Part shown: one piece after another, positions 1 through 64,000 of the stretch
Layout: every line of letters begins with the position of its first letter
How positions within the stretch are numbered: the stretch's first letter is position 1
Assembly: GCA_951828515.1 (NCBI GenBank)
Contig: OX639992.1
Span: 4,380,217 to 4,444,216, forward strand
DNA length: 64,000 nt
Source of the DNA: an uncultured Poribacteria bacterium
GTDB lineage: Bacteria > Poribacteria > WGA-4E > WGA-3G
Reading direction: 5' to 3'
Position numbers and translations under genes: made by a program
The notes under the pieces: model-generated
Seen by the model: the letters and a program-made list of their open reading frames with translations, nothing else
What the model was told of the DNA's origin: nothing
The model's database searches: none

Positions 1-26
1 GAAAGGACCAAACGTCTAAAATAGAT

Positions 27-55
27 TTGACATTCAGTCTAAAATGTTGTATAAT
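27..55 (+). promoter_or_regulatory. Consensus sigma-70 promoter of tnpB copy 1
   Basis: TTGACA at 27-32 and TATAAT at 50-55 are separated by exactly 17 bp, a perfect match to the housekeeping consensus. The same arrangement occurs before tnpB copy 2. Transcription would start near 62 and include the structured leader. Confidence 0.85.
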
Positions 56-69
56 AGTAATATCAAGTT

Positions 70-123
70 GGCAGACATAATGAGCGTTACCGCTTGGTAA
101 CGTGTCTGCCTACCCACTCATTA
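70..123 (+). promoter_or_regulatory. Structured tnpB leader (stem-loop plus long-range pairing)
   Basis: An outer 8-bp stem (70-77 with 103-110) encloses a 7-bp hairpin (85-91 with 96-102, loop GCTT). The 7 nt between outer and inner stems, TAATGAG (78-84), are an exact reverse complement of CTCATTA at 117-123, giving a pseudoknot or an alternative fold. In copy 2 the outer stem is the same, the inner stem has a compensatory change, and the 7-mers differ at four positions yet remain fully complementary. At the DNA level it could equally be the hairpin-bearing left end that TnpA recognises. The structure is seen in the sequence; its role is inferred. Confidence 0.75.
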
Positions 124-152
124 GGGGTTAAAGACTTGAGACTTGACAGACC

Positions 153-1268
153 ATGAAAACCTATAAATACCGGCTTGGGAAACAATCGAACACAATCCGC
201 ATTGGGAATTTGCTTGACGATATGTGGCAGGTGCATGTGTATTTCCATAAGTGGCAACGCCAGCGATATAAAGACGGACTGCCGTATGTCAACTTTGAGG
301 GTATGTGCGACCACGTGAAACTTATGAAAGACACGACACACCCGCATTGGAAAGCATTACCGTCTCAAGCAATCCAACAAGAGTTGAAACGTATCCATTT
401 GGCATACGACCGGTTTTTCAAAAAACTTGGCGGCAGACCGAAAATCAAAAAGAGACACAAGTTTAAGTCTATCACTTTTCCCGGACACGCAGGCTGGTTT
501 CTGAAAAACAATCGTATCACCCTTACATTCCGCAAGTGGAACAACGGCAAATGGCGATTTGATAAAGTCCCTTACACTTTTCACAAACACCGGCAATGGC
601 ACGGAAACCGAATCAGTCGTATCACGATAAAGCGTGATACTTGTGGTGTCTATTGGCTTTGCATAACAACAACCTACACAGATTTTAGACCGCTGCCGAC
701 AACAGGTCAAAGCGTTGGGGCAGACTTCGGCATGAAAGACGCATACTTGACCCTTAGCACGGGTGAGAAAAAACAGCACCCACAACCTTTGAAGCACTCC
801 TTGAACAAACTTCGGTCTCTCAATAAGGCATTGAGCCGTAAGCAAAAAGGTTCTAACGGCTGGTGGCGGTGTGTGAGACACCTCGCACGTCTCTATCGGA
901 AAATCAGCAACCAACGCAAAGACTTTCATTGGCAACTCGCGAGCGAACTGTGTAAGAAGTTTGATACGATTGCGATTGAAACTTTGAACCTTGATGGCAT
1001 GAAACGCTTGTGGGGCCGTAAAGTCTCCGACCTTGCGTTCTATCAGTTTGTTGAGATATTGCAGTATAAGTGTAGAAAACATAAGCGTCTTTTGAAACAA
1101 GTCGATCAATGGACTGCGACAACGAAACCGTGTAGTGAGTGTGGTTTTCATAACGAAAATCTAACGCTAAAAGATAGGCAGTGGACGTGTCCTGACTGTG
1201 GTGCGCACCACGATCGGGACATCAACGCTGCGATAAACATATTGTGGGCAGGGATAGCCATCACTTGA
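153..1268 (+). CDS. tnpB: TnpB, RNA-guided endonuclease of IS605-type element (copy 1)
   Basis: This 371-residue protein has the TnpB/OrfB architecture. An N-terminal helical and beta-barrel part is followed by a split RuvC nuclease with GADFGMKDAY (first Asp near residue 190), AIETLNLDGM (Glu near 276) and HDRDINAAIN (last Asp near 356). A four-cysteine zinc finger, CSEC and CPDC, lies before the last motif. All three acidic residues are present, so the nuclease should be active. TnpB proteins cut DNA guided by an omega-RNA made from the 3' end of their own element, favouring its retention. There is no good Shine-Dalgarno before the ATG; the structured leader sits 30 nt upstream. It is clearly homologous to the copy at 32899, with many substitutions, so the duplication is not recent. 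Confidence 0.95.
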   Translation: MKTYKYRLGKQSNTIRIGNLLDDMWQVHVYFHKWQRQRYKDGLPYVNFEGMCDHVKLMKDTTHPHWKALPSQAIQQELKRIHLAYDRFFKKLGGRPKIKKRHKFKSITFPGHAGWFLKNNRITLTFRKWNNGKWRFDKVPYTFHKHRQWHGNRISRITIKRDTCGVYWLCITTTYTDFRPLPTTGQSVGADFGMKDAYLTLSTGEKKQHPQPLKHSLNKLRSLNKALSRKQKGSNGWWRCVRHLARLYRKISNQRKDFHWQLASELCKKFDTIAIETLNLDGMKRLWGRKVSDLAFYQFVEILQYKCRKHKRLLKQVDQWTATTKPCSECGFHNENLTLKDRQWTCPDCGAHHDRDINAAINILWAGIAIT

Positions 1269-1394
1269 CGATATGCCTTGTCTCTGACAAGGGAAATGCC
1301 CGCAGGTGGAGCGACAGTTAGACGGTGGACTCTTTGAGAAAACCGCAGTCGCGACGAAGCCGAAGCCCAACCCTTTAGGTTTGGGTGCTATCAC
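1243..1394 (+). ncRNA. Predicted omega-RNA scaffold of tnpB copy 1
   Basis: The scaffold begins inside the end of tnpB: TGTGGGCA (1243-1250) pairs with TGCCCGCA (1297-1304). A perfect 7-bp hairpin, CCTTGTC/GACAAGG (1276-1292), lies just past the stop. A block around 1340-1365 is nearly identical in copy 2, and a terminal hairpin with a TTTA-containing loop ends just before GCTATCAC. Each helix is kept in copy 2 with different bases. By analogy with known omega-RNAs the guide is the flanking sequence from 1395 onward (about 16-20 nt). The RNA itself is inferred from structure and position. Confidence 0.75.
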
Positions 1395-1590
1395 GGATTT
1401 CCGTTAGCGATTGGGGTATAGAAAATCACGAGTCGTTTATTCCAAAGCCCGAGCGGGGTGATATGTGTGTAGAAATGCTCCAGGCGGTGGATTAGGCCAT
1501 GTAATAAAATGCTGATCAGCACTTGACACCTGTCACGTGAGTGTATAGAATACCTTCAACAACTCTGAATCTGCAGAAGGAGAAAAGATC
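1395..1590. other. Gap with palindromic repeat and promoter
   Basis: Besides the inferred guide region at 1395-1414, this gap holds a GC-rich palindrome-containing repeat near 1434-1473 (GCCCGAGCGGGGTGATAT). Its relatives are at 3030-3055, 54704-54735 and 54755-54785. The promoter of the next gene completes it. Confidence 0.5.
1523..1551 (+). promoter_or_regulatory. Sigma-70 promoter upstream of dioxygenase gene
   Basis: TTGACA at 1523-1528 and TAGAAT at 1546-1551 have a 17-bp spacer. They lie 40 bp before a start codon with a good ribosome binding site. Confidence 0.7.
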
Positions 1591-2313
1591 ATGACAGACA
1601 TCATAGGTGAACTCAATAAACTACAACAGAACGGGTTCCGTTTAATAGAGGGCGCGTTGTCGCCGGAAGAGACGGAACATGTCCGCCAGAGGATTAACCA
1701 TGCCCGTGAAAAGGGCTGGGAAGAAGGCTTAAACGCTGTCGGTAACATGTGGTTTGATACCTTGCTCGACCGCGAACCTGATACGTACCAATCGCTTGTC
1801 GGGCATCCGAGTGTCCGTCCTTACCTTGAGGGATTAATGGGCAAACAGTGCCAACTCCGGAGTCTGCGGGCGCACATCAATCCAGGTCCCTATCTCCAAG
1901 AATGGCACATGGATTTTTACGGCTACTGGCAGGAACAGCGGTATGTTCAGGAGCATCCGTTTGCGATGGCACCCGTCGGGATTAACACCACCTTCTACTT
2001 CCAAGACAACGATCCGGGTGAGGGACACCTCAAGTTTATCAAAGGGGGTCATCTGTCAGAACCACCGCACCTCTATCCGTTGGATCGTCCTAAATTCGAG
2101 GCGTGGTGTGACGCACAAGAACATGTTATCCTGTATCCGAAAGCGGGGGATTGTGTTCTGTTTATCAATCACATCCCGCACCAAGGTGCCAAGGAACGGG
2201 ACGATATGGAGCGGAGCAATGTCGTGTGTCATTATCAGGTAACCCCAATGTATGAAGGCGTGTGGCATGTCTCTCGTCCGCGCGGGTATCAAGGGACATT
2301 CCCGTTTGCTTAG
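1591..2313 (+). CDS. Phytanoyl-CoA dioxygenase (PhyH) family protein
   Basis: A 240-residue member of the Fe(II)/2-oxoglutarate-dependent PhyH-like oxygenases. The facial triad is visible: His and Asp in EWHMDFYG (about residues 106-108) and the distal His in INHIPHQGAK, followed by an Arg-rich segment (KERDDMERS) that would hold 2-oxoglutarate. These enzymes hydroxylate varied small molecules, and the substrate cannot be read from sequence. The start is set by AGAAGGAGA eight nt before the ATG. The gene has its own promoter and a strong hairpin after the stop, so it looks like a single-gene unit. A second, more distant PhyH protein is at 8791-9720. Confidence 0.85.
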   Translation: MTDIIGELNKLQQNGFRLIEGALSPEETEHVRQRINHAREKGWEEGLNAVGNMWFDTLLDREPDTYQSLVGHPSVRPYLEGLMGKQCQLRSLRAHINPGPYLQEWHMDFYGYWQEQRYVQEHPFAMAPVGINTTFYFQDNDPGEGHLKFIKGGHLSEPPHLYPLDRPKFEAWCDAQEHVILYPKAGDCVLFINHIPHQGAKERDDMERSNVVCHYQVTPMYEGVWHVSRPRGYQGTFPFA

Positions 2314-2334
2314 AGATATATGTGAACGTTTGAT

Positions 2335-2358
2335 GGGCGGATGTTTTGGCATCCGCCC
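2335..2358 (+). terminator. Hairpin after dioxygenase gene
   Basis: GGGCGGATG (2335-2343) and CATCCGCCC (2350-2358) form a perfect 9-bp stem with a 6-nt loop, 21 bp past the stop codon. The downstream tract is A/T-rich, not a clean T-run, so termination is likely but not certain. Confidence 0.6.
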
Positions 2359-2380
2359 GTATAATTTAACGTGAGTTCGA

Positions 2381-2414
2381 TTAAAAGTAGTAGGCACACT
2401 CCGTGTGCCGTAAC
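2381..2414. repeat. 34-bp dispersed repeat with GGCACAC/GTGTGCC palindrome
   Basis: This stretch is repeated at 24845-24878 with a single difference, at the edge of the loop. The core is a 7-bp stem, GGCACAC and GTGTGCC. The other copy sits directly upstream of a lipoprotein gene. Confidence 0.8.
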
Positions 2415-2453
2415 AGGCTTAACAAACTAACCCCTATACGAATTGGAGGACAC

Positions 2454-2818
2454 ATGCGTAAATTTGTAATTTGTCTGTGTGCTGTGTATCTAATAGTGAG
2501 TTTACAAATCAGAGCGGAAAGTGGTGGACCACCTATCTTGATGGCGAGATTTTAATAGACTACCCCAAAACGGCCGATAAACTGGTGCCGATCGATGCAC
2601 CGCTCCTACTCGGTCGGGAAGATCCCCCTGCTCTCAATCGCTACTATAATGGTGTTATTGATGAGTTCGCGCTCTTTAACCGCGGACTTTCACAGGATGA
2701 GATTAAAGAAATTCAGGGGGGTATCCAAGAGATTTTGGCTGTTGAACCCGATGAAAAATTACCGACAACATGGGGGCTTCTCAAACAGAGGTACGGCGTG
2801 CGCAATGCGTCAAATTGA
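2454..2818 (+). pseudogene. Remnant of a secreted LamG-domain protein
   Basis: A ribosome binding site (GGAGGA, 2446-2451) precedes an ATG at 2454 that opens with a signal peptide (MRKFVICLCAVYLIVSLQ), but that frame soon stops. From about 2490 the next frame encodes the end of a LamG/concanavalin-like jelly roll: WWTTYLDGE, PLLLGRED and YYNGVIDEFALFNRGLS are typical of its last strands. The simplest reading is a secreted LamG protein that lost its middle by deletion and shifted frame. About 100 residues remain, too few for a complete domain. No partner gene is obvious. Confidence 0.7.
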
Positions 2819-3207
2819 CAGATGCAATCACACCCCTTTTAAGACTGTGCCAATTTGGCAGACAATCCATGGGAAATTCCACTATTTCAAACGATTACGA
2901 TTGGCATAAATATTGCATACTATGTTGTAGCATAAACTGTTAGTTAAACGCGTAGATTGGGTCGAACGGACGAATTCACTGGAAATCACAAGCTGCAGAA
3001 GGCATTTAAGATTCATTTGACAGGTGTTTTCCTCACCCCGTAGGGGTGATATTGCTTCGCAGTGAGAATAGAAAATCGTGTAATCAAAGCACCGCACTCC
3101 AGCGGAGTGCTATGTCTATGAAAGATCCTAACTTGGGTTATGGTAGGCGCATTGTGAGGGCAATGTACCTACCTTGAAACTATTCGTATAAAGGAGATGA
3201 GTCAGAA
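2819..3207. other. Intergenic region before dnaK with palindromic repeats
   Basis: No gene is seen. The gap contains an AGCATAAACT-type repeat (near 2928, relatives at 38757 and 52499), a degenerate copy of the TTGGGTT family near 2957, a palindrome CACCCCGTAGGGGTG (about 3035-3049) and GCACTCCAGCGGAGTGC (3094-3110). The dnaK ribosome binding site AAGGAGATGA ends the gap. I found no convincing -35/-10 pair for dnaK. Confidence 0.55.
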
Positions 3208-5142
3208 ATGAGTAAAGTCATTGGAATCGATTTAGGTACAACAAATTCATGTGTAGCTGTTTTAGAAAGCGGCGATGCCAAGGTGATTGAAAACACCGAA
3301 GGAAACCGGACGACTCCCTCGATTATCGGTTTCACCAGCGACGGCGAACGTCCCGTTGGACAGGTTGCAAAAAGACAAGCTATCACGAACCCACAAAATA
3401 CAATCTTTTCAATCAAAAGGTTCATGGGACGAAAATATAACGAGATCGGGAACGATGCCGACCGTGTGTCTTATGAATTAAAAGCAGATAAAGTTGGCGA
3501 TGTCGCTGTAAATATTGAAGGTAAGGATTACTCGCCGCCCGAGATCTCCGCTATGGTTTTGCGGAAGATGAAAGAAACCGCCGAGGCATATCTCGGAGAG
3601 GAGGTCACGAAAGCCGTCGTTACCGTTCCCGCCTACTTCAATGATTCCCAACGTCAGGCGACAGCCGATGCAGGTAAAATCGCAGGATTAGAGGTCGAGC
3701 GGATTATCAACGAGCCGACCGCCGCGTCCCTCGCTTATGGGTTGCAGAGCGAAGGCGATAAAAAAATCGCTGTCTATGATCTCGGAGGCGGTACGTTTGA
3801 CATCTCTATTCTGGAAATCGGGGATGGCGTTTTCGAAGTGAAAAGTACCAACGGTGATACGCACCTCGGTGGTGATGACTTCGATCAAGCGATTATTGAC
3901 TGGATGGCGCAAGAGTTCTTGAGTAGCCAAGGGTTGGATCTCCGCAACGATCCGATGGCACTGCAACGTCTCAAGGAAGCCGCAGAAACAGCAAAGTGTG
4001 AGCTTTCCAGCACGCAACAGGCTGATATTAATTTGCCCTTTATTACCAGTGATGCCAGCGGACCGAAGCACCTTAACTTGACGCTCACTCGCGCAAAACT
4101 GGAGCAGATTACAGATGACCTGATCCAACGGTCGCTTGAACCTTGTCGACAGGCTCTCGTGGATGCTGAAATGCAAGCCTCCGATATTGATGAGATTATT
4201 CTCGTCGGTGGACAGACACGGATGCCTAAGGTTCAAGAAGCCGTACAGCAACTCTTCGGTAAAGAGCCACACAAGGGGGTCAATCCGGATGAAGTCGTCG
4301 CAATCGGAGCGGCAATCCAAGGGGGCGTGCTTGCTGGGGACGAAGAAGTCAAAGATATTCTCTTGCTGGATGTCACACCGCTTTCACTCGGAATTGAGAC
4401 GCTCGGTGGAATGTTCACGCGGTTGATTGACAGGAATACAACAATTCCTACGAAGAAATCGAACATATTCACGACGGCTGAAAATAATCAGACCTCGGTC
4501 GATGTGCATGTCCTCCAAGGCGAACGGGAACAGGCGGTTTACAACAAAACCATCGGACGTTTTCGTCTAAGCGAGTTACCGCCAGCACCGAGAGGTATCC
4601 CACAGATTGAAGTGACCTTTGATATTGACGCGAATGGCATCCTCAATGTGTCTGCTAAGGATACTGCAACCGGTAAAGAGCAGAAGATTACCATTACCGC
4701 GTCCTCTGGGCTCAGCGATGCCGAGATCGATCAGATGGTGAAAGATGCCGAAACACACGCCGAAGAGGATCAGCAGAAACGGGAGGAAGTTGAGACTCGC
4801 AACCGTGCGGATTCTATGGTCTACGAGACTGAGAAGAACTTGGGCGAGTTCGGCGACAAGGTAGACGATGCATCCAAGGAGAAAGTGAACGCCGCCGTTG
4901 CCCGTGTCAAGCAGGCGTTGGAAGCGGACAACCATGCTGAGATCCAAGCCTCGACAGAGGAATTGACACAGGTCTGGCATGAGGTCTCTGCGCAAATGTA
5001 TCAACAGACAGCCGATGCCGATCCAGGTGCTGCCGCAGGAGACCCGTCCGCCGCTGAAGCCACAACTGATGCCGCTGACAGCGATGTCGTTGACGCTGAA
5101 TATGAAGTCGTTGACGAGGACGAGAAGAAGGATAAAAGTTAG
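3208..5142 (+). CDS. dnaK: Chaperone DnaK (Hsp70)
   Basis: A full-length 644-residue Hsp70. The nucleotide-binding domain starts with [17 protein letters not shown] and carries the phosphate-binding [13 protein letters not shown] and the adenosine motif [10 protein letters not shown]. The substrate-binding domain follows, with [16 protein letters not shown] at the linker, then a helical lid and an acidic tail ([11 protein letters not shown]) as in typical bacterial DnaK. It folds cytosolic proteins in an ATP cycle with DnaJ and GrpE. Neither grpE nor a canonical dnaJ is adjacent, so it is not in the usual hrcA-grpE-dnaK-dnaJ cluster; a protein with an internal J domain lies at 41696-42511. 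The ATG is supported by AAGGAGATGA upstream. Confidence 0.98.
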
Positions 5143-5194
5143 GCGATACCGCTAAATTGTGACGCTGTGGGGGGACATATCGGAGGTCTTATCA

Positions 5195-5800
5195 ATGGCT
5201 TACAGTGAATTTACTTTAGAATCGGTAGTGTCAACGTTTCAACTTGAAAAGGTTGACACCGCGGGACTCTTTTCTGAAATAGATCCTGTGAACCCGAGTG
5301 AGTATCTCACGACGGGATTAGCGAAGAAGGCACCGTTAGCCGCTGCTATCGGTACAGAGAAAGCACGATCGGAAATGATTGTCGCCGATGTACTCGTTGA
5401 CCTCCTTGAACACTTAGATCGCCGCATCAGCCTGTTTTCTGGCATTGACTTCAGCGTTGATCCTGAAAGCGGCTTGACCGGGGTGTGCGATTTTTTGGTA
5501 AGTCTGTCGTCGAACCAATTTTATGTGGAAGCCCCCGTCCTCATCCTTGTTGAAGCGAAAAATGCTGACCTGAAACTTGGTATGGGACAGTGTGTTGCCC
5601 AGATGATCGCCGCCCAACGCTTTAATGCCGAAAAAGGGAATGACATCCCTTGTGTTTATGGAGCTTCCACGACAGGAATAGATTGGCTATTCCTCAAGTT
5701 GGAGGGCAAATGCCTTCACATTGATATGGCAACCTACACGCTTGAGCGGTGCGACAGAATCCTCGGTATCCTCTCCAGCATGGTCGCACAAAAAGCATAA
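5195..5800 (+). CDS. Predicted PD-(D/E)XK-fold protein of unknown role
   Basis: A 201-residue protein that I cannot assign to a named family with confidence. It has a pattern typical of nuclease-fold proteins: a conserved acidic residue in SGLTGVCDFLVS, then VLILVEAKNADL (E-x-K), then a helix GMGQCVAQMIAAQRFN that often carries a catalytic Gln in this fold. Similar short proteins resemble the N-terminal domain of type I restriction HsdR subunits but stand alone. The ATG at 5195 is chosen because GGAGG lies 8 nt upstream; an in-frame GTG at 5159 lacks this. It follows dnaK by about 50 bp and may be co-transcribed. No partner methyltransferase is adjacent, so a restriction role is not supported here. 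Confidence 0.6.
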   Translation: MAYSEFTLESVVSTFQLEKVDTAGLFSEIDPVNPSEYLTTGLAKKAPLAAAIGTEKARSEMIVADVLVDLLEHLDRRISLFSGIDFSVDPESGLTGVCDFLVSLSSNQFYVEAPVLILVEAKNADLKLGMGQCVAQMIAAQRFNAEKGNDIPCVYGASTTGIDWLFLKLEGKCLHIDMATYTLERCDRILGILSSMVAQKA

Positions 5801-5935
5801 AGTCAGAATAGGTGGATGTAACGGGACTTACGTTATGTGCAATTTCTTCTTCAAGACTTCTTAGACGCTTTATAAACTCCCAAAGTTAGAGACAAATAGG
5901 GACTTCATCTAACCTGTTGGAGTCTCTGTTGCCAT

Positions 5936-5971
5936 AGCACCTATCACGTTATGCGGGGTAGGTGCTTTTTT
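5936..5971 (+). terminator. Rho-independent terminator after the dnaK unit
   Basis: AGCACCTA (5936-5943) and TAGGTGCT (5959-5966) form an 8-bp stem with a 15-nt loop, followed by a run of six T. It overlaps the 3' end of the convergent gene at 5949-7451. Confidence 0.75.
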
Positions 5972-7451
5972 CTTGCAATACCTTATGGATTTCGACCATC
6001 GCGAGCGTATCGAGTTTGCAGTAGGCTCTCAAACGTTGATTCCATTTTTGCTTTTCAGTTTCATTGGTGGTGCTGAGCATCATATTCCAAACCGCTGGCG
6101 CGTCCCCACCCTCTTGAATGTCTAAAGCCTCATAGGAAAGCCAAGGCACTAACACAGGAAGGACCGTCTTGAGTGATTTAGAGCCACAAAAATCAGGATG
6201 CTCATAGTGTTTTCTGAGGACTGTCAACTGATCCCAGAGTCTTTCAATGATTGATTGAAGTGCCGAAGTATATTCGGGAAAAGATTCAGCCAGACCTCTG
6301 AGGATCCGACGTTCAAAAGACAGATTGTAAACGACGATGGAACCGCGGTCGGAAATGTGAGCGAGCAGAGATTGCAAGAGCGGTAAACGTGGATCGGTTA
6401 TATCCGTGTGCAGATATTCGTGATGCGTAACCACACCGTCGGCTTGAAGGACGTGACAACTGTACTGAAACGGAAATTCTTCGTATACCTTGAAACCTTT
6501 GAATCTTGGGATCGCAGGTCTATCGGCTTCAAAATCGAGGAAGTGGATAGGATATTGCAAGTTTGCTAATTCTTCTCGAATTGCAGCTCTGTTGATTGCG
6601 GGTCTGTTTTCGAGAACGCTATTGACGTAAGTGCTTTGCGATGGTGTCAGCGAGAAATCGGCTGGGAGATCGGAGAGATGGAAGATGCCTTTTTCTGCCA
6701 AGGCAGTCGCTTCTGGATCTTTGATCTTCGGAATAGTGAAAACCGAATTTTTAGGCACAAACGCCCAACAGGATGTTTTGAAGGGGCATCTATAGGGTCG
6801 GTTGCATAAATTCTTCCCAATCAGGACGTTCGGTTCAATGTCTCTGTGGCGTGTCGTTTTGAACGTTTGTAGGGAGTCGGGGACTCCCTGTTTTAACAAA
6901 TTAACCTTATCCGTCACATCTTCAAAAACAAATAGATTGGAAAAATCTGGATAAACGCACGCTTCGTTCAGGAGCATCAATTGCGTCGCAGAGACCGGTA
7001 TATCAGATGTATCCAATATATACATTCGTAAAGCCAAGTTAAGGAGATATTCCTTTTTGATTCTCTTCGCTACTCTAATTTCAATGATATGCCACCCTTT
7101 TTCATCTTTTTGGAGAATATCGCATTGGACGAAAGCACCATTTGAACGGAAAGCCGCGTTGAAGAGACATGATTCGCCACGACGCATTGCGGTCTTGGTT
7201 TGCCGGACAGCAACATCAGGATCTTCAGCGTCAATGAGCACACCCTCTGGGAATTGGGAATAAGCGAGGGGTTTTACCGCTTTGCGTTGATCGAAAATTC
7301 TTTGTTGGGATAAGGAGATCGACGGTGTTTTTTCGGGGTGTTTTTCTTCATACCAGAGCCGTTTGAGACAGTGGCTGCCGTTCAAATACTTTGCTGTTGT
7401 GAGGTAGCTTAGCATTGGTACGTTTTGGAATGATAAAGGTTGGGCGGGCAT
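5949..7451 (-). CDS. DUF2779-type protein: Cas4/RecB-like domain plus DEDDy exonuclease domain
   Basis: The 500-residue protein has two parts. The first half looks like a Cas4/RecB-type nuclease with an Fe-S-like cysteine cluster (LCNRPYRCPFKTSCW, near residue 220). The second half is an RNase H-like 3'-5' exonuclease of the DEDDy class: FLDFEAD, VYNLSFERRIL, QLTVLRKHYEHPD and AYCKLDTLAMVE give the acidic residues and Tyr. It probably processes DNA or RNA ends. In the first domain the usual E-V-K appears as IIEIRVAK (Lys replaced by Arg), and the D-x-x-x-Q helix reads LNLALR, so that active site looks altered while the exonuclease site is intact. The first ATG is 7451; an ATG at 7415 (MLSYLTTAKYL) aligns better with the family's usual start. 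Confidence 0.75.
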   Translation of the reverse strand: MPAQPLSFQNVPMLSYLTTAKYLNGSHCLKRLWYEEKHPEKTPSISLSQQRIFDQRKAVKPLAYSQFPEGVLIDAEDPDVAVRQTKTAMRRGESCLFNAAFRSNGAFVQCDILQKDEKGWHIIEIRVAKRIKKEYLLNLALRMYILDTSDIPVSATQLMLLNEACVYPDFSNLFVFEDVTDKVNLLKQGVPDSLQTFKTTRHRDIEPNVLIGKNLCNRPYRCPFKTSCWAFVPKNSVFTIPKIKDPEATALAEKGIFHLSDLPADFSLTPSQSTYVNSVLENRPAINRAAIREELANLQYPIHFLDFEADRPAIPRFKGFKVYEEFPFQYSCHVLQADGVVTHHEYLHTDITDPRLPLLQSLLAHISDRGSIVVYNLSFERRILRGLAESFPEYTSALQSIIERLWDQLTVLRKHYEHPDFCGSKSLKTVLPVLVPWLSYEALDIQEGGDAPAVWNMMLSTTNETEKQKWNQRLRAYCKLDTLAMVEIHKVLQEKSTYPA

Positions 7452-7535
7452 TAAACCCGCCTCTTAATTGTGTTCAAACGACCTAATACGCAGAACGAAG
7501 TTCTCAGCGAGATGTTGAGGGTATGGAAAAATTAC

Positions 7536-8462
7536 TTAGTACCCCAACAATTCGATGCCTTCTTTATAGGTCGCTGCGGAATGTTGTAAAGAGCCGATTT
7601 CGTCCTCCCTTAATTCGATCTCAATGATCTCCTCTACGCCGTTGCCACCGAGTTTAATCGGAACGCCGATATAGAGGTCATCAATACCGTATTGTCCGGT
7701 GAGGTGTGCAGAGCAGGGAAGCAGCCGTTTCTTATCGAGGATGATAGCCTCTGCCATCTGTGCCAATGAGGCACCGGCGGCATAATAGCCACTCGTTTTC
7801 AGGAGGTTAACGATTTCGGCACCACCGTCGCGAGTCCGTTGTGCCATCGCTTCAATGCGATCTTCGGGTATGAGTTGAGGAATCGGAATACCGTTGACGG
7901 TAGTATAGCGCGGGAGCGGAACCATCGTATCGCCGTGTCCACCGAGGACGAGCGCATGGATGTCTTCCATGGATACACCGAGTTCGAGCGAGATGAAATA
8001 GCGAAACCGTGCCGAATCCAACACACCAGCCTGTCCAACGACGCGGTGTGATGGGAACCCTGAGACCTTCCACGCGTGGTAGGTCATGATGTCGAGCGGA
8101 TTGGTGAGCATCATGAGGATACAGTCTGGCGACTGTTTCACGACGTTTTCTGTGACGCTTCCGACGATATTGGCGTTCGTTTGCAACAGATCTTCACGCG
8201 TCATTCCCGGTTTCCGTGGGGAACCTGATGTGATAATTACGAGATCGGAACCTGCGGTCGCTGCGTAGTCCAGATCTCCGTCAATTGCGGCATCAAACAT
8301 CTCTACGGGACCCATTTGTGCCATATCCAATGCCTTACCTTGCGGAACCCCGTCCACGATATCTATCATGACGACATCCCCGAGTTGTTTTTGTGCGATC
8401 AGAAACGCCGCTGTTGCACCGACATTCCCCGCACCGATAACACTGATTTTTTTTCTTGCCAC
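7536..8462 (-). CDS. mdh: Malate dehydrogenase
   Basis: An NAD-dependent enzyme of the lactate/malate dehydrogenase superfamily that interconverts malate and oxaloacetate in the TCA cycle. It shows the Rossmann motif ISVIGAGNVGATAAF, an Asp for NAD binding (MIDIVDGVPQGKALD), the mobile loop SPRKPGMTREDLL with Arg as in malate-specific enzymes, TNPLDIMTYHAWK, and the catalytic His in GGHGDTMVP. I place the start at a GTG (8462), which has GGAGG five nt upstream and gives the usual N-terminus (M)ARKKISVIGAG, 308 residues. An upstream in-frame ATG at 8474 has no ribosome binding site. It is a single-gene unit. Confidence 0.92.
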   Translation of the reverse strand: MARKKISVIGAGNVGATAAFLIAQKQLGDVVMIDIVDGVPQGKALDMAQMGPVEMFDAAIDGDLDYAATAGSDLVIITSGSPRKPGMTREDLLQTNANIVGSVTENVVKQSPDCILMMLTNPLDIMTYHAWKVSGFPSHRVVGQAGVLDSARFRYFISLELGVSMEDIHALVLGGHGDTMVPLPRYTTVNGIPIPQLIPEDRIEAMAQRTRDGGAEIVNLLKTSGYYAAGASLAQMAEAIILDKKRLLPCSAHLTGQYGIDDLYIGVPIKLGGNGVEEIIEIELREDEIGSLQHSAATYKEGIELLGY

Positions 8463-8790
8463 TTCTGCCTCCATTCGCGTAAATTCGACTTTAGTGTGTA
8501 GGTGTTTTTATCGAACTCACGTTCTATTATGAAAATGTACGGATTTTATCCTTTATTGAATATATTAATTATACCCAGAAATATGAAAATAATCAAGAAA
8601 AGAGGTCGTTTATAGCAGAGGCATTAGTCCTCTTGTAGAAGGGAACTCCGATTCCCGACCATTCGCTGTAGAAACGAACTCCGGTGGCAATCCTCATGGG
8701 GGACACTCCTGAGCATGTGCGGAATATGGGTGGATGAATGCGGAAGAGAGAAGGGCGAGATACGTGACCTCGCCCTAAGGGATTGCGGAA
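8463..8790. other. Gap with dispersed repeats and a hairpin
   Basis: No gene is seen. A copy of the GGGAACTCCGATTCCC repeat lies at 8635-8659, with a degenerate partial copy near 8670-8690. A perfect 8-bp stem, AGGGCGAG (8752-8759) and CTCGCCCT (8769-8776), lies just beyond the 3' end of the minus-strand gene at 8791 and could end its transcript, though no T-run follows. Confidence 0.5.
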
Positions 8791-9720
8791 TTAAGCGTGC
8801 CGGGGTCCCATCGCGAGGGTAGGATCGTCCCCAAGGTTTTCAAGAAGCCATGCGCGCAGCGGTACATCGTCTTCCGAAGGAACGTAGCGTCCATTGTTTC
8901 GGGTCGCGGCACCGAGCAGTTGCCGACGGACCGCATCGCACCGATCATAGAGCGGTTCGACCGTCATCTCGTCTTTGGGACGGATCCAACGGTAGCCGTA
9001 GCCATAAAACAGAGCCTTTCGGGTCATTTGCGAGCTGTTTGGACTCCGCGAGTGCCAGAGCCGTCTGTCGAACAGAACAGCGGTTCCGGGTTCCACGCAG
9101 ACCGGCATCGCATCATCAGGCACATCCTCTGCGGTGGCTTCGCGCGGATCACGACTGATTTCGGACGTTGAAACGTCCATATCCGACTTCAGATGGCTGC
9201 CCGGGCGGATGTAGAAGTTACCACGTCCGGGTTCAGAGACATCTGTGAGAAAATATGCCACTTTCAAGGACAAACGCGGTCGAGGATGGGTTTCCAGTTC
9301 GATGTTAACGCGTCCACTGTCTTGGTGCCATTCCAACCATCCTTCACCCTCTTCGGCATCTGACGGAGCTGGCGGTTTAACGTGCATGTGGGCGTGGTAT
9401 AGATAGATATTCCATCCCAAAATTCCCCAGACTTTCGGTAACGTCGTGTGCAGATCAACGAGGTTTAAAAGCGCGTCATCGGCACCTAAGAAATCCGACC
9501 AACCCCATTGCGAGTCGGACTTTGCTCTACCTGTAGTGAGTGCTTTGTTGTGCAACGTGTCCACGGCGTATATGAGTTGTTCCCGCATTTCAGTAGAGAG
9601 GGCGTTCGGGATGTATAGGTAGCCATTTTCTTCAAAATGGGTGCGCTCTTCTTCTGTAATTAGGTGGGGAAGATACTTCTCAGGCGAAGCTTCCATGCCC
9701 ATCTTAAGAAGTTCTTTCAT
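8791..9720 (-). CDS. Phytanoyl-CoA dioxygenase (PhyH) family protein
   Basis: A 309-residue Fe(II)/2-oxoglutarate oxygenase of the PhyH type. The metal triad is visible as WLEWHQDSGR (His-x-Asp, near residue 131) and the distal His in DRRLWHSRSPN, with Arg residues after it (MTRKALFYGYGYRW) for 2-oxoglutarate. It differs in length and motifs from the protein at 1591-2313. The ATG has AGGAGGA seven nt upstream. The sugar isomerase-like gene at 9791 lies only 70 bp upstream on the same strand, so the pair may form an operon; dioxygenase/isomerase pairs suggest catabolism of an unusual compound, which is inference. Confidence 0.85.
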   Translation of the reverse strand: MKELLKMGMEASPEKYLPHLITEEERTHFEENGYLYIPNALSTEMREQLIYAVDTLHNKALTTGRAKSDSQWGWSDFLGADDALLNLVDLHTTLPKVWGILGWNIYLYHAHMHVKPPAPSDAEEGEGWLEWHQDSGRVNIELETHPRPRLSLKVAYFLTDVSEPGRGNFYIRPGSHLKSDMDVSTSEISRDPREATAEDVPDDAMPVCVEPGTAVLFDRRLWHSRSPNSSQMTRKALFYGYGYRWIRPKDEMTVEPLYDRCDAVRRQLLGAATRNNGRYVPSEDDVPLRAWLLENLGDDPTLAMGPRHA

Positions 9721-9790
9721 GATAAATCCTCCTGAGGTGCGCCGTTGTTTTTCTTACGCACTGGGCGCGTCTATGCAAACATAGGACGGA

Positions 9791-10654
9791 TTACCGGACA
9801 AACTCCGCGAGGAATTCGCGTGAGCGGCGCAGACCGTCCGATTCTGATTCCCACGTTCGCCAATACCGGTAATCTTCAAGTTCTACGCTGACGATGCCAT
9901 CAAAACCCTCGTCTTCTAAGCGTTGAACCACTCTCAGCCAATCCACTATCCCGTCGCCGGGGATGGTGTAACGCCACCAATCTTCACCGAAACCTCGGGC
10001 AGATTGAAGGCTCGGTCCCAAATTGCCGTGTAAGTAGAGTGCCTCTTCGTCGAAAGCGGTGTCCTTCCCGTGGACGTGTTTGACATACGATGCGAATTCG
10101 TTCAGGGCGCGTAGATAGTCAATACCGATTCTGACGAGATGTGATGGATCGTAGTTGAGTCCTAAGCCCGGGGATGAACATTCCGCGAACATCGCACGCC
10201 ACATCTCCGGTGTGCAACCGAGGGCAGGATAAACGGGACCGGGACCAGGCCATCCCTCTACCGCGATCGTTACACCTTTAGAGGCGGCGAACTCGGCGAT
10301 AGGTGGGACAGTTTGTTTCCAAATGTCGAAGTTTTTTTCTCTACCGAGACTGGCATCTTCTGGCACAAAGACGCAGAACATAATATGAACGTCGTTGTCA
10401 GCGGCGGCTTCGATGGCGGCTTTTGCTGCCGAAGCACCAGCCCTCTGTTTAGATTTCTTTGCGCTGAGTAAGTCACTCACCCCAGGGAGATCCGCGGAAC
10501 CGATCACAAGACCGGCATCTCTCGCGGTTTGAACAATTTCGGGGGTCGTTTCTCCAATATCAACGGCTTCATACCCGTTATCCGCACACCACTTACAAAA
10601 ATCTGCGAAGGGCAATTGTCGGGCTGTGCCGGGAATTCGTAATCCTATTTTCAT
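9791..10654 (-). CDS. Sugar phosphate isomerase/epimerase-like TIM-barrel protein
   Basis: A 287-residue xylose isomerase-like TIM barrel (AP endonuclease 2 family). Metal-binding residues are visible: Glu in TIAVEGWPGPG, Asp and His in LNYDPSHLVR, His in YVKHVHGKD and Glu in GIVSVELEDYR. Members isomerise or epimerise sugars and inositol derivatives; the substrate is not predictable. It probably precedes the dioxygenase at 8791 in one transcript. The start ATG has AAGGA about 13 nt upstream. A second paralogue-like barrel is at 48171-48977. Confidence 0.85.
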   Translation of the reverse strand: MKIGLRIPGTARQLPFADFCKWCADNGYEAVDIGETTPEIVQTARDAGLVIGSADLPGVSDLLSAKKSKQRAGASAAKAAIEAAADNDVHIMFCVFVPEDASLGREKNFDIWKQTVPPIAEFAASKGVTIAVEGWPGPGPVYPALGCTPEMWRAMFAECSSPGLGLNYDPSHLVRIGIDYLRALNEFASYVKHVHGKDTAFDEEALYLHGNLGPSLQSARGFGEDWWRYTIPGDGIVDWLRVVQRLEDEGFDGIVSVELEDYRYWRTWESESDGLRRSREFLAEFVR

Positions 10655-10785
10655 ATTTTTAACTATGGTCCTTTGAGCATCGCTCCATTAAGTTTCGCGA
10701 TGGTTTCTGGTTAAAAAGGTATAATTGGCAATTAGCAGCCAGCAATCGGTGAAGAGGTTTCCCGTAAACCCAAAACGTAGCCTGC

Positions 10786-10862
10786 AACATCGGCGCAGAC
10801 GGATATACGGCGGATAAGGTTATTTGTCCAATTACCCTAACCGAACCGCAAGGTAAAATTAA
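10786..10862 (+). repeat. Dispersed repeat ending in GAACCGCAAGG-AT-rich tail
   Basis: Starts with a GCCTGCAAC...GCGCAG imperfect hairpin and ends with GAACCGCAAGGTAAAATT. Relatives are at 36949-36980, 44863-44960, 46323-46440, 46443-46500 and 51285-51318. Here it overlaps the stop codon of the convergent radical SAM gene (TAA at 10859-10861). Confidence 0.7.
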
Positions 10863-12079
10863 AATCCCATGAGTCCGCAGCAGCGGCGACAGACGGGCAT
10901 TGGCCCATCATTACTCACGGATTGTCGGAATTTCATCGCCTTCTGGTTGTTCCACATATCCACGACCTTGTCCGTCTTGATATTGCCGATGATGTAGTCG
11001 TGATAATCACGACAGAGGCTAACGTCACCGTTGCTATCGATCTCCATTGTCATGTAGATGCTGACACACTGATTATATCCGAAGGTTTGCTCGTGATCGG
11101 TATAATAACGTTGGATTTCGCCTTTTGTGTTGAGCCTCGGCATCATAATCGGAGGACAGCGTCTCTGTTCGTTGGAGAGGCTTTCCATCTCTTCAAAGCG
11201 ATCCAAGATGACACCGTGATCAAAGTCCTTCCATGTGCCTATCCACCCGTAGTGCGTTTGCGGTTTGAATCCGAAGCGTTTTTCAAACTCCTCTGTGTGT
11301 TCCTGGGCGGATTCGGAATCTATCCACCACGTCAAATAAAAGATTTGCGCATCGGCGTATTGACTGGTGAACTTATAGAGATCTACGACAAAATCGATGT
11401 TATACATTGTGACGCAGCTCAGCGGGACAATATAAGGGAATGCGACATTCCGCTTCTCTTTCTCTGCACTGAGTATTTCTAACGCGGCTTTGACGTCCTT
11501 GAAGTTATCATAATTTTCGGAGACCCCCGGACGCTGCGTGTTGTGGATATCCTCGTTGGGACCATCGACACTGAGGTAGACAATTTTGCAAGTTTCCAAG
11601 ATGTCGTCGGCGCGCCTCGCAACGTTGGTCGCGTTGCTGACGAGTGATATGGGCATTCCACGTTCTTTGATGTAGTGCATCAATTCGATAATACCCGGGT
11701 AAAGCATCGGTTCACCGCCCCAGATGTACCAGACCGGCGCCCAGCCTTGATCAACAATCTGGTCGACGAGATCCTTGTAGACTTCGACAGGGACTTCGCG
11801 TTGTTTGAGATCTTTGAGGGATTCCCCGACAAGATAACCGTTATCACCCCATTGTCCACAAGAATGACAACGGAGGTTACACATGTCGGTAATCCGTAGG
11901 CTTACCAGTTGGATGGGGTCGCCTTTGCCGTGTTTCGCGCCGAGTGGGTGTCGCCAGTTGAAACTCTCTTTGGCGAGTTGATAACGCATGAACTTCCGCG
12001 ATGTCCCCCAATCCTCCGACATGGCGGTAGCGAGTTCGTTGACGAGAAACCTTGACGAGATTCGACTTCGTAATGCCAT
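10859..12079 (-). CDS. Radical SAM protein with SPASM-like C-terminus
   Basis: A 406-residue radical SAM enzyme. The 4Fe-4S motif C-x3-C-x2-C is in TDMCNLRCHSCGQWG near residue 68. YIWGGEPMLYPGI is the Gly-Gly-Glu-containing SAM-binding strand. The C-terminal cysteines (SLCRDYHDY, then PVCRRCCGL) resemble a SPASM domain that binds extra Fe-S clusters, as in peptide-modifying maturases. No precursor peptide gene is recognised beside it, so the substrate is unknown. The ATG at 12079 has AAGGAGG five nt upstream; an in-frame TTG one codon earlier is less likely. Its stop codon lies inside a dispersed repeat. Confidence 0.85.
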   Translation of the reverse strand: MALRSRISSRFLVNELATAMSEDWGTSRKFMRYQLAKESFNWRHPLGAKHGKGDPIQLVSLRITDMCNLRCHSCGQWGDNGYLVGESLKDLKQREVPVEVYKDLVDQIVDQGWAPVWYIWGGEPMLYPGIIELMHYIKERGMPISLVSNATNVARRADDILETCKIVYLSVDGPNEDIHNTQRPGVSENYDNFKDVKAALEILSAEKEKRNVAFPYIVPLSCVTMYNIDFVVDLYKFTSQYADAQIFYLTWWIDSESAQEHTEEFEKRFGFKPQTHYGWIGTWKDFDHGVILDRFEEMESLSNEQRRCPPIMMPRLNTKGEIQRYYTDHEQTFGYNQCVSIYMTMEIDSNGDVSLCRDYHDYIIGNIKTDKVVDMWNNQKAMKFRQSVSNDGPMPVCRRCCGLMGF

Positions 12080-12254
12080 CAATCCTCCTTTATATTTTGC
12101 TATCGGCAGTTAGATCGCTGTGCTTTCAACAGTTAGGTCGGATGGCTACGCAATCCTTTCAGCAATCTCTAACAGCTGTTTGACGTGGATCAGAGACCGC
12201 CGGGCTGACCGCTGAGAGTGAGCGAAGCGAACGCCCTGACGACTGACCACCATT

Positions 12255-12671
12255 TTAAGATTTGTCTTCAGATTTGACCAGTGTAAGTGCCGCAGAATTC
12301 ATACAGTAACGTTTACCTGTCGGGGCTGGTCCATCGTCGAAAACGTGTCCGAGGTGTGCATCACACCGGCTGCAGACGACTTCGGTGCGCGGCATGAAAA
12401 ATATGCTACGGTCCGATTGCGTCTCAATGGATTCGGGAGAAACAGCGTCCCAAAAACTGGGCCACCCCGTTCCTGAATCGTATTTGGTTTTCGAGCTAAA
12501 GAGTGGACTTCCACAACAGATACAGTGGTAGGTGCCTTCCTCTTTGCTATCGTGGTATTGCCCTGTAAAGGCGCGTTCTGTCCCTTTTTTCCGAGTTACC
12601 TTATATTCTTCCGGCGAAAGTTGTTCTTGCCATTCTTTTTCCGATTTAATAACTTTTTCGGTTTCCCCCAT
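12255..12671 (-). CDS. msrB: Peptide-methionine (R)-S-oxide reductase MsrB
   Basis: A 138-residue MsrB, which reduces methionine-R-sulfoxide in oxidised proteins. Two CxxC pairs (CICC near residue 50 and CSRC near 100) bind structural zinc. [14 protein letters not shown] and [23 protein letters not shown] are hallmark blocks, and the Cys in RYCMNSAAL is the catalytic residue. GAGAGGAG eight nt before the ATG supports the start. It is a monocistronic repair gene in the cytosol; no msrA is in the window. Confidence 0.95.
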
Positions 12672-12773
12672 TTTTCACTCCTCTCATGACTATAGTGGGT
12701 TTTCCTACTTCAGTACTATATCACATTTAAAAAAAAAACGCAAACGTGTTTTGAAACTTACAATTACAATCCG

Positions 12774-12875
12774 GTAGGTTGGGTTGAACGGAACAGAAAG
12801 ATCGCACGACTATCCCAGAAAACCCAATCCCTTCAAACGTCTTGAAACCACTGAAAAATCGGTGAAACCCAACAT
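12774..12875. repeat. About 100-bp repeat with TTGGGTT/AAACCCAA ends
   Basis: Begins GTAGGTTGGGTTGAACGG and ends GTGAAACCCAAC, so the ends are inverted repeats. A relative at 41520-41622 shares both ends but has an unrelated interior of similar length. A degenerate single end is near 2957. Confidence 0.7.
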
Positions 12876-12923
12876 CTTAGTCTTTGCCAAAATATTTACA
12901 CACCGTAACGGGGGTAGGACACC

Positions 12924-14138
12924 TTAATTGTTGTTTTTCTGTTTGGGCTTTACCGCTCCCAAAACCCGACATTTTGTCGCTGACAGAATTTCGTATCGCA
13001 CGCCACCCCAAGTGATTTTGCGTTGAAACGCTGCATATACGGCATTGATACCGCCGAGAAATAGCGAAACTGAAGTGACGTAAGAGGTTACGCCAATTGT
13101 TTCCCGCATCTTAGGCATTTCACGAAGCCATTTCGGTAAGTTTTTGGAATAGATTCTGTAACCAAGTGCCTCCAGAAAAGGAATCAAGACAATCGGTAGC
13201 AGCCCTTCGCGATAAAATAGAAACGGAATTATTCCGAACACGAAGAGACCTTTCGGAAGAAACACAATGAGGCTCGCGAACCACTGTTTCCAAAGCCCCA
13301 TGTGGAGCGTCATAATCATCTGACGGTTCGTAAATTCGACAATTTGGTGCCATGTACGATTGGCAGTGCGTGTAATAACTACACAGTCTGGGACAAAGTG
13401 CACTTTGTGTTTAACGTCTCTCATTGCAAGCGTAGTATTGTGATCTTCGATTGTTGTTTCTTCCCAGCGTTGCAGGATACCGGCTTTCTCAAGCATCTCG
13501 CGTCGGAAGGCATTCGAGCCGCCCCACACCATTGAGAATTGGTGATCACCTTGGAAACTCATCTGGAAGTTTACCCAGATGGCTTCTACGAGAGACGCGA
13601 TGTTCCATGTTTGTGGGAAATAGAACCGTCCACCGACAGTCGTTCCGATGTCCGGTTCTTGGAGCGGTGTAACGAGGAGCGTTAGCCAATCCTCTCGGAT
13701 CGCGACATCCGCATCCACAAATGCGATGACTTCGATATCATCCGGGAGTCTTTCTATTACGGTTAGAAGGTTCTGCACCTTTTGCGAGCGTGGAAGATTG
13801 TTGTCAACGATATTCGGTGCTAACAGCACGTGGACATGCGGATGTGTTTCAGCGATTTCACATAGATGTGGATAGGAGACATCATGTCCTGAGTCGGCTT
13901 TTTGGTGTGTGACAAAGAAAACCTCATACTCACCGGCGTAAACCTGATGCAGGAGTCCGTTAGCGTGTTCTGCTATGTCGGCATCCCAGCCATAGTGCGG
14001 CGCGATGATTGCTACTTTTGGCGTGTAAGCAGGTCGATCCGTTCTACGTTCGCGCCGCGCGTACCGAAAGGATCGCCCCACAATGAAGAGTTCGATAATA
14101 AGGAAAAAGTAAGCGGTCGCGATAATGTACGTCTGCAT
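12924..14138 (-). CDS. Membrane-anchored family 2 glycosyltransferase
   Basis: A 404-residue glycosyltransferase of the ceramide glucosyltransferase/HpnI-like group. An N-terminal membrane segment (residues 4-20) is followed by a GT-A domain with PKVAIIAPHYG, the metal-binding AFVDADVAIREDW, the catalytic TTIEDHNTTLAMR, and TNRQMIM in place of the Q/R-x-x-R-W motif. Two or three membrane helices follow (about 290-375). It would transfer a sugar to a lipid at the inner face of the membrane. It lies 16 bp after the DUF4340 gene on the same strand and probably belongs to that operon. Confidence 0.8.
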   Translation of the reverse strand: MQTYIIATAYFFLIIELFIVGRSFRYARRERRTDRPAYTPKVAIIAPHYGWDADIAEHANGLLHQVYAGEYEVFFVTHQKADSGHDVSYPHLCEIAETHPHVHVLLAPNIVDNNLPRSQKVQNLLTVIERLPDDIEVIAFVDADVAIREDWLTLLVTPLQEPDIGTTVGGRFYFPQTWNIASLVEAIWVNFQMSFQGDHQFSMVWGGSNAFRREMLEKAGILQRWEETTIEDHNTTLAMRDVKHKVHFVPDCVVITRTANRTWHQIVEFTNRQMIMTLHMGLWKQWFASLIVFLPKGLFVFGIIPFLFYREGLLPIVLIPFLEALGYRIYSKNLPKWLREMPKMRETIGVTSYVTSVSLFLGGINAVYAAFQRKITWGGVRYEILSATKCRVLGAVKPKQKNNN

Positions 14139-14154
14139 AGTCTTGAATCATTTA

Positions 14155-16059
14155 CTATTCTGCGATGCGGAGTCGTGTGAGCGTTGTCTTCAGTTTTGGA
14201 ACGAGTTCCGCGTTGAGTAAGAAGATTAAATTCGGTTCATGTTGAAGCCGTGCGTAAAAACGTCCGGAGGCTTCTGTTGGGTTTCCAACTTGCAACGTAT
14301 ACACCTTCTGGCTTCGCAATTCGATGGTAAGTTGGATCTGTGGGGCACTAAAACCTGTAATCGCATCGGTAAGCGCGGGGTCACTCCGGACATAAGCGTC
14401 TGCCATCAGATCGTCGAGTTCGTAGATAATAGCGTTAACTTCTGCATTGTTCGCCTCTTCTTTCACCGGCGCGGTGAGTCGCCAGTTCGTTCCGAGGCGT
14501 TGACATGTCAACAATTCTTCTCCTTGTAACGTGAGTCGAATCGCGTCATCAATATGGAAGTTGAGAACCTGTTTATCTCTTAACCATGCCGCACCCATGG
14601 CAATTTTGTTGATGAGGGCGCGTTGAACACGGGCAACTTGATCGGACTGCTCGGCTTTAACGTAAACAGTTCCTTCCTTGGTGTAGTCTCCAATGTGTAA
14701 CACCGCTGATTTTTCTTCACCACGTTGCGTAAAAGCGACTTCAATTGATGGGGACGCTAACCCATAAGACGCGAGATTTTGGACAGCATCATCAACGAAA
14801 GTCGCCGCTTCGAGGGAATCTACGCCGAAAAGCAGGTCGTCCACCGCTTGCGCGTCTGCCTTTATTTTTCCTGTTGGTGTTTGCAATTCCCATATATTGT
14901 CACGGTTTTTTGTGCAGACAATTATTTCCTGCCTCTGTTTAATTTCGATACGAACCGTATCGGTGCGTTGAAAGTCTATAATCCTTTTGTCGCGCAGATC
15001 GAAAACGGATGTGTTGAGAAGTCTATAGATGTCATCACTGACGGTATAGATAGCGTGTTGGTGAACCGATTTGATGTAGACGTGTCCCGGAGTCCCGTTT
15101 TCTGATGCGACTTCTGCGCCGATGTCAAGGGCGTAGGTGTTATTTCCATCTGTCAGTTTTATCTGGAGGCGCGGGGTATCTAACCCAGATTTTTCTAACT
15201 GCGCTGGTGTATTGGCTGCTGCCTGGTCCGCTTCAAATGTTGACACTTGCAATGAACGCAATTCCGAAAGGAGATTCTCAATTTCTTGGGTATCTGCTTT
15301 TGCTTCGATGGGATGCGTGACATGCCATGTCCCGTCTCGCTTTTCGCAATTAAGAGTTTTATAGCCGTCAGCTTTCAGCAATCGGCTATCGGTAAGGAGG
15401 TTCTCTTTCTGACTGCTATTCCTCTGACCGCTGACCGCTGATCGCTGATTGCTGTTCTGCCCTACATCTCCAGACGCAAGCTGAATGTGAGACACTGTTT
15501 CCGTGTTGAACCTAATCACCGACCGGTCGCGGAGATCCGTCGTGGATTTCGCCAGATCGTCGAGCGCGCTGGATTCGATCAGAAAGATATGTGCTTCGGA
15601 TTTCTCTTTGACATACACGGAAAAGTTGATCGCTTTCTTACCGATAAGAAAGGTGGTTACCCCTGGTGATGCCTGTTCTGTCCAAAGTGAGAGTGTTATA
15701 CTCGGTGTATCCAGCCCATATTGCGTCAGCTCTGTTACCTCAAGTGTCTGCTTGACGCGTTTATTGAGCAGGTCATCTAACATTTGGTTCACTTTTTCAC
15801 TGTCCGCATCTGCCTGAAACGGGTTTTTTAGTTGCCAGTTATCCATTGGGTCTTTTACCAATTTCAGATCTTGATATGCCGTATCCGCGAACACGATTTC
15901 CATCTGTTGAACCTTTTCTCTCGTGATACCATAAACCTGATGGATCGGCGGCTTTTCATGTCCTGATGTTTCCTCTGGCGATTGCTGAAAAAATAGAAAA
16001 TACGCGCCTGATATGCCTGCGAGAAGAACGATGATGATAAGGGTTGTCCTGAAATTCAC
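14155..16059 (-). CDS. DUF4340-repeat protein, last part of GldG-type ABC locus
   Basis: A 634-residue protein with an N-terminal membrane anchor (residues 5-25) and several DUF4340-like repeats outside the membrane; each carries a Tyr-Gly-Leu-x-x-P-like strand turn, as in YGLDTPSITL and YGLASPSIEV. The family is found downstream of GldG-like genes. The start ATG overlaps the stop of the gene at 16056 by 4 nt, so translation is probably coupled. Codons near residues 202-231 are a dispersed repeat (15366-15455) read in frame, giving low-complexity NQRSAVSGQRNSS. The rest shows no break, so the gene appears intact. Confidence 0.8.
   Translation of the reverse strand: MNFRTTLIIIVLLAGISGAYFLFFQQSPEETSGHEKPPIHQVYGITREKVQQMEIVFADTAYQDLKLVKDPMDNWQLKNPFQADADSEKVNQMLDDLLNKRVKQTLEVTELTQYGLDTPSITLSLWTEQASPGVTTFLIGKKAINFSVYVKEKSEAHIFLIESSALDDLAKSTTDLRDRSVIRFNTETVSHIQLASGDVGQNSNQRSAVSGQRNSSQKENLLTDSRLLKADGYKTLNCEKRDGTWHVTHPIEAKADTQEIENLLSELRSLQVSTFEADQAAANTPAQLEKSGLDTPRLQIKLTDGNNTYALDIGAEVASENGTPGHVYIKSVHQHAIYTVSDDIYRLLNTSVFDLRDKRIIDFQRTDTVRIEIKQRQEIIVCTKNRDNIWELQTPTGKIKADAQAVDDLLFGVDSLEAATFVDDAVQNLASYGLASPSIEVAFTQRGEEKSAVLHIGDYTKEGTVYVKAEQSDQVARVQRALINKIAMGAAWLRDKQVLNFHIDDAIRLTLQGEELLTCQRLGTNWRLTAPVKEEANNAEVNAIIYELDDLMADAYVRSDPALTDAITGFSAPQIQLTIELRSQKVYTLQVGNPTEASGRFYARLQHEPNLIFLLNAELVPKLKTTLTRLRIAE
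15366..15455. repeat. TGACTGCTGA-type dispersed repeat inside a coding sequence
   Basis: Matches the order of blocks in the repeat at 42528-42605 (a TTCAGC block, a GAGGTT block, then alternating CTGACNG heptamers). It is translated as 30 in-frame codons of the DUF4340 gene. Other copies or parts are at 10728-10770, 12187-12250, 19275-19312, 24146-24176, 34190-34302, 44995-45065 and 49150-49182. Confidence 0.75.
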
Positions 16060-17651
16060 GCATCCTCTCCTTTACGGCGTTGCCACCAAACGATGAGTCC
16101 AGCAATAAAGACGATTGAAGGTATCAGGAAGACAGATGTTATTTGCACTAAACGAGTATCGTGAACACGCATTTGACGCAGCGTTTGTCCCTGTAAGTCG
16201 ATAGGACGGATCGCGATGAGATCCTCCTCTAATGTAAGCCAATTGATTGTGGATAGAAAGAGGTCGCGGTTTGCCTCTCGGAAGGCGGCATTCACCGCGA
16301 AATCTGAGTCTCCAAAAACGGCGATTCGGGTCGGACCCCGTGAGGCACTCCCATCACTATCTTGATCGGTTTTCCGCTCAACGGCGACGGCAACGGATAC
16401 CGGAGGCGGTGTGTCTGCACCGTGTGTGTAGGTAAACGTTCCGCTGAAAGTACCATCGGTGCCCCGTTGCTTTTCGCCCCAACTGTCGTCTGTTCCCCCA
16501 ACAGTTTTAGCAAGCGATTTGACGCTTAGGTTCGAGGTGCTATCTGCTATAGGTGTGACAGAACGGGTCACGGGAAATGCGACTGGATCTCTCATAGCAC
16601 GCGTAATCTCGTGCAATTCAAATCCTGGTACCGGGGCACGGGGTCCGAACAACGGGACGAACTGGGTTTCGTCGATGACGAGATCATTTCCGATCGCGAT
16701 CCCCCATCTCTTCATGAGTCCAATGAGCCCTCTGTTGACATCTTCTGCAGAGGCTACCGACGGATCGAGCATCAGAAACAATTTTCCGCTACGCTTCAAG
16801 TATCTCGCTACTATGTTAATTTCATTACGGGTTAAGGCGTTTTTTGGACCGGCAATGACAAGTAACTCACAATCCGCTGGAATGTCCGGTTCTGTCAAGA
16901 GTGAAAGGGAAAACGCAGCATAGTTCTGATTCTCTAACTCTGTCCGTACTTCACTATATCCGTCATTATTGAAATCACCGATTTCATGTTCTTTGTGGCC
17001 CACGAGGAAGTAGACCTTTTTCGTCTCCTCTCGGATGAGTTTAAGAATTGCGCTCGTGAATTTCTGTTCCTCAACGGCGGTGACCTTTTCGTATCGGTCT
17101 TCGCTGTCGAAAATGATTGTCCCATCGTATCGCAGTTGATACTTGCTACTAAGTTGAAGATCGATGTAAGGATTTTTAAATGAGAAGGTTAAAAGTTCAG
17201 TTTCACGCTGGTACAATTCTAACATATCTTTCGCACGAGCCGCTGACTGTGAGGTGTCATCGCTGAAAAACGCTATGACCCGGATTTCCTTTTTAAGGTC
17301 TTTGAGAACGGTTTTCGTTTGTTCCGAAAGCGTGTAAAGTTGTAGTTTCGTTAAATCTACTTGTTTGTTAAACTGCCGGACAACAATAGCATTGACAAAA
17401 ACCACGATGCCGATAACCCCAACGATACTCAAAGCAACGTTCGCTCCGTAACGCGCCTGGCGGCTGATGAAGAAATTCATGAAGTCCGTAAACCGCAAGC
17501 GTGCGAAAATGGCGAGTGAGATAAGCGCGAGCAAGAGGCAAATCCAAAAAACCAGCCGCGCTTGAAATATCCAACTCGCAATCGCAATAAAACTGAAAAT
17601 TAGCGTTAGAAAACCGAGAATCGGACCTGTAACCCTTTTGTTGGCTTCCAT
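16056..17651 (-). CDS. GldG-like auxiliary protein of ABC-2 transport system
   Basis: A 531-residue protein of the family found with ABC-2 permeases (GldG-like). Two membrane segments lie in the first 60 residues and a third near 75-95. A large extracytoplasmic part follows (LYTLSEQTKTVLKDLKKEI and VIAFFSDD are typical opening strands; KVYFLVGHKEHEIGD, LLVIAGPKNAL and IAVFGDSDFAVN are later conserved strands), then a C-terminal membrane helix before a basic tail. It follows the permease gene by 3 bp and overlaps the DUF4340 gene by 4 nt. Known relatives act in gliding motility or unknown export; no gliding genes are seen here. Confidence 0.85.
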   Translation of the reverse strand: MEANKRVTGPILGFLTLIFSFIAIASWIFQARLVFWICLLLALISLAIFARLRFTDFMNFFISRQARYGANVALSIVGVIGIVVFVNAIVVRQFNKQVDLTKLQLYTLSEQTKTVLKDLKKEIRVIAFFSDDTSQSAARAKDMLELYQRETELLTFSFKNPYIDLQLSSKYQLRYDGTIIFDSEDRYEKVTAVEEQKFTSAILKLIREETKKVYFLVGHKEHEIGDFNNDGYSEVRTELENQNYAAFSLSLLTEPDIPADCELLVIAGPKNALTRNEINIVARYLKRSGKLFLMLDPSVASAEDVNRGLIGLMKRWGIAIGNDLVIDETQFVPLFGPRAPVPGFELHEITRAMRDPVAFPVTRSVTPIADSTSNLSVKSLAKTVGGTDDSWGEKQRGTDGTFSGTFTYTHGADTPPPVSVAVAVERKTDQDSDGSASRGPTRIAVFGDSDFAVNAAFREANRDLFLSTINWLTLEEDLIAIRPIDLQGQTLRQMRVHDTRLVQITSVFLIPSIVFIAGLIVWWQRRKGEDA

Positions 17652-17654
17652 GTG

Positions 17655-18380
17655 CTACCTCCATTTTGATGATTCAATGGACTTGAACGTCGCAAATAAG
17701 CAGACACATGTAAAACTGACGTAGTAAATAACATCTTTCAAAAGGATGATACCGCGTGAGAAATCTCGATAGTGTTCAGGAAGTGACAGGTAACTCAGGA
17801 ATTTCGCTATCGGTCCACCGCTGGTTGAGAGTGAACCGATCACCCATAGTGTTATGAGGATGCCGAAACTTGTCAACGCCGCGACGAGTTGATTTTTACA
17901 CATTGACGACATCAGCAAGCCTAATGCCAGAAAGGAGGAACTGATGAGAATGATACCGAGATAACCGCTAATCAGGAGTCCGCTGTCCACGTAACCGAAG
18001 CGTTGCGTTAGGAGTGGGAACAGAAGCGTCAAGCCAAGCATAATAAGTACCAGGGTACAACTCGCCAAAAATTTGCCGAGTACGACTTGTCCATCTGTGA
18101 TTGGAGACGTAAGAAGGAGTTCAATCGTTCCCGATTTCCGTTCTTCTGCAAAGAGTTTCATTGTCAACACTGGCGTGAAGAAGAGTAGGACGATCGCCAT
18201 ATTACCGAAGAGCGTCTCTATCACGTATCCACCGGTCCCACCGACGTTGCTTGCACTGATAAGCAGAATAGAGAACAGGAAACCCGAAATCGCTGTAAAG
18301 ACAAAACAGACGAAATAGGCGATCGGTGAAACGAAATAGGTATAGAGTTCTTTTGTGCAAACTGCAAGAATATTTCTCAT
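17655..18380 (-). CDS. ABC-2 type transporter permease (GldF-like)
   Basis: About 241 residues with six membrane segments, the usual size for an ABC-2 permease. NILAVCTKELYTYFVSPIAYFV is split here only by description: the conserved KELYTYFVSPIAY lies near the N-terminus, and LTMKLFAEERKSGTIELLLT is the cytoplasmic coupling segment. The start is placed at the ATG 18380 (MRNILAVCTKEL), five bases or so past the stop of the HemQ-like gene; an upstream ATG overlapping that gene is less likely. No ATP-binding subunit gene is adjacent, although GldF-type loci normally have one next to the permease. Confidence 0.85.
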   Translation of the reverse strand: MRNILAVCTKELYTYFVSPIAYFVCFVFTAISGFLFSILLISASNVGGTGGYVIETLFGNMAIVLLFFTPVLTMKLFAEERKSGTIELLLTSPITDGQVVLGKFLASCTLVLIMLGLTLLFPLLTQRFGYVDSGLLISGYLGIILISSSFLALGLLMSSMCKNQLVAALTSFGILITLWVIGSLSTSGGPIAKFLSYLSLPEHYRDFSRGIILLKDVIYYVSFTCVCLFATFKSIESSKWR

Positions 18381-18387
18381 TTTTTTT

Positions 18388-19131
18388 CTATGAGCACCTA
18401 ACGAATCGTTTGCGAACCTTTCCAACAAAGAAGGGACCGAGGGATTCGATATATGTGGTGGTCTGCTCCGTTTGGCGCATATCCTGTATCAAACGCGATA
18501 ACGGGTGTAAATCGGGACCGACCACTCCGATAACGAATTCGTTGTCGTTTGTATCTAATCCGAAACATGCGAGTCGGATGTCACTGGCGTATCCACCCGA
18601 GGCGTAACTACGACCCAACAAGGCGTGTTCGCCTAAGATGCGTCCTCGTTCGCGGTATTCAAGACGATAAAATTCAGATTTTCGGCGCAGTGGATACCAA
18701 ATCGCCCATGGGAACTCAGGATTGAGAACGTTTTGGAGGGGTCTGTTGAGGAGCCACTCTTCCAGGTTGGGTTCTCTGCCGCTTGAATATGTTCGACCTG
18801 TCATCGTCATTTCTGGACGATATGCAAGCTTAGACGTGTCCTGTGCTTTTACGAGTAGGCTTCTTGACTCCGCCATTAACACTGTTGGATCTTCCGCGAT
18901 GAAAAGCACACCAATTCCTGTTGGGTGATTTAAATCCTCGTATAGGACTGCGTTTAGGCTGCCCTTTTCAAGTGTTTTTATGATGGATTTATGATCGAAG
19001 CATTCCTTAAAGACATGCAGTTGGAAAAACAAACGCCGGTCGCTAACCTGTGGTTTCCCATCGATCGGTGCGCCGACTTCTTGGATATCCGGTGGTTCAG
19101 GACGTTGCGGTTTCTTCTGTTCTGTATTCAT
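18388..19131 (-). CDS. Chlorite dismutase-family protein, HemQ-like
   Basis: A 247-residue protein whose second half matches the chlorite dismutase/coproheme decarboxylase family: AIWYPLRRKSEFYR (the Tyr-Pro-x-x-x-Lys block that holds the reactive Tyr in HemQ), RILGEHALLGRSYA with the likely proximal haem His, then GLDTNDNEFVIGV and MRQTEQTTTYIESLGPFFVGK. HemQ converts coproheme to haem b by oxidative decarboxylation. The first 30 residues are Pro/Glu-rich and atypical. It heads a tight operon with the ABC permease, GldG-like and DUF4340 genes, occupying the place where an ATPase gene would be expected. No other haem gene is in the window. Confidence 0.8.
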   Translation of the reverse strand: MNTEQKKPQRPEPPDIQEVGAPIDGKPQVSDRRLFFQLHVFKECFDHKSIIKTLEKGSLNAVLYEDLNHPTGIGVLFIAEDPTVLMAESRSLLVKAQDTSKLAYRPEMTMTGRTYSSGREPNLEEWLLNRPLQNVLNPEFPWAIWYPLRRKSEFYRLEYRERGRILGEHALLGRSYASGGYASDIRLACFGLDTNDNEFVIGVVGPDLHPLSRLIQDMRQTEQTTTYIESLGPFFVGKVRKRFVRCS

Positions 19132-19313
19132 AATTTTATGGTGAACCCCAAAAAAATAGACATTTCAATGGGCTGTTAGAACGATAGTACGCAACCATCG
19201 CTGGCGAGGTTTCCTAACCTCGCCATTACAAGATCCAATTAATCTAAAATCTACCATATAATGGTTTTTCGCTTTACGACTGACTGCTGATTGCTGACTG
19301 CCGACTGCTATAT
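19132..19313. repeat. Gap built of three repeat families
   Basis: Holds a TTATGGTGA...CATTTCAATG repeat (19137-19172, relatives near 36270 and 36706), the GGCGAGG-TTTCCTAA-CCTCGCC palindrome (19203-19226) and a CTGACTGCTGA heptamer stretch (19275-19312). No gene is seen. Confidence 0.6.
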
Positions 19314-20879
19314 TCAACGCTTTGTCGTGTACGATTCACGAATCCACTCTTCAAGTATCTGATCGGGATTTTCCAAGACAGCCTTTGGGAAGGTGAATGT
19401 GGATTGTCCTGTGTTCTGCTTAATCAGGTTTAGACCGTGCTGGTAACTTCCCAAAAGTTGATCACAGACCTGCTTGACTGTTTGTTCGTCTGCGATCGCA
19501 CGTTCGCAAATAAGCGCAGTCGCTTCGGCATCGAACTGAATTTGCAATTGATGTTCTGCGTAGAACGCCGCTTCGTATCGACGGACCTGTTCACACATCA
19601 CGGTATTGCGTCTGTAGTTAGGCTCTTTAATTATCCGCTTGAGTTCGACATCAGGTGACTCGACAACTTCGGCGGTGACAACAAATTCCTCAACGCCGGT
19701 GGACGGGAGTTCAAATTTATAATTGCGCAAGACTTTCTCGCAGACTGTCATTAAAGCACGCGCCCCTGTTTTTTGCGCAATGGCTTTTTCGGCGATGCGT
19801 CGTAGACCGCAGTCCGAAAACACAACCGTGATGCCATACGCGCGAAAAGCGTTTTCATATTGTCGGATAATGGAGCCTTCCGAGTGTTTCAGGATATAGA
19901 AGAGGTCATCTACGCCGAGTTCCGTGCAAACGACGTGTACCGGGAGTCGTCCGATGAATTCAGGTTCAAAGCCAAAGTCGATGAAGTCTTTCGGTGTGAC
20001 GTTCTCGAAATACTGTGTCACATCGTCAGTTTTGCTGATAATCTCAGCGTTGAAACCGATTTTGCTTTGATGCATGCGTTTCTTGATAATATCTGCCATA
20101 CCGGTGAATGCACCGCTGATGATGAAGAGGATGTGGCGTGTGTTGATGACCTCTTGTTCGACCTTACCGCTTTTCTGAAATTCCATGGCGGCGCGCATTT
20201 GCGAGGCGACATCGTTTCCGGCACGTAGGTCAACTTCGGTCTCCTCCATCAATTTAAGGAGTCCTATCTGCACACCGCGCCCGCTCACATCGCGTCCCAT
20301 GATATTTGGCGGCGTTGCGATTTTGTCCGCTTCGTCGAGATAGATGATGCCGTATTGCGCCAATTCGAGGGTGTCCTCGGCTTGGGTTACCAATTCACGG
20401 ATAAGGTCGTCAACATTCGCACCGACATAACCCGTTTCGCTGAATCGGGTCGCATCCGCTTTGACAAACGGCACGCCGATGAGTTTAGCGATGTGTCGGA
20501 TAAGGTACGTCTTACCGACGCCGGTCGGTCCGAGCATAACAATATTCTGCTTCGAGTAATCAGCCTCAGCAGCCGCCGGATCTTCATGGCATTCTCGGAC
20601 GTGGTTGTAATGGTCACAGACAGCGATAGCGAGTGCCTTCTTTGCCTCGTCCTGTTTAATCACGTATCGGTCGAGATATTGTTTAATCTCCTTCGGTTTG
20701 AGGTCGAACTTCAGATCGAAGGTTTTTTTCGGCTCAGGTGCTTCGTCTTCTGCTTCAGGCGAAGGTTCGCCAGCAGACGCGTTAATCAAACGGACACTAC
20801 CGCCGTATTTCTGTTGGACGAATTCTTGGAATTCTTTTTCAATTTCTTCGGGTGTGGGTATCTTCTTATTTGTACTCAC
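19314..20879 (-). CDS. ClpX-like AAA+ unfoldase without zinc-binding domain
   Basis: A 521-residue AAA+ protein closest to ClpX. It has Walker A GPTGVGKTYL, Walker B IIYLDEADKI, the substrate-pulling pore loop SETGYVGANVDD, and KIGFNAE, which corresponds to the IGF loop that docks ClpX on ClpP. The N-terminal zinc-binding domain of true ClpX is absent, replaced by about 70 acidic residues, and the positively charged RKH pore loop is not recognisable. A C-terminal extension of about 120 residues follows the usual end. It may pair with ClpP but choose other substrates. No clpP is adjacent. The start is a GTG with AGAGGTAG ten nt upstream. Confidence 0.8.
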   Translation of the reverse strand: MSTNKKIPTPEEIEKEFQEFVQQKYGGSVRLINASAGEPSPEAEDEAPEPKKTFDLKFDLKPKEIKQYLDRYVIKQDEAKKALAIAVCDHYNHVRECHEDPAAAEADYSKQNIVMLGPTGVGKTYLIRHIAKLIGVPFVKADATRFSETGYVGANVDDLIRELVTQAEDTLELAQYGIIYLDEADKIATPPNIMGRDVSGRGVQIGLLKLMEETEVDLRAGNDVASQMRAAMEFQKSGKVEQEVINTRHILFIISGAFTGMADIIKKRMHQSKIGFNAEIISKTDDVTQYFENVTPKDFIDFGFEPEFIGRLPVHVVCTELGVDDLFYILKHSEGSIIRQYENAFRAYGITVVFSDCGLRRIAEKAIAQKTGARALMTVCEKVLRNYKFELPSTGVEEFVVTAEVVESPDVELKRIIKEPNYRRNTVMCEQVRRYEAAFYAEHQLQIQFDAEATALICERAIADEQTVKQVCDQLLGSYQHGLNLIKQNTGQSTFTFPKAVLENPDQILEEWIRESYTTKR

Positions 20880-20900
20880 GACTATATGCTACCTCTCTTC

Positions 20901-21020
20901 TGTAGGAGGGAACTCCGATTCCCGACTCTCTCTTCTAAAAGTTCTTCTGTAGGAGGGAACTCCGATTCCCGACTCTCTCTTCTAAAAGTTCTTCTGTAGG
21001 AGGGAACTCCGATTCCCGAC
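20901..21020. repeat. Three tandem 47-bp repeat units
   Basis: Three copies of the GGGAACTCCGATTCCC repeat start at 20901, 20948 and 20995, spaced exactly 47 bp. The spacers between them (CTCTCTTCTAAAAGTTCT) are identical too, so this is local tandem duplication of a dispersed repeat, located just upstream of the ClpX-like gene. Confidence 0.9.
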
Positions 21021-21049
21021 TCTTCTAAAATAGGAAATCGAACCTAAAA

Positions 21050-22084
21050 TTAAATGGGACTCCCTATAAGTTCACGGCGGACAATTTCAGTACCGGCTAC
21101 CATCGTTTTCAGTTTCGCGGCAGCTGCCCACCGCGCTGTTTGGCTGAAACCGCAATCCGGCGTAATCGCGAGTTTTTCAGGACGCACGTGCTTGAGTGCT
21201 GCGCGCAGCAGTGTCGCCACATCCTCCGGTGTTTCTACATAGTAGTTTTTAACGTCGATAAGCCCTGCGGCAAGTTCTTTGTCGTTCGGAAAGTCGCTCC
21301 ATAACGCGATTTCTGCCATTTCACGGTTCGCGAATTCCAGGGCAAGTTGATCGAAAGCTGCGTCTAAAATATACGGAAAGAGCGGACGATACGAGCGTTT
21401 CCCGACGGCTCTGCCGCGGTAGTTCCCGAAACAGATGTGCAGTCCAATCTTTGCGGAGACACCTTCAACGGTGTGATTGAACAGTTTAACGAACGCTTCA
21501 GGACGATCGGGATAAACGGCGTATGAGGGTTCATCTAACTGGATGAATTCTGCACCAGCGGCGACGAGTTGGCGGAGTTCTGTATTGATAATCTCCGCAC
21601 AGGCGTAGGCGACTTCAAGGCGTTCTTTATAAATATCACCTGTCTGAATACGTCCAGAGAGGGTGAACGGACCGGGACACGTCACCTTAAACGGTTTCGT
21701 CGTCTCGTTTTTCGCGAATTCAAATTCTGCGAGGATACCGAGACCATCGGGAGCTGAGAGTGGAACAGAGGGTAGCCATTTGCCGCGTTGGTCGTGTCCG
21801 TCGGGTCCCTGTGTTCTGGGTGCTGGGAGCTCTTCTAAGCCGGTGAGCCGTTCATAGAAACCGAGCACGAAGTCTTGTCGGCGCATCTCACCTTCTGTGA
21901 TAATGTCAACACCGGCGCGTTCTTGGTCGGAGATAGCCGTGCGGACTGCGTCGTCGAAGGTTTCGTTAATATCGGTTTCACCGAGTTCCCCGCGTCCGAT
22001 TGCCTCTAACGTCACGCACAACCAACTCGGTGGCGCATAACTTCCGATAGTGCTGGTGGGTATCAAAATGTCTGTGTCCGTCAT
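21050..22084 (-). CDS. MetE C-terminal-like methyltransferase
   Basis: A 344-residue protein of the cobalamin-independent methionine synthase C-terminal family (a TIM barrel). It begins with TSTIGSYAPP, contains ITEGEMRRQDF, FIQLDEPSY, and the zinc ligands expected in MetE: His and Cys in GLHICFGNYRG, a Glu further on, and Cys in ITPDCGFSQTARW. Free-standing barrels of this kind transfer methyl groups from donors other than, or in addition to, methyltetrahydrofolate; the acceptor and donor are unknown here. The N-terminal half of full MetE is absent, as is normal for this subfamily. It has no operon partner of known function. Confidence 0.85.
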   Translation of the reverse strand: MTDTDILIPTSTIGSYAPPSWLCVTLEAIGRGELGETDINETFDDAVRTAISDQERAGVDIITEGEMRRQDFVLGFYERLTGLEELPAPRTQGPDGHDQRGKWLPSVPLSAPDGLGILAEFEFAKNETTKPFKVTCPGPFTLSGRIQTGDIYKERLEVAYACAEIINTELRQLVAAGAEFIQLDEPSYAVYPDRPEAFVKLFNHTVEGVSAKIGLHICFGNYRGRAVGKRSYRPLFPYILDAAFDQLALEFANREMAEIALWSDFPNDKELAAGLIDVKNYYVETPEDVATLLRAALKHVRPEKLAITPDCGFSQTARWAAAAKLKTMVAGTEIVRRELIGSPI

Positions 22085-22127
22085 TAAGCTTCCTCTGTTT
22101 TTTGCCTAATAGGTTCGCGAGTTCAAT

Positions 22128-22337
22128 TCAGGCTGATTTCCTCGCACATCCACTCGTGGTTTTTGCGGTGATGTCATCTTCACCACTATCGGAGCATTGA
22201 GCAGTTTTCTTCGCTTGACGTGAAGCTGCCTCGCTCTGCAAGTAGGCAATATAGCGACCTATATCATGATCGAATTTCTCGGAGATCTTGTTACGAATGC
22301 GTCGAATATCCTCGACAATAGGAGAATTTTTAATCAT
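22128..22337 (-). CDS. Small antitoxin-like protein
   Basis: A protein of about 69 residues starting at ATG 22337 (MIKNSPIVEDIRRIRNKIS), with GGGGG upstream. The pattern PIVEDIRRIR...FDHDIGRYIAYLQ belongs to a common class of short orphan proteins in cyanobacteria and related genomes that look like antitoxins, but no toxin gene lies beside it. Its start overlaps the end of the LarA-like gene by 8 nt, so it may be translated from the same message. The C-terminal 25 residues are low-complexity. Function unknown. Confidence 0.55.
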   Translation of the reverse strand: MIKNSPIVEDIRRIRNKISEKFDHDIGRYIAYLQSEAASRQAKKTAQCSDSGEDDITAKTTSGCARKSA

Positions 22338-23889
22338 TGGGACCCCCAACGTTTGCGTAGAAAAACGGCGGCATTGTCAAGGCAACAACATCATCTTCCC
22401 CAGAGATTTCACGCGCCATCACGAGCGCGTCGTCTAAGTTTTTTGCCCAGTCAACACCGAGCCGTTGCGCGACTCTCGGCTCCTTGGGACCGACGAGGAT
22501 CACCTTCGCGAGATATTTCAGCGGATACGTTGCCCAATACCAGACAGTGAACGGATGGAAACCGTGGTGCGCGAACTTGTTCCGATAGCAATCGATAAAA
22601 TACTCGTCTTTTGCGTATTTTTCCTGAAATTTCTGCTGCATTTCAAAAGGTTCCGTCGTTTCGGCGAGGACTTCATCATAAAACTGTTTATAGGCGACGT
22701 GATACTCTTCGTGAAAGATCTCGTAGGTCGGGTTCATGATGATAACAACACCGTTCTTTTTGATGATGGGTTTGTTATAGAACCAATTGAAGACGTAGCC
22801 TAAGACATCGCTCACCACCAAAACCGGGTTGATACGCGCATCAACGGCGTAGGGACTCATATCCGGAAGTCCAAACACCAACGTGCTGAACTGCCGCGGG
22901 ATGTCTATTGCCAACTGATCCTTCATTGACACTAACGTTTTCGCATGAACGGCATCGATATCTCCGGCGTTGATTTGGATCGGTTCATAGTCCGTCTGGA
23001 CGCTCTTGAGAATATTGTAACGCAACGCTTCAGGCAGAAGCGATAGCGTCGCCGGTGTGAAGGTTTTCAGAACCCTCTCTGCGATGTTGCAGTTGCTGTT
23101 CGGTTTCCCGACATAGCGCAGATGAAATGGATAGATCGCACCGTTCATTGCCGCTTCAAGTACCAAAATCGGAGTCTCTTTCTGGATGAGACGGCTCATC
23201 CGTTCGATACAGGCGTGCATGTGCGAACCTTCGGGTTGCATCACATGCGGACTTTCCGATGTCATCTGTGGCGAGTGGTGCGGTGCGATGGAATTATACG
23301 TCCCAAGACCCACAGCGACAGATTTATGCCCACCGTTGAGCGGGATCTGTATCATATCAACGTAAATCACCAGATCGGATTCGAGGACTGCCTTATCCGT
23401 CTCAACGGTTTCGTCTTTTTCTGTCTGTCCTACCTGAACGATCTGTTCGGCATCCTCCGCATCGAAATTTCGGAGTTGATGCGGATAAAACTCGTCCATA
23501 ATGTCTTTTCCGAGCATATAGGCGAGTTCGTGTTCCTTCATCTTTCGGTGCAGCGCAACAGCGCACATCAGTTGGATGTTCTTTTTCTCCACGCCGTAGC
23601 TATAGAGCATCTTCAGAAGCGTCTCGATCATGATCTGCCGCATATCCGGCTTTTTAGTAAGTGGAAAAGGTTGGCAGTTATCGTCAAAAAGGATGAGCAC
23701 TTTAGAATTGCCGTTGACGAGTTCGCTGAGGGGAGGCATCTCAAGTGGGTTTTCAAAAGCACGCTGTGTGTGTTCACTCAGGGCAGTGCGCTTGATTCCC
23801 GGCAGCGGAGGTTTCGCGTAGTAAACCTCTGAATTGTCTGGGAGTTTCGCGTTGATGAGCTGATTTCCGAAATAGGTGAAATATTTCAT
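22330..23889 (-). CDS. LarA-like (DUF2088) nickel-pincer-type racemase family protein
   Basis: A 519-residue protein resembling the lactate racemase LarA family. The sequence AVALHRKMKEHEL corresponds to the block with a metal-cofactor His, and PLNGGHKSVAVGLGTYN followed by APHHSP corresponds to the Lys and His that hold the nickel-pincer nucleotide. LarA enzymes epimerise alpha-hydroxy acids by hydride transfer. The cofactor-making genes larB, larC and larE are not in this window. It is longer than LarA by about 90 residues at the C-terminus. The assignment rests on motifs and order; the substrate is unknown. Confidence 0.7.
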   Translation of the reverse strand: MKYFTYFGNQLINAKLPDNSEVYYAKPPLPGIKRTALSEHTQRAFENPLEMPPLSELVNGNSKVLILFDDNCQPFPLTKKPDMRQIMIETLLKMLYSYGVEKKNIQLMCAVALHRKMKEHELAYMLGKDIMDEFYPHQLRNFDAEDAEQIVQVGQTEKDETVETDKAVLESDLVIYVDMIQIPLNGGHKSVAVGLGTYNSIAPHHSPQMTSESPHVMQPEGSHMHACIERMSRLIQKETPILVLEAAMNGAIYPFHLRYVGKPNSNCNIAERVLKTFTPATLSLLPEALRYNILKSVQTDYEPIQINAGDIDAVHAKTLVSMKDQLAIDIPRQFSTLVFGLPDMSPYAVDARINPVLVVSDVLGYVFNWFYNKPIIKKNGVVIIMNPTYEIFHEEYHVAYKQFYDEVLAETTEPFEMQQKFQEKYAKDEYFIDCYRNKFAHHGFHPFTVWYWATYPLKYLAKVILVGPKEPRVAQRLGVDWAKNLDDALVMAREISGEDDVVALTMPPFFYANVGGPND

Positions 23890-24239
23890 TTATACGGGAT
23901 AACTCACTTCTTGAGACAGTTTTAGTTGCTGTTCTTACGGCTTGCAATCACCAATTTATTTTAGCATAGTTTATCGGATTGTGCAAATTTTTTATCAAAT
24001 TTCAGAACATTAGTTTTCCTGTAGGAGGAGGGAAACACCCAAGCAAAAACACTCTGATTCCCGACACCCACTTCTATAGGAGCGAGCTGACTCGCTATCT
24101 TTCTGACTCCAGTTCGTAGTAGTGCAATTCATCGCACGTTCTTCCTGACTGCTGACTGCTGATTGCTGATCGCCATCCTTGTAGGAGGGAACTCCGATTC
24201 CCGACTTCCTTGTATAGGAGTGAGTTTTACTCGCGATTC
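23890..24239. repeat. Repeat-packed intergenic region
   Basis: Holds a disrupted copy of the GGGAACTCCGATTCCC repeat (24017-24063) with about 20 extra bases between its arms, a short palindrome AGCGAGCTGACTCGCT near 24081, a heptamer CTGACTGCTGA stretch (24146-24176), and an intact copy of the first repeat at 24181-24205. No gene is seen. Confidence 0.65.
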
Positions 24240-24830
24240 TTACTGATATACCTGAATTTCCCGAATCATAACATCCTCAAAGGATACTTTAGTTTTTTGA
24301 GTCAGCGATTCCCGTGTTACGTGTGCTGAGTCACGAGGGACATAGATAATAACTCTTAGCACCCGTACGGGTCTATCAATGTTGATGCGTATCACTGCAC
24401 CGTGATCGGATCTGGCAATCTTATGACTTCTAACTGGCTCAAAGAGAGATGCTTTTTCATCCGCTGTCTCTGCGGTCGATGTTTCTATCGAGAGACGATA
24501 AATGGTTGAAAGTGGATGTACCTCAATGTAAGCGACAGGTGTCAGCGAGTCAAGTTGAATCAATGCCTCGGCTTTATCTTTGCCTTCCACCCAGTCGCCA
24601 TATCGGAGATTGTCCCTATAATGACTATTACCCTTTTCAACAAAGTTTTTTACCTTCAGACTGCTGGTTGTGGAAAGATTGCCATCAACGAGTGATGGAT
24701 ACGTTTCGCAGGAGAGGTGTGTAGCCTTTATTCGTTTTGGAAGTGGCTGATACAAGGATGCGCACCCTACCATGAGTAGGCATACTCCGATTGCCACACA
24801 TACCCGCAAAGGATGGGTTCTACTCGACAT
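24240..24830 (-). CDS. Predicted lipoprotein with a possible galactose-binding-like fold
   Basis: A protein of about 196 residues. It begins with a signal peptide ending in a lipobox (LLMVGCASLYQ), so it should be lipid-anchored after cleavage before Cys. The mature part has the strand pattern of F5/8-type discoidin domains (SLVDGNLSTTSS, ALIQLDSLTPVAYIEVHP, VRVLRVIIYVPRDS), suggesting a carbohydrate- or ligand-binding jelly roll, but I am not certain. The ATG at 24830 is preferred because GGAGGT lies 8 nt upstream; an earlier in-frame ATG lacks one. A 34-bp dispersed repeat lies immediately upstream. Confidence 0.65.
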   Translation of the reverse strand: MSSRTHPLRVCVAIGVCLLMVGCASLYQPLPKRIKATHLSCETYPSLVDGNLSTTSSLKVKNFVEKGNSHYRDNLRYGDWVEGKDKAEALIQLDSLTPVAYIEVHPLSTIYRLSIETSTAETADEKASLFEPVRSHKIARSDHGAVIRINIDRPVRVLRVIIYVPRDSAHVTRESLTQKTKVSFEDVMIREIQVYQ

Positions 24831-24844
24831 TGGTTTTACCTCCG

Positions 24845-24878
24845 TTAAAAGTAGTAGGCACACGCCGTGTGCCGTAAC
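24845..24878. repeat. 34-bp repeat, second copy
   Basis: Same as 2381-2414 with one substitution; the GGCACAC/GTGTGCC stem is kept. It sits about 5 bp upstream of the ribosome binding site of the lipoprotein gene, so it would be in that gene's leader. Confidence 0.8.
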
Positions 24879-25147
24879 ACACAGGAAATTTCAAGTCCAA
24901 AACTACTGATTGCGATGTCTATTTATTTTTTTACTTCACTGTAGTATTCAAGGTTTCGATGTTCTTCGGTTGTTAGCGCAGTTCACACTATAGGTGTTAG
25001 AAGCAAATTTCGTGCCAGTTTGGAGAGGCGTATCGCTGGTATTCTTGGCAAAAATTGCCCCAAATAGGACAAATCTCATTCCAGATTGCACGAAATGGGG
25101 CAGGTTCGGGATAGGGGTGAGGGGTTAGGAATGAAATAGGTTGGGTA

Positions 25148-27124
25148 TCAACCGGGCAATAGACGATACCCAATACCCGTAAAAAGTCCGACGACAATCC
25201 AGATGCCGCCGATGAAGCATTCTCCTAATATAATGCCTAACACAAAAGGACGGAGTTTACGGTAGAGAGTGACGCCGCCGAATTTCAGGACGGTGTATTT
25301 GAAAAGCCAACCGATGAAGAATGAACCCCAGAAACAGAAGGTCGCATAACTCGTCATCAGAAGGGAGCCGATCGGATGCAGTTTCCACCAGAGATAGTGG
25401 TGACGCATCCAGAGCATCCCGAACATTGTGGCACCACCGAAGATGAACGAGCCGAGCCGTTCAAATTCAATACCAGTCGGGTTTTGGAGGATACTTGTGA
25501 GTCGGGTGAAAGGGACAGTTGTGGAGATCATATAGGTCCAGTGTTGCAAGTTCACCGCCCCGTGCGTGTAGGCAAGGTCTAAGGAGGTATAGTAAGAGAC
25601 ACCCATCGCCAAAACGATTGCGAGTCCCATCGCAAGCAAAAACGGACGTTGACTGAGACGCAACGGTTCTGCGAGTTTGAAGTTGTTCATGACCCCCGGC
25701 ATAAGGATCTCCCGCATATCGAACATCAAGACCCGTTCATAAGCGACCAAGGTCCAACTCGGGGCGTTCACTCTGGCACTGCCGAACAACGTAATCAGGA
25801 ACTCACCAGGGAGGTAAGAGTAGATGATAAACAGCAAACCTCCGTTCGCAACCATCCACGTTCCGACCGTCGTTATAGCAAGGAAAATCCCGAGCATAAC
25901 GAGTGCGACCCACACACTCATCCCCGCCATGCGACATATCAGCGTAAGCAGTAGAATCCCGACGATGAAACCACCTGCCGCCCAAACGTAAGGTAGCGGT
26001 TCGTTTGTATCGTCGCCTGCCTGTCTCCCAAAGATGGTCGCGAATGCCCGTCCGAAGTGGCGTTTCCCGATGAAAAGGATAAATCCGATGAAAACTAATA
26101 ACGCACCCATCTGTTGATTCTGGTGGAAGTTCCACTGATTCACTTTCGAGCCTGTTGCGTAGATGAGCACCGTCTCCATTTTTCCGAGTAGGAAGAAGAA
26201 CCAGAAACTAAACGAGATCTCAAGGGTCAGCAGATAGACGATGGCGACGATTGAGGGATAGATAAACAGATGCACCGTGGGCCACCATCCCAACGCGGAT
26301 AGCGGTTTTTCGGTAAAGAATTGGGCAATCGGGAAATCGAGGGGCGGTCTCGGAAAGGCTGGGAAATACGAGTTCAGTCCTCTTAAGCCGTGCAATATGA
26401 CAGGCAGCATGAAACCGAACCACATCAGCGGCGACCTGAAGAACCGATTCAACAGCGCACCTCCTGAAGGCGTTTGAAACATCTCCTGTGGCAATTGAAC
26501 AACCGGAAAAGTGAAGCGTTCGTGTTCTATCCACTGCTTTCGGAGGATAACTGTCCAGCAGATGGTAACGAAATAGAAGATCAGGACAAACGCACTCCAT
26601 CCGACAATCGGTTTCAGCCATGCACGCCACGGGATCGAATCGCCATCCGGTAATTTTTCATAGAAATAGAAAACCGCTTTCGGATCTTTCACGACCATCC
26701 AATCTGGAAGATGCTGATGAAAAAGGGGAATCCACTCGTTTTCGGCGGTTGCGAAGTAGACTGGACTCACAGCAAGTGGGACGAGATATCGCATCAGTCC
26801 TGAGGACGGAATGCCCGATGCGACTACCATCATCCCCCAGATGATGAGCAGTTCGCCGCCCTGTAATTCCGTGCCGGGTTTCAGTTTCTTAAGGAGAATA
26901 TTGACACTGAGAACGAAAACCAGCATTACGAAGACAACGGCGATCGGTAGATGGTTCCCGGCGAGATAGGTGCCGCCGACGTGGAAATCGTTATACGGGG
27001 TGGCGAAGCATTGGCATACCACTGCTCCCATACCGATAAGGATACTTCGCAGTGTGAGTCCAGTATGAGCAGGATGGATGGGGTGCGGGAGATTCTGAGA
27101 GTGAGATGTGGTAGAAACTGTCAT
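25148..27124 (-). CDS. Multi-pass membrane protein of uncharacterised family (DUF6785-like), paralogue 1
   Basis: A 658-residue integral membrane protein with about a dozen or more hydrophobic segments spread over its whole length. Shared blocks with the protein at 34303-36189 include RKQWIEHERFTFPVVQLP versus the other's RKQWVESERLSYPIIQLP, and WWKLHPIG versus WWNLHPVG near the C-terminus, then LKFGGVTLYRKLRPF and a final GEF/GEC-type helix. I associate the pair with DUF6785/DUF6784 proteins, whose function is unknown; the overall design is transporter-like. No ATPase or binding protein is adjacent. Single-gene unit. Confidence 0.7.
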   Translation of the reverse strand: MTVSTTSHSQNLPHPIHPAHTGLTLRSILIGMGAVVCQCFATPYNDFHVGGTYLAGNHLPIAVVFVMLVFVLSVNILLKKLKPGTELQGGELLIIWGMMVVASGIPSSGLMRYLVPLAVSPVYFATAENEWIPLFHQHLPDWMVVKDPKAVFYFYEKLPDGDSIPWRAWLKPIVGWSAFVLIFYFVTICWTVILRKQWIEHERFTFPVVQLPQEMFQTPSGGALLNRFFRSPLMWFGFMLPVILHGLRGLNSYFPAFPRPPLDFPIAQFFTEKPLSALGWWPTVHLFIYPSIVAIVYLLTLEISFSFWFFFLLGKMETVLIYATGSKVNQWNFHQNQQMGALLVFIGFILFIGKRHFGRAFATIFGRQAGDDTNEPLPYVWAAGGFIVGILLLTLICRMAGMSVWVALVMLGIFLAITTVGTWMVANGGLLFIIYSYLPGEFLITLFGSARVNAPSWTLVAYERVLMFDMREILMPGVMNNFKLAEPLRLSQRPFLLAMGLAIVLAMGVSYYTSLDLAYTHGAVNLQHWTYMISTTVPFTRLTSILQNPTGIEFERLGSFIFGGATMFGMLWMRHHYLWWKLHPIGSLLMTSYATFCFWGSFFIGWLFKYTVLKFGGVTLYRKLRPFVLGIILGECFIGGIWIVVGLFTGIGYRLLPG

Positions 27125-27204
27125 AGAAGGCGTGTGTCAGTCGGTCGCTTAGGGGTGCTATGTCAGAGTAGAAAATTAAAAATAAAAACTTTGTGGCCTA
27201 CATA

Positions 27205-27233
27205 TTGACATTTTTTTCCATATAGAGTATAAT
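27205..27233 (+). promoter_or_regulatory. Orphan consensus promoter
   Basis: TTGACA at 27205-27210 and TATAAT at 27228-27233 with a 17-bp spacer form a perfect sigma-70 promoter on the plus strand. No plus-strand gene follows: the only immediate ATG gives five codons, and the next gene (27341-28564) is on the minus strand. It may drive a small or antisense RNA. Confidence 0.6.
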
Positions 27234-27340
27234 AAAATGAATCCACCCATATAACTCAGGGCTTCAAACAACGATTTGATACATTCCTTCCCCTCTTCCA
27301 CCCTTCCCCGGCTGTCTATCACGAGATTACCCTAATATTT

Positions 27341-28564
27341 TCAGATCCGCAAATCAAATACAGTTTTCACTGTAGCGGTTTTTCCTGTGTTCAAGGCAGT
27401 CTGGATAGCACGTTTATAATCTCGCAGTGGAAAAAGTGTGCTGACCAGTGGACGCAAATGTGCTTCCATCTTTTGGAGGAGACGCATACCGAGTGTGAAG
27501 GTATGAATCTGTTCGTCGTTATGCGTTTCAAACCCATAGGTATAGGCACCCGTTACGCGCAGTTGCTTATACCAAATCGAAGTCCAGTCAACGTTTTTGG
27601 GGATCCCCGGCATACCGACCAAGATGACATCGCCACCGGCACGAGTGAAACGGAGCGCGTCGTCTATTGTAACGCTGGAACCGATACAGTCGAAGGTAAC
27701 GTCCACCCCGCCAATTAATACCTGTTGCCCTAATTCAGGTTGATACGATGTCGCGCCTGTCAGTTCACAAAACGCAGTATACCGACCACTATTCGGTGAT
27801 AACACGTCATCCGCGCCGAGTTCGCGTGCCAACTGCTGTTGGTGCGGATATTTGGCGAAGATAATAATTCGGTTGCGGTGTCCGAGCACCCGAAGTGCCG
27901 CGACAGTGAGCAGTCCGATCGTGCCGCCGCCGATGATACAGAGAATCGCTGTTCTGTTGGGCGAAAATTTCAGAACGCCGTGTAGCGCGCACGCAAAGGG
28001 TTCAAGCAGCACTGCGGTTTCGTCCGAAATAGCATCAGGGACGGGATGAAGTTGCGATTGATGCGCGAGAACGTATTGACTCCATCCGCCACCTGTATCG
28101 CGACAATAACCTGTTTGAACCCCCTCAGAGATGTCGCCTTTTGTGATGTTTTCACAGTTGGCAAAACGTTGGTTTCGGCATTGGTAACACGGCGGCGAGA
28201 TCCCTCTCACCAGACACGACAGTGCCGGCTCGATCACTACCCGTGTCCCAACAGAGAAACCCTCCACCGCGGCACCAGTCTCCGCGACTTCGCCGATGAT
28301 CTCATGTCCTAATACAAAAGGCGTTGACGTGAACGGCGAGAAATAGGGACTCCCTTTCGCAGTGATTGTCGCTAAATCGGAGCCACAGATACCGCTGAGT
28401 CGAGTTCTGACTTTGACCCATTCGGGCGTTGGCAGTTGTGGCTCCGGAATATCAACGAGACGCGTGCAAGAGAATGGAGACGTATAAAGACTTCGCCACC
28501 GTTTCCCAAGATAGCGCATCGCCAGATAACGTGGGATGCTTTTGGTATATTGAATAGCTTCCAC
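27341..28564 (-). CDS. Zinc-dependent medium-chain alcohol dehydrogenase
   Basis: A 407-residue medium-chain dehydrogenase. The catalytic domain shows SGICGSDLATI and VLGHEIIGEVAETG (Cys and His-Glu of the catalytic zinc), then a lobe with CYQCRNQRFANC that resembles the structural-zinc site. The Rossmann domain has LCIIGGGTIGLLTVAAL and DVTFDCIGSS. Such enzymes oxidise alcohols or polyols with NAD(P). It is about 50 residues longer than usual, with an N-terminal extension of about 40 residues. It follows the ATP sulfurylase gene by 9 bp on the same strand, so the two are probably co-transcribed, though no shared pathway is evident. Confidence 0.85.
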   Translation of the reverse strand: MEAIQYTKSIPRYLAMRYLGKRWRSLYTSPFSCTRLVDIPEPQLPTPEWVKVRTRLSGICGSDLATITAKGSPYFSPFTSTPFVLGHEIIGEVAETGAAVEGFSVGTRVVIEPALSCLVRGISPPCYQCRNQRFANCENITKGDISEGVQTGYCRDTGGGWSQYVLAHQSQLHPVPDAISDETAVLLEPFACALHGVLKFSPNRTAILCIIGGGTIGLLTVAALRVLGHRNRIIIFAKYPHQQQLARELGADDVLSPNSGRYTAFCELTGATSYQPELGQQVLIGGVDVTFDCIGSSVTIDDALRFTRAGGDVILVGMPGIPKNVDWTSIWYKQLRVTGAYTYGFETHNDEQIHTFTLGMRLLQKMEAHLRPLVSTLFPLRDYKRAIQTALNTGKTATVKTVFDLRI

Positions 28565-28573
28565 AGTGCTTAT

Positions 28574-29767
28574 TTAGTTCGCTTCGGACTGATAGTACTC
28601 CATCAAGATCTCCGCGACTTCGGGACGCGCAATTTCCGGTGGCAGCGGTTCACCCGCCGCGAGAATCTCACGCTGCCTTGTGCCAGAGACGTTGAAATAG
28701 TCGTCCCCACCGTGCGGGCAGTCGCGCATCATCACGATCTCGTTGCACTTTTTGCACCAGACCGTGAAGTCGCCACGGAAGATACCGATCTCTAAGGCAT
28801 CTTCGGGGATTGTGTCAAAGATCTCTTGTGCCTCGAACGCACCGTAGTAATCACCTGCGCCCGCGTGATCCCGTCCGACGATGAAATGTGACGCACCGCA
28901 GTTCTGACGGAAAACGGCATGGAGTAATGCTTCCCGCGGTCCTGCGTAGAGCATATCGAATCCATAACCGGTGATCGAGACTGTATTTTCGGGGAAATAG
29001 TGCTGCACCATCGCACGGATAGAGGCATCGCGAACGGCGGCGGGAATATCCCCCGGTTTCAACTTACCGAGGAGCATGTGGATCAGGACACCGTCGGCAT
29101 TAACTTCTCTTTGCGCGATCTTACAGAGTTCCTCATGGGCACGGTGCATCGGGTTCCGCGTCTGGAAAGCGACAACTGTATCCCAGCCACGCGCCGCGAT
29201 GTCCTCGCGAATCTCAACTGCGGTGCGGAACGTATCAGGGAAATCCTCGCGAAAATAGGAATAGTTCAGAACATCAATGGGACCAGAGAGGACATTCTCC
29301 CCAACATCTGCAAAGGCAGGGACACCTGGGTGTTCAGGATCGGTCGTTCCAAAAGTCTTTTCGATGAAGAGTTGTTTCTGTTCTGTTGAGAGCGTCTCGA
29401 TTGCCGAAACCTTCATAACAGCGAGTGGCGGATTGCCATCAACGTTCGGATCACGTAAAGCGATTCTATCGGCGTTCTTTACTGCATCCGTGAGTTGTTC
29501 CGATGGAACAATATTCATCACGGGGACGGGCCAAAAGAGTCCATTCGACAGTTGCATATCTGTTGCGACGCTTGTCGCTTCAGCAATGTTCATATAACCC
29601 GTAAGCGGTGTAAAGTACCCTGACGCGAGCATAACGGCTGATGCAGCGGCACCTGACGAGATCAGAACAGACGGAAGTTGTTCCGCTTCTTTGGTTAGCT
29701 CAGCACGTTGTGCATCATCCGAAACGTAAAGCGGGTTTAAGGTTTCGGCTCCATGTGGTTTAATCAT
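28574..29767 (-). CDS. sat: Sulfate adenylyltransferase (ATP sulfurylase)
   Basis: A 397-residue homo-oligomeric type ATP sulfurylase, making APS and pyrophosphate from ATP and sulfate. Hallmarks are FQTRNPMHRAHEEL (nucleotide binding), FIVGRDHAGAGDYYG, and a C-terminal zinc-like site CKKCNEIVMMRDCPHG before NVSGTRQREILAAGE. Length and motifs fit the bacterial/archaeal Sat family rather than CysD/CysN. AAAGGAGAA before the ATG supports the start. No APS reductase or APS kinase is in the window, so assimilatory or dissimilatory use cannot be decided; a cysteine synthase at 46559 fits assimilation. Confidence 0.95.
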   Translation of the reverse strand: MIKPHGAETLNPLYVSDDAQRAELTKEAEQLPSVLISSGAAASAVMLASGYFTPLTGYMNIAEATSVATDMQLSNGLFWPVPVMNIVPSEQLTDAVKNADRIALRDPNVDGNPPLAVMKVSAIETLSTEQKQLFIEKTFGTTDPEHPGVPAFADVGENVLSGPIDVLNYSYFREDFPDTFRTAVEIREDIAARGWDTVVAFQTRNPMHRAHEELCKIAQREVNADGVLIHMLLGKLKPGDIPAAVRDASIRAMVQHYFPENTVSITGYGFDMLYAGPREALLHAVFRQNCGASHFIVGRDHAGAGDYYGAFEAQEIFDTIPEDALEIGIFRGDFTVWCKKCNEIVMMRDCPHGGDDYFNVSGTRQREILAAGEPLPPEIARPEVAEILMEYYQSEAN

Positions 29768-29798
29768 TCAATTCTCCTTTTCAAAAAAACGATTGTAG

Positions 29799-29819
29799 GG
29801 GCAGGTCTTGTGCCTGCCC
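29799..29819. repeat. GGGCAGG/CCTGCCC hairpin
   Basis: A 7-bp perfect stem (29799-29805 with 29813-29819) between the sat gene and the membrane protein gene upstream of it. It is of the same style as the other palindromic repeats. It could end the transcript of the gene at 29832. Confidence 0.5.
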
Positions 29820-29831
29820 ACATATTCTGCA

Positions 29832-31931
29832 TTATTTTGTTTGTATTTGTTCGACTGTGCAGCCGTTCCAAATCCAAAAATGGTTTTTATGCCCCCAGTC
29901 ATCTTCAGGACGCACCCTGTCTTTGGGTGTAAAAATAACTTGGGTGAGGTAACCCTCTGTGACTTCTACTGTATAGGTATGTTGAAGCACTTCATCATCG
30001 TCTGATATTGTAAAGTCCTTAAGAACTTGTGTTTCGTTGGCTAATAGATTGAGCGTATGCATTGCATCTTCTCTTTCAGCAAAGGTATTGGTTACGCGGT
30101 AAGTCCCATTGGGTACGTCGATTTTGAATGCCGCATCTCTCTGACCCCAAACACCGTCCTGCGCGAGTGCTGTCGTTCTTCTGTTGACTCGATAGTCTTC
30201 GTGGGGTGAGCGTGTATCCCATCCAAATTTACCACTCTGATATACTGTATCCGGTCCGATAGCGTGATGGTCTAAGGCGGTGGCACTACCGTTAGGTTGC
30301 ATGTCGAAGCGAATTATCAAATTCCCTTCTTCCGTCCTGTTCCACAATTCAAGTATCGGTCCATCTGCCCGCTTTTTCCGATAAAGTTGGAGATGTTTTG
30401 TCTCGTGGATGATTTCGTAATCGGCGATATATGCCCGAAATTCAGGCGTATCAGGCGGATACCACGCAATAACATAATCTACAACTGCTTTATGATACCA
30501 TAGATCGAGATAATTCTCTGGTGCGTTCTCGGTGTTGCGATTTACCGGAAAGTAATTGAATGCGGCTTCGTAGTTTTCCAAATGTGCCACATCATCTGCG
30601 TATACGCCATAGAGTGCCATGTGGTGGGCATAAGGTGTAACATATTTAACCGTTCCTAAAGCGTCAGATTTGTGCCAATTCTCACTTCGCATCTGGTAGG
30701 TTGTATGGGGTTCGATAAGATGTGTTCCCGACACCAATTCCGCAATCTCTGGTGCTATCCGTGCGTGGTCGTATGCCGTTCTGCCAAAGTGGAGTAAACT
30801 AAAAAGGACAAGGCACCCTGCGACAGCGTAACGAAAATATTTACCCATATCAGGAATTAGCGATGCTGCCAACATCGGCAAAATATAGAGATGGATTCTA
30901 TCGTTAATCCATCCGCCCGGTCCGTAGCTCCACGGTGCCCTAACGAACATATAGGTGAACAAGATCGCAATTAACAGAAACGCATCCGTCCGTTTCACCC
31001 ACTCCTTCCGGTGAATTCGGTAACCGATAGAGATGATAACGGCTATTCCTAACACCGCGAGGAGAAAATAGTTGGCTCTAAGATGCCAGTCGCTAAAGTA
31101 GACGATCGATTTAACGCCCCAAAAATATTCCCAAACCCATTCCATACCGCGGTGGTTACCCTGTTGATGCTGTTTTGTGCTCTGTAAGTAATAGTCTACG
31201 AGTACAAAATACATCGGCACCATATAGAGGAAAAAGCGAAAGACGGGCTTGAGGTAGACAACAAATTTTTGCAGCAGTGCCGTGAACCCTTCTCTATGCG
31301 TTCGCCACGCTGCGGTTATCGCCGGGGTTCCCCACAAACAGCCTCCTGCCACAGAGATACCTAAGACAACGAGACCATAAGAAGCGATATGCGACAGATA
31401 CGTAAGCAGTAGCAAAACATAGAGCCAAACCAGATGCCTTACCTGCATGTCGTCTTTGTGCTTCCACCAGAACCCGAAACTGAAGAAGAAAAACGAAATG
31501 CTCAACTGGAAGTTGTAAAATCCCATGTAGAGGAGGTAGTTGAGGGCAAACGGGAAACCGAGCCAAGCATACACAGACTTCCCTTTTTCACCGCTGTGAA
31601 CTGTGTTAAAGAAATAGAGGAAAGCGATCGGGACCATGCCAATCGCAATTGTGAGAAATATCTTCTCCGAGATGACAGGCGGGAACACGTAGAGGAATGC
31701 TAACAGCATAATGTGTGACAGCCAGTTCGGGAAGATCGTTATATTCAGTTCCCATGCGTTCCGCATCTGATAGTTTTCGTGTTTCGCATATTCCTTTAGC
31801 ACCAAACCGTTGTAAACGTGGCTCGCACCGTCTTGTGAGGGAAAATACGAAAATATCCAGAGCGGGAGAATGTGTAGTAACAACAGCACCACAAATAGAT
31901 GTTTCCACGACAAATTTCTCCAATTAAACAT
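29832..31931 (-). CDS. Large membrane protein with C-terminal beta domain, glycosyltransferase-like
   Basis: A 699-residue protein. The first 380 residues hold about ten hydrophobic helices, and LPLWIFSYFPSQDGASHVYNG near residue 22-42 (written here as FPSQDGASHVYNG) has the Asp-Gly-x-x-His loop seen in dolichol-phosphate-sugar-dependent (GT-C) enzymes. Residues from about 420 onward are soluble; the last 150 (VPNGTYRVTNTFAERED, VIFTPKDRV) look like a malectin- or CBM-like beta sandwich. I infer a GT-C-type glycosyltransferase or related envelope protein, but the family is not certain. It lies 30 bp downstream of the nth gene. Confidence 0.6.
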   Translation of the reverse strand: MFNWRNLSWKHLFVVLLLLHILPLWIFSYFPSQDGASHVYNGLVLKEYAKHENYQMRNAWELNITIFPNWLSHIMLLAFLYVFPPVISEKIFLTIAIGMVPIAFLYFFNTVHSGEKGKSVYAWLGFPFALNYLLYMGFYNFQLSISFFFFSFGFWWKHKDDMQVRHLVWLYVLLLLTYLSHIASYGLVVLGISVAGGCLWGTPAITAAWRTHREGFTALLQKFVVYLKPVFRFFLYMVPMYFVLVDYYLQSTKQHQQGNHRGMEWVWEYFWGVKSIVYFSDWHLRANYFLLAVLGIAVIISIGYRIHRKEWVKRTDAFLLIAILFTYMFVRAPWSYGPGGWINDRIHLYILPMLAASLIPDMGKYFRYAVAGCLVLFSLLHFGRTAYDHARIAPEIAELVSGTHLIEPHTTYQMRSENWHKSDALGTVKYVTPYAHHMALYGVYADDVAHLENYEAAFNYFPVNRNTENAPENYLDLWYHKAVVDYVIAWYPPDTPEFRAYIADYEIIHETKHLQLYRKKRADGPILELWNRTEEGNLIIRFDMQPNGSATALDHHAIGPDTVYQSGKFGWDTRSPHEDYRVNRRTTALAQDGVWGQRDAAFKIDVPNGTYRVTNTFAEREDAMHTLNLLANETQVLKDFTISDDDEVLQHTYTVEVTEGYLTQVIFTPKDRVRPEDDWGHKNHFWIWNGCTVEQIQTK

Positions 31932-31961
31932 TATGTTCCCTCCGATACAGGGAAATGCTGC

Positions 31962-32630
31962 CTAAGTTTGTGTGTTCTCTCTAAAGTAAAGACAGTGCTC
32001 CGTCAACGGGCATCGTTCACATAACGGTTTTCGGGCATCACAGATTTTTCTACCGAAGTAAATCAGGTTCATATGGAACGGATACGACTTATCCTCCGGC
32101 ACAATTGGTGGTAAGAGTTGATGAGCCTTCTCGGCACTACAATTCGGTGGAATCAGTCCGAGGCGTTTGGAAATTCGCAGGATGTGTGTGTCAACAGGGA
32201 AGACCTCCCGACCACACGCGAAGGAGAGTGTAACGGATGCGGTTTTGATACCGATACCTTTGTGTTGACATAGGAACTCTAATGCATCCTCCGTTTCCAT
32301 GTCGTGCATGAACTCCAATGAGAGTTCACCACGTTCGGCTTTGAGCCAAGTCAGGAAATTTTTGATAGTAAGGCTTTTCTGTTCTCCGAGTCCAACAATC
32401 CTTATCGCCGTCTTTATTGCTTTGACATCGGCGTGCAGCACATCCTCCCACGTTGGAAAGCGATCTTTCAGCACGGCATAACCCTTGTCGCGGCTGACAT
32501 CTGTCGTATTTTGTGACAGGATCGTTAGGATAAGGCATTCTAACACATCTCCTGCGCCTTCGCGGGTCGGTACACCGAATAAATCTTCCAGGGCTTCTGA
32601 TATAATTTTCGCTTTCTGCTGTAATTCCAC
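31962..32630 (-). CDS. nth: Endonuclease III (DNA glycosylase/AP lyase)
   Basis: A base-excision repair enzyme that removes oxidised pyrimidines. The helix-hairpin-helix HKGIGIKTASVTLSFA carries the catalytic Lys, VFPVDTHILR the catalytic Asp, and CDARKPLCERCPLTEHC gives the C-x6-C-x2-C-x5-C 4Fe-4S cluster. I place the start at GTG 32630 (222 residues), because an upstream in-frame TTG at 32672 lies inside the -10 region of the promoter. The N-terminus LEDLFGVP and ILTILSQNTTDVSRD are normal for the family. It is closer to the broader Nth-like group than to E. coli Nth. Confidence 0.9.
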   Translation of the reverse strand: MELQQKAKIISEALEDLFGVPTREGAGDVLECLILTILSQNTTDVSRDKGYAVLKDRFPTWEDVLHADVKAIKTAIRIVGLGEQKSLTIKNFLTWLKAERGELSLEFMHDMETEDALEFLCQHKGIGIKTASVTLSFACGREVFPVDTHILRISKRLGLIPPNCSAEKAHQLLPPIVPEDKSYPFHMNLIYFGRKICDARKPLCERCPLTEHCLYFRENTQT

Positions 32631-32660
32631 TCGTTTCTTCCAAGATATTACGTTTTTAAC

Positions 32661-32688
32661 ATTATACCACAAACAGAAAAAATCGCAA
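32661..32688 (-). promoter_or_regulatory. Promoter of nth
   Basis: On the minus strand, TTGCGA (32688-32683) and TATAAT (32666-32661) are 16 bp apart, with a TGG just before the -10 that could act as an extended -10. It lies 30 bp before the chosen GTG start. Confidence 0.6.
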
Positions 32689-32715
32689 CGCCATTTTATC
32701 GATCTTCCGTCAAGA

Positions 32716-32735
32716 CCCCATGCTTTAGCTTGGGG
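32716..32735 (+). repeat. IS605-type right-end hairpin remnant
   Basis: CCCCA and TGGGG arms enclose GC-TTTA-GC, the hairpin style that ends IS605/IS1341 elements. It lies 55 bp left of tnpB copy 2, and no second transposase is attached, so it may be what is left of another element. Confidence 0.45.
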
Positions 32736-32772
32736 ATGTAGACGGCGTATGGGTTTGTTGTATCAAAAAGAT

Positions 32773-32801
32773 TTGACATTGACCTAAAATTGTGGTATAA
32801 T
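32773..32801 (+). promoter_or_regulatory. Consensus sigma-70 promoter of tnpB copy 2
   Basis: TTGACA (32773-32778) and TATAAT (32796-32801) with a 17-bp spacer, as in copy 1. Confidence 0.85.
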
Positions 32802-32815
32802 TAAAGTATCAAGTT

Positions 32816-32869
32816 GGCAGACATGTATAGCGCTACCGCTTGGTAGCGTGTCTGCCTACCCACTATACA
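32816..32869 (+). promoter_or_regulatory. Structured tnpB leader, copy 2
   Basis: Outer stem 32816-32823 with 32849-32856 is identical to copy 1. The inner stem CGCTACC/GGTAGCG differs from copy 1 by a paired T-A to C-G change. TGTATAG (32824-32830) is the exact reverse complement of CTATACA (32863-32869), matching the position but not the sequence of the copy 1 pairing. Confidence 0.75.
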
Positions 32870-32898
32870 GGGGTTAAAGACTTGAGACTTGATAGACC

Positions 32899-34014
32899 AT
32901 GAAAACCTATAACTACCCGCTTGGGAAACAATCGAATACGATCCGCATTGGCAACTTGCTTGACGATATGTGGCAAGTGCATGATTACTTCCATAGGTGG
33001 CAAGACCAAAGATACAAAGACGGGTTGCCCTATGCGAACTATCATGCTATGTCCGCACACGTCAAAGAACTCAAGAAAACGACACACCCGCATTGGAATG
33101 CGTTGCCGAGCCAAGCGATCCAACAAGAGTTGAAACGTATTGATGAAGCCTACGTCCGCTTTTTCAAGAAGTTAGGCGGTAAACCGAGACGTAAGCCGAG
33201 ACATAAGTTCAAGTCTATTACCTTTACACAAGCGGGTTATGCGTTAGAAGATAATCGTATTACGATAACCTTTCGTGAGTGGAATGCCAGAAAACAGATT
33301 TGGTCTTTTAGGCGTATTCCGTTCACATTTCATAAACACCGTGAGTTCCACGGAACTATCGCACGTATCACCCTCAAACGTGATAATTGCGGTGGCTATT
33401 GGATTTGTATAGTGACAGATCATGCAGATACCAAAGAACTGTCAGCAACAGGTCAGAGAGTTGGGGCAGACTTCGGCATGAAAGACGCATACTTGACGCT
33501 GAGCACGAGTGAGAAAATACAACACCCACAACCTTTGAAACACTCCTTGAAGAAACTTCGGTCTCTCAACAAAGCACTTTCTCGTAAAGTTAAAGGTTCT
33601 AACGGCTGGTGGCGGTGTGTAAGAACAATCGCGCGTCTGTATCGGAAAATCAGCAACCAACGTAAAGACTTTCACTGGCAACTCGCAAGTAAACTCTGTA
33701 AACGCTTTGATACGATAGTCCTTGAAACGTTGAACCTTGACGGTATGAAACGCTTGTGGGGACGCAAAGTCTCTGACCTTGCGTTTTACCAGTTTGTTGA
33801 GATATTGAAGTATAAGTGTCAAAAACATAAGCGTCAGTTCCTTCAAGTTGGTCAGTGGACTGCGACGACAAAACCGTGTAGTGAGTGTGGTTTTCACAAC
33901 GAAACCCTTACGCTCTCTGATAGGCAGTGGACATGTCCGGCATGTGGTTCACACCACAACAGGGACATCAACGCTGCCATAAACATTTTGCGGGCAGGGA
34001 TAGCCACTCTGTAA
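32899..34014 (+). CDS. tnpB: TnpB, RNA-guided endonuclease of IS605-type element (copy 2)
   Basis: A 371-residue protein, the same length as copy 1. RuvC motifs are intact: GADFGMKDAYL, IVLETLNLDGM and HHNRDINAAIN; the zinc finger is CSEC with CPAC. Differences from copy 1 cluster in the region of residues 45-60 and 105-185 (for example RRKPRHKFKS against KIKKRHKFKS and a different substrate-facing loop), so the two may differ in recognition. As with copy 1 no clear Shine-Dalgarno precedes the ATG. Both copies look functional, which suggests continuing selection rather than recent copying. Confidence 0.95.
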   Translation: MKTYNYPLGKQSNTIRIGNLLDDMWQVHDYFHRWQDQRYKDGLPYANYHAMSAHVKELKKTTHPHWNALPSQAIQQELKRIDEAYVRFFKKLGGKPRRKPRHKFKSITFTQAGYALEDNRITITFREWNARKQIWSFRRIPFTFHKHREFHGTIARITLKRDNCGGYWICIVTDHADTKELSATGQRVGADFGMKDAYLTLSTSEKIQHPQPLKHSLKKLRSLNKALSRKVKGSNGWWRCVRTIARLYRKISNQRKDFHWQLASKLCKRFDTIVLETLNLDGMKRLWGRKVSDLAFYQFVEILKYKCQKHKRQFLQVGQWTATTKPCSECGFHNETLTLSDRQWTCPACGSHHNRDINAAINILRAGIATL

Positions 34015-34156
34015 ATGTGATATACCTGAGACTCGCTTCAGAGTTTCAGGGAATTGCCCGCGGGTGGAGCGAAAATAAGACGGTCATCTCTTAGAGAAAA
34101 CCGCAGTCGCGACGAAGCCGAAGTTTCCCCTGCCTTTAGGTAGTGGGTGCTATCAC
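33989..34156 (+). ncRNA. Predicted omega-RNA scaffold of tnpB copy 2
   Basis: TGCGGGCA (33989-33996) inside the tnpB end pairs with TGCCCGC (34055-34061). A hairpin CCTGA-g-ACTC / GAGT-t-TCAGG starts at 34025. The last hairpin, CCC-CTGCC-TTTA-GGTAG-t-GGG, precedes GCTATCAC. Compared with copy 1 the bases change but the pairs hold. The guide would start at 34157 and run into a dispersed repeat. Confidence 0.75.
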
Positions 34157-34302
34157 TCCTCTTTGTAGGAGGGAACTCCGATTCCCGACGCTTGCTAATC
34201 GCTGGCTACGAATCGCTGACTACTAATTGCTAACCGCTAATCGCTGACCGCTGACTGCTGACCGCTGACTGCTAACCGCTAATCGCTGACAGCCGATAGC
34301 CA
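34157..34302. repeat. Repeat block flanking tnpB copy 2
   Basis: 34165-34189 is a GGGAACTCCGATTCCC-type repeat; 34190-34302 is a long run of CTGACNG/CTAATCG heptamers (period 7), the richest in the window. No gene is seen. Confidence 0.75.
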
Positions 34303-36189
34303 CTAAAATAGAAAACGATACATCGGTTTATCGAGCATAACAGCGAGAAGACTCCAGAACGAACCGATCACAAACTCACCAAGTACAATACCGAGGAAAA
34401 ACGGAACCGCTTTCCGATGCAAATGGAGTCCACCGTATTTCAGCACGAGCCATTTGAGTAGCCATCCGACGAAAATTGAGCCCACCATCGGGTTAATCGC
34501 CCAACTTCCAGAGATAGCATAACCGACCGGGTGTAAATTCCACCAGATGAATCGCATCCGCATTGCGGCGAGGAGTAACGTCAGAACGAATCCGAACGAT
34601 GCGAAACCAATCGCAGGCACATCCGGCGGGGCGGTGTAGGTGAGCCACGTTTCTAACCGATTAAAAGATTCTCGTCCGAATCCTGCGAAACCGCCTTCCG
34701 AATAATACATGGACAGATATGCCCAGAATGATCCGAGCGCACCCAAGGCAGAAGCCAACATCATGAGAAGCGCAAACCGTCGCAGTGGAATGTTGGCACC
34801 CTCCGCCAATTTAAAGCCTTCAAGTTGATGTGGCATGGCGTGTGAACGGTGGGCGCGGTTCAAACAATAGAGGTAGGCAAACCCGGTTAAGTTCACTGCT
34901 CCCAATCGGCGAATCCCCATCAAGCGCGGCAACATTTCATCGGGTCCAATGAAGTGCAAGTCGTGTACTGGCGAACCGAGTTCCGCCCGCAAACGTGTAA
35001 TCGCCATTGCAATCGCAAACCAAATAGCGAAGTAGACAATGATTATCCAAAAACTCATGCCCATCTTCAGACAGAATCCGATGATGAACCCCGATCCACC
35101 GAGGAACCCAAGAATGATCAGACGATATGAAATAGGTTCGTCTGCCTTTGGAGACACGAGTTGGTGTAAAACCCCCTTCAAATAGCGTCGGCTCATCCAG
35201 ATAGCCACAACACACAGTCCCAGATATGCGCCGTGCGACTGCTCGGCTTCGTAAGGAAAACGCGGCAGTCCGCGCCAACCGGCAATAACCCCTAATAAGC
35301 GTTCTGCTCTCCAGATTAACCAGAACGCCCAACAGGAGAAGGAGAGGTCCAGCGGTATGAAAAACGAAAGCCCTACACCAAATGGGAAAACCCCAAGCGG
35401 ACTCCAACCGATACCGTTCCATGGACGTTCTGTGAATATTGTGCGCAGATCGTATAATTTTCCGCCGAGACTCGGAACGACAGGAAACAGGAAATTTAAC
35501 CCATTGATGATGTCGATTGTGACACCGATCGACAGTCCGAGCCACATCCACGGTGAACGGAAGAATCTACGAGGCCGAGTTGTCATTTCAAAGGGAAGTT
35601 GGATGATAGGGTAACTGAGTCTCTCTGATTCGACCCATTGCTTCCGAAAGATTAGACTCAGGCAGAGCATTACGAGGTGGATAGCAACTATGAAAAGTGT
35701 CCACCAAAGGATAGGGGATAGCCATGCTATTAAATAACGCGGTTCGTAAATACTCTCAAACCCGCTATAATACGCTTCCAGTGCTCGCTTATTGCTGACT
35801 GTTAACCACTGCGGGATATGCAAATGGAAAAGGTTCACCCAGTCGTTCTCTGGGGTCGCGAACCAGTGGGCATGCCCGATAATTGGCATCAGGACAAGGA
35901 ATCGGTCTACGCCTGCAAGTCCTGCACCTACCGAGATGCAAGTGTAGATGACAAGCAGTTCAGCACGGTTAAGCACAAGCACGTGATGCAGGCGGCGCAA
36001 AAGGAGTCCGATACCCAGTAGGACTAAAATGGTGATAACGGCGTTGTAGAAAAGCGAGACCTGCGTCGGACTTCCACCGCCACGGATAATAGAGGCGGAT
36101 ACCCACCAACAGTTGGCAGGCACTAACACGCAGATGAGGAAAATAGTGAATGGCCGAATTCTGAGATCTTTGGTCGGAACGGTGTTCAC
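34303..36189 (-). CDS. Multi-pass membrane protein of uncharacterised family (DUF6785-like), paralogue 2
   Basis: A 628-residue protein with hydrophobic helices throughout, homologous to the protein at 25148-27124. Shared features are the RKQWVESERLSYPIIQLP block, an ENDWVNLFHLHIPQWL loop close to the other protein's ENEWIPLFHQHLPDWM, and the C-terminal RFIWWNLHPVGYAI with LKYGGLHLHRKAVPFFLG. Its function is unknown; two copies in 64 kb fit an expanded family. The start appears to be a GTG at 36189 just after AAAGAGG. It is alone between repeat-rich gaps. Confidence 0.7.
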   Translation of the reverse strand: MNTVPTKDLRIRPFTIFLICVLVPANCWWVSASIIRGGGSPTQVSLFYNAVITILVLLGIGLLLRRLHHVLVLNRAELLVIYTCISVGAGLAGVDRFLVLMPIIGHAHWFATPENDWVNLFHLHIPQWLTVSNKRALEAYYSGFESIYEPRYLIAWLSPILWWTLFIVAIHLVMLCLSLIFRKQWVESERLSYPIIQLPFEMTTRPRRFFRSPWMWLGLSIGVTIDIINGLNFLFPVVPSLGGKLYDLRTIFTERPWNGIGWSPLGVFPFGVGLSFFIPLDLSFSCWAFWLIWRAERLLGVIAGWRGLPRFPYEAEQSHGAYLGLCVVAIWMSRRYLKGVLHQLVSPKADEPISYRLIILGFLGGSGFIIGFCLKMGMSFWIIIVYFAIWFAIAMAITRLRAELGSPVHDLHFIGPDEMLPRLMGIRRLGAVNLTGFAYLYCLNRAHRSHAMPHQLEGFKLAEGANIPLRRFALLMMLASALGALGSFWAYLSMYYSEGGFAGFGRESFNRLETWLTYTAPPDVPAIGFASFGFVLTLLLAAMRMRFIWWNLHPVGYAISGSWAINPMVGSIFVGWLLKWLVLKYGGLHLHRKAVPFFLGIVLGEFVIGSFWSLLAVMLDKPMYRFLF

Positions 36190-36940
36190 CCTCTTTCAAG
36201 AAATAACTCTAATATTTTACATCATTTTTCGGCTTCAGGCAACTTTTTTTATTCGTGCGGCTAAGGTCATTTGTGGTGGATTATCAAAATATGTAAACAT
36301 TTCAGGCAACGCCAATCTCCTCTGCCACCGCTGGCGAGGATTGTATCTACATTAGGGGTATGCGTCCGTGGTGGCACATCCTACCAGTCTCCTCTGCCAC
36401 CGCTGGCGAGGATTGTATCCTCGCCTCTTTAGAGCGCGCAAAAACCTGCCCACACCGCTGGCGAGGTGTTTTTGATAGGTGTTTTTGATAGGGCGTTTCC
36501 CTTTCCCCAATTTCCTCAATTTCCCCCGAACCTCGCCGTTAGAGTGTATAGGTAATTCTAAAATCTACATAAATACCCGTAGAATCGCTCTCCAATTAGA
36601 TTGTTTACCGAAACGAGGTGTGATATAATCAAATGACAGTTTTTAAATTATGGGCACCTAAGGTACTCTCTATTCTATTACGAGTGGGTTTCTGACGGGG
36701 TCATTTATGGTGAGTTAAGAAAATAAGTTTACATTTCAATAGACGCAAAAACCCGCCCACACCGCTGGCGAGGTTTCCGAATCTCGCCGTTAGAGTGTAT
36801 AGGTAATTCTAAAAACTACCATAGTTTTACCTGTTTCCTTACCTGTAGCTCGTAATGAAATTAGGTTCTCCTTAAATGGCATAATTTTGCTTCGCAGCGA
36901 GAATGCTTTACATTTGGAGAGCGGGTATACGGAGGAGAAC
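36190..36940. repeat. About 700-bp repeat-rich gap
   Basis: Several copies of the CCGCTGGCGAGG palindrome family (36318, 36397, 36461, 36763), two copies of a GTTAGAGTGTATAGG tail that normally follows it (36538-36566 and 36789-36815), and two copies of a CATTTATGGTGA-type repeat (36268-36306 and 36702-36742). Relatives of these are at 19132-19230 and 50875-50930. No convincing gene is seen. The end carries the ribosome binding site of the next gene. Confidence 0.65.
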
Positions 36941-38587
36941 GTGAAAGTTTTAACCCACCTAACCGAACCGCAAGGAAAAATTAAAAGAATCATTTTTATT
37001 AGTCTAATCGTTCTCATTGGGGTTATCATTTTGCTATCCATTATCTATCACCGGACCGCGCTATGGGAACCGGAACAGCATCTCATCACACTTCTTCCGA
37101 AATCTCCAATCTGCTATTTGACGCTCAAGGAATTGAAAGGCTTGGTAGAAACCTTCAATCGTAGTGAACTTGGAAAACAGACTGCTAAAATGCCGATTCT
37201 CACTGAGATTCAAAAGCAGCGGTGGTGGAAACAACTCGTCTATCAGAAGCAGCTCTGGGAATACGAAATGGGCGGGAAACTCGACTTGAAGACGGTCACT
37301 GGCTACTTTGGCGAGGAAGCCATCCTTGCTTTTTATCGACGTGAAGGGGAACTCACGTTTCTGCTCATTAGCGCAGTGGGCGCGCAGGAAAAACTGAGCA
37401 TTGAAGCGATTACCGCAACAGATGCGATCAACCCAAAATACGAACGTATCCAAACCGATTACCGTAAATTCACGATTAATACCATTGTAGGGTATCCACG
37501 CAATTTCAGTTATACCTTCATCGGGAAAATCGGTATCTTAAGCCTCAATCCGTTGTTATTAGCTGAGACGCTTGACCGCTATGCGGGACTTTCTAAAACT
37601 GACCCGAAAAAGCAAGGATTTCTCGCTGAGCATCCCATGGCGGTGGATATACAGGACAATTATCGTCAGGACAAAAGCACTGGGTATATAGATTTACAGC
37701 AGTTTACACCTTTGTTGGAGAGTATGAGTTCCGACGCGCGTGTTAAACAAATTTTAAAGTTGTTTGGGGATTCAGGAGCTTGGGCCTTTAGCAATCGATA
37801 TGAAGACGGTGTGATTGTGTCACGGCATCGGTTCCGAAACAGTGCTGGCACCGGTCGTTCTAATCTTCCAACTGCGAATGACTCGAAACCGTTCCTTGCT
37901 TTTCCTGAACGTACTGCTTTTGTTGCCACGCTCCCCGCTTCAAATCTGATGCGCCAGTTCTTTGGTGATATAGACCTCTCCAAAGTTTTGGGTGCGGATT
38001 TAACTCTCCTGTTAGTCGCACCCGATTCCGGTGAAGTATCGGGCATGCCTTCATTAGTTTTACTCGCTCACGCGAAGGCTCCCGAGGCATTAAACGCTGT
38101 TTTGGGGATTGTGAGGGAAGGAAAACCCGCAATTGTTGGCAAACCGCTCGGGTACCTTAAACCGCAAGATTACAAAGGCATCACACTGCAACCCGTGCAA
38201 CTCCGTCTCAATTTTCTATTGGCAGTTACGGGCGGATACGCAATCGTTAACGATTATTTCGTCTTGAGTACAACACTCGCGGGCTTGAAGTCTCTGATTG
38301 ATGCGACGACAGGGAATGTTCCTGTCTTGGAGGATGTAGCGTTCTCCGCAGATACGGATGGTGTTCAGGCGTTCATTCAACCGGAGTTGTTTGTGCCGGA
38401 ATTGAAACGCTTTCTTCCGATCGTAACGGTGCTCGTTTCTCTTTCAGGACAGAAATTGGATGCAACAGTGGCACAGCGTATCACAGAAAACCTCTTTCCA
38501 CTGGAGGCACTCGGTCCGATTTCCACTGAAATGAATTTTGATGAGCACGGCATGGATGCGGAGATTCGGATTGTTTTGGAGAAGTGA
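36941..38587 (+). CDS. Membrane-anchored DUF3352-like protein
   Basis: About 548 residues. One N-terminal membrane helix (RIIFISLIVLIGVIILLSII) precedes a large soluble part of the type seen in DUF3352 proteins (LITLLPKSPICYLTLKELKGL, AFPERTAFVATLPASN, VNDYFVLSTTLAGLKSLID). The role of the family is unknown; the topology suggests a periplasmic or extracellular domain. The GTG at 36941 has GGAGGAG 4 nt upstream; an ATG at 36887 is also in frame. Residues 7-13 (LTEPQGKIK) are encoded by the GAACCGCAAGG repeat (36949-36980), so the repeat has become N-terminal coding sequence. Confidence 0.65.
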   Translation: MKVLTHLTEPQGKIKRIIFISLIVLIGVIILLSIIYHRTALWEPEQHLITLLPKSPICYLTLKELKGLVETFNRSELGKQTAKMPILTEIQKQRWWKQLVYQKQLWEYEMGGKLDLKTVTGYFGEEAILAFYRREGELTFLLISAVGAQEKLSIEAITATDAINPKYERIQTDYRKFTINTIVGYPRNFSYTFIGKIGILSLNPLLLAETLDRYAGLSKTDPKKQGFLAEHPMAVDIQDNYRQDKSTGYIDLQQFTPLLESMSSDARVKQILKLFGDSGAWAFSNRYEDGVIVSRHRFRNSAGTGRSNLPTANDSKPFLAFPERTAFVATLPASNLMRQFFGDIDLSKVLGADLTLLLVAPDSGEVSGMPSLVLLAHAKAPEALNAVLGIVREGKPAIVGKPLGYLKPQDYKGITLQPVQLRLNFLLAVTGGYAIVNDYFVLSTTLAGLKSLIDATTGNVPVLEDVAFSADTDGVQAFIQPELFVPELKRFLPIVTVLVSLSGQKLDATVAQRITENLFPLEALGPISTEMNFDEHGMDAEIRIVLEK

Positions 38588-38801
38588 GGGCAGAGGCATT
38601 CAGTTCTCTTGTAGGAGGGAACTCCGATTCCCGACTTTCCTTTTCTTCGCGGTATGTTGACGTGACATTCACTGATTTGTGTGGTATCCTAATAACATGA
38701 GTTCGATGTAAAGATAAATACGCATATTAGAAAAGTAGATTTATCGTAGCATAAACTTGTGAGTTTGTGCCATTTCGGGAAAGATAAAGGAGGGTTTTAC
38801 G
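38588..38801. repeat. Gap with two dispersed repeats
   Basis: A GGGAACTCCGATTCCC copy at 38611-38635 and an AGCATAAACT/AGTTTGTGC imperfect palindrome at 38757-38780. The ribosome binding site AAAGGAGG ends the gap. Confidence 0.6.
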
Positions 38802-39155
38802 ATGGAAAAAGTGACACTTGAAGATGTCGTTCAACGTTTGGATCGGCTGGAGAAGATGGTTGTAGGGGTGAATGAGCAGCTTTCTTGGCTCATTGAGAAA
38901 TTAGTCCCGGATGTTCCGAAGGATTGTGAGGTCGCCAGCGCGACGAAGACCACTAACACACAAGATACACAAAATGACAAGCGAGATGATGATATCGGAA
39001 CGAAAGTGATTCAGGAAATATTGGAGCGGATGGGATATCCACCTGATTTTAAGCCCAGACCTCTTAAGGAAGTTCGTAAGGGTATGGTTGAAAGCGGTAT
39101 CCGACCAGAGGACAACGAGTTTAGTCGCGCAATTATCGCTGAACGGGAGAAATAG
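38802..39155 (+). CDS. Putative antitoxin of PIN-domain module
   Basis: A 117-residue protein. Residues 1-40 form a coiled-coil-like helix (VVQRLDRLEKMVVGVNEQLS), the middle is charged and disordered-looking, and the C-terminal 50 residues (IQEILERMGYPPDFKPRP, MVESGIRPEDNEFSRAI) are conserved-looking. It lies 2 bp before a PIN-domain gene and so probably neutralises it; it is not a typical AbrB- or RHH-type antitoxin as far as I can see. AAGGAGG lies upstream of the ATG. Confidence 0.6.
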   Translation: MEKVTLEDVVQRLDRLEKMVVGVNEQLSWLIEKLVPDVPKDCEVASATKTTNTQDTQNDKRDDDIGTKVIQEILERMGYPPDFKPRPLKEVRKGMVESGIRPEDNEFSRAIIAEREK

Positions 39156-39157
39156 TC

Positions 39158-39655
39158 GTGCATTATTTCTACTTTGATGCAAGCGCACTTGCCAAGCGAT
39201 ATGTTGAAGAGGTCGGTAGCGATAACGTTGATTTCCTTTTTACAAATGTGCCTTTGGCGCGTTTGCAGTGCTTAACAATCGGCGTAGTGGAGGTCCTTTG
39301 GATCTGTGTCCGCAAAAGAAATGACGGGCGCATTTCAGCTGACCAATTTGCTGAATCTACCACCTATTTAAACTCGGAGATTATTGATATCCAGTCCAAC
39401 TTCAGAAAAATTTCGGTTCCGGATTCACTTGTTTGGAATTCAATGCGTTTGATTGAAACACACTCGCTCAACAGCGTTGATGCCCTAGTGTTGCGCTCAG
39501 CGTTACGGATCGCAGCAGAACTCCGCCGCGCAGGCGATACACTGGTACTTGTTGCCTCAGATCAGCGTCTTCTCAGAGCCGCTCGCGCTGAGGGATTGCA
39601 AGTTTTTAACCCAGAAATAGATTCACAACAGATACTCGCAGATTGGATAAGTTAA
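39158..39655 (+). CDS. PIN-domain ribonuclease, VapC-like toxin
   Basis: A 165-residue PIN domain. The metal-binding acidic residues are in place: YFDASALAKRYV (Asp), GVVEVLWI (Glu), NSVDALVLRSA (Asp) and VLVASDQRLL (Asp). VapC-type toxins cut tRNA or rRNA and are held by a cognate antitoxin, here the gene 2 bp upstream. The start is a GTG. It ends 4 bp before an oxidoreductase gene, so three genes seem to share one transcript, which is unusual for a TA pair. Confidence 0.8.
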   Translation: MHYFYFDASALAKRYVEEVGSDNVDFLFTNVPLARLQCLTIGVVEVLWICVRKRNDGRISADQFAESTTYLNSEIIDIQSNFRKISVPDSLVWNSMRLIETHSLNSVDALVLRSALRIAAELRRAGDTLVLVASDQRLLRAARAEGLQVFNPEIDSQQILADWIS

Positions 39656-39659
39656 TAGT

Positions 39660-40712
39660 ATGGAAACAAAAATTGGTATCGGTATCATCAGTTTCGCACA
39701 TGGACACGCCAACGCCTACTGCAACCAGATGCAAACCTTTGACGATGTTGAACTCATCGCGTGTTGGGACGATAACGTTGAACGCGGAGAAGCCGCCGCA
39801 ACGCAATACGGCATGCGTTACTCGCCGCATCTTGAAAATGTTATTAACCATCCGGATATTCAGGCTGTTATCGTGACATCTGAGACAAATCGGCACGCCG
39901 AAATGGTAGCAGCGGCAGCAGCGGAAGGGAAAGATATCCTCTGCCAAAAACCGATGGCACTTACCTTGGAAGATTGTGATCACATTGCCGAGGTCGTCGA
40001 GAAAACGGGTGTGAAATTTATGATGGGGTATCAGATGCGGCGCGATCCAGCAAACATCGCAATGAAAGAAATCATTGACAGCGGTGTTCTGGGTAAAATT
40101 GGTGTGCTACGCCGCCGACACTGTATCAACGCATTGTTTAGCGAAGCCTTCGTGACGGGACCCAGTCGCTGGCACATCGATCCAGAGAAGAACATGGGGA
40201 TGTTCATGGACGATGCTTCGCACGCAACCGATTTTATCCACTGGATGCTCGGTAAACCGACGAGTGTTATCGCCGAGATTGATAACATTTTGACGGATGT
40301 CGCACCCGATGATACCGGGTTGGCTGTCTATCGGTTTGCAGGGGGAGAGATGGCGATTCTGCTGAATACATCTGTGACACTCGCCGGTGAGAATACGACC
40401 GAAATCTATGGCGATGCAGGGGTCGTAATTCAGAACTACGGGGATGCACCCTCGTGTAATATCCCGCGTCCCACAGATGCTATCGCACTCAAATTGTATA
40501 CGCGAGATGAACCCTCATGGAAGGATTTGGGTATCCCAATCCCAGATGGTCACGGAGAACGGATTGGCGGCGTGCCTCGTCCGTTTATCGATTGCCTGAA
40601 GAATGGAACAGAACCCGATGTCACGGTAGAAGATGGACGGGTCTCAGTGGAGATGGTGTTAGGGGCATATCGTTCCGCGCAGGAGGGACGACGCGTTACG
40701 TTTCCTTTGTAA
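39660..40712 (+). CDS. Gfo/Idh/MocA family oxidoreductase
   Basis: A 350-residue NAD(P)-dependent dehydrogenase of the Gfo/Idh/MocA type, acting on sugars or inositols. IGIGIISFAHGHANAYC is the nucleotide-binding turn, KDILCQKPMAL carries the catalytic Lys (EKP is QKP here), and DDASHATDFIHWMLG is the D-x3-H motif. The substrate is unknown. It is 4 bp downstream of the PIN toxin gene, with no clear Shine-Dalgarno, so it may depend on translation of the toxin message. Confidence 0.88.
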   Translation: METKIGIGIISFAHGHANAYCNQMQTFDDVELIACWDDNVERGEAAATQYGMRYSPHLENVINHPDIQAVIVTSETNRHAEMVAAAAAEGKDILCQKPMALTLEDCDHIAEVVEKTGVKFMMGYQMRRDPANIAMKEIIDSGVLGKIGVLRRRHCINALFSEAFVTGPSRWHIDPEKNMGMFMDDASHATDFIHWMLGKPTSVIAEIDNILTDVAPDDTGLAVYRFAGGEMAILLNTSVTLAGENTTEIYGDAGVVIQNYGDAPSCNIPRPTDAIALKLYTRDEPSWKDLGIPIPDGHGERIGGVPRPFIDCLKNGTEPDVTVEDGRVSVEMVLGAYRSAQEGRRVTFPL

Positions 40713-40738
40713 AAAACGTGGCGTTTCGTGCTGATGCC

Positions 40739-41473
40739 TTACGGACTATTGCGACGCATGATGCTCAAAATCTGACCCGTCATGCCGCTCACAGGCGATT
40801 GTGCCGCGAGAAACAGTGCCGATGCCACAACCTGTTCCGGCTCTTTCCACGGATCGCTTTGTGCTCTGAAGGTTTCCGAACTCTCCCAAGCAGGTTTTGA
40901 GAGTTCGGTTCTCACGGGACCGGGAATGAGAACGTTCGCGATAATACCGTCCTCCCAGACCTCTTCAGCGATCGATTGGGTCAACCCGTGCAACGCCGCT
41001 TTCGACGCACAGTAGACGCTCAGGTTTGAACGTCCCACCTGACCCATACCGGAACCGACGTTAATAATATTTCCGCTTCCCTGCCGTTTCATGATTGGCA
41101 ATGCCGCGCGACAACAACGCACAACCCCCATGACATTGATCTGCCACCCTTGTTCCCACTCTTCATCGGTGCTGTCCAAAAACAACCCTCTCGGATTGAC
41201 ACCGGCGTTATTGACGAGGATGTCTATCCGACCGAACTTGTTGACGGTTTGTTGAACGAGATTATCCACTTCTGTCTGGATGCGCAAGTCGGTCGATACG
41301 GTGAGGACTTCTCCGCCCTTATCGGTTATTTCTGCGGCGACCTCAGCAAGCTGTTCGGTACTTCGCGCGGCGATGACAATCCGTGCACCTTCAGCGGCAT
41401 AGGCGATAGCGATAGCTCTACCGATGCCGCGCCCGCCACCCGTGATAATAGCGACTTTCTCTTTCAGTTGCAT
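40739..41473 (-). CDS. Short-chain dehydrogenase/reductase
   Basis: A 244-residue classical SDR: IITGGGRGIGRAI binds NAD(P), ILVNNAGVN is the structural motif, Ser in INVGSGMG and Tyr-x3-Lys in VYCASKAAL form the active site. Members reduce or oxidise ketone/hydroxyl groups in many pathways; the substrate is open. It faces the oxidoreductase gene on the other strand, ending 26 bp from it. It is unlike the divergent SDR at 53483. Confidence 0.88.
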   Translation of the reverse strand: MQLKEKVAIITGGGRGIGRAIAIAYAAEGARIVIAARSTEQLAEVAAEITDKGGEVLTVSTDLRIQTEVDNLVQQTVNKFGRIDILVNNAGVNPRGLFLDSTDEEWEQGWQINVMGVVRCCRAALPIMKRQGSGNIINVGSGMGQVGRSNLSVYCASKAALHGLTQSIAEEVWEDGIIANVLIPGPVRTELSKPAWESSETFRAQSDPWKEPEQVVASALFLAAQSPVSGMTGQILSIMRRNSP

Positions 41474-41519
41474 GATTCATTCCCTTTGAGGATATAGGTT
41501 CAACTTAAGGGCATAGTGC

Positions 41520-41622
41520 GTAGGTTGGGTTGAACGGGACACTAAGAAAATGGCACAGGGAGGATAACTTTTAAGGTTCGTATGGACACTTGACAGCATA
41601 AAGATAAAAGTGAAACCCAACG
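41520..41622. repeat. TTGGGTT/AAACCCAA-ended repeat, second copy
   Basis: Same ends as 12774-12875 with a different interior. Confidence 0.7.
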
Positions 41623-41695
41623 TGTCCTGAAAATCCTTAAATCCTGAAAATCCTGATTCAGACAATTAACATCGCACATTACCGATTGATATAGT

Positions 41696-42511
41696 TTACT
41701 TTGAACGGTGCCACATATTAATTAAGCGTACGAGCTGTCCTCGACTTGCCTTGATTTTTCGCTCTAAATCTTTGGCAAGGGTCGTAAGCAAATCCGTTCC
41801 CATTTTTTTCGCGTTTTCCACCTGTTGTTTCAGTTGATAGGTACGCCCTGTCTTAAGACGGTTTATCTCAAAACGCAATTCACTTGCCGCTCGGTTAAGC
41901 CTTCGCAACTCTGTATGCAGTGCTCTCTGTTTCTCAGGATCCGTTTTTTCTGGGACATGTAGTTCTGTTTCGCCGAGACTTAACCGCTCTAAGGTCTCGA
42001 TATCTTGTTCGTTATAGGCTCGGTTAATGAGCGGCATGAGTTGTTCTCGTCGTTCCTCCTCCGTAGTATCCATAGCCTTGTCCGGATGGTACCGTTTGGC
42101 AAGTTTGCGGTAGAGGTCTTGTAGGTGCTTCGCTTTGGTGTCAGGAAGTTTGTCCTCTTGAGGCGTCGGTTCTGGTTCATTTACCGCCTCGTATGCGTCA
42201 ACACGCGCACGGCTCGCCCTGAAACACGATTCCACTCGCGCTTCTATCTCTTCTTCACTCACATTTTCTCGGCGCAGTTGTAGACGGAGGTGATACTCCT
42301 TCATTTCGAGTTCAACTTTATCGAGTTCAAGATAGTATCGACTAATATGTGCGTTGTAGCGTCGCTCAAATACATCGACTTCTGACTTGAGCGTCTCGAT
42401 TGCTATTGTGAGTTCTGCCACCTGCCTCTGTTTCGCTTCAATAGCTTCCAGTAATCGGATTGTTTCCTTTTCACCAGCGGTATTGACGTGAATTAATGCG
42501 GCAGGTTTCAT
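41696..42511 (-). CDS. Coiled-coil protein with internal J domain
   Basis: A 271-residue protein. Residues 20-90 are predicted coiled coil (EKETIRLLEAIEAKQRQ), then a J domain with LYRKLAKRYHPDKAMD, including the HPD that stimulates DnaK ATPase, and another helical stretch to the end. True DnaJ starts with the J domain and has zinc repeats; these are absent, so it is a specialised DnaK co-chaperone. The first in-frame ATG (42541) falls in a heptamer repeat; I prefer ATG 42511 (MKPAALIHVN). The infA-like gene lies 105 bp upstream on the same strand. Confidence 0.7.
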   Translation of the reverse strand: MKPAALIHVNTAGEKETIRLLEAIEAKQRQVAELTIAIETLKSEVDVFERRYNAHISRYYLELDKVELEMKEYHLRLQLRRENVSEEEIEARVESCFRASRARVDAYEAVNEPEPTPQEDKLPDTKAKHLQDLYRKLAKRYHPDKAMDTTEEERREQLMPLINRAYNEQDIETLERLSLGETELHVPEKTDPEKQRALHTELRRLNRAASELRFEINRLKTGRTYQLKQQVENAKKMGTDLLTTLAKDLERKIKASRGQLVRLINMWHRSK

Positions 42512-42527
42512 TATGAATACCCTATAA

Positions 42528-42605
42528 AGGCTATCAGCCATCAGCGTTCAGCGGTCCGTGAAGAGGTTTTCTTACTGAATGCTGACACCTGACTGCTGAC
42601 GGCTA
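42528..42605. repeat. CTGACTGCTGA-type dispersed repeat
   Basis: Full-looking copy between the infA and J-domain genes; used as reference for the copy inside the DUF4340 gene. Confidence 0.65.
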
Positions 42606-42616
42606 TTCTTTGGAAA

Positions 42617-42976
42617 CTACTTTTTCCGGTAAGTAATACGACCCCTTGTGAGGTCATAAGGCGAGAGTTCTACAGTCACCTTATCGCCGGGCAAAATTTT
42701 GATGAAGAATTTTCGCATTCTGCCAGAGATATGGGCGAGAATCTGATGCTTATTTTCCAATTCCACACGGAACATCGCGTTTGGTAAGGGTTCCACGACG
42801 GTGCCTTCAACCTCTATTTTATCTTTTTTAGAGGGCGTTTGTTCTCCGTCTTCGACTTCGGTTTCGGTATTCAAGTTGGGGTCAGCATCTCGTCGTTTCT
42901 TAGGTTGTGACTTCTTTCGCCTGTTAGGCCGCCGTGTTTGCGGTCTTCTCGTGTTTCCTGAGGGTCTACGATTCAC
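42617..42976 (-). CDS. infA: Translation initiation factor IF-1 with basic N-terminal extension
   Basis: Residues 50-119 match IF-1, an OB-fold factor that binds the A site of the 30S subunit: [19 protein letters not shown], then [41 protein letters not shown] and a C-terminal YRKK. IF-1 is normally about 72 residues; here about 49 extra residues precede it, very rich in Arg, Lys and Pro, then acidic. No internal start codon precedes the OB domain in a usual place, so the extension is likely translated. The start is a GTG with AAGGAG nine nt upstream. No ribosomal protein genes are near. Confidence 0.88.
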
Positions 42977-43015
42977 AGTATAAATCTCCTTTTTGCGGAC
43001 TACCAGAGTCCGCTA

Positions 43016-43807
43016 TTAGTCGTCTTTGAGACTAAAACTTTTACCTGCTTCAACAACAAGTTCTCGGAAATAATCCGTAGCGAGTTGCAATTGCGTTTCG
43101 GCATCCGCTTTGTCCGTGCTTTTTGAAACAAGGTCGACGGGCATAGTGTCTCCATCCACTTTGCGGAGGGCAACATACGCCTTTAGATAAACATCTGGGT
43201 AGCGTTCCATCACCTTCTGCATCAGTGGTGAAACTTGGGCTTCAAACATATTGACGTGAACCCGCGTCGTTGTGATTTCTGCGCGGTAACGTTCTGCGAT
43301 TAAAGGGTGAATATGCGTTTCAAAAACTGCCTTCATTTCGCGAGGTGGACCAGGCATCATCATAATTGTGGAAGACTTGTGTGCCACACTGATACACGGT
43401 GCCCATCCGGCAGGGTTCTGCAAAACGACAGCCGTTTCCGGTACAATTGCCATTTTCATCAGGGCTTCGCTGATCGCATCGTTCTCCGACATCTCACGAC
43501 GTTTCCGAAATTCAGCGATAGTTTCTTCGCTCACTACGGATTTCGTGCCGATGAGTGAAGCGATCACATCAACGGTCATATCGTCCGGTGTGGGTCCGAG
43601 TCCACCTGTTGTGAGAATAAGCGAGGTTTCCCGCTCTATTGCTGAATCCAATGCCTCAGACATCTCCTCACGTTCATCGCGTAGCATTGTGACTCGCCGT
43701 AGTTCGCCACCAATCTGAAGGATTTGCTGCGCAATCCAGTGCGCATTGGTGTCCTGAATCTGCCCGAGGACTAACTCTGTACCGATCGAAAACAATTCAA
43801 TTGCCAC
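43016..43807 (-). CDS. CinA N-terminal (molybdopterin-binding-like) domain protein
   Basis: A 263-residue protein of the COG1058 group. ELFSIGTELVLGQIQDTNAHWI is the opening block (20-residue core IGTELVLGQIQDTNAHW), TTGGLGPTPDDMTVDVIA and MMMPGPPREMKAVF are the other two. In CinA this domain acts as an ADP-ribose pyrophosphatase and is fused to a nicotinamide-nucleotide amidase; that second domain is missing, as in many short homologues. It lies 14 bp after the hydrolase gene (same strand) and 39 bp before infA, so a shared transcript is likely. Confidence 0.85.
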   Translation of the reverse strand: MAIELFSIGTELVLGQIQDTNAHWIAQQILQIGGELRRVTMLRDEREEMSEALDSAIERETSLILTTGGLGPTPDDMTVDVIASLIGTKSVVSEETIAEFRKRREMSENDAISEALMKMAIVPETAVVLQNPAGWAPCISVAHKSSTIMMMPGPPREMKAVFETHIHPLIAERYRAEITTTRVHVNMFEAQVSPLMQKVMERYPDVYLKAYVALRKVDGDTMPVDLVSKSTDKADAETQLQLATDYFRELVVEAGKSFSLKDD

Positions 43808-43821
43808 GCTATTCTCCTTAC

Positions 43822-44862
43822 TTATAGAACCTCTTTGAGAAACTCAAACGCGCCAACGCCGTGGAAACTATGCCCCGCCTCGAATACCTCAAGATCTATT
43901 TTGTCTTCGGCATCGAAGCATTTGTAAATTGATTTTGCTTCGTTAACCGCAAAACGGGTGGCTTCAATTGGGAAAATCGTGTCTTCCGTTCCAGATTCAA
44001 CAAACAGAGCACGCGGCGCGATTAACCCCGCGATGTCGTACATCTCAGCATATTGTAGCACATTCGGTATGTAGTTGTCTATACAATGGCTGAGACTCAA
44101 AATACTGTCCCGAAACGTGTTGAAATAACCGCTCACAACCGCCGCCTTGACCCGTTCATCAATTGCGGCAGTGAAGAAGGTGGTCGTGCCACCGCCAGAA
44201 ATTCCCATCACACCCAGACGGTTCATATCGACCTCCGGACGCGTTGCCAGATAGTCAAAGGCGCGCATAGCATCATAGACCCGCCACCCGACCATCGTAT
44301 AACCTAAGAGTAGAGCGGCACCCGCACTCGGTTGGCACGAGGAATTCCCGCCACCCTTCTGATGAGCGATAGGGTCTCGTCGGTGTCCAAACCCGAATTG
44401 TTCAATGGCGAGCACGGTGTAACCGTTTGCCACACATTGGAGGGCGAAATCGTTCTGATAGCCGCCATATTCTGATCGCATGGTGCCGTCTTCCTCAATT
44501 CCGACAATGTCATCTACACCGCGCCCGTGTCCCGCTAAACAGAGAATCGTAGGCTTCGGAGTTGAATTATTGAGAGGCTTCGGAGAAAGGAAGTACCCGA
44601 AAATATTGGCGTGTGGACGACTCTGAAACTGCACCGTCTCGCGGAAATAGGTGGGAAATTCGCAAGCGTCCAGTACTTGTGGTTGTAGGTCGCAGGATTC
44701 CTGCGGAAAACCGCCAACTAATTCGGTAAGTTTTGCACGCAGTTCGCCTTGCCAAACTTCTGCTTCTGCAATACTCGTCGCCTGAAATGCGAGTTGACGA
44801 GGGGTCTCCGCATATAATTGATGCGAAAATGCTAATGTATCTCGTTCCTGTTCGTGGTACAT
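43822..44862 (-). CDS. Alpha/beta hydrolase, acetyl xylan esterase/dienelactone hydrolase-like
   Basis: A 346-residue secreted-type or cytosolic alpha/beta hydrolase. The nucleophile elbow is VMGISGGGTTTFF (Ser), the acid is in VESGTEDTIFPIE and the base in FEAGHSFHGVG. The oxyanion-region block LCLAGHGRGVDDIVG is typical of PF12715-like carbohydrate esterases. No signal peptide is seen. The start is the ATG at 44862 (MYHEQERDTL): the repeat at 44863-44960 ends exactly one base before it and provides CAAGG plus an A-rich spacer. An in-frame ATG at 44922 would translate the repeat. Confidence 0.8.
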   Translation of the reverse strand: MYHEQERDTLAFSHQLYAETPRQLAFQATSIAEAEVWQGELRAKLTELVGGFPQESCDLQPQVLDACEFPTYFRETVQFQSRPHANIFGYFLSPKPLNNSTPKPTILCLAGHGRGVDDIVGIEEDGTMRSEYGGYQNDFALQCVANGYTVLAIEQFGFGHRRDPIAHQKGGGNSSCQPSAGAALLLGYTMVGWRVYDAMRAFDYLATRPEVDMNRLGVMGISGGGTTTFFTAAIDERVKAAVVSGYFNTFRDSILSLSHCIDNYIPNVLQYAEMYDIAGLIAPRALFVESGTEDTIFPIEATRFAVNEAKSIYKCFDAEDKIDLEVFEAGHSFHGVGAFEFLKEVL

Positions 44863-44960
44863 TTTTTTAATTTTCCTTGCGGGTGAACATCGGACGTTTG
44901 ATCTTTGACGTGGGTTCCTCAAATTCGCCTGCGCCGTTGTTGCAGGCTACGTTTTTTCAT
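44863..44960 (-). repeat. Dispersed repeat ending at a start codon
   Basis: On the minus strand it has a GCCTGC...GCAGGC hairpin near its start and CCGCAAGGAAAATTAAAAAA at the end, directly before ATG 44862. Same family as 46323-46440. Confidence 0.75.
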
Positions 44961-44978
44961 GATACCTTGAGGGAGCCT

Positions 44979-46322
44979 TTATGAGGCGCAATCCTCTTCA
45001 CCGACTGCTGATTGCGACGCAAGCCGCGTGTCGGAAACCTGCGGGACAATGCTGACTGCTGACACATTCAACAGATTTAAAACGAACCCGGTTGCCATCT
45101 TCGGATAGAAGTAGGTGGATTTCTGTGGCATTGTCTGACCCGCCATAGCCACATCTAAGACCTGTTCAACAGGAGTCGGGTTCATCAAGAGTGCAACACG
45201 GTTCGTCCCTTCTTTTACGTGTGAGACAGCATCATCTGTGTATGCAGTATAACTGATGTGTTCCGCCAGTGTTTCAATCTGGAATAGATTTTTGATGAGG
45301 GTTTCTTGAACAAGCGTTACATCCAATTGTTTCGGTGTAGTCGAATGCGGAATCAACAGACGGTAGGTATCGTTTGCTGTGTACATGCCGACTGCAGGGG
45401 ATTTCCCTTTCATCGTATCCAATTTTGCCGTAAGGTTCGCCTGTGTGTCAATTTCGTGCACCTCAAACGTCTCTGGCAGTTTAGCGATAGCGTGCGAGAT
45501 CCTATCTGCGCTGAGGTTAGACAAGAGTCGATGAATCGCTAAGACCGCCAAGCCCGGCGATTCCATCCTGACGAGGTTCACCATCATGTAATCATAACCG
45601 CTGGATGCGCCATCTGATCCTGTCTGAACCATTTCGTCTCGGAAGGCGAGTGCCGTTTCATAGCGATGATGTCCATCGGCGATCAGGAGCGGTTTCGTTG
45701 AAAAGAGGGCTTGGATCTCACGGTTACGCGCTGTGTCGTCTAAGCACCAGAGTTGGTGTGTGCTTCCAAAGGTTTCAGGACAATCAATCTGAGGTTGATT
45801 TTTATCGGTGAAACTATCCATTATCCCTTCGATATCCCCAGCCGGATCGGCATAGAGAAGAAAGATCGGACTGAGATTGGCGTGACATTCCCGCATGAGG
45901 TTGAGTCGATCCGCTTTCGGTCCTGCATGTGTTTTTTCGTGCGGTAGGATCACCCGATTTTCAAAGGGTTCGAGTTTCACGAGTGCTATTAAGGCGCGGC
46001 GCGTATAATTTTTCCCGTCAGGAGCATTAAAGGATTGGTCATAAATGTAATAACGGGGGGTCGCGTCCCGGACGAGAGTGCCCTCTGAAGTCCACTGATC
46101 CATACGCGCCGCGGCGCGTGTGTACTGATTTTCGTCGTCGGTGTCGTTAGCGTGTGGTTGACTTAAAATTAAGCGGATAGTATTGGCGGGATGGCGTGCC
46201 TCCAAAGCGACCTGTTCGTCCGGTTTGATGACATCGTAAGGGGGTGCTATGACGTTCTCGATTCCTTTCACCTTGGTCGCGTTGTAGCGTAAGCCTCGAA
46301 ATGGAATAACGGTTGTTTCCAT
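44979..46322 (-). CDS. DUF1015 family protein
   Basis: About 447 residues, the usual length of DUF1015 (a conserved family of unknown biochemical role, probably cytosolic). Typical blocks are VIPFRGLRYNATKVKGIENVI at the start, ARHPANTIRLILSQ, LLIADGHHRYETALAFR and the C-terminal TYFYPKMATGFVLN. The start is the ATG at 46322 (METTVIPFRG), directly after a copy of the CCGCAAGG repeat; a further in-frame ATG at 46358 would translate the repeat. The last 25 residues (from SAVSIVPQVSD) are encoded by a heptamer-type repeat at about 44995-45065, so the C-terminus has been extended by repeat sequence. Confidence 0.85.
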   Translation of the reverse strand: METTVIPFRGLRYNATKVKGIENVIAPPYDVIKPDEQVALEARHPANTIRLILSQPHANDTDDENQYTRAAARMDQWTSEGTLVRDATPRYYIYDQSFNAPDGKNYTRRALIALVKLEPFENRVILPHEKTHAGPKADRLNLMRECHANLSPIFLLYADPAGDIEGIMDSFTDKNQPQIDCPETFGSTHQLWCLDDTARNREIQALFSTKPLLIADGHHRYETALAFRDEMVQTGSDGASSGYDYMMVNLVRMESPGLAVLAIHRLLSNLSADRISHAIAKLPETFEVHEIDTQANLTAKLDTMKGKSPAVGMYTANDTYRLLIPHSTTPKQLDVTLVQETLIKNLFQIETLAEHISYTAYTDDAVSHVKEGTNRVALLMNPTPVEQVLDVAMAGQTMPQKSTYFYPKMATGFVLNLLNVSAVSIVPQVSDTRLASQSAVGEEDCAS

Positions 46323-46500
46323 ATTTTTAATTATACCTTGCGGAGGCACATCGGACATTTGAACTTTGACGTGCGTCCCTCATATCCGCCTGCGTCGTTG
46401 TTGCAGGCTACGTTTTTTGATGATACCTTGAGAAAACCTTATTTTCAATTATACCTTGCGGAGGCACATCGGACATTTGAACTTTGACGTGCGTCCCTTA
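46323..46500 (-). repeat. Two tandem copies of start-codon repeat
   Basis: 46323-46440 is a full copy ending at ATG 46322; 46443-46500 is a partial copy of the same sequence 117 bp further on. The shared block is about 50 bp, nearly identical (TTGCGGAGGCACATCGGAC on the plus strand). Only the first copy abuts a gene start. Confidence 0.8.
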
Positions 46501-46558
46501 AGCAAAAATCGTTATGGAACTTATCCCTTCCGTGAACGCCTTGCGAATTATTAAAAAT

Positions 46559-47488
46559 TTAATCCCATAATCTTGTGCTGAAATAACGTTCGCCGAGGTC
46601 ATTAAAGACTGTGACGATAATGCCTTCCTGAATTTGTTGGGCGACTTTATAGGCACCGTAGAGATAGCCACCGGAAGATTGTCCGACGAACCATCCACGT
46701 CGTGCGAGACGGCTACACATTTCGTGGGCATTTTCAATCGTCGCAGGAATCCGGGAATCAATCACGGATTCATCCAGAATTTCTGGAACGATGTCGTCTG
46801 GGTGCCCGAGCGGTTTGAGCCCTTCAATACCGGGGAACGCCTCTGGTGAAATGGAGCAGACTTGGATGTCTGGGTTATAGTTTTTAAGCCGTTTGCCGAC
46901 ACCAGTGATAGTACCACCCGTCCCAACACCCGCAACAAAATGTGTAATTTTCCCGCCTGTTTGGTTCCAAATTTCGACACCTGTTGTTTCGTAGTGGGCG
47001 CGCCAGTTATTTTCGTTTTCGTATTGTGATTTGAAGAAATACCGCTCAGGATCCGCTTCATAACGCCGATCGACTTCTCGTAATGCCTCATCGTAACCGA
47101 GGATGGCATCGGTATAAATAATATCTGCACCGTGTGAGTGGATACGTTTTTTGCGTTCTTCGCTGGCGTTATCTGGGATCACAAGTTCAACTTTATAGCC
47201 GAGTGTGGCACCTATCATCGCGTAGGCGATCCCTGCGTTGCCCGAGCTGGAATCGAGGATAACCTTTTCTCGTGTCAGTTCCCCTGTCGCGATTGCCTCG
47301 GTGAGCATCCGTAGGACAGGTCGGTCTTTAATCGAGCCGCCGGGGTTGTAGGTTTCCACCTTCGCATAGATGTCAACGTTCGGTAACTCGTTTGAAAAAA
47401 GATCTATTTTAGCGAGCGGTGTCTGTCCTATTATCTGAAGCAGTGGATATTCTGAAAGATTCACCTTTTCAGGCTTTCGCTTGCTCAT
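46559..47488 (-). CDS. Cysteine synthase (PLP-dependent, CysK/CysM-like)
   Basis: A 309-residue fold-type II PLP enzyme making cysteine from O-acetylserine (or a relative) and sulfide. The PLP Lys is in YNPGGSIKDRPVL, the asparagine loop is DSSSGNAGIAYAM, the phosphate loop is VAGVGTGGTITGVG, and SISPEAFPGIEGL follows. With ATP sulfurylase in the window it fits sulfur assimilation. Its ATG overlaps the preceding gene's stop by 4 nt, so the two are translationally coupled. CysK or CysM cannot be decided from motifs alone. Confidence 0.9.
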   Translation of the reverse strand: MSKRKPEKVNLSEYPLLQIIGQTPLAKIDLFSNELPNVDIYAKVETYNPGGSIKDRPVLRMLTEAIATGELTREKVILDSSSGNAGIAYAMIGATLGYKVELVIPDNASEERKKRIHSHGADIIYTDAILGYDEALREVDRRYEADPERYFFKSQYENENNWRAHYETTGVEIWNQTGGKITHFVAGVGTGGTITGVGKRLKNYNPDIQVCSISPEAFPGIEGLKPLGHPDDIVPEILDESVIDSRIPATIENAHEMCSRLARRGWFVGQSSGGYLYGAYKVAQQIQEGIIVTVFNDLGERYFSTRLWD

Positions 47489-48141
47489 GTAGTCTTGTTT
47501 ATCCTACCTTTTGTATTTTTTGTAGTGTTTGAGGCTATTTTAAGTCGTTCGCACAATAAGCGTTCCATGTAAGCCTTCGCGGCATCTCCTGTGAGTTGTC
47601 CGTTGAGAATAGGTGTAACTTCAAATTCGGCTAACCTCACGGTTGGACTGAGTCCGTGCAGAGGTGGTAGCCAGTCCCGAAACGTATCGAAGAAGGCACG
47701 TTGCGCGGCGCGACCGTTGATGTATGGAAAATCCGCTGTACGCCGTCGAAACCGATCCGGTCCTTTTGCGAGTGCTGCTACGTGATGTTGTTGACAAAAC
47801 TGACGGTATTGCTGCGGTTCATAAGCGAGCCGGATGTTCGCTGGGTAAAACCGGAAGGTCTGCTCTCGATAGTGTGTAAAATGCTGAAGTTCGTCAAATT
47901 CAAAAATAAAATGATACGGTTCTGGAAAATAGGCATCAGGGATCAAGTAACCGTCCGCTTTCGCTGTTGTGCTTTGCCAGTCCCCTTCTAATTCAGCATA
48001 GAGCACCATCACGGCATCGTAATGCTCACCGAAATCTTTGGACCGTGGCTTATTACGAAGCCAGTCGAATTCGGTGCGGCGTTCTGCGGCTATTCCGAAG
48101 ACCTCTTCTACCAATGCGATAATACCAACTTCTAACCGCAT
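47485..48141 (-). CDS. Conserved-looking protein of unknown function, coupled to cysteine synthase
   Basis: A 218-residue protein that I do not recognise. It contains FIFEFDELQHFTHYREQTF, an acidic/His-rich segment, and the aromatic-rich KADGYLIPDAYFPEPYH, which together look like a nuclease-like fold but without clear proof. Start ATG 48141 has GAGGATC upstream; a TTG at 48153 is possible. It overlaps cysteine synthase by 4 nt (ATGA), so the two proteins are made from one message. Confidence 0.6.
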   Translation of the reverse strand: MRLEVGIIALVEEVFGIAAERRTEFDWLRNKPRSKDFGEHYDAVMVLYAELEGDWQSTTAKADGYLIPDAYFPEPYHFIFEFDELQHFTHYREQTFRFYPANIRLAYEPQQYRQFCQQHHVAALAKGPDRFRRRTADFPYINGRAAQRAFFDTFRDWLPPLHGLSPTVRLAEFEVTPILNGQLTGDAAKAYMERLLCERLKIASNTTKNTKGRINKTT

Positions 48142-48170
48142 GAAGATCCTCAAGGGTTTCTATGTCAATT

Positions 48171-48977
48171 TTAGACGGGGGCGATGTCGAGATCCTTCAG
48201 TGTCTCCCCATTTGTGGCGTTAATTAAGCTCGCAAGATAGTCGCGGTCACGTTGGAGTGCCTCCAACTTGTTATCACCATGGACGAACTCGATTTCTAAG
48301 TATCCATTGTACCCAGTTGCGCTCAACGTCTCGACGATTCGAGCGTAGTCTACCACGCCGTCGGCAATAGGACATCCTTTCCCGTTTTCATCAAAATTTT
48401 GAGCGTGGACGTTGGCGATATGTTCGGCAAGTTTTTCAGCGGCAGTATGTGGGTCATCGGCATCCGGACGCGCGAGGGGTTGATAGTAAGTTTGCAGCGC
48501 AGGCACTCTCACGCCTTCAATCGTCTCCAAGATACTGGCAACATTGTCGGTGAGATGGTTATTATGCATTTCCAGTCCAAGCCGAATATTTCGGAAATTT
48601 GCCCACTGCGCAAGGCTTACCAGTCGAAAGTTAATCAGGCGTTTATCAGAAGGCGCGATGGATTTGGAAGGACCGCCACCCGACCAAATTCTGACGAGAT
48701 CCGTGCCCAATTCATGCGCAATTTTGAAGGCTTCCTCGAAATGTTTCTGGTGGAGATCCATCAACGGGTCCACGTATGAACCAAATGCTGATATCGCTAA
48801 TCCCTTCCGGTGCGCCATGTCCCTAACGTTTTTGACGTAATTTTCGTCGTAATCCGCTGGTAAATGCGGCGGCTTTCCCCAAATCTCGATGCCGTGAAAG
48901 CCGTAATCCGCGGCTATATCAATAACCTCTTCCAACGGTTTTTCCTGAAAGGCGATGGTGCATAAACCTAATTTCAT
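48171..48977 (-). CDS. Sugar phosphate isomerase/epimerase-like TIM-barrel protein
   Basis: About 268 residues, xylose isomerase-like TIM barrel. Metal-site residues: Glu in FHGIEIWG (first strand), Glu in GLEMHNNHLTD, His in NVHAQNFDENG and Glu in LEIEFVHGD. It is related in fold to the protein at 9791 but not closely similar. The ATG at 48977 has AGGGGA 7 nt upstream and gives the usual MKLGLCTIAF start. The gene 30 bp downstream on the same strand is of unknown function. Confidence 0.85.
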   Translation of the reverse strand: MKLGLCTIAFQEKPLEEVIDIAADYGFHGIEIWGKPPHLPADYDENYVKNVRDMAHRKGLAISAFGSYVDPLMDLHQKHFEEAFKIAHELGTDLVRIWSGGGPSKSIAPSDKRLINFRLVSLAQWANFRNIRLGLEMHNNHLTDNVASILETIEGVRVPALQTYYQPLARPDADDPHTAAEKLAEHIANVHAQNFDENGKGCPIADGVVDYARIVETLSATGYNGYLEIEFVHGDNKLEALQRDRDYLASLINATNGETLKDLDIAPV

Positions 48978-49282
48978 AGTTTTTCCCCTAATTACCATTT
49001 TCTGTATAAATTAGGATACCACACGTTTAAACGGATTGCAAGAAAAGTTTCTACACAAATCTCACCCGCTGGGCTTGGGATTTGGGTGTATAAAGTTTTT
49101 GAAATGCAATTATGACAAGCGAAACGGTGACTGTTAGTCTGTGCTTCTTTACCTCTTCACCGACTGCTGATCGCTGATAGCCTCTTTGTAGGAGGGAACT
49201 CCGATTCCCGACTCTTAATAACTTGAGCGTTTCTTCATGCTCGCGATTGTTACTGAATAGCCCTATTTGAGATCTCAATTGC
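48978..49282. repeat. Gap with repeats before modA promoter
   Basis: Contains a heptamer-type repeat end (49150-49180) fused to a GGGAACTCCGATTCCC repeat (49189-49213). The 19 bp at 49182-49200 are identical to 34158-34176, the inferred guide of tnpB copy 2. No gene is seen. Confidence 0.65.
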
Positions 49283-49311
49283 TTGACACAGTTTAGCAAT
49301 TGTGCTATCCT
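49283..49311 (+). promoter_or_regulatory. Promoter of the mod operon, flanked by an inverted repeat
   Basis: TTGACA (49283-49288) and TATCCT (49306-49311) are 17 bp apart. CTTGACA (49282-49288) and TGTCAAG (49312-49318) are inverted repeats around the promoter, so a regulator could bind there. It does not resemble the ModE consensus. Confidence 0.6.
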
Positions 49312-49357
49312 TGTCAAGAGTTTTTTAGGGATTGACGGTTGTATCTAAAGGAGAATC

Positions 49358-50143
49358 ATGGTCCGCGTCATCAGATTTTGTGTTGCTATCGGCTTGCTGG
49401 TGCTGTTTGTGGTACTTCCAGGATGCACGCAGGAGGGGCAGAAACAGGCGGAGTTGAACGTGTACGCCGCAATCAGTTTGACAGATGCACTCACTGAAAT
49501 TGGGACAGCGTTTACAGCCGAAAATCAGGTTAAGATCTATTACAATTTCGCCGCATCTACGACGTTACAACGCCAACTCGAAAAGGGGGCGACAGCCGAT
49601 GTCTTCATCTCGGCAAGCCCGCGCCAAGTCGTCGCCTTGGAAACGAATGGACTGCTCGAAGCTGAAAGTCGCAAGGATTTGTTAACCAATCGGTTAGTGC
49701 TTGTCTCTGATGAAAGTGCTGGGATTTCTATGGAAACGCTGGCGAACCTTGCTATACCTGAAATTTCGAGAATTGCGATTGGGCATCCAAATATAGTACC
49801 CGCTGGCACTTACGCCAAAGAAGCCTTAACTCACTTCGGATTATGGGAGACGCTACAGTCGAAATTCGTCTTCGGTACGGATGTACGTGCCACGCTTGCG
49901 TATGTAACCGCCGGGAATGCGGATGTAGCGATTGTGTATAAAACCGACACAACGCTAACCCGACACATAAAAGTGCTTTATCAGGTGCCGTCTGAAGCAT
50001 ATACACCAATCGTCTATCCTGCTGTCGTTATGAACGGCAGCCCCCACAAACAGTTGGCGCGTAGATTTATTGCTCACCTGCACTCAATGGAGAGCGGTGA
50101 AGTTTTTGAAAAGCACGGATTCACCTTCTTGGTACTAAAATGA
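49358..50143 (+). CDS. modA: Molybdate ABC transporter, substrate-binding lipoprotein
   Basis: A 261-residue periplasmic-binding-type protein. An N-terminal signal with lipobox (LFVVLPGCTQEG) anchors it. ELNVYAAISLTDALTEIG and the Ser/Ala-rich NFAASTTLQRQLEKGATADVF build the oxyanion pocket, followed by IGHPNIVPAGTYAKEAL and YVTAGNADVAIVYKTD. ModA-type proteins bind molybdate or tungstate. AAAGGAGAA lies before the ATG. The last four bases overlap modB. Confidence 0.92.
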   Translation: MVRVIRFCVAIGLLVLFVVLPGCTQEGQKQAELNVYAAISLTDALTEIGTAFTAENQVKIYYNFAASTTLQRQLEKGATADVFISASPRQVVALETNGLLEAESRKDLLTNRLVLVSDESAGISMETLANLAIPEISRIAIGHPNIVPAGTYAKEALTHFGLWETLQSKFVFGTDVRATLAYVTAGNADVAIVYKTDTTLTRHIKVLYQVPSEAYTPIVYPAVVMNGSPHKQLARRFIAHLHSMESGEVFEKHGFTFLVLK

Positions 50144-50805
50144 GGATTACCCCCGCCGAAGTTACCGCCCTCTCTTTATCTATAAAGGTCGCGTTGCTCA
50201 GTCTTGTTATAATGTTCCCACCAGGGCTATTGGTAGGTTGGCTACTTGCAAAACGTACATTTCCGGGAAAAACTTTCCTGAATACACTTGTGATGTGTCC
50301 ATTGGTGCTACCGCCTATCGTCAGTGGATATTTGCTCCTAATCCTATTGGGGAAGCATGGGGTCATCGGTGGATTTATCTATCAAACTTTCGGTATAGAG
50401 ATCGTTTTTTCACAGTGGGCTGTTATTATTGCGGTCTCAATTATCTCATTTCCACTGTTGGTACGCGGTATCGTGACAGGGATGGAGGCTGTGCCATTGG
50501 AACTTGAGAATGCAGCACGAACGCTTGGCGCATCGCCATTCAAGGTGTTTTGGACGATAACATTTCCGCTTGCGTATCGCGGAGTTATCGGTGGAACAAT
50601 CCTCGGTTTCTCCAAAAGTCTTGGTGAGTTTGGTGCCACAATCATGGTGGCAGGAAACATTCCGGGCAAGACACAAACGATGGCGTTAGCGATTTTCAGT
50701 GCTGTCCATCTCGGAGAAGATGCATCCGTTTATCGTTTGGTGCTTATTTCAACGATTGTTGCCTTCATCGCACTCTGGTTAACGGAACGTTTTACGCTCC
50801 GATAG
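50140..50805 (+). CDS. modB: Molybdate ABC transporter permease
   Basis: A 221-residue permease with five or six membrane helices. The EAA loop that contacts the ATPase reads LENAARTLGASPFKVFWTI. Its ATG overlaps the modA stop by 4 nt, so the two are coupled. It lacks only extra regulatory domains, as in other ModB. Confidence 0.93.
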   Translation: MRITPAEVTALSLSIKVALLSLVIMFPPGLLVGWLLAKRTFPGKTFLNTLVMCPLVLPPIVSGYLLLILLGKHGVIGGFIYQTFGIEIVFSQWAVIIAVSIISFPLLVRGIVTGMEAVPLELENAARTLGASPFKVFWTITFPLAYRGVIGGTILGFSKSLGEFGATIMVAGNIPGKTQTMALAIFSAVHLGEDASVYRLVLISTIVAFIALWLTERFTLR

Positions 50806-50948
50806 GGGCGTTTTTTGTAAAGGTGATTGAAATCACAGGGAACAGTATCCGACTATAATGTGCTTCATTGCTGCTGGCGAGGTTTCCTAACCTCGCCTCT
50901 TTAGAGGGTCAAGTAATTCTAAAATCTCCTATGTAGAGAGGGAATGGT

Positions 50949-51218
50949 ATGAATTGGGGAATGGGCTTAATTTTCATTGGTGTTGTTGCATGCGTGGCAT
51001 TTGCCTTGTATCTGTATCAACGTTCCCAAAATGAAACATCTGAAAACGAAGAAGAACCGACAGATAATGCAGATGATAGCTATGAAGATCTGCTTTTAAC
51101 TGGTCTGGTGCTTGAAGAAATCTATGATGACGATCAGAATTCATCTGACGATATGGATTCTGACGACTATGACGATGGGTTCGACGGTGGTTATGACGAC
51201 GGCGGGACATTAGAGTAA
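50949..51218 (+). CDS. Small single-pass membrane protein with acidic tail, inside the mod operon
   Basis: An 89-residue protein: one membrane helix (MGLIFIGVVACVAFALYLY) and then about 65 mostly Asp/Glu residues ending in DDYDDGFDGGYDDGG. AGAGAGGGA precedes the ATG. It lies between modB (143 bp upstream) and modC (100 bp downstream) on the same strand, a place normally empty in mod operons. Composition is too biased to name a family; it might be a metal- or cation-binding tail, which is speculation. Confidence 0.6.
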   Translation: MNWGMGLIFIGVVACVAFALYLYQRSQNETSENEEEPTDNADDSYEDLLLTGLVLEEIYDDDQNSSDDMDSDDYDDGFDGGYDDGGTLE

Positions 51219-51284
51219 CCCAAGGTGTTACTGTGAAATAAAAGGCATTATTTTCAGAATGCTTTCGGGCACCTCTGTTCAGAA

Positions 51285-51318
51285 TCCACCTCACCGAACC
51301 GCAAGGAAAAATTAAAAA
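51285..51318 (+). repeat. GAACCGCAAGG repeat directly before modC
   Basis: Ends GAACCGCAAGGAAAAATT plus A-rich bases and then ATG 51319, so it provides the ribosome binding site of modC. Confidence 0.75.
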
Positions 51319-52392
51319 ATGGCGGATAGTACCAAAATTAGACTCGATTTTCGCAAAAGCCTCGGGAGTTTCACCTTAGAAGTCGATTGCACGCTGGAAA
51401 AGAAGGTTTCGGCGTTTTTAGGTGTGTCTGGAAGTGGGAAAAGCACGCTTCTCAATTGCGTGAGTGGAACGCTGACACCGGATGAAGGTGAAATCGCTTT
51501 TGGAGACGAGATCCTTTACGCGTCTGCCTCTAAAATCAATCTACCACCTGAAAAGCGGCGGTTCGGCTATGTTTTTCAGGAGGGATACCTTTTTCCGCAT
51601 CTCACGGTTGCCCAGAACATCCGGTATGGACAACCTCCGTCATGGAAATCTTCGGATGCGATAGATGTTCTCGAAATTTCCGAATTGCTTCAGCGGTATC
51701 CAAAGGAGCTTTCTGGGGGACAACGTCAACGGGTCGCGATCGCACGGGCACTCGCCATGAAACCACGGATGCTCCTGATGGATGAGCCACTTGCCGCGCT
51801 TGATAGCGCACTCAAAGATCGAATTATACCCTATCTACACTACGTTAAAGAAGCCTTTGAAATACCAATCCTTTATATTACCCACGCCTTTTCCGAGGCG
51901 ATGGCACTCGCTGACGAGGCCTTCCTAATCGCTGATGGCGAAATTATGGCGAGCGGTGAACCTCACCGGTTGCTGACTGCGCCTTCCGCGATGCCCATCG
52001 CACAAATGACCGGGGTCGAAAACATTCTCTTCCTTCCTGTAAGGGCTTCAGATAAGGCACGCGGCTTGACTTCATTGGAAATGGGGGATCAATCCCTGAT
52101 TATACCTTATATCGATATTGAAGTCGGTGAGATAGTTCCCGTTGCTATCCGTGCTGAGGATATTATTATCTCGCTTGAACCGAATATCTCGCTGAGCGCG
52201 CGCAACATATTACCCGGAAAAATTCAGTACCTTGATGTCAAAAGTGAACGGACGTGGTTATCTATTCTCGTTGAATGGCATCATCTTGCGGTGAAGATCA
52301 CCCACGAAGCGCGAGATCAGTTGCAATTGAGAGAAGGATCAAAGGTTTACTGTGTTGTTAAGGCAAGCGCAATCAATCTTCTCTGGGATTGA
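51319..52392 (+). CDS. modC: Molybdate ABC transporter, ATP-binding protein
   Basis: A 357-residue ATPase. Walker A GVSGSGKSTLL, signature ELSGGQRQRVAIARAL, Walker B LLMDEPLAALD and the switch His in YITHAFSEAM are all present. The C-terminal ~65 residues (NILPGKIQYLDVKSERTW) form the MOP/TOBE-type domain that binds oxyanions and regulates the pump. It energises ModB. The ATG follows a GAACCGCAAGG repeat with no other ribosome binding site. Confidence 0.93.
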   Translation: MADSTKIRLDFRKSLGSFTLEVDCTLEKKVSAFLGVSGSGKSTLLNCVSGTLTPDEGEIAFGDEILYASASKINLPPEKRRFGYVFQEGYLFPHLTVAQNIRYGQPPSWKSSDAIDVLEISELLQRYPKELSGGQRQRVAIARALAMKPRMLLMDEPLAALDSALKDRIIPYLHYVKEAFEIPILYITHAFSEAMALADEAFLIADGEIMASGEPHRLLTAPSAMPIAQMTGVENILFLPVRASDKARGLTSLEMGDQSLIIPYIDIEVGEIVPVAIRAEDIIISLEPNISLSARNILPGKIQYLDVKSERTWLSILVEWHHLAVKITHEARDQLQLREGSKVYCVVKASAINLLWD

Positions 52393-52564
52393 GTTCTTTT
52401 ATCTGTGAAAATTGGTAGGTGCGGTTTCTAACCGCACTGGATTTTACCCAAAAACCTTGTATAAACGATAGTGAATCTTGGAAGTAAATTGACGTTTTGT
52501 AGCATAAACTTTTAGTTTGTGCTTCTTCCAGCCCGGTAGGTGCGGTTTCTAACGGCACTGGGTT
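52393..52564. repeat. Gap with GGTGCGGTT-type palindromes
   Basis: Two copies of GGTGCGGTTTCTAAC-type palindromes with a shared tail (52413-52453 and 52530-52564) flank an AGCATAAACT-type repeat (52499-52520). The second copy supplies the stop codon of the convergent coaE gene. Confidence 0.65.
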
Positions 52565-53215
52565 TTAGCCTTCACGCCTCTGAAGTTTCTCCCAAAGTGC
52601 ATCCACCTGTCTGTAGAGTTCTTCAGATGTCCCGTCGTTCTCTATAACAACGTCCGCATACTTGACTTTCTCCTTAACCGGCATCTGTGAATCAATCCGC
52701 GCTTGAACCTCGGTTTCGGTAAGCGGTCTTCCGTGTGCCACGCTGCGTTCCAAGGTGCGTCTTAACTGCGTCTCCGGAGTTGCCGCCACGACGACAATCA
52801 GATCGACCGTATCATAAGCACCCGCCTCAATGAGGAGTGGTGCGTCGAGTAGCACGATGCACGTTGGATCTTCCGTGACGAGTTGGCGCGCCTGTCCGCG
52901 TGAACGTTCGATAATCAACGGATGCAGGATGCTGTTCAACCTTTCACGAGCGGCTTTATCTTTAAAGACGATAGCTCCAAGTTTTTTTCGACTCACGTCT
53001 CCAGACGCTTCGAGAATATCCTGTCCGAACGCGTCGGTGAGTTCACCGATAACAGGGCTATCCGCCTTCAGAAGTTGGTGTCCGATTTCATCTGCATTGA
53101 TCTGAATCGCACCCTTTTCCGCGAGGAGATTTGAGACGGTTGTCTTTCCGCAGGCAATCCCACCTGTAATCCCAACGATGATACCGCGTGGACGGTCTGT
53201 TGTTGCTGTTTCCAT
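52565..53215 (-). CDS. coaE: Dephospho-CoA kinase
   Basis: About 216 residues, the last step of CoA synthesis. P-loop GITGGIACGKTTVSNLL, NADEIGHQLL, the LID-like FKDKAARERLNSILHP, and VLLDAPLLIEAG are family hallmarks. The start is ATG 53215 (METATTDRPRG); an upstream in-frame ATG at 53251 overlaps the promoter. The -10 ends about 7 nt before the ATG, so the message would be almost leaderless. Confidence 0.92.
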   Translation of the reverse strand: METATTDRPRGIIVGITGGIACGKTTVSNLLAEKGAIQINADEIGHQLLKADSPVIGELTDAFGQDILEASGDVSRKKLGAIVFKDKAARERLNSILHPLIIERSRGQARQLVTEDPTCIVLLDAPLLIEAGAYDTVDLIVVVAATPETQLRRTLERSVAHGRPLTETEVQARIDSQMPVKEKVKYADVVIENDGTSEELYRQVDALWEKLQRREG

Positions 53216-53222
53216 AATCTTG

Positions 53223-53251
53223 AGTGTATACCACCCACCAAAATTTGTCAA
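53223..53251 (-). promoter_or_regulatory. Promoter of coaE
   Basis: Minus strand: TTGACA (53251-53246), then TACACT (53228-53223) 17 bp on, or TATACA 15 bp on. Very close to the start codon. Confidence 0.5.
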
Positions 53252-53261
53252 CGTCCTCCCC

Positions 53262-53330
53262 TGTAGGAGGGATCTCCGAATCCCGACAATATTGGTTCTC
53301 CTGTAGGAGGGATCTCCGAATCCCGACTCT
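53262..53330. repeat. Two copies of a variant dispersed repeat
   Basis: GGGATCTCCGAATCCC at 53268 and 53305, variants of GGGAACTCCGATTCCC with paired changes in the arms that keep the palindrome. This is good evidence the palindrome matters. Confidence 0.7.
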
Positions 53331-53408
53331 TTTTTCTGGTTGCGACAATTTTCTACGTTTTCGCTGGCGAGGTTTCCAACCGCGCCCCTTGATAACTCCT
53401 AATTTCGA

Positions 53409-53437
53409 TTGACACCCACAACCTCTTCTGCTATGAT
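53409..53437 (+). promoter_or_regulatory. Promoter of SDR gene
   Basis: TTGACA (53409-53414) and TATGAT (53432-53437), 17-bp spacer. Confidence 0.75.
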
Positions 53438-53482
53438 ATTAACCCACTACATCTATTTTCATTTGGAAAGGGAAGATTTTTC

Positions 53483-54313
53483 ATGGGAAGATTAGAGGGC
53501 AAAGTCGCAATCGTAACGGGTGCCGCCAGAGGACATGCCGAGGCAGTCGCAAGACGTTTCGCAAAAGAAGGTGCCGCGGTTTCCATCTGTGATGTGATTC
53601 CAGTGGAAGAGTTAGAGGCAAAAGTCGGTTCGGAGATTAGAGCCGCCGGCGGGGACGTGATCTGTTTTGAGACCGATGTTTCACAAGAAGCACCCGTCGA
53701 TGAAATGATCGCAGCAACCATCGAAAAATTCGGCACTGTTGATATACTCGCCAACGTCGTCGGTATAGCAGGACCAACGAAAGATGTCTGGGACATGAGT
53801 TTGGAGGAATGGAGACGCACGCTTGAGGTCAACCTCGATTCGTTGTTTATCTGTTCTAAGGCTGTCCTACCGGAGATGATTCGTAAGCAATACGGAAAGA
53901 TTATAAACTTCAGTTCTGGAACCGGCAAACAGCCACTTTCGCACAGAGCACCGTATGCGACCTCAAAGATGGGTGTCATCGGTTTCACACGCACGCTCGC
54001 TGCTGATGTCGGACGTTACAATATTACCGTCAACGCCATCTGTCCGGGGGGGCACATGGAGAGAAGTCTTGAACTCGCACGGGGCAGGGCTGAATACATG
54101 AATAGGTCCTTCGATGAAGACGCATTACGTGAGCGGTACGGGAAAACGAACCCAAAAAGCGTTATTGCCGGTAGATGGTGTTCGGATGAGGGATATAGCG
54201 ATAAAGGTTCAGGGTCTGAGGACGCCGCGGCGTTGGCGGTCTTTCTCGCCTCAGAGGATTCCGCAAACATGACAGGTCAAGACATCAACACCGGTGGCAC
54301 AGTAATGTGGTAG
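53483..54313 (+). CDS. Divergent short-chain dehydrogenase/reductase
   Basis: A 276-residue SDR-like protein. The cofactor motif reads VTGAARGHAEAVAR, so the last Gly of the usual TG-x3-G-x-G is Ala, and NNAG reads ILANVVGIAG. The Ser in NFSSGTGKQ and Tyr-x3-Lys in PYATSKMGV are present. An insert near residues 190-235 (MERSLELARGRAEYMNRSF) is longer than in classical SDRs. It may use a different cofactor or substrate. GGGAAG lies before the ATG, and it has its own promoter. Confidence 0.82.
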   Translation: MGRLEGKVAIVTGAARGHAEAVARRFAKEGAAVSICDVIPVEELEAKVGSEIRAAGGDVICFETDVSQEAPVDEMIAATIEKFGTVDILANVVGIAGPTKDVWDMSLEEWRRTLEVNLDSLFICSKAVLPEMIRKQYGKIINFSSGTGKQPLSHRAPYATSKMGVIGFTRTLAADVGRYNITVNAICPGGHMERSLELARGRAEYMNRSFDEDALRERYGKTNPKSVIAGRWCSDEGYSDKGSGSEDAAALAVFLASEDSANMTGQDINTGGTVMW

Positions 54314-54885
54314 TTATAGGTTCGTCCCAAACCCAGTAGGTGCGGTTTCTAACCAGGGTTCCCGCCCATTACTGGGAAGGGACACCAGATTGTCCTTACC
54401 TCATTTCCTATTTACAATTCGCTCTCCTCCCCGCTGGCGAGGTTTCTAACCTCGCCATTCACGTAATGTTTCCAACCAAATTGGCTTCAACCTAAACTCG
54501 GTAGGTGCGGTTTCTAACCAGGGTTCCCGCCCGTTACTGGGAAGGGACGCCGGATTGCCCTAACCTTATTTCCTGCTTACAATTCGCTCTTCTCCCCTCA
54601 ATTCGCTCTCCTCCCCGCTGGCGAGGTTTCCTAACCTCGCCTTGTCTTTACTTTTCGTACTTGATCCTTACGATGCCAATCAGAAATATGTTCCTTCCCC
54701 TCTTCAGCCCCAGCGGGGCGACATGTCTGTAGAAAAACGTTATCCCTCTCTCCAAAGCCCCAGCGGGGCGACATGTCTGTATATTCCACCGATTCAATTG
54801 GCATCTGTTTCCCAAATATGCTATAGTAATGTTAAGCAAAATTTATATCATAACCGAATTCATTGATTTATAAAAGGGACTATAT
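54314..54885. repeat. Repeat-packed boundary of the defence-like island
   Basis: A unit of about 110-130 bp starting with GGTGCGGTTTCTAACCAGGG occurs twice (from 54338 and from 54502, offset about 165 bp), each followed by a CCGCTGGCGAGG palindrome (54437, 54617). Then two copies of a CCCCAGCGGGGCGACATG repeat lie 52 bp apart (54708-54735 and 54760-54785). No gene is seen. Repeat density is the highest in the window and marks the left edge of the island. Confidence 0.75.
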
Positions 54886-56721
54886 ATGTATCTTAAAGAA
54901 ATCTATCTCGAAAACACCGGGCCTATCTCAAAATGCCATGTCAAGCCACGATTTGATGATAACGGAAACCCACTCCCTGTAGTAATTGTCGGTCCCAATG
55001 GATCAGGCAAAAGCATTTTTCTCTCTTACATCGTTGACGCACTTATGGAGTTCGCGAAGCAACCTTTCCGTGACATTGTACCTCCGGATGGTTTAGGCAC
55101 ACCATATTTCCGCGTCATTCACCCAAGGGCGATAAGAAGTGGAGAGTCATTTAGCATGAGTCTCCTACATTTCAAAGCGAACAATGACAACTTGTACTAT
55201 TGTGAGAAAGCTGGAGTGCTTGACCCAGAGACCTATTCTCCAAGCGTGAAATCTCTATTTACTCAGGTATGGAACTGGCCAACAGATGAAGCCCACAAGA
55301 ATGTGTCAGCCAACAGAAAGACTGTTGAAACTGAAATGAAAAACGGTTCTCATGCCTTTTTCCCCGCGAGTTGACATGAAGACCCAGTCTGGCTAAACCC
55401 TAAAAGTCTGAAAGTCAAAATGGACGCTCGGGCGAATCGCCGGTCTAAAAACGATCTTGACAAACCTCTTCAATTGGAAGGTTGCGCGGATGAAAATATT
55501 AGTTGGATATTAGATGTATTATTTGACGCAGCAGTTGATTTTGATGTAATACAGAAACTTCAGGTGGGGTTGGTTCTGAGTGGCACAGAGAGTAGAGACT
55601 GGAACAATTCGCAAGTTCTTCAGCGAGCTCGGCAGAATATTGAACGCATATTGCGAGCGGTAGTGCAAGATAACCAGGCTAAACTACAGCGAAGACTTCG
55701 GAACAATCAAGAGCATAGACTTGCCATACAGTTGGGTAATGGACAGGTAATTCCTAATCTACAGTCGTTATCACAAGGACAATCGCAGTTGTTTCATCTA
55801 TTCAGCACAATTATTCGATATGGTGAACGTAGCGATCTCAACATGAGTATTCGTCTTTCTGATATTATTGGTCTTGTCGTCATAGATGAAATTGCATCTC
55901 ATTTGCATCCAACACTTCAACACGATGTCCTTCCAAAACTTATAAAATTGTTTCCCAAAGTCCAATTCATCGTGTCATCTCACTCTCTGCTATTTCTGCT
56001 CGGTATGGAAAAGAGATTCGGCTCAGATGGGCTTTCCATTCTCGAATTACCAGATGGGGACAGGATTAATAGTGAGCGGTTTTCTGAATTCGGGAAGGCA
56101 TTTGAATACTATCAAGATACAGAACGCTTTGAAAGCGAGATAAAACAGCTTATTGCGGAGATAACTAAGCCTGTTGTGATGACAGAAGGAAAATTAGATG
56201 TTCTCTACATTCAAACAGCATTGAAACTGCTTGGAGAAGGGGAACTTTTGGATTCTTTGGAAATTAGACCTGTTGGTAATAAGGGGAAAAAAGGCGATGA
56301 GGATGGAGGAAAGAATGGATTAAATCGTGTCCTAAACTTTCATAAGAAGGATCCCTCGTTGATGAATCAACCGATATTACTGCTTTATGATTGGGATACA
56401 AGTAAACCAGCGGAACAGATTGAGAAACTTTGGGTGAGATCTATTCTACATAATCCTAAAAATACCAAAGCAAAAAAAGGTGTTGAAAACCTTTTTCCCA
56501 TAGATCTTTTTGAGGAGCGTTTCTACAAAACGGATGTCAAAGAGGGTGACTACGGGGAGCACAGCACCATCACTAAATTCCAAAAAAAAGAATTTTGCAA
56601 CTGGATTTGTGAACACGGGAGTGCTTCTGATTTTGAGGAGTTTAAGGGAATAGTGAAAATTCTTGAAGAGTTTGTTAAAGCCCATCAGTCGCCTCCGGAT
56701 CAGCAGCCAGCATCCGAATAA
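54886..56721 (+). pseudogene. OLD-type ATPase/TOPRIM nuclease interrupted by an in-frame TGA
   Basis: One frame of 612 codons runs from 54886 to 56721, broken only by TGA at 55372. The N-terminal part has Walker A VIVGPNGSGKSIFL; later come LSQGQSQLFHL (signature-like), Walker B GLVVIDEIASHLHP and FIVSSHSL, then a TOPRIM-like part with MTEGKLDVLYIQTA (Glu) and LLYDWDTSK (Asp-x-Asp). This is the layout of OLD-family nucleases such as GajA. The residues around the stop (PAS-stop-HEDPVWLN) fit a conserved R-H/Y-E-D/E-P-x-W-L-N block, so Arg CGA probably became TGA. It may be dead, or be read through or made as two pieces (restart ATG at 55420). A methyltransferase gene follows 31 bp later. Confidence 0.7.
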
Positions 56722-56752
56722 TAGACTGTCTGTCTTATCAAAAGGGAAATGT

Positions 56753-58519
56753 ATGAACCGACAACACACAAACAGTGAAGACACCATCACCACCCTATTC
56801 GTCGAAATCCTGATGCCGATGAGTGCCACGTGGCGTATCCACGAGCAGACAACGAAACCGCTCGTCGAAAACCAAGGCAAGCCTGATGCGATCATCCGAA
56901 CGGTTGAACGATATCCAATGGCGGTTGAGGTGAAAATTGACTACAAGCGCGGTCCCAATGAAACAGGCGAAAAACAGGCACGTGAACAGTATTTAGGCAA
57001 GACCCTCGGAATGACGCTGGAAACGCTCACCAGCGCAATAGCAATCCGCCTCCCCTACAGATTCCGCACAATGCCGCGTGACGAGATCCGCCAGAATTTA
57101 GAAACATCAAATGATTTCGCGTATGCCCTCCTCAGCATTGATGACCCCCGCAGATTTCCAAAAAAGGGATGGCTTCACGGCAGCATCTCCGACATCGCAA
57201 CCGCTATCCGTATCGGTGCAACCCCTATCACTAAAATTGAGAGAGCCGCTGAAGTGTTAGAAAACGGCATCCATCGCGCTGCTGTTATCGTTAATGGCGC
57301 AATCCAGCACCGACCGCATATCGGCGAAAGGATAGGCGAACTCCTCGTGCAGGAACCCGGGGAGCAGACGACACAAATGGCGATGCTGATTATCAGCAAT
57401 GCGCTGGTGTTCCAGAGCTCCCTCGCACGCAAGCCAGATTTGGAAACCGTTCCGTCGCTTAGTGAATTCACCGCCGATTACGGACAACTCGATTCAGACG
57501 AGGTTCTCCGCGCATGGCGAGAAATCCAAAAGGTTAACTATGCCCCGATTTTCAACGTCGCCTATAATCTCGTCGAGACGCTCGCCGCTGATGATAAACT
57601 CGTTGGTGAGATTTTGAGTGTCCTCCGCGATACTGCCCGCGAGTTAGAGAAAATGGGACTGGCACAAGAACATGAACTCGCGGGGATCGTGTTCCAGAAA
57701 CTCATTGATAATCGGAAAATTCTCAAGGCGAACTACACCCGTCCTGAATCCTCGGCACTCCTCTGTGCCCTCGCATTACCCGAACTCAAAACAGATCCGA
57801 AAAAACTAAAAATCGCAGATTTCGCCTGTGGCACCGGTTCACTTCTCAATGGTGTCTATCAACGCTTATTGATGCTTTACGAGCAGACGAGCGGTAAGGG
57901 AGAAACTATTCATCAGTACATGATGGAAAATAATCTCGTCGGATGTGACATCCTACCGAACGCGGCACACCTGACAGCCTCCATCATTGCAAGTACCTAT
58001 CCTGACATTCGTATTGGTGGCACACGCATCCATACGATGCCCTATGGCACGCAGCGCGCCGATGGACTTTACGCCATCGGTGCCCTTAACCTTCTCAGTG
58101 ATCCGGCTGGAACGCTACCGTTAGACCTCGGCACAACGGAGACTGCCACTGGGCAAGGTACTGAAACTATCGAACTCCGAGACGCTTTCAAGCATGGCGA
58201 ATTCGACCTCGTTATCCAGAATCCACCCTATACGCGAAGTGGTGCCGATAGTAACTCTAATCTGCCTAAGAGTATTTTCGCCGACAAAAAGGAGACAGCG
58301 GCAATGCAAGCATCGCGTCGGGCACAGGGACGGCGGCTCGGAGGCAACAATCCTGGGGCGGGTCCCGACTTTGTCGATCTCGCCGACAGAATGCTGAAAC
58401 GCAACGGCACAATGGCATTTGTGTTGCCTGTCACAGCGATCACGGGAAGTAGTTGGCAAAAGGTTCGGAAATTGTGGGCAGGGGAATATACTGATGTAGG
58501 AATTCATGCAACCAACTGA
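56753..58519 (+). CDS. Nuclease-methyltransferase fusion (type IIG-like), C-terminally truncated
   Basis: A 588-residue protein. Near residue 45, GKPDAIIRTVERYPMAVEVK is a PD-x(n)-E-x-K nuclease signature; a helical linker follows, then an N6-adenine methyltransferase with SAM motif I (ADFACGTGSLLNGVY, about residue 365) and the catalytic DLVIQNPPYTRSG. Relatives continue for several hundred residues with target recognition; here the protein ends at WAGEYTDVGIHATN. The start is ATG 56753 after AAAGGG. The reading frame ends inside the start of the next gene, with a 14-nt overlap. A recombination joint near 58480-58505 is likely. As it stands, specificity is probably lost. Confidence 0.75.
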   Translation: MNRQHTNSEDTITTLFVEILMPMSATWRIHEQTTKPLVENQGKPDAIIRTVERYPMAVEVKIDYKRGPNETGEKQAREQYLGKTLGMTLETLTSAIAIRLPYRFRTMPRDEIRQNLETSNDFAYALLSIDDPRRFPKKGWLHGSISDIATAIRIGATPITKIERAAEVLENGIHRAAVIVNGAIQHRPHIGERIGELLVQEPGEQTTQMAMLIISNALVFQSSLARKPDLETVPSLSEFTADYGQLDSDEVLRAWREIQKVNYAPIFNVAYNLVETLAADDKLVGEILSVLRDTARELEKMGLAQEHELAGIVFQKLIDNRKILKANYTRPESSALLCALALPELKTDPKKLKIADFACGTGSLLNGVYQRLLMLYEQTSGKGETIHQYMMENNLVGCDILPNAAHLTASIIASTYPDIRIGGTRIHTMPYGTQRADGLYAIGALNLLSDPAGTLPLDLGTTETATGQGTETIELRDAFKHGEFDLVIQNPPYTRSGADSNSNLPKSIFADKKETAAMQASRRAQGRRLGGNNPGAGPDFVDLADRMLKRNGTMAFVLPVTAITGSSWQKVRKLWAGEYTDVGIHATN

Positions 58520-58917
58520 CTATAATAATAACGTTTTTATCAATTGCCCATTTGACTCAGATTACAAACACTTGTTTGATGCAATGGTATTTGCAATACA
58601 TGATTGTGGTTTCATTGCCCGTTGTACACTTGAAGAAGAAGACGCGAGCGAAGTTTGAATTGATAAAATCTATAATATAATTGCAGATTGCCGCTATGGA
58701 ATTCATGATATATCCCGAACACAATTAGACGCGACTTCCGGTTTCCCTCGGTTTAATATGCCCTTGGAATTGGGAATTTTTCTGGGCGCAAAGAAATTTG
58801 GGATAGAAGCACAAAAAAGGAAAAAATGCCTAATATTGGATACCGAACCGTATCGGTATCAACAGTTTGTTTCTGATATTGCCGGTCAGGACATTCAGGC
58901 ACATAACAACAATTCTA

Positions 58918-60159
58918 GTGCTGTGTCAACCTTCTGTTGAAGGATATTGTCTCTTGAGTTTGATCCGTGCATCGTCGGTCGTAAACCGCCAGTGGACCGT
59001 GGCACGTTGCTGATTTCTCTGGTTTGGTTTCCATGCCTGCACCTCGCGTTTGAGGGTCTCTTGATCCGGGATACGCCTACAAAGACACTGTCGGCTGAGG
59101 ACGGAAAACTCAATCTCGGCGATGTTCAACCAACTGCCATGCTTCGGGGTATAGGGAAACTCCAACTTTTCAGCGATCCGCTCGGAACCTCTTGGGTATC
59201 AAAGGCTTTATACAACGAACCTGGCTTGTGTGTATTGAGATTATCGCAAACCAGCAGAATCTTTTCTGCGTCTGGAAAATGCACCTCCACGATATCTCGA
59301 CAGATATGTGCGAAATCAATGCTCATGCGTTGGTCAGTGACTTCGACATGTCGAAACCCGAAAAAGGGTGCGAAAATCATAAACAGATTGCTCACGCCAT
59401 TGCGTTTATATTCAGGATCATATCGGTAAGGTTTCCCCGGCCTGAGCGGCAGCGGTGGACGCATTTTCTGAAGGTGTTGTTTACTCGTCTCATCCACACA
59501 CACCACAGGATACCTCGGGTCTTCAGGGCACTCATAGAGGTCTAAGATGCCTTCCATCGCCGTCACGAACGCCTCGGAAGCTTCTGCTGGGATACACCAC
59601 TGCTGCTTGCGCCAAGGACGCAGTTCGTTTTTTTTAGCACCTGTCGGATGCTTTCATGAGAAATACTTGAAAAATGGTGGAGCTCCACCATTTTCTCAGC
59701 TAACAGCCGCAGCGTCCAGCAAGCATACCCTTCTGGCGGATCGGAACAGGCCAAGGCGATGAGATGTGCCTCTTTTTCGCCATCAAACTTCTTCGGTCTT
59801 GAGACCTGAGATGGCTTTCTTGGGATCAGGGCGGCTTCGAGACCTTCAACGGCAAAGGTTTTACGCACGCGCTGAATAGTAGGCAGTGAGACATCAACAG
59901 CTGCTTTTATCGCCTTATCAGGATAGGCGGGTCCAAACTCGCCTGCGTCTGCTTTCAACAAGATCCGGGCGTGCGTGAGTTTTCTCGCAGATGCCGTGCC
60001 TGAAGTCGTTAGAGTTATCAGAGAATCTCGTTGGTCCTTGTCAAGGAGAACGGGGTAGCGTTTCGCTGGCATAACAGACTCCAACTGAGAGGATTTATTA
60101 CGGGGACACTCAGCATACCCGTTTTCACAATAACTTTCAATAGAAACTTGACACACTAC
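58918..60159 (-). mobile_element. IS630-type insertion sequence, 1242 bp
   Basis: Inserted at TA (58916-58917 and 60160-60161 are the duplicated TA). Ends are imperfect inverted repeats of about 36 bp: the left begins GTGCTGTGTCAACCTTCTG and the right, reversed, GTAGTGTGTCAAGTTTCTA. The transposase lies on the minus strand. TA duplication and the DDE transposase agree with IS630/Tc1. Confidence 0.88.
58926..60072 (-). pseudogene. IS630-type transposase with two frame changes
   Basis: The N-terminal helix-turn-helix part starts at 60072 (MPAKRYPVLLDKDQRDSL). After VLKKTN the frame changes at a run of eight A (plus strand T8 at 59628-59635), where a -1 slip restores a typical sequence up to CVDETSKQHLQ (first Asp) and LVCDNLNTHKPG (second Asp). 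A second change near 59175 is a 1-nt loss: the correct frame resumes as ERIAEKLEFPYTPKHGSWLN, with the Glu in NIAEIEF. The first may be programmed frameshifting, as in other IS elements; the second looks like damage, so the copy is probably inactive. Confidence 0.75.
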
Positions 60160-60404
60160 TAGAGAAGTTATAATGCACGTCCGGAATTGGCTCCGCACTG
60201 CATCCAGACGCGAAACAATTCCAAGTGGGGGCATCATTTGGGAGCGTTACCAAGAGTTTATGGAAAAATTGCCTCAAACCGCGCGAGAAGCTCGGCTAAT
60301 AGTTGAAGAGTTAATATTTAACGATTATACTTTGTTGGTAGCACAGTGGTTGGAAAGTAAGGGTGATTAGCATAATCCAACATAGTTCTAAGGAGGTAGT
60401 CAAA

Positions 60405-60668
60405 GTGGCAAGAGGACGGACCATCAAGTTTCCTCCCAAACGTGGGAAACTTACAAGAAGCCAAGCGAAACGAGCTGTAGAGAAGGTTCTTTATGGTAAA
60501 GAAGGTAGTAGAAAAGCAGCGTCTTCAAACAAGCGGAAGCAGCACCGGACTACTTTCAGAGTTGGTCGTGATGCTCGGACGGGCAGATTTATAAGTCGTA
60601 AGGAAGCCGAACGTCGGAAGGCAACTGCTATCGTTGAAACTATCACAATACCGAAGCAGACGAAATAG
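60405..60668 (+). CDS. Small basic protein next to TIR-like gene
   Basis: An 87-residue, Lys/Arg-rich protein starting at GTG 60405 with AAGGAGG eight nt upstream. The C-terminal block VGRDARTGRFISRKEAERR is a recurring motif in small unnamed proteins, with no known role. It begins 34 bp after the TIR-like gene and may form a pair with it, for example as an antitoxin or adaptor; this is inference from position only. A hairpin follows the gene. Confidence 0.6.
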   Translation: MARGRTIKFPPKRGKLTRSQAKRAVEKVLYGKEGSRKAASSNKRKQHRTTFRVGRDARTGRFISRKEAERRKATAIVETITIPKQTK

Positions 60669-60737
60669 TTTCTTTCAAATAGTGGGATGGGATTATTACT
60701 TGTTCTTGATGTGATCTAAAGTTATTGATCCAATTTA

Positions 60738-60773
60738 AAACGCGCTGTAGGTTCCAGTGCCTATGGCGCGTTT
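60738..60773 (+). terminator. Hairpin after small basic protein
   Basis: AAACGCGC (60738-60745) and GCGCGTTT (60766-60773) form an 8-bp stem, and TAGG/CCTA pairs inside it. It ends the TIR-like transcript unit. Confidence 0.6.
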
Positions 60774-60814
60774 AATCATTATTTGATTAAGGAGAAATTG
60801 AGGGATAAAATAAT

Positions 60815-61750
60815 ATGAAAATCTATGAACTTTTTTCAAAACGGCAGAAAAAACTCCGTGGCGAGGTGCCTGATGTGTACCAGTACAAAACCATTCCCCC
60901 TGAATTGCGGGTTCAGGTTATTCATATCTGGTTCGATATTTGGGGGGAGGAAACACTCAATGCTTCCTATGATGATAATCCTCATTGTAATGCCTATAGA
61001 ATATATAATTCCATTCATCATGTCTTGTGTCGTGAATATGGGTGCTTCACACTAGGGCCAGAAAATAATCTCGTTGAGAGAGTCACCAATTTCCTCCTTA
61101 AGATAGAAGACACGGAAAAGGTAATTGATGTCGTTGAACTTTCGTTTCAGTACATAGATCAAGTGGTACGTGATAAACCTTATCTATTTTCGCCCATGCA
61201 TATCTCACCTGACGAAGCAATTGATGAACTAAATGATCGGTTTCGAGAGCACGGCGTAGGGTACCAATATGAATCTGGTCAAATAATAAAAGTGGACTCT
61301 CAATTCATCCATTCTGAAGCGGTAAAGCCTGCACTGATTATGCTTTCCAATCCAATGTACAAAAACGCCAATGAGGAATTTCTGAGCGCGCATAAGCACT
61401 ATCGAGAGAGAAACTACAAGGACTGTGTAGATGATTGTCTCAAGGCATTTGAGAGTTGTATGAAAATAATTTGTAAAAAGAGAAGATGGAAATATGGTGA
61501 GAAAGATGGTTCTCAGCGTCTAATTAAGAATGTGTTTGATCATGGATTAATTCCACCTCTCATGCAATCACATTTTTCAGGACTAAGGAGCACATTGGAG
61601 TCTGGTGTTCCGACCGTTCGCAATAATTGGACAGCGCACGGTCAGGGACCCGAAGAAATCTCTGTTCCAGAATATATAGCCGCATACATCCTTCACCTCA
61701 CGGCATCGAACATTCTGTTATTGGCGAAAGCTGACGAAGAGATGAAATAG
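60815..61750 (+). CDS. STM4504/CBY_0614-like protein with HEPN-like C-terminus
   Basis: A 311-residue protein. The N-terminal half begins MKIYELFSKRQKKLRGEVPD, as in the STM4504/CBY_0614 family. The C-terminal half is helical and contains VRNNWTAHGQG, matching the R-x(4-6)-H pattern of HEPN RNases, plus AHKHYRERNYKDCVDDCLKAF, typical of abortive-infection-type domains. The family is associated with defence, but no mechanism is proven for it. It follows the TIR-like pair with its own ribosome binding site (AAGGAGAA). Intact, unlike its neighbours. Confidence 0.7.
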   Translation: MKIYELFSKRQKKLRGEVPDVYQYKTIPPELRVQVIHIWFDIWGEETLNASYDDNPHCNAYRIYNSIHHVLCREYGCFTLGPENNLVERVTNFLLKIEDTEKVIDVVELSFQYIDQVVRDKPYLFSPMHISPDEAIDELNDRFREHGVGYQYESGQIIKVDSQFIHSEAVKPALIMLSNPMYKNANEEFLSAHKHYRERNYKDCVDDCLKAFESCMKIICKKRRWKYGEKDGSQRLIKNVFDHGLIPPLMQSHFSGLRSTLESGVPTVRNNWTAHGQGPEEISVPEYIAAYILHLTASNILLLAKADEEMK

Positions 61751-61909
61751 AAATGAACACTTCCAGTTTTTAAACAGACACTCACCCATAAGAATTCGCA
61801 TGATCCTATCTGAGAAGTATCCTCCGCGCGAGTTCTGTAGATGTTGTTATCATATAACCCGAACTCTGGAAAAACTCTGGCATTTCAACACAATAATGGA
61901 GGAACTCTA

Positions 61910-62092
61910 ATGTGTAAGGACCCAGTGGAAGACATTCGACAAGCCAAAGCGCGTCTCGTCGCTATCTTCGGTGACTTGGAAACCTATATGGAATTCGTGA
62001 TACGACGACAGGAAAAGCGGATGAAACAGGGTGTGAAATACGTAGATTTCTGCCCAACTCGCAACAAGAAGCCCGAAATGCCAATCTCCTAA
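61910..62092 (+). CDS. Small protein of unknown function
   Basis: A 60-residue protein starting at ATG 61910, chosen for GGAGGAAC 6 nt upstream. MCKDPVEDIRQAKARLVAIF then YMEFVIRRQEKRM is helical. It resembles other short antitoxin-like orphan proteins in style only. No partner is clear. Confidence 0.5.
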   Translation: MCKDPVEDIRQAKARLVAIFGDLETYMEFVIRRQEKRMKQGVKYVDFCPTRNKKPEMPIS

Positions 62093-62139
62093 GCATGCTA
62101 AACTAAGGAGTGCCCACCAATCTATGGAAAGCTGGTGTA

Positions 62140-62382
62140 TCAGTGTTGATAGTCTTTTTGCGTGTGTAACACCGCGCTTGCATACGCAAGACAGGCACGA
62201 ATATCCGCTTGCACGATGTGAGGATAATTCTCAAGAATCTCTGCCTCAGTCCAACCGTGTCCTAATAAGCCAATGATGAATTCAACGGCTAATCGTGTAC
62301 CTTTAATTACAGGTTTTCCTGTGAGAATATTCTCGTCACAGACGATTCGTTCTGCTAATGTATGAGGGATCTGACCTTGCAT
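62140..62382 (-). CDS. DUF433 antitoxin-like protein
   Basis: An 80-residue DUF433 protein. CDENILTGKPVIKGTRLAVEFI and ILENYPHIVQADIRACLAYA are family blocks; the fold is a helix-turn-helix-type antitoxin domain. Its usual partner, a DUF5615 PIN-like toxin, should lie next to it on the same strand, but none is present on either side, so it is an orphan. GAGAGG lies before the ATG. Confidence 0.8.
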   Translation of the reverse strand: MQGQIPHTLAERIVCDENILTGKPVIKGTRLAVEFIIGLLGHGWTEAEILENYPHIVQADIRACLAYASAVLHTQKDYQH

Positions 62383-62821
62383 AATGTTTCGCGCCTCTCG
62401 TGCTATCAGTAGTAAGACTGGATGCAGTTACGATCACTTCTGCCCGACCCCGATGGAGTATCCACGGTGTAGAGATGAGTACTTGCTGTTTTTGCTCTGT
62501 TTCTACCGCATCAATAGATATTCCTATTATACTACACTTTTCTATGGATGTCAAATAAGGAGTGAAAAGATGAAAGGAAAGGGTGTGCGACATTTCCCAC
62601 TGGAGTCTCTTTAGGGTGTATCGTTAATTCTAAACCCTACTATCAAATGATTTTCTATCTATTTACAATTTAACTTGATTTATGTTAATAAAAATAGTAT
62701 AATATATTATGGCGTTTCCAAAGGGAAAATCCTGCGTCAACTACGAGAAACGGGGATGTCAGGAAAGCATCTGTTGCTGGTGAAAAAATGTTACACTTTC
62801 CGCCAAATTATCAAAGGTATT
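62383..62821. other. Intergenic region without a supported gene
   Basis: Mostly A/T-rich, with a tail of the GTCTCTTTAGGGTGT repeat family at 62596-62630. Frames here are short and have no ribosome binding sites or family-like motifs. Confidence 0.5.
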
Positions 62822-62863
62822 CAGAGGCAAAACTCCAGTCTAAAGACTGGAGTTTTGCCTCTG
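62822..62863. repeat. Perfect 19-bp inverted repeat, loop TAAA
   Basis: CAGAGGCAAAACTCCAGTC (62822-62840) and its exact complement (62845-62863) flank TAAA. On the minus strand the core reads CCAGTC-TTTA-GACTGG, like the right-end hairpins of IS605/IS1341 elements. No transposase is attached. Confidence 0.75.
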
Positions 62864-62894
62864 CTAAGGGCTACATTAAATATTCACTCTTTAC

Positions 62895-62923
62895 TTGACA
62901 AAACAATTCAACTATGTTATCAT
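62895..62923 (+). promoter_or_regulatory. Promoter of SNase-like gene
   Basis: TTGACA (62895-62900) and TATCAT (62918-62923) are 17 bp apart. A perfect TATAAT lies at 62923-62928 but 22 bp from the -35. Confidence 0.6.
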
Positions 62924-63002
62924 ATAATATGAAGTATGAATATACTTTAGGTATATATGCCTAAATTAGAAATTTAACCAAAACTTACAGGAGATAAGTT
63001 AA

Positions 63003-63281
63003 ATGGCTTACAATGATAAAGTCACCGAAGTAATTGACGGTGACACATTCAAGAGACAAAGCAGTACCAAAAACGTTAGACTAAAAAATGTATATGCGCC
63101 AGAATTGGGCAAGCCAGGCGGATATGCTGCTAAACGTGAGTTACAACGCCTCATAGATTATGAGAATGTTAGTATTAACGAAACAGGTACCACCTATGAT
63201 AGAGTAGAGGCACAAGTCAATAGATCCAGAGATGGCTTGGATGTCAATCGGGCAATGCGAGAATTTCTGAGACGAACTTAG
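63003..63281 (+). CDS. Small staphylococcal nuclease-like domain protein
   Basis: A 92-residue protein similar to the core of thermonucleases: VTEVIDGDTFKRQ, NVRLKNVYAPELGKPGGYA, and YDRVEAQVNRSRDGLDVNRAM correspond to the OB-fold strands and the Arg and Glu of the active site. Staphylococcal nuclease itself is longer; here the domain is trimmed and has no signal peptide. It could act in the cell on nucleic acid or only bind it. AGGAGA lies upstream of the ATG, and a terminator follows. Confidence 0.7.
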   Translation: MAYNDKVTEVIDGDTFKRQSSTKNVRLKNVYAPELGKPGGYAAKRELQRLIDYENVSINETGTTYDRVEAQVNRSRDGLDVNRAMREFLRRT

Positions 63282-63312
63282 CAAAACAATCGCTAAAAGG
63301 TGTGAGTTAATG

Positions 63313-63354
63313 AGGGGTGTTGATAACTAACAATTATCAGCACCCCTTTGTTTT
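63313..63354 (+). terminator. Terminator after SNase-like gene
   Basis: AGGGGTG (63313-63319) pairs with CACCCCT (63341-63347), with TGATA/TATCA inside, and a T-rich tail follows. Confidence 0.8.
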
Positions 63355-63486
63355 GTGTCCATAATCAAACACGCCAATCATTGCGACTCAAATATTTTCT
63401 CTTGGAATTGTACTGCCCCCCTAAATTCGGACCACTCCCTAAACCAAGATTGTGGCATAATATCCACGACTTGAAAGGAGGCCCCG

Positions 63487-63783
63487 ATGCCGAAACGAAA
63501 ACGAAGAAACTTCACCCCTGAGTTTAAAGGCCAAGTTGTTCTTGAGGCACTTAGCGGTGAAAGTTCGCAAGCAGAAGTGTGTCGTCGACACAACCTGAGT
63601 GAAGATCAACTCTCTAAGTGGAAGCAGCAAGTCGTTGAAAACGTAGGTTCTCTGTTTGTGTCCACAGAGAAACAGTCCAGCGAGGCAGCTGAGCGGATCG
63701 CCCACCTTGAACACCTCGTCGGGCGGTTGACTGTGGCATTAGATATTGAAAAAAAAGCAGCGACGTGGTTAGACCCAAACTGA
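63487..63783 (+). CDS. IS3-type transposase OrfA
   Basis: A 98-residue helix-turn-helix protein: RNFTPEFKGQVVLEALSGES and VCRRHNLSEDQLSKWKQQV are typical OrfA blocks, followed by a leucine-zipper-like tail. AAAGGAGG lies before the ATG. Near its end a run of eight A (63749-63756) followed by G is a -1 frameshift site of the A-AAA-AAG type, which would make the OrfAB fusion transposase. Confidence 0.93.
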   Translation: MPKRKRRNFTPEFKGQVVLEALSGESSQAEVCRRHNLSEDQLSKWKQQVVENVGSLFVSTEKQSSEAAERIAHLEHLVGRLTVALDIEKKAATWLDPN

Positions 63784-64000
63784 CGGAGCAGCGAGAAATA
63801 GTTGAGGCACTCCGGACCGATTATTCGGTTCGACAGATATGTGAGGTGCTGGGTTTCACCCGAAGCACCCTCTATTATCGACCCAAGCAGGATCCGTCTG
63901 AAGTCGTCCTCCGGGAGGAAATAGAGACGTTGGCACTCCGGTATCCGACCTACGGATATAGGCGTATCACAAAACTGCTGGTGCGTATGGGATACACCGT
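63765..64000 (+). CDS. IS3-type transposase OrfB, 5' part
   Basis: The -1 frame after the A-run continues RPKLTEQREIVEAL, ICEVLGFTRSTLYYRPKQ and RYPTYGYRRITKLL, the usual HTH and linker region of OrfB. A GTG at 63765 could start OrfB alone. The catalytic DDE domain lies beyond the window edge. Confidence 0.88.
   Translation, partial: MVRPKLTEQREIVEALRTDYSVRQICEVLGFTRSTLYYRPKQDPSEVVLREEIETLALRYPTYGYRRITKLLVRMGYT

Follow-up and report, generated by a model that had tools for sequence, protein, structure and literature searches.

A pseudoknotted five-helix RNA leader before tnpB and restriction-modification genes of Poribacteria: a candidate RNA class with a possible gating function

Introduction

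The control of TnpB expression is poorly understood, and the locus described here raises the question of what a short, self-complementary segment lying just before tnpB is, and what it does there. In the window (the whole stretch of 64,000 nucleotides that was analysed), two tnpB genes, both encoding proteins of 371 aa, each stand behind one copy of this leader. An earlier note on this DNA had seen in both copies an outer stem, an inner hairpin and a pair of distant complementary 7-mers, and had considered either a pseudoknot or switch acting on translation, or a single-stranded left end read by TnpA. Leaders of insertion sequence (IS) mRNAs that bury the start region are already known, as are stabilising stem-loops in 5′ UTRs; the fold described below, the behaviour of its P2 helix and its sharing with restriction-modification genes appear to be new. 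No paper on this leader was found in a literature search that included few subscription journals.

Results

The leader is a five-helix RNA beginning at a predicted transcription start

The leader is an RNA of roughly 90 letters with five helices, in which P0 (TATCAnG/CnTGATA) surrounds P1 (GGCAGACA/TGTCTGCC), the P3 hairpin and the P4 hairpin, and P2 links the bulge between P1 and P3 to the 9-nt loop of P4 in a kissing interaction. The features of the two window copies are the following.

27–55, +, promoter of copy 1, sigma70-type, read from sequence: TTGACA 27–32, 17-nt spacer, TATAAT 50–55
61–152, +, leader copy 1, read from sequence
61–67, +, P0 5′ strand TATCAAG, at the predicted transcription start, pairing with R1 or R2
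70–77, +, P1 5′ strand GGCAGACA of copy 1, partner of 103–110
78–84, +, P2 5′ strand TAATGAG, hypervariable 7-mer in the bulge of the P1/P3 arm (from covariation)
85–102, +, P3 hairpin CGTTACC-GCTT-GGTAACG, strands 85–91 and 96–102 (from covariation)
103–110, +, P1 3′ strand TGTCTGCC of copy 1, partner of 70–77
112–128, +, P4 hairpin ACCC (112–115)/GGGT (125–128), with the P2 3′ strand in its loop (from variants)
117–123, +, P2 3′ strand CTCATTA, pseudoknot partner of TAATGAG (from covariation)
135–141, +, R1 CTTGAGA, first partner of the P0 5′ strand (from covariation)
142–148, +, R2 CTTGACA, second partner of the P0 5′ strand, exactly 7 nt past R1 and 11 nt before the ATG
153–1268, +, tnpB copy 1, 371 aa, OrfB_IS605 and Cas12f1-like_TNB (Pfam)
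1290–1394, +, putative omega-RNA region and right end of copy 1, hairpin CCCAACCCTTTAGGTTTGGG at 1366–1385, resembling copy 2
32716–32735, +, left-end hairpin CCCCATGCTTTAGCTTGGGG of copy 2, near the left boundary of the element, upstream of the leader
32773–32801, +, promoter of copy 2: TTGACA 32773–32778, TATAAT 32796–32801
32807–32898, +, leader copy 2: P0 32807–32813, R1 32881–32887, R2 32888–32894
32816–32823 with 32849–32856, +, P1 of copy 2, GGCAGACA with TGTCTGCC
32824–32830 with 32863–32869, +, P2 of copy 2, TGTATAG with CTATACA
32831–32848, +, P3 hairpin of copy 2, CGCTACC/GGTAGCG
32858–32861/32871–32874, +, P4 of copy 2
32899–34014, +, tnpB copy 2, 371 aa, OrfB_IS605 and Cas12f1-like_TNB

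What the earlier note had seen directly is borne out by these coordinates: its 8-bp outer stem is P1, identical in both copies, its inner hairpin is P3, in which a U-A pair (CGTTACC/GGTAACG, copy 1) becomes C-G (CGCTACC/GGTAGCG, copy 2), and its complementary 7-mers are P2, with four of the seven pairs differing on both sides. The ATG indeed has no Shine-Dalgarno motif directly upstream. What it had overlooked is the enclosing P0, the P4 hairpin, the tandem strands R1 and R2 and, immediately upstream of P0, the sigma70-type promoter. The nested, pseudoknot-free folds of the two window leaders have z-scores of -4.0 and -5.0.

P0 begins at the predicted transcription start, promoter and start both being predicted from consensus, and the distance from the TATAAT (-10) box to P0 is 5–6 nt in 100 of 140 leaders. 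P4 takes the form A/U CCC..GGG U/A, with A-U to U-A changes among variants (TACCC..GGGGTT, TCCC..GGGGAT). In P3, 103 cells are G-U and none is A-C; because P3 tolerates the former and never the latter, it is the top strand that functions, most simply as RNA. Few unpaired nucleotides are conserved, the most invariant being the A that opens the P4 loop and the UAAA after P4. As expected of a cis-regulatory leader, the structure is conserved by covariation within a predicted transcribed 5′ UTR. The RNA is real, and its function would be that of a translation gate or of a 5′ stabiliser. In some leaders (L069:1440-1555 on the minus strand, L105, L106 and L253) the P3 loop is enlarged by a nested, GC-rich insert of about 26 nt (CCCCCTTCCCAGTAACGGGTGGGG type).

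P2 is free in sequence and nearly strict in complementarity

Among the 29 copies of the source genome (alignment A3), 96.9% of P2 cells are paired, with no one-sided change at the four variable central pairs. Across 146 distinct leaders, which hold 53 different P2 5′ 7-mers, complementarity is perfect in 129, against a mean of 4.3 and a maximum of 12 after shuffling, so the earlier claim that this base pairing is kept by selection is strongly supported. In another alignment (A6), which has 81 distinct rows, P2 is paired in 98.4% of cells; its covariation score is 0.722, compared with 0.136 for shuffled rows and never above 0.12 when the register is slid. A6 was collected with a pattern that fixes CT....A of the P2 3′ side; since the four variable bases and the whole 5′ side are left free, complementarity is not built into it. 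G-U pairs make up 1.1% of P2 cells versus 10% of P3 cells. P2 is thus sequence-free but nearly strictly Watson-Crick. Since most copies share descent or have recombined, leader counts overstate the number of independent events; the slid-register controls and the fully divergent relatives described below escape this weakness.

Further copies with unmatched 7-mers, which the earlier note had named as the observation that would speak against pairing, are rare: P2 is badly broken in only about 5 of 149 leaders. Some leaders with a broken P2 are visible recombinants of two leaders, for instance L015, in which P1 is chimeric too, and L070. Dead tnpB genes go with a broken P2 at a suggestive level only (Fisher p about 0.09), and L023, among the five leaders that were counted, still has a P2 in a shorter register. 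Recombinant or mismatched leaders (L015, L055, L070 and L106:2436-2551) constitute a set of natural mutants.

Two explanations for the variability of P2 were considered and rejected. P2 shows no sign of diversifying selection: where the leader flanks are unrecombined, its divergence is close to the synonymous rate at 4-fold sites of tnpB, not faster. Nor is P2 private to each genome, as orthogonality would require, sharing being higher, not lower, within genomes than between them. Over the 146 leaders, C is absent from position 2 of the P2 5′ strand, and G is nearly absent from its position 3.

The P0 5′ strand has two tandem partners

The 3′ strand of P0 occurs twice downstream of P4, 7 nt apart, as R1 and R2. 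As these two strands abut or overlap, the test of R2 was anchored at a fixed 7-nt offset from R1. The base of R1 is complementary to the variable 5′ base in 152 of 165 leaders and that of R2 in 151 of 165 (shuffled 58, maximum 82). In A6, 92.0% of the cells between the 5′ strand and R1 are paired, as are 94.5% of those between the 5′ strand and R2; both covariation scores lie beyond all 500 shuffles. The median duplex energies are similar (-7.6 kcal/mol for the R1 helix, -6.1 kcal/mol for the R2 helix). In 65 of the 84 leaders with long tnpB ORFs, across several TnpB types, R2 begins 11 nt upstream of the start codon, and SD-like motifs between R2 and the start occur in 7 of 206 leaders versus 13 of 26 window ORFs.

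The same 5′ strand covaries with both R1 and R2, which would allow an alternative pairing of the kind found in riboswitches. This anatomy corresponds to two competing helices near the start codon, which may act as a gate. The pseudoknot just before tnpB, proposed in the earlier note, is strongly supported; its switch is plausible, but the signature of switching lies in the P0 5′ strand and its choice of R1 or R2, not in P2.

The leader lies inside tnpB elements, in ORF-less derivatives and before restriction-modification genes

The host element fits an IS200/IS605-type tnpB element, with OrfB_IS605 and Cas12f1-like_TNB domains, end hairpins and no tnpA; five Y1 transposase matches above cut-off were found in the genome. 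In near-identical copies, the left boundary has its own hairpin (CCCCATGCTTTAGCTTGGGG type) 95–123 nt upstream of the leader, a matching right end follows the putative omega-RNA, and right ends of the CCCAACCCTTTAGGTTTGGG-hairpin form mark the element boundary. As the left-end hairpin sits further upstream, the leader is not the terminal hairpin. It is not the omega-RNA either, since it lies 5′ of tnpB and a separate omega-RNA-like sequence lies at the right end. The TnpBs behind the leader are diverse, with a median pairwise identity of 35% and six clusters at 50%.

Homologous 500-bp elements devoid of an ORF also keep the leader (L238 and L301 in genome G082, L260 in G047; 72% identical over 528 nt). 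Their P2 is wholly changed and still complementary (ATACTGA/TCAGTAT versus ATGCAC/GTGCAT), which argues that a role in translation is not the whole story. These elements (L238:1306-1392 on the minus strand, L301 and L260), present in two genera, are non-autonomous IS made of a promoter, a leader and an omega-RNA-like right end.

A second subfamily (class 2, L303–L332; 44 hits in 25 genomes) has GGGTGGCA/TGCCACCC as P1, and most of its leaders retain a P2 of at least 7 bp. Class 2 leaders precede type II DNA methyltransferases (L303, L304, L320 and L325, and L321 by sequence resemblance), type II restriction enzymes (L305 and, weakly, L310, DpnII) and small proteins with a signal peptide, a coiled coil and a transmembrane segment. 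No IS end hairpin was found upstream of 30 class 2 leaders in a quick, insensitive scan that was positive for only 38 of 140 tnpB leaders.

The leader is widespread in Poribacteria and has divergent relatives

About 40 leader copies were found in the source genome (5.85 Mb, one contig), and a covariance model built from the nested helices only, P2 being left out, detected the leader in 50 of 85 Poribacteria genomes. In GTDB contigs, a scan with one sequence pattern, on which the view of the range outside this phylum is based, gave 82 stretches, every one of them titled Poribacteria. Weak model hits, and a second model built from them, revealed divergent relatives in which the sequences of P0 to P4 are all changed and the plan is the same. 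Their P2 helices are of 6–8 bp: CTTTTCAC/GTGAAAAG (L288), ATTGTAG/CTACAAT (L258), AATAGCA/TGCTATT (L259) and ATGCGA/TCGCAT (L268). The weakest hits, such as L291, L293 and L299, have no P2 and may be relics or chance matches. A tnpB-less element (L250, G000:C1:236278-236323) has the same promoter followed by a leader of unrelated sequence and of the same plan, with P1 GGATTAGGA/TCCTAATCC and P2 CTTCCAC/GTGGAAG.

No Rfam 15 family reaches its gathering cut-off over the leader. Downstream of ORF-less leaders of genome G029, weak RAGATH-18-like matches (L294:1099-1153 and L295:1083-1137, both on the minus strand) score 27.8 bits, E 0.12, below the cut-off.

Discussion

We propose that the tnpB(-omegaRNA) transcript opens, at its very 5′ end, with a structured cis-acting RNA, the leader, that would act as a two-register gate, a reading whose chances we judge to be about even. 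The compact pseudoknot would set the register used by the P0 5′ strand. With this strand on R1, the fold would be closed and the stretch from R2 to the start codon left open; with the strand on R2, the helix would lie about 4 nt from the start codon and would hide this codon from ribosomes. Such a gate would keep a nuclease that may do harm at a low level or make its expression conditional, and the leader would additionally hold the transcript's 5′ end in a helix. The case for the R1/R2 switch comes from covariation and spacing, and the fixed distance between R2 and the ATG could be co-inherited with the leader as a single module. The methyltransferase and type II restriction genes behind the relatives count for the gate, being genes for which tight control makes sense. 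Given the ORF-less elements, the leader may also, or instead, have a role in RNA stability. More tentatively, and with somewhat less than an even chance in our judgement, the leader would represent a Poribacteria-wide, undescribed RNA class common to TnpB transposons, their ORF-less derivatives and restriction-modification genes, in which the toggling of the 5′ strand between R1 and R2 gates expression and the copy-specific kissing pair acts as a lock.

The leader could instead serve as a 5′-end stabiliser, P0 burying the 5′ end and shielding mRNA and omega-RNA transcripts from 5′-end-dependent decay, with R1 and R2 as two ways of doing so. This would account for its presence in ORF-less elements and before unrelated genes, and is consistent with the start of P0 5–6 nt past the -10 box in most leaders and with the established stabilisation of mRNA by 5′ UTR stem-loops (PMC7509114). 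Taken alone, however, it leaves unexplained the equal conservation of R2, its 11-nt spacing to the start codon and the elaborate kissing pseudoknot, and we regard it as rather unlikely. That the pseudoknot is a riboswitch, binding a small molecule or a protein (possibly TnpB itself) that sets R1 versus R2, seems improbable to us: a compact pseudoknot, a platform for alternative pairing near the start codon and the invariant unpaired A and UAAA would suit it, but conserved unpaired residues are very few and no Rfam riboswitch matches. A TnpB-specific site is moreover unlikely, as the TnpBs are diverse and other genes share the leader.

Two further readings have very little probability in our view. 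The single-stranded DNA left end for a Y1 transposase, put forward in the earlier note, would make the 7-mers similar to a guide/cleavage-site pairing, and the elements are IS200/IS605-like with end hairpins, the genome has its five Y1 matches and the ORF-less copies keep the leader. It is disfavoured by the position of the leader, about 100 nt inside the element with the terminal hairpin upstream and the promoter in between, by the G-U pairs of P3 without A-C, which point to a top-strand RNA, and by relatives sitting before genes whose upstream sequence showed no IS end hairpin in the quick, insensitive scan. It is similarly hard to believe that a self-cleaving ribozyme processes the 5′ end of the transcript. 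HDV-like and pistol ribozymes do occur in a transposon context, and the leader is a small pseudoknotted RNA inside a transposon; yet it has no conserved catalytic core and no Rfam ribozyme match. An HDV-like ribozyme, which would be a nested double pseudoknot with P1.1 and with the P2 3′ strand after P4, was rejected, since here this strand lies inside the P4 loop and an enclosing P0 precedes P1, as was pistol, of which the topology of the leader is only a circular permutation.

Structures in the 5′ UTR that bury the start region are described for the tnp mRNA of ISPpu9 (PMC8450116) and for the tnpA mRNA of IS200 (Ellis et al. 2015, as cited in PMC8450116). The Poribacteria leader resembles them as a structure before an IS gene that probably limits translation. 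Those leaders, however, are described as stem structures with antisense or small RNAs, whereas the one found here is a kissing pseudoknot of five helices, contains a hypervariable pair and two partner strands in tandem, and also precedes non-IS genes. With riboswitch-type leaders it shares a compact pseudoknot and, close to the start codon, a strand for which two partners compete; it differs from them by its little conserved unpaired sequence, the lack of an Rfam match and a kissing pair that is free in sequence. Like the omega-RNA of TnpB (reRNA, including RAGATH-18), it is a structured RNA on the tnpB transcript, but the omega-RNA forms the 3′ end, at the right end of the element, and the leader lies at the 5′ end and has no match to it.

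Loop-loop kissing RNAs control plasmid copy number in ColE1 (RNAI/II) and in the IncB/IncI leaders. The 7-bp kissing pair that varies between copies recalls these systems; unlike in them, a single RNA contains both halves, no antisense RNA was found and there is no excess of distinctness within genomes. Stem-loops of the ompA kind in 5′ UTRs are stabilising, and the leader likewise sequesters the 5′ end in a helix from the transcription start; in contrast to them, it is pseudoknotted and its partner strand is duplicated.

Altogether, hundreds of natural TnpB transcripts, whose start is predicted, begin with one RNA fold, and the same fold before methyltransferase and restriction genes links selfish nucleases through a single RNA control module. 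The free yet strictly complementary P2 and the duplicated partner strand provide exact predictions that are easily tested with compensatory mutants, and the leader module could serve as an insulated RNA part.

Elsewhere in the window, direct repeats of 62–117 nt lie about 1.4 kb apart at 44858–46498, and a 112-nt repeat pair with 165-nt spacing is found at 54321–54597.

What the first reader, a model, noticed from the sequence alone, without database searches (positions are those of the whole stretch)
1243..1394. omega-RNA helices covary between copies and overlap the tnpB coding end
Three helices are preserved with different bases: the closing helix that starts inside tnpB (TGTGGGCA/TGCCCGCA against TGCGGGCA/TGCCCGC), the hairpin after the stop (CCTTGTC/GACAAGG against CCTGA-g-ACTC/GAGT-t-TCAGG), and the terminal hairpin before GCTATCAC. 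The block between them is nearly identical. A scaffold that begins inside the coding region limits how tnpB codons can change.
Basis: partly seen in the sequence, partly recalled or inferred. Interest (0 to 1): 0.6.

Follow-up and report, generated by a model that had tools for sequence, protein, structure and literature searches.

The report
Transposon guide RNA plus leader RNA
The end of this jumping-gene nuclease also encodes the RNA that guides it, in a known type of fold supported here by matching mutations, and the same message begins with a second, apparently undescribed folded RNA that looks like a switch for how much nuclease is made.

Summary
Window 1241-1394 and 33987-34156 are right ends of two tnpB-only IS200/IS605-type elements in a Candidatus Poribacteria genome. 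In 42 aligned right ends 95.2% of cells pair and 22 of 44 pairs change on both sides; a tree-based count gives 91 pair-to-pair double changes against about 2 in controls. It adds two hairpins; one spans the tnpB stop codon and couples a valine codon to the stop (GTC only with TGA). One clean empty site puts the guide right after TATCAC. The omegaRNA is a variant of a known kind.

Outside the coordinates, the same transcripts start with a ~90-nt leader (61-152; 32807-32898): four helices and a pseudoknot with even stronger covariation (96.9% paired; 180 double changes against 3). The mRNA's first bases can pair with either of two repeats, the second at or over the start codon. No Rfam match. 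It fits a translation switch for tnpB. No RNA or activity was measured.

The parts
153..1268 (+). tnpB copy 1 (371 aa)
   Evidence: acidic motif residues in GADFG, IETLNL, DRDINAA and two zinc-finger Cys pairs
1241..1394 (+). omegaRNA scaffold of copy 1 (row of alignment A1); guide follows from 1395
1243..1304 (+). stem 1 (1243-1250 with 1297-1304); 5' strand lies in tnpB codons 364-366
1253..1392 (+). pseudoknot GATAGC 1253-1258 with GCTATC 1387-1392
   Evidence: 100% paired in 42; covaries with GATACC/GGTATC
1259..1270 (+). hairpin over the tnpB stop codon (H2a); one A.C mismatch in this copy
1276..1292 (+). hypervariable hairpin after the stop (H2b)
1311..1352 (+). stem 2 (1311-1315 with 1348-1352) enclosing stem 3 (1321-1326 with 1342-1346 and the inner hairpin 1329-1338)
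1365..1385 (+). stem 4, terminal hairpin with UUUA loop
   Evidence: 99.1% paired, four pairs with both-side changes
1395..1410 (+). predicted guide (first 16 bases after TATCAC)
   Evidence: guide length of about 16 nt from PMC8612924 passages
27..55 (+). promoter TTGACA (27-32) and TATAAT (50-55) of copy 1
61..152 (+). structured leader of copy 1: P1 61-68 with repeat 1 134-141 or repeat 2 141-148; P2 70-77/103-110; P3 85-91/96-102; P4 112-115/125-128; pseudoknot 78-84/117-123
32696..32745 (+). left end of copy 2: flank TTATC 32696-32700, then hairpin 32715-32736 inside the stem CCGTC/GACGG
32773..32801 (+). promoter of copy 2, TTGACA (32773-32778) and TATAAT (32796-32801)
32807..32898 (+). 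structured leader of copy 2: P1 32807-32814 with repeat 1 32880-32887 or repeat 2 32887-32894; pseudoknot 32824-32830/32863-32869
32899..34014 (+). tnpB copy 2 (371 aa)
33987..34156 (+). omegaRNA scaffold of copy 2; pseudoknot 33999-34004/34149-34154; guide follows from 34157
   Evidence: copy 2 is in the 65-row alignment; its near twins L004 and L005 stand for it in A1

Best explanation
The two right ends encode the omegaRNA (reRNA) of tnpB-only IS200/IS605-type (IS1341-like) elements. [quoted passage not shown] TnpB with this RNA should cut the empty donor site next to its left-flank motif (TTTAC or TTATC) and so help keep the element in place. Shown: the fold by covariation, the codon-stop coupling, the boundary and one empty site. 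Inferred from the known family: processing, complex formation, cleavage, and the motif's role as TAM. In addition the same mRNA starts with a separate folded leader; its structure and its two alternative partners for the 5' end are shown by covariation, while translational control is inferred.
For: Covariation with controls; pseudoknot pairs consistent in 84 of 84 TATCAC right ends, two of them judged by eye; one-to-one order of stems with ISDra2; TnpB families and solved homologues; synonymous depletion at codons 364-370 and GTC-TGA 19, GTT-TAA 17, GTT-TGA 6, GTC-TAA 0, with 10 of 14 changes simultaneous on a tree; clean empty site in six relatives with TTTAC kept.
Against: No RNA data. Copy 1 folds no better than shuffles on its own and has an A.C mismatch in the stop-codon hairpin and a U-G in stem 1. 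Stem 1's innermost pair fails in 16 of 42. A second empty-site test was not clean. ISDra2 was reported to avoid overlap of essential parts.
Confidence: 0.93

Rival explanations
1. Right end: the helices act only as single-stranded DNA hairpins for a TnpA transposase, not as RNA.
For: The terminal hairpin resembles the left-end hairpin, and subterminal hairpins are TnpA sites in this family (passage of PMC10278001).
Against: Stems 1-3, the pseudoknot and the stop-codon hairpin are not subterminal; the order equals the ISDra2 omegaRNA. Sense-strand G-U cells outnumber A-C cells (63 to 37), though only mildly because of one stem-1 position.
Confidence: 0.05
2. Leader (outside the coordinates), my preferred reading: a bistable translation switch. 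P1 with repeat 1 closes the folded, pseudoknotted domain and leaves the start free; P1 with repeat 2 blocks the start. TnpB or its RNP may favour the closed form as feedback.
For: Both pairings covary; 88 of 106 leaders have both partners against 14 of 2120 shuffles, and in L058 and L109 the second covers the start codon (L118, L029 and L030 were added by eye). The two window copies choose different partners in the minimum-energy fold. Energies near equal. SD-like 4-mer in only 2 of 103 against 21 of 42 other ORFs. Promoter places P1 at the 5' end.
Against: No effector and no expression data. Repeats 1 and 2 are tandem with a 7-nt period in most copies, so slippage or conversion could keep them alike; 18 of 106 fail the strict test.
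Confidence: 0.5
3. Leader as an ordinary riboswitch for a small molecule.
For: Compact fold with junction, pseudoknot and two alternative 3' partners of P1.
Against: No Rfam match; tied almost wholly to a mobile nuclease gene, not to metabolic genes.
Confidence: 0.15
4. Leader as a structure that protects or stabilises the mRNA or binds TnpB without switching.
For: It sits at the expected transcript 5' end.
Against: Does not explain why the second repeat keeps complementarity to P1 or covers the start codon in two divergent forms.
Confidence: 0.2
5. Leader as a DNA element or a self-cleaving ribozyme of HDV-like strand order.
For: The strand order P2-PK-P3-P3'-P2'-PK' is that of HDV ribozymes (recalled).
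Against: Sense-strand G-U 95 against A-C 23 speaks for RNA; 4-nt P3 loops leave no room for the HDV P1.1 pairs (recalled), and P4 encloses one pseudoknot strand.
Confidence: 0.08

Closest known systems
ISDra2 TnpB omegaRNA/reRNA (PMC8612924 and PMC10097598, passages read)
   Same: 3' end of tnpB plus right end; stem 1, pseudoknot of the last scaffold bases with the stem-1 loop, stems 2 and 3, stem 4 with UUUA loop; guide from flanking DNA.
   Different: Here tnpB stops inside the stem-1 loop (about 25 bases of overlap) instead of near the end; two extra hairpins, one over the stop codon; left-flank motif TTTAC/TTATC instead of TTGAT; no tnpA next to it.
Covariance models of typical and derived TnpB omegaRNAs (PMC10278001, passages read)
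   Same: 3' stem-loop within 10 nt of the guide; TnpB mRNA as source of omegaRNA.
   Different: That survey reports only the 3' stem-loop conserved across its typical clade; within this single family the whole scaffold covaries.
IS200 tnpA and ISPpu9 transposase 5' UTR structures (PMC12594629, PMC8450116; search listing and start of abstract only)
   Same: A structured 5' UTR of an insertion-sequence gene; for ISPpu9 the title names it as a regulator.
   Different: Those are transposase genes; here tnpB, with a pseudoknot and two alternative partners for the mRNA's first bases.

Membership tests
TnpB (IS200/IS605) | OrfB_IS605 and Cas12f1-like TNB domains over curated cut-offs | tested here: met
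   both copies; guided_TnpB subfamily
TnpB (IS200/IS605) | RuvC acidic residues and zinc finger in the expected motifs | tested here: met
   (motif roles recalled)
ISDra2-type omegaRNA | Overlap with the 3' end of tnpB | tested here: met
   codons 364-371 and the stop
ISDra2-type omegaRNA | Stem 1, stems 2-3 and stem 4 with UUUA loop, in that order | tested here: met
ISDra2-type omegaRNA | Pseudoknot of scaffold 3' end with stem-1 loop | tested here: met
ISDra2-type omegaRNA | Guide taken from flanking DNA right after the right end; motif left of the empty site | tested here: met
   for one copy (L002) in six relatives; not clean for L039
ISDra2-type omegaRNA | RNA bound to TnpB and guided cleavage | not testable with these tools
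   no expression data or assay
IS605 (tnpA plus tnpB) | tnpA next to tnpB | tested here: not met
   six Y1_Tnp matches, none near the tnpB copies by coordinates; hence tnpB-only
Known RNA family (Rfam 15), for leader and right end | Covariance-model match | tested here: not met
   (window, gathering) 0; (five loci, E up to 10) 0
HDV-like ribozyme, for the leader | P1.1 pairing between the P3 loop and the strand after P1 (recalled) | tested here: not met
   by reading alignment A2: 4-nt P3 loops without a partner
Translation-controlling leader | Two mutually exclusive pairings, one over the start region | tested here: met
Translation-controlling leader | Expression changes with the fold | not testable with these tools
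   no expression data

The most novel reading that the evidence does not exclude
The leader is a new class of bacterial regulatory RNA: a pseudoknotted, bistable translation switch carried by RNA-guided nuclease genes across Poribacteria, through which TnpB or its omegaRNP limits its own production. The cassette has begun to move to other genes, for instance on a phage-like contig in front of an intron-type endonuclease (L222).
Probability: 0.35. Interest if true: 0.8.

Novelty: new variant of a known kind. Interest (0 to 1): 0.58.

Why it matters
How dozens of tnpB copies in one genome (46 matches here) keep nuclease dose tolerable is, as far as I know, open (recalled). A conserved leader with two alternative folds, present in all 36 searched genomes of the genus, makes that directly testable with a reporter. 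The right end gives a fully covarying ISDra2-type omegaRNA set, and a clear case where a stop codon and a sense codon are tied together by a guide RNA's hairpin.

Tried and rejected
Rejected or led nowhere: known Rfam families; single-sequence folding as evidence for the right end; an HDV-like ribozyme for the leader. The exact leader pattern finds only Poribacteria among the 80 listed of 94 genome contigs matches and the copy-2 leader has no match in plasmids or phages, but such searches reach close relatives only. A first pattern for the hairpin after the stop was misplaced and was redone on 50 of 65 distinct ends, 15 not parsed. In one search, 13 of 99 leader sites seemed to lack tnpB: two were script errors and do have it (L193, L217), six lack room, L133 is too short to tell, four truly lack it (L146, L156, L184, L222). 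The Pfam scan of the L222 protein found nothing. An internal promoter as cause of the constrained codons 298-312 was looked for by eye and not found.

Dropped before counts: 10 of 119 loci without an extractable right end; 43 of 109 right ends outside family A, one duplicate, 23 more by thinning to 42. Copy 2 itself (L006) was removed by the thinning. Leaders: 8 loci failed an earlier filter, 6 of them were put back by hand and one other (L013) was lost; 60 of 103 entered A2, the most divergent and insert-bearing ones left out. The A2 structure was drawn from these sequences, so the slide control leans its way; the re-dealt tree control is less exposed to that. The tree counts may overstate independent events where elements have recombined.

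Full report
WHAT IS THERE. The window lies in a 5.85-Mb single-contig genome. Named genomes with the same leader are Candidatus Poribacteria (80 of 80 listed, of 94 matches). The two tnpB genes, 153-1268 and 32899-34014, are two of 46 tnpB-like matches in this genome. Both are TnpB by Pfam and NCBIfam; copy 1 aligns with solved TnpB chains such as 8bf8 (4.5e-38). Six Y1 transposase matches exist in the genome, none near a tnpB copy by coordinates, so these are tnpB-only elements.

CHECK OF THE OBSERVATION. I collected 119 tnpB loci from this and other genomes of the phylum (57 of 84 genomes have a match at 1e-60) and extracted 109 right ends. Of these, 66 are close family-A ends (at least 71% TnpB identity, TATCAC end, 150-190 nt), 65 distinct; 42 remained after thinning at 93% identity. 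With the pseudoknot included 95.2% of 1802 cells pair; 22 of 44 pairs change on both sides (shuffles 14.4, 0 of 500 as high); sliding the partner by 1-3 columns drops pairing to 34-44%. On a tree built from the coding sequences without their last codons, 91 branch changes turn one standard pair into another on both sides, against a mean of 2.0 and a maximum of 5 in 10 re-dealt controls (39 pairs).

THE FOLD. The cryo-EM paper on ISDra2 describes stem 1, a pseudoknot between the last scaffold bases and the stem-1 loop, stems 2 and 3a/3b, and a UUUA tetraloop, and says that the omegaRNA overlaps the 3' end of tnpB (passages). My correspondence is by order and topology. The pseudoknot strands co-vary: GATAGC with GCTATC, GATACC with GGTATC, never crossed in 84 TATCAC ends (two judged by eye). 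Short relatives such as L100 and L106 lack the two extra hairpins.

CODON LIMITS. In 77 full-length copies synonymous variation at codons 364-370 is 0.37 of that expected for the same amino acids; Gly-367 is GGG and Ile-368 is ATA in every copy that has that residue. In 42 copies of the GTY-NNN-TRA type, GTC goes with TGA (19), GTT with TAA (17) or, as a G-U pair, with TGA (6), and GTC with TAA never occurs (Fisher 4.8e-7, without correction for relatedness). On the tree 10 of 14 changes hit both sites at once. A stretch at codons 298-312 is constrained more strongly still (0.21-0.25 in its best 7-codon windows) and is unexplained.

BOUNDARY AND GUIDE. Sequences diverge right after TATCAC. Joining the flanks of copy L002 gives a query that the six best relatives match through the junction TTTAC|AAACCCC with no gap at it. 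Left flanks read TTATC in 29, TTTAC in 19 and other TTAC forms in 13 of 61 copies. A second test with L039 was not clean: relatives carry about 200 extra bases between the two flanks. Flanks after TATCAC in the window begin GGATTTCCGTTAGCGA and TCCTCTTTGTAGGAGG.

A SECOND STRUCTURED RNA. The same transcripts begin with a leader of about 90 nt. In 60 aligned leaders (of 103 extracted) four helices plus a pseudoknot pair in 96.9% of cells, 27 of 34 pairs change on both sides (shuffles 16.0, 0 of 500 as high), and slid versions pair in 24-41%. The pseudoknot helix is 98.1% paired, with all four Watson-Crick types at two column pairs and three at two others. The tree gives 180 pair-to-pair double changes against 3.1 in controls (42 taxa). 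Sense-strand G-U cells (95) exceed A-C cells (23). A promoter-like pair scores at least 9 (of 12 matches plus up to 0.5 for spacing) in 99 of 101 leaders, against 63 of 505 shuffles, and its -10 ends 5-6 nt before P1 in 91 of 101, so P1 should be the mRNA's first bases (no start site was measured).

TWO PARTNERS FOR P1. P1 can pair with either of two direct repeats before the start codon (96.2% and 94.6% of cells). Under a strict 7-mer test 88 of 106 leaders have both partners, against 14 of 2120 shuffles; in L058 and L109, whose leaders differ in most other bases, the second repeat covers the start codon. The window's two copies use different repeats in their minimum-energy folds. The two states differ by 0.4 kcal/mol on average, the pseudoknot not counted. 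Only 2 of 103 leaders have an SD-like 4-mer, against 21 of 42 other ORFs of the window. From this I infer a translation switch; its trigger is unknown, TnpB itself being my first guess.

DISTRIBUTION. A model of the leader (R1) has 40 matches in this genome: 35 lie within 800 nt upstream of a tnpB match on the same strand, three precede decayed tnpB by eye, two are weak relics before other genes. 36 of 46 tnpB matches have one. In the phylum 46 of 81 genomes have a match at 1e-5: all 36 of the genus and 10 of 45 others. Of 99 exact-pattern sites, 88 have tnpB, 6 have no room, 1 is unclear and 4 lack it. One of the four, on an IMG/VR contig that also carries a complete element (L221), precedes a 123-aa protein with an intron-like endonuclease match (phrog_12324, 6.6e-9 over 33 residues).

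LITERATURE. Searches of the held open library list no paper on a structured leader of tnpB; one search finds 10 papers holding both 'TnpB' and 'riboswitch', none with either word in title or abstract. I read passages only of PMC10278001, PMC10097598 and PMC8612924. So 'not in print' means these searches.

VERDICT. The finding is a true omegaRNA of a known type, with a neat extra at the stop codon. The larger surprise is at the other end of the message.

Noticed in passing
window 61-152 and 32807-32898: Structured, pseudoknotted leader RNA upstream of tnpB with two alternative partners for its 5' strand; treated in the report although outside the finding's coordinates.
   Followed up: yes
window 1044-1088 (tnpB codons 298-312): Strongest synonymous constraint of the gene (obs/exp 0.21-0.25 in 7-codon windows); the same bases are kept exactly in L110, whose TnpB is only 57% identical. 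Cause unknown.
   Followed up: partly
L222:2514-2612 (IMG/VR contig): The leader stands in front of an intron-like endonuclease gene instead of tnpB; the same contig carries a complete tnpB element (L221).
   Followed up: partly
L146, L184, L156, L123, L124: Leader or leader relics in front of non-tnpB genes (short membrane proteins, a methyltransferase, a secreted repeat protein); decayed elements or reuse.
   Followed up: partly
L085, L091, L105: TnpB 76-79% identical to copy 1 but with a different, shorter right end ending CTTGAC: mosaic elements that swapped their omegaRNA.
   Followed up: no
L017-L020: A relative about 38-40% identical with the same leader type, whose stop codon lies just before the terminal hairpin, so nearly the whole scaffold would be inside the coding region.
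   Followed up: no
leaders of L002, L085, L107, L108, L111, L117: P2 comes in two forms (GGCAG/CTGCC and GGAAACCG/CGGTTTCC); these leaders mix one arm of each, which breaks two P2 pairs.
   Followed up: no
leaders of L026, L060, L064, L067, L076, L078, L090; right ends of L032, L060, L063: Insert of about 26 nt with its own hairpins in leader P3, and long inserts in the right end (235-263 nt), showing which parts tolerate extra sequence.
   Followed up: no
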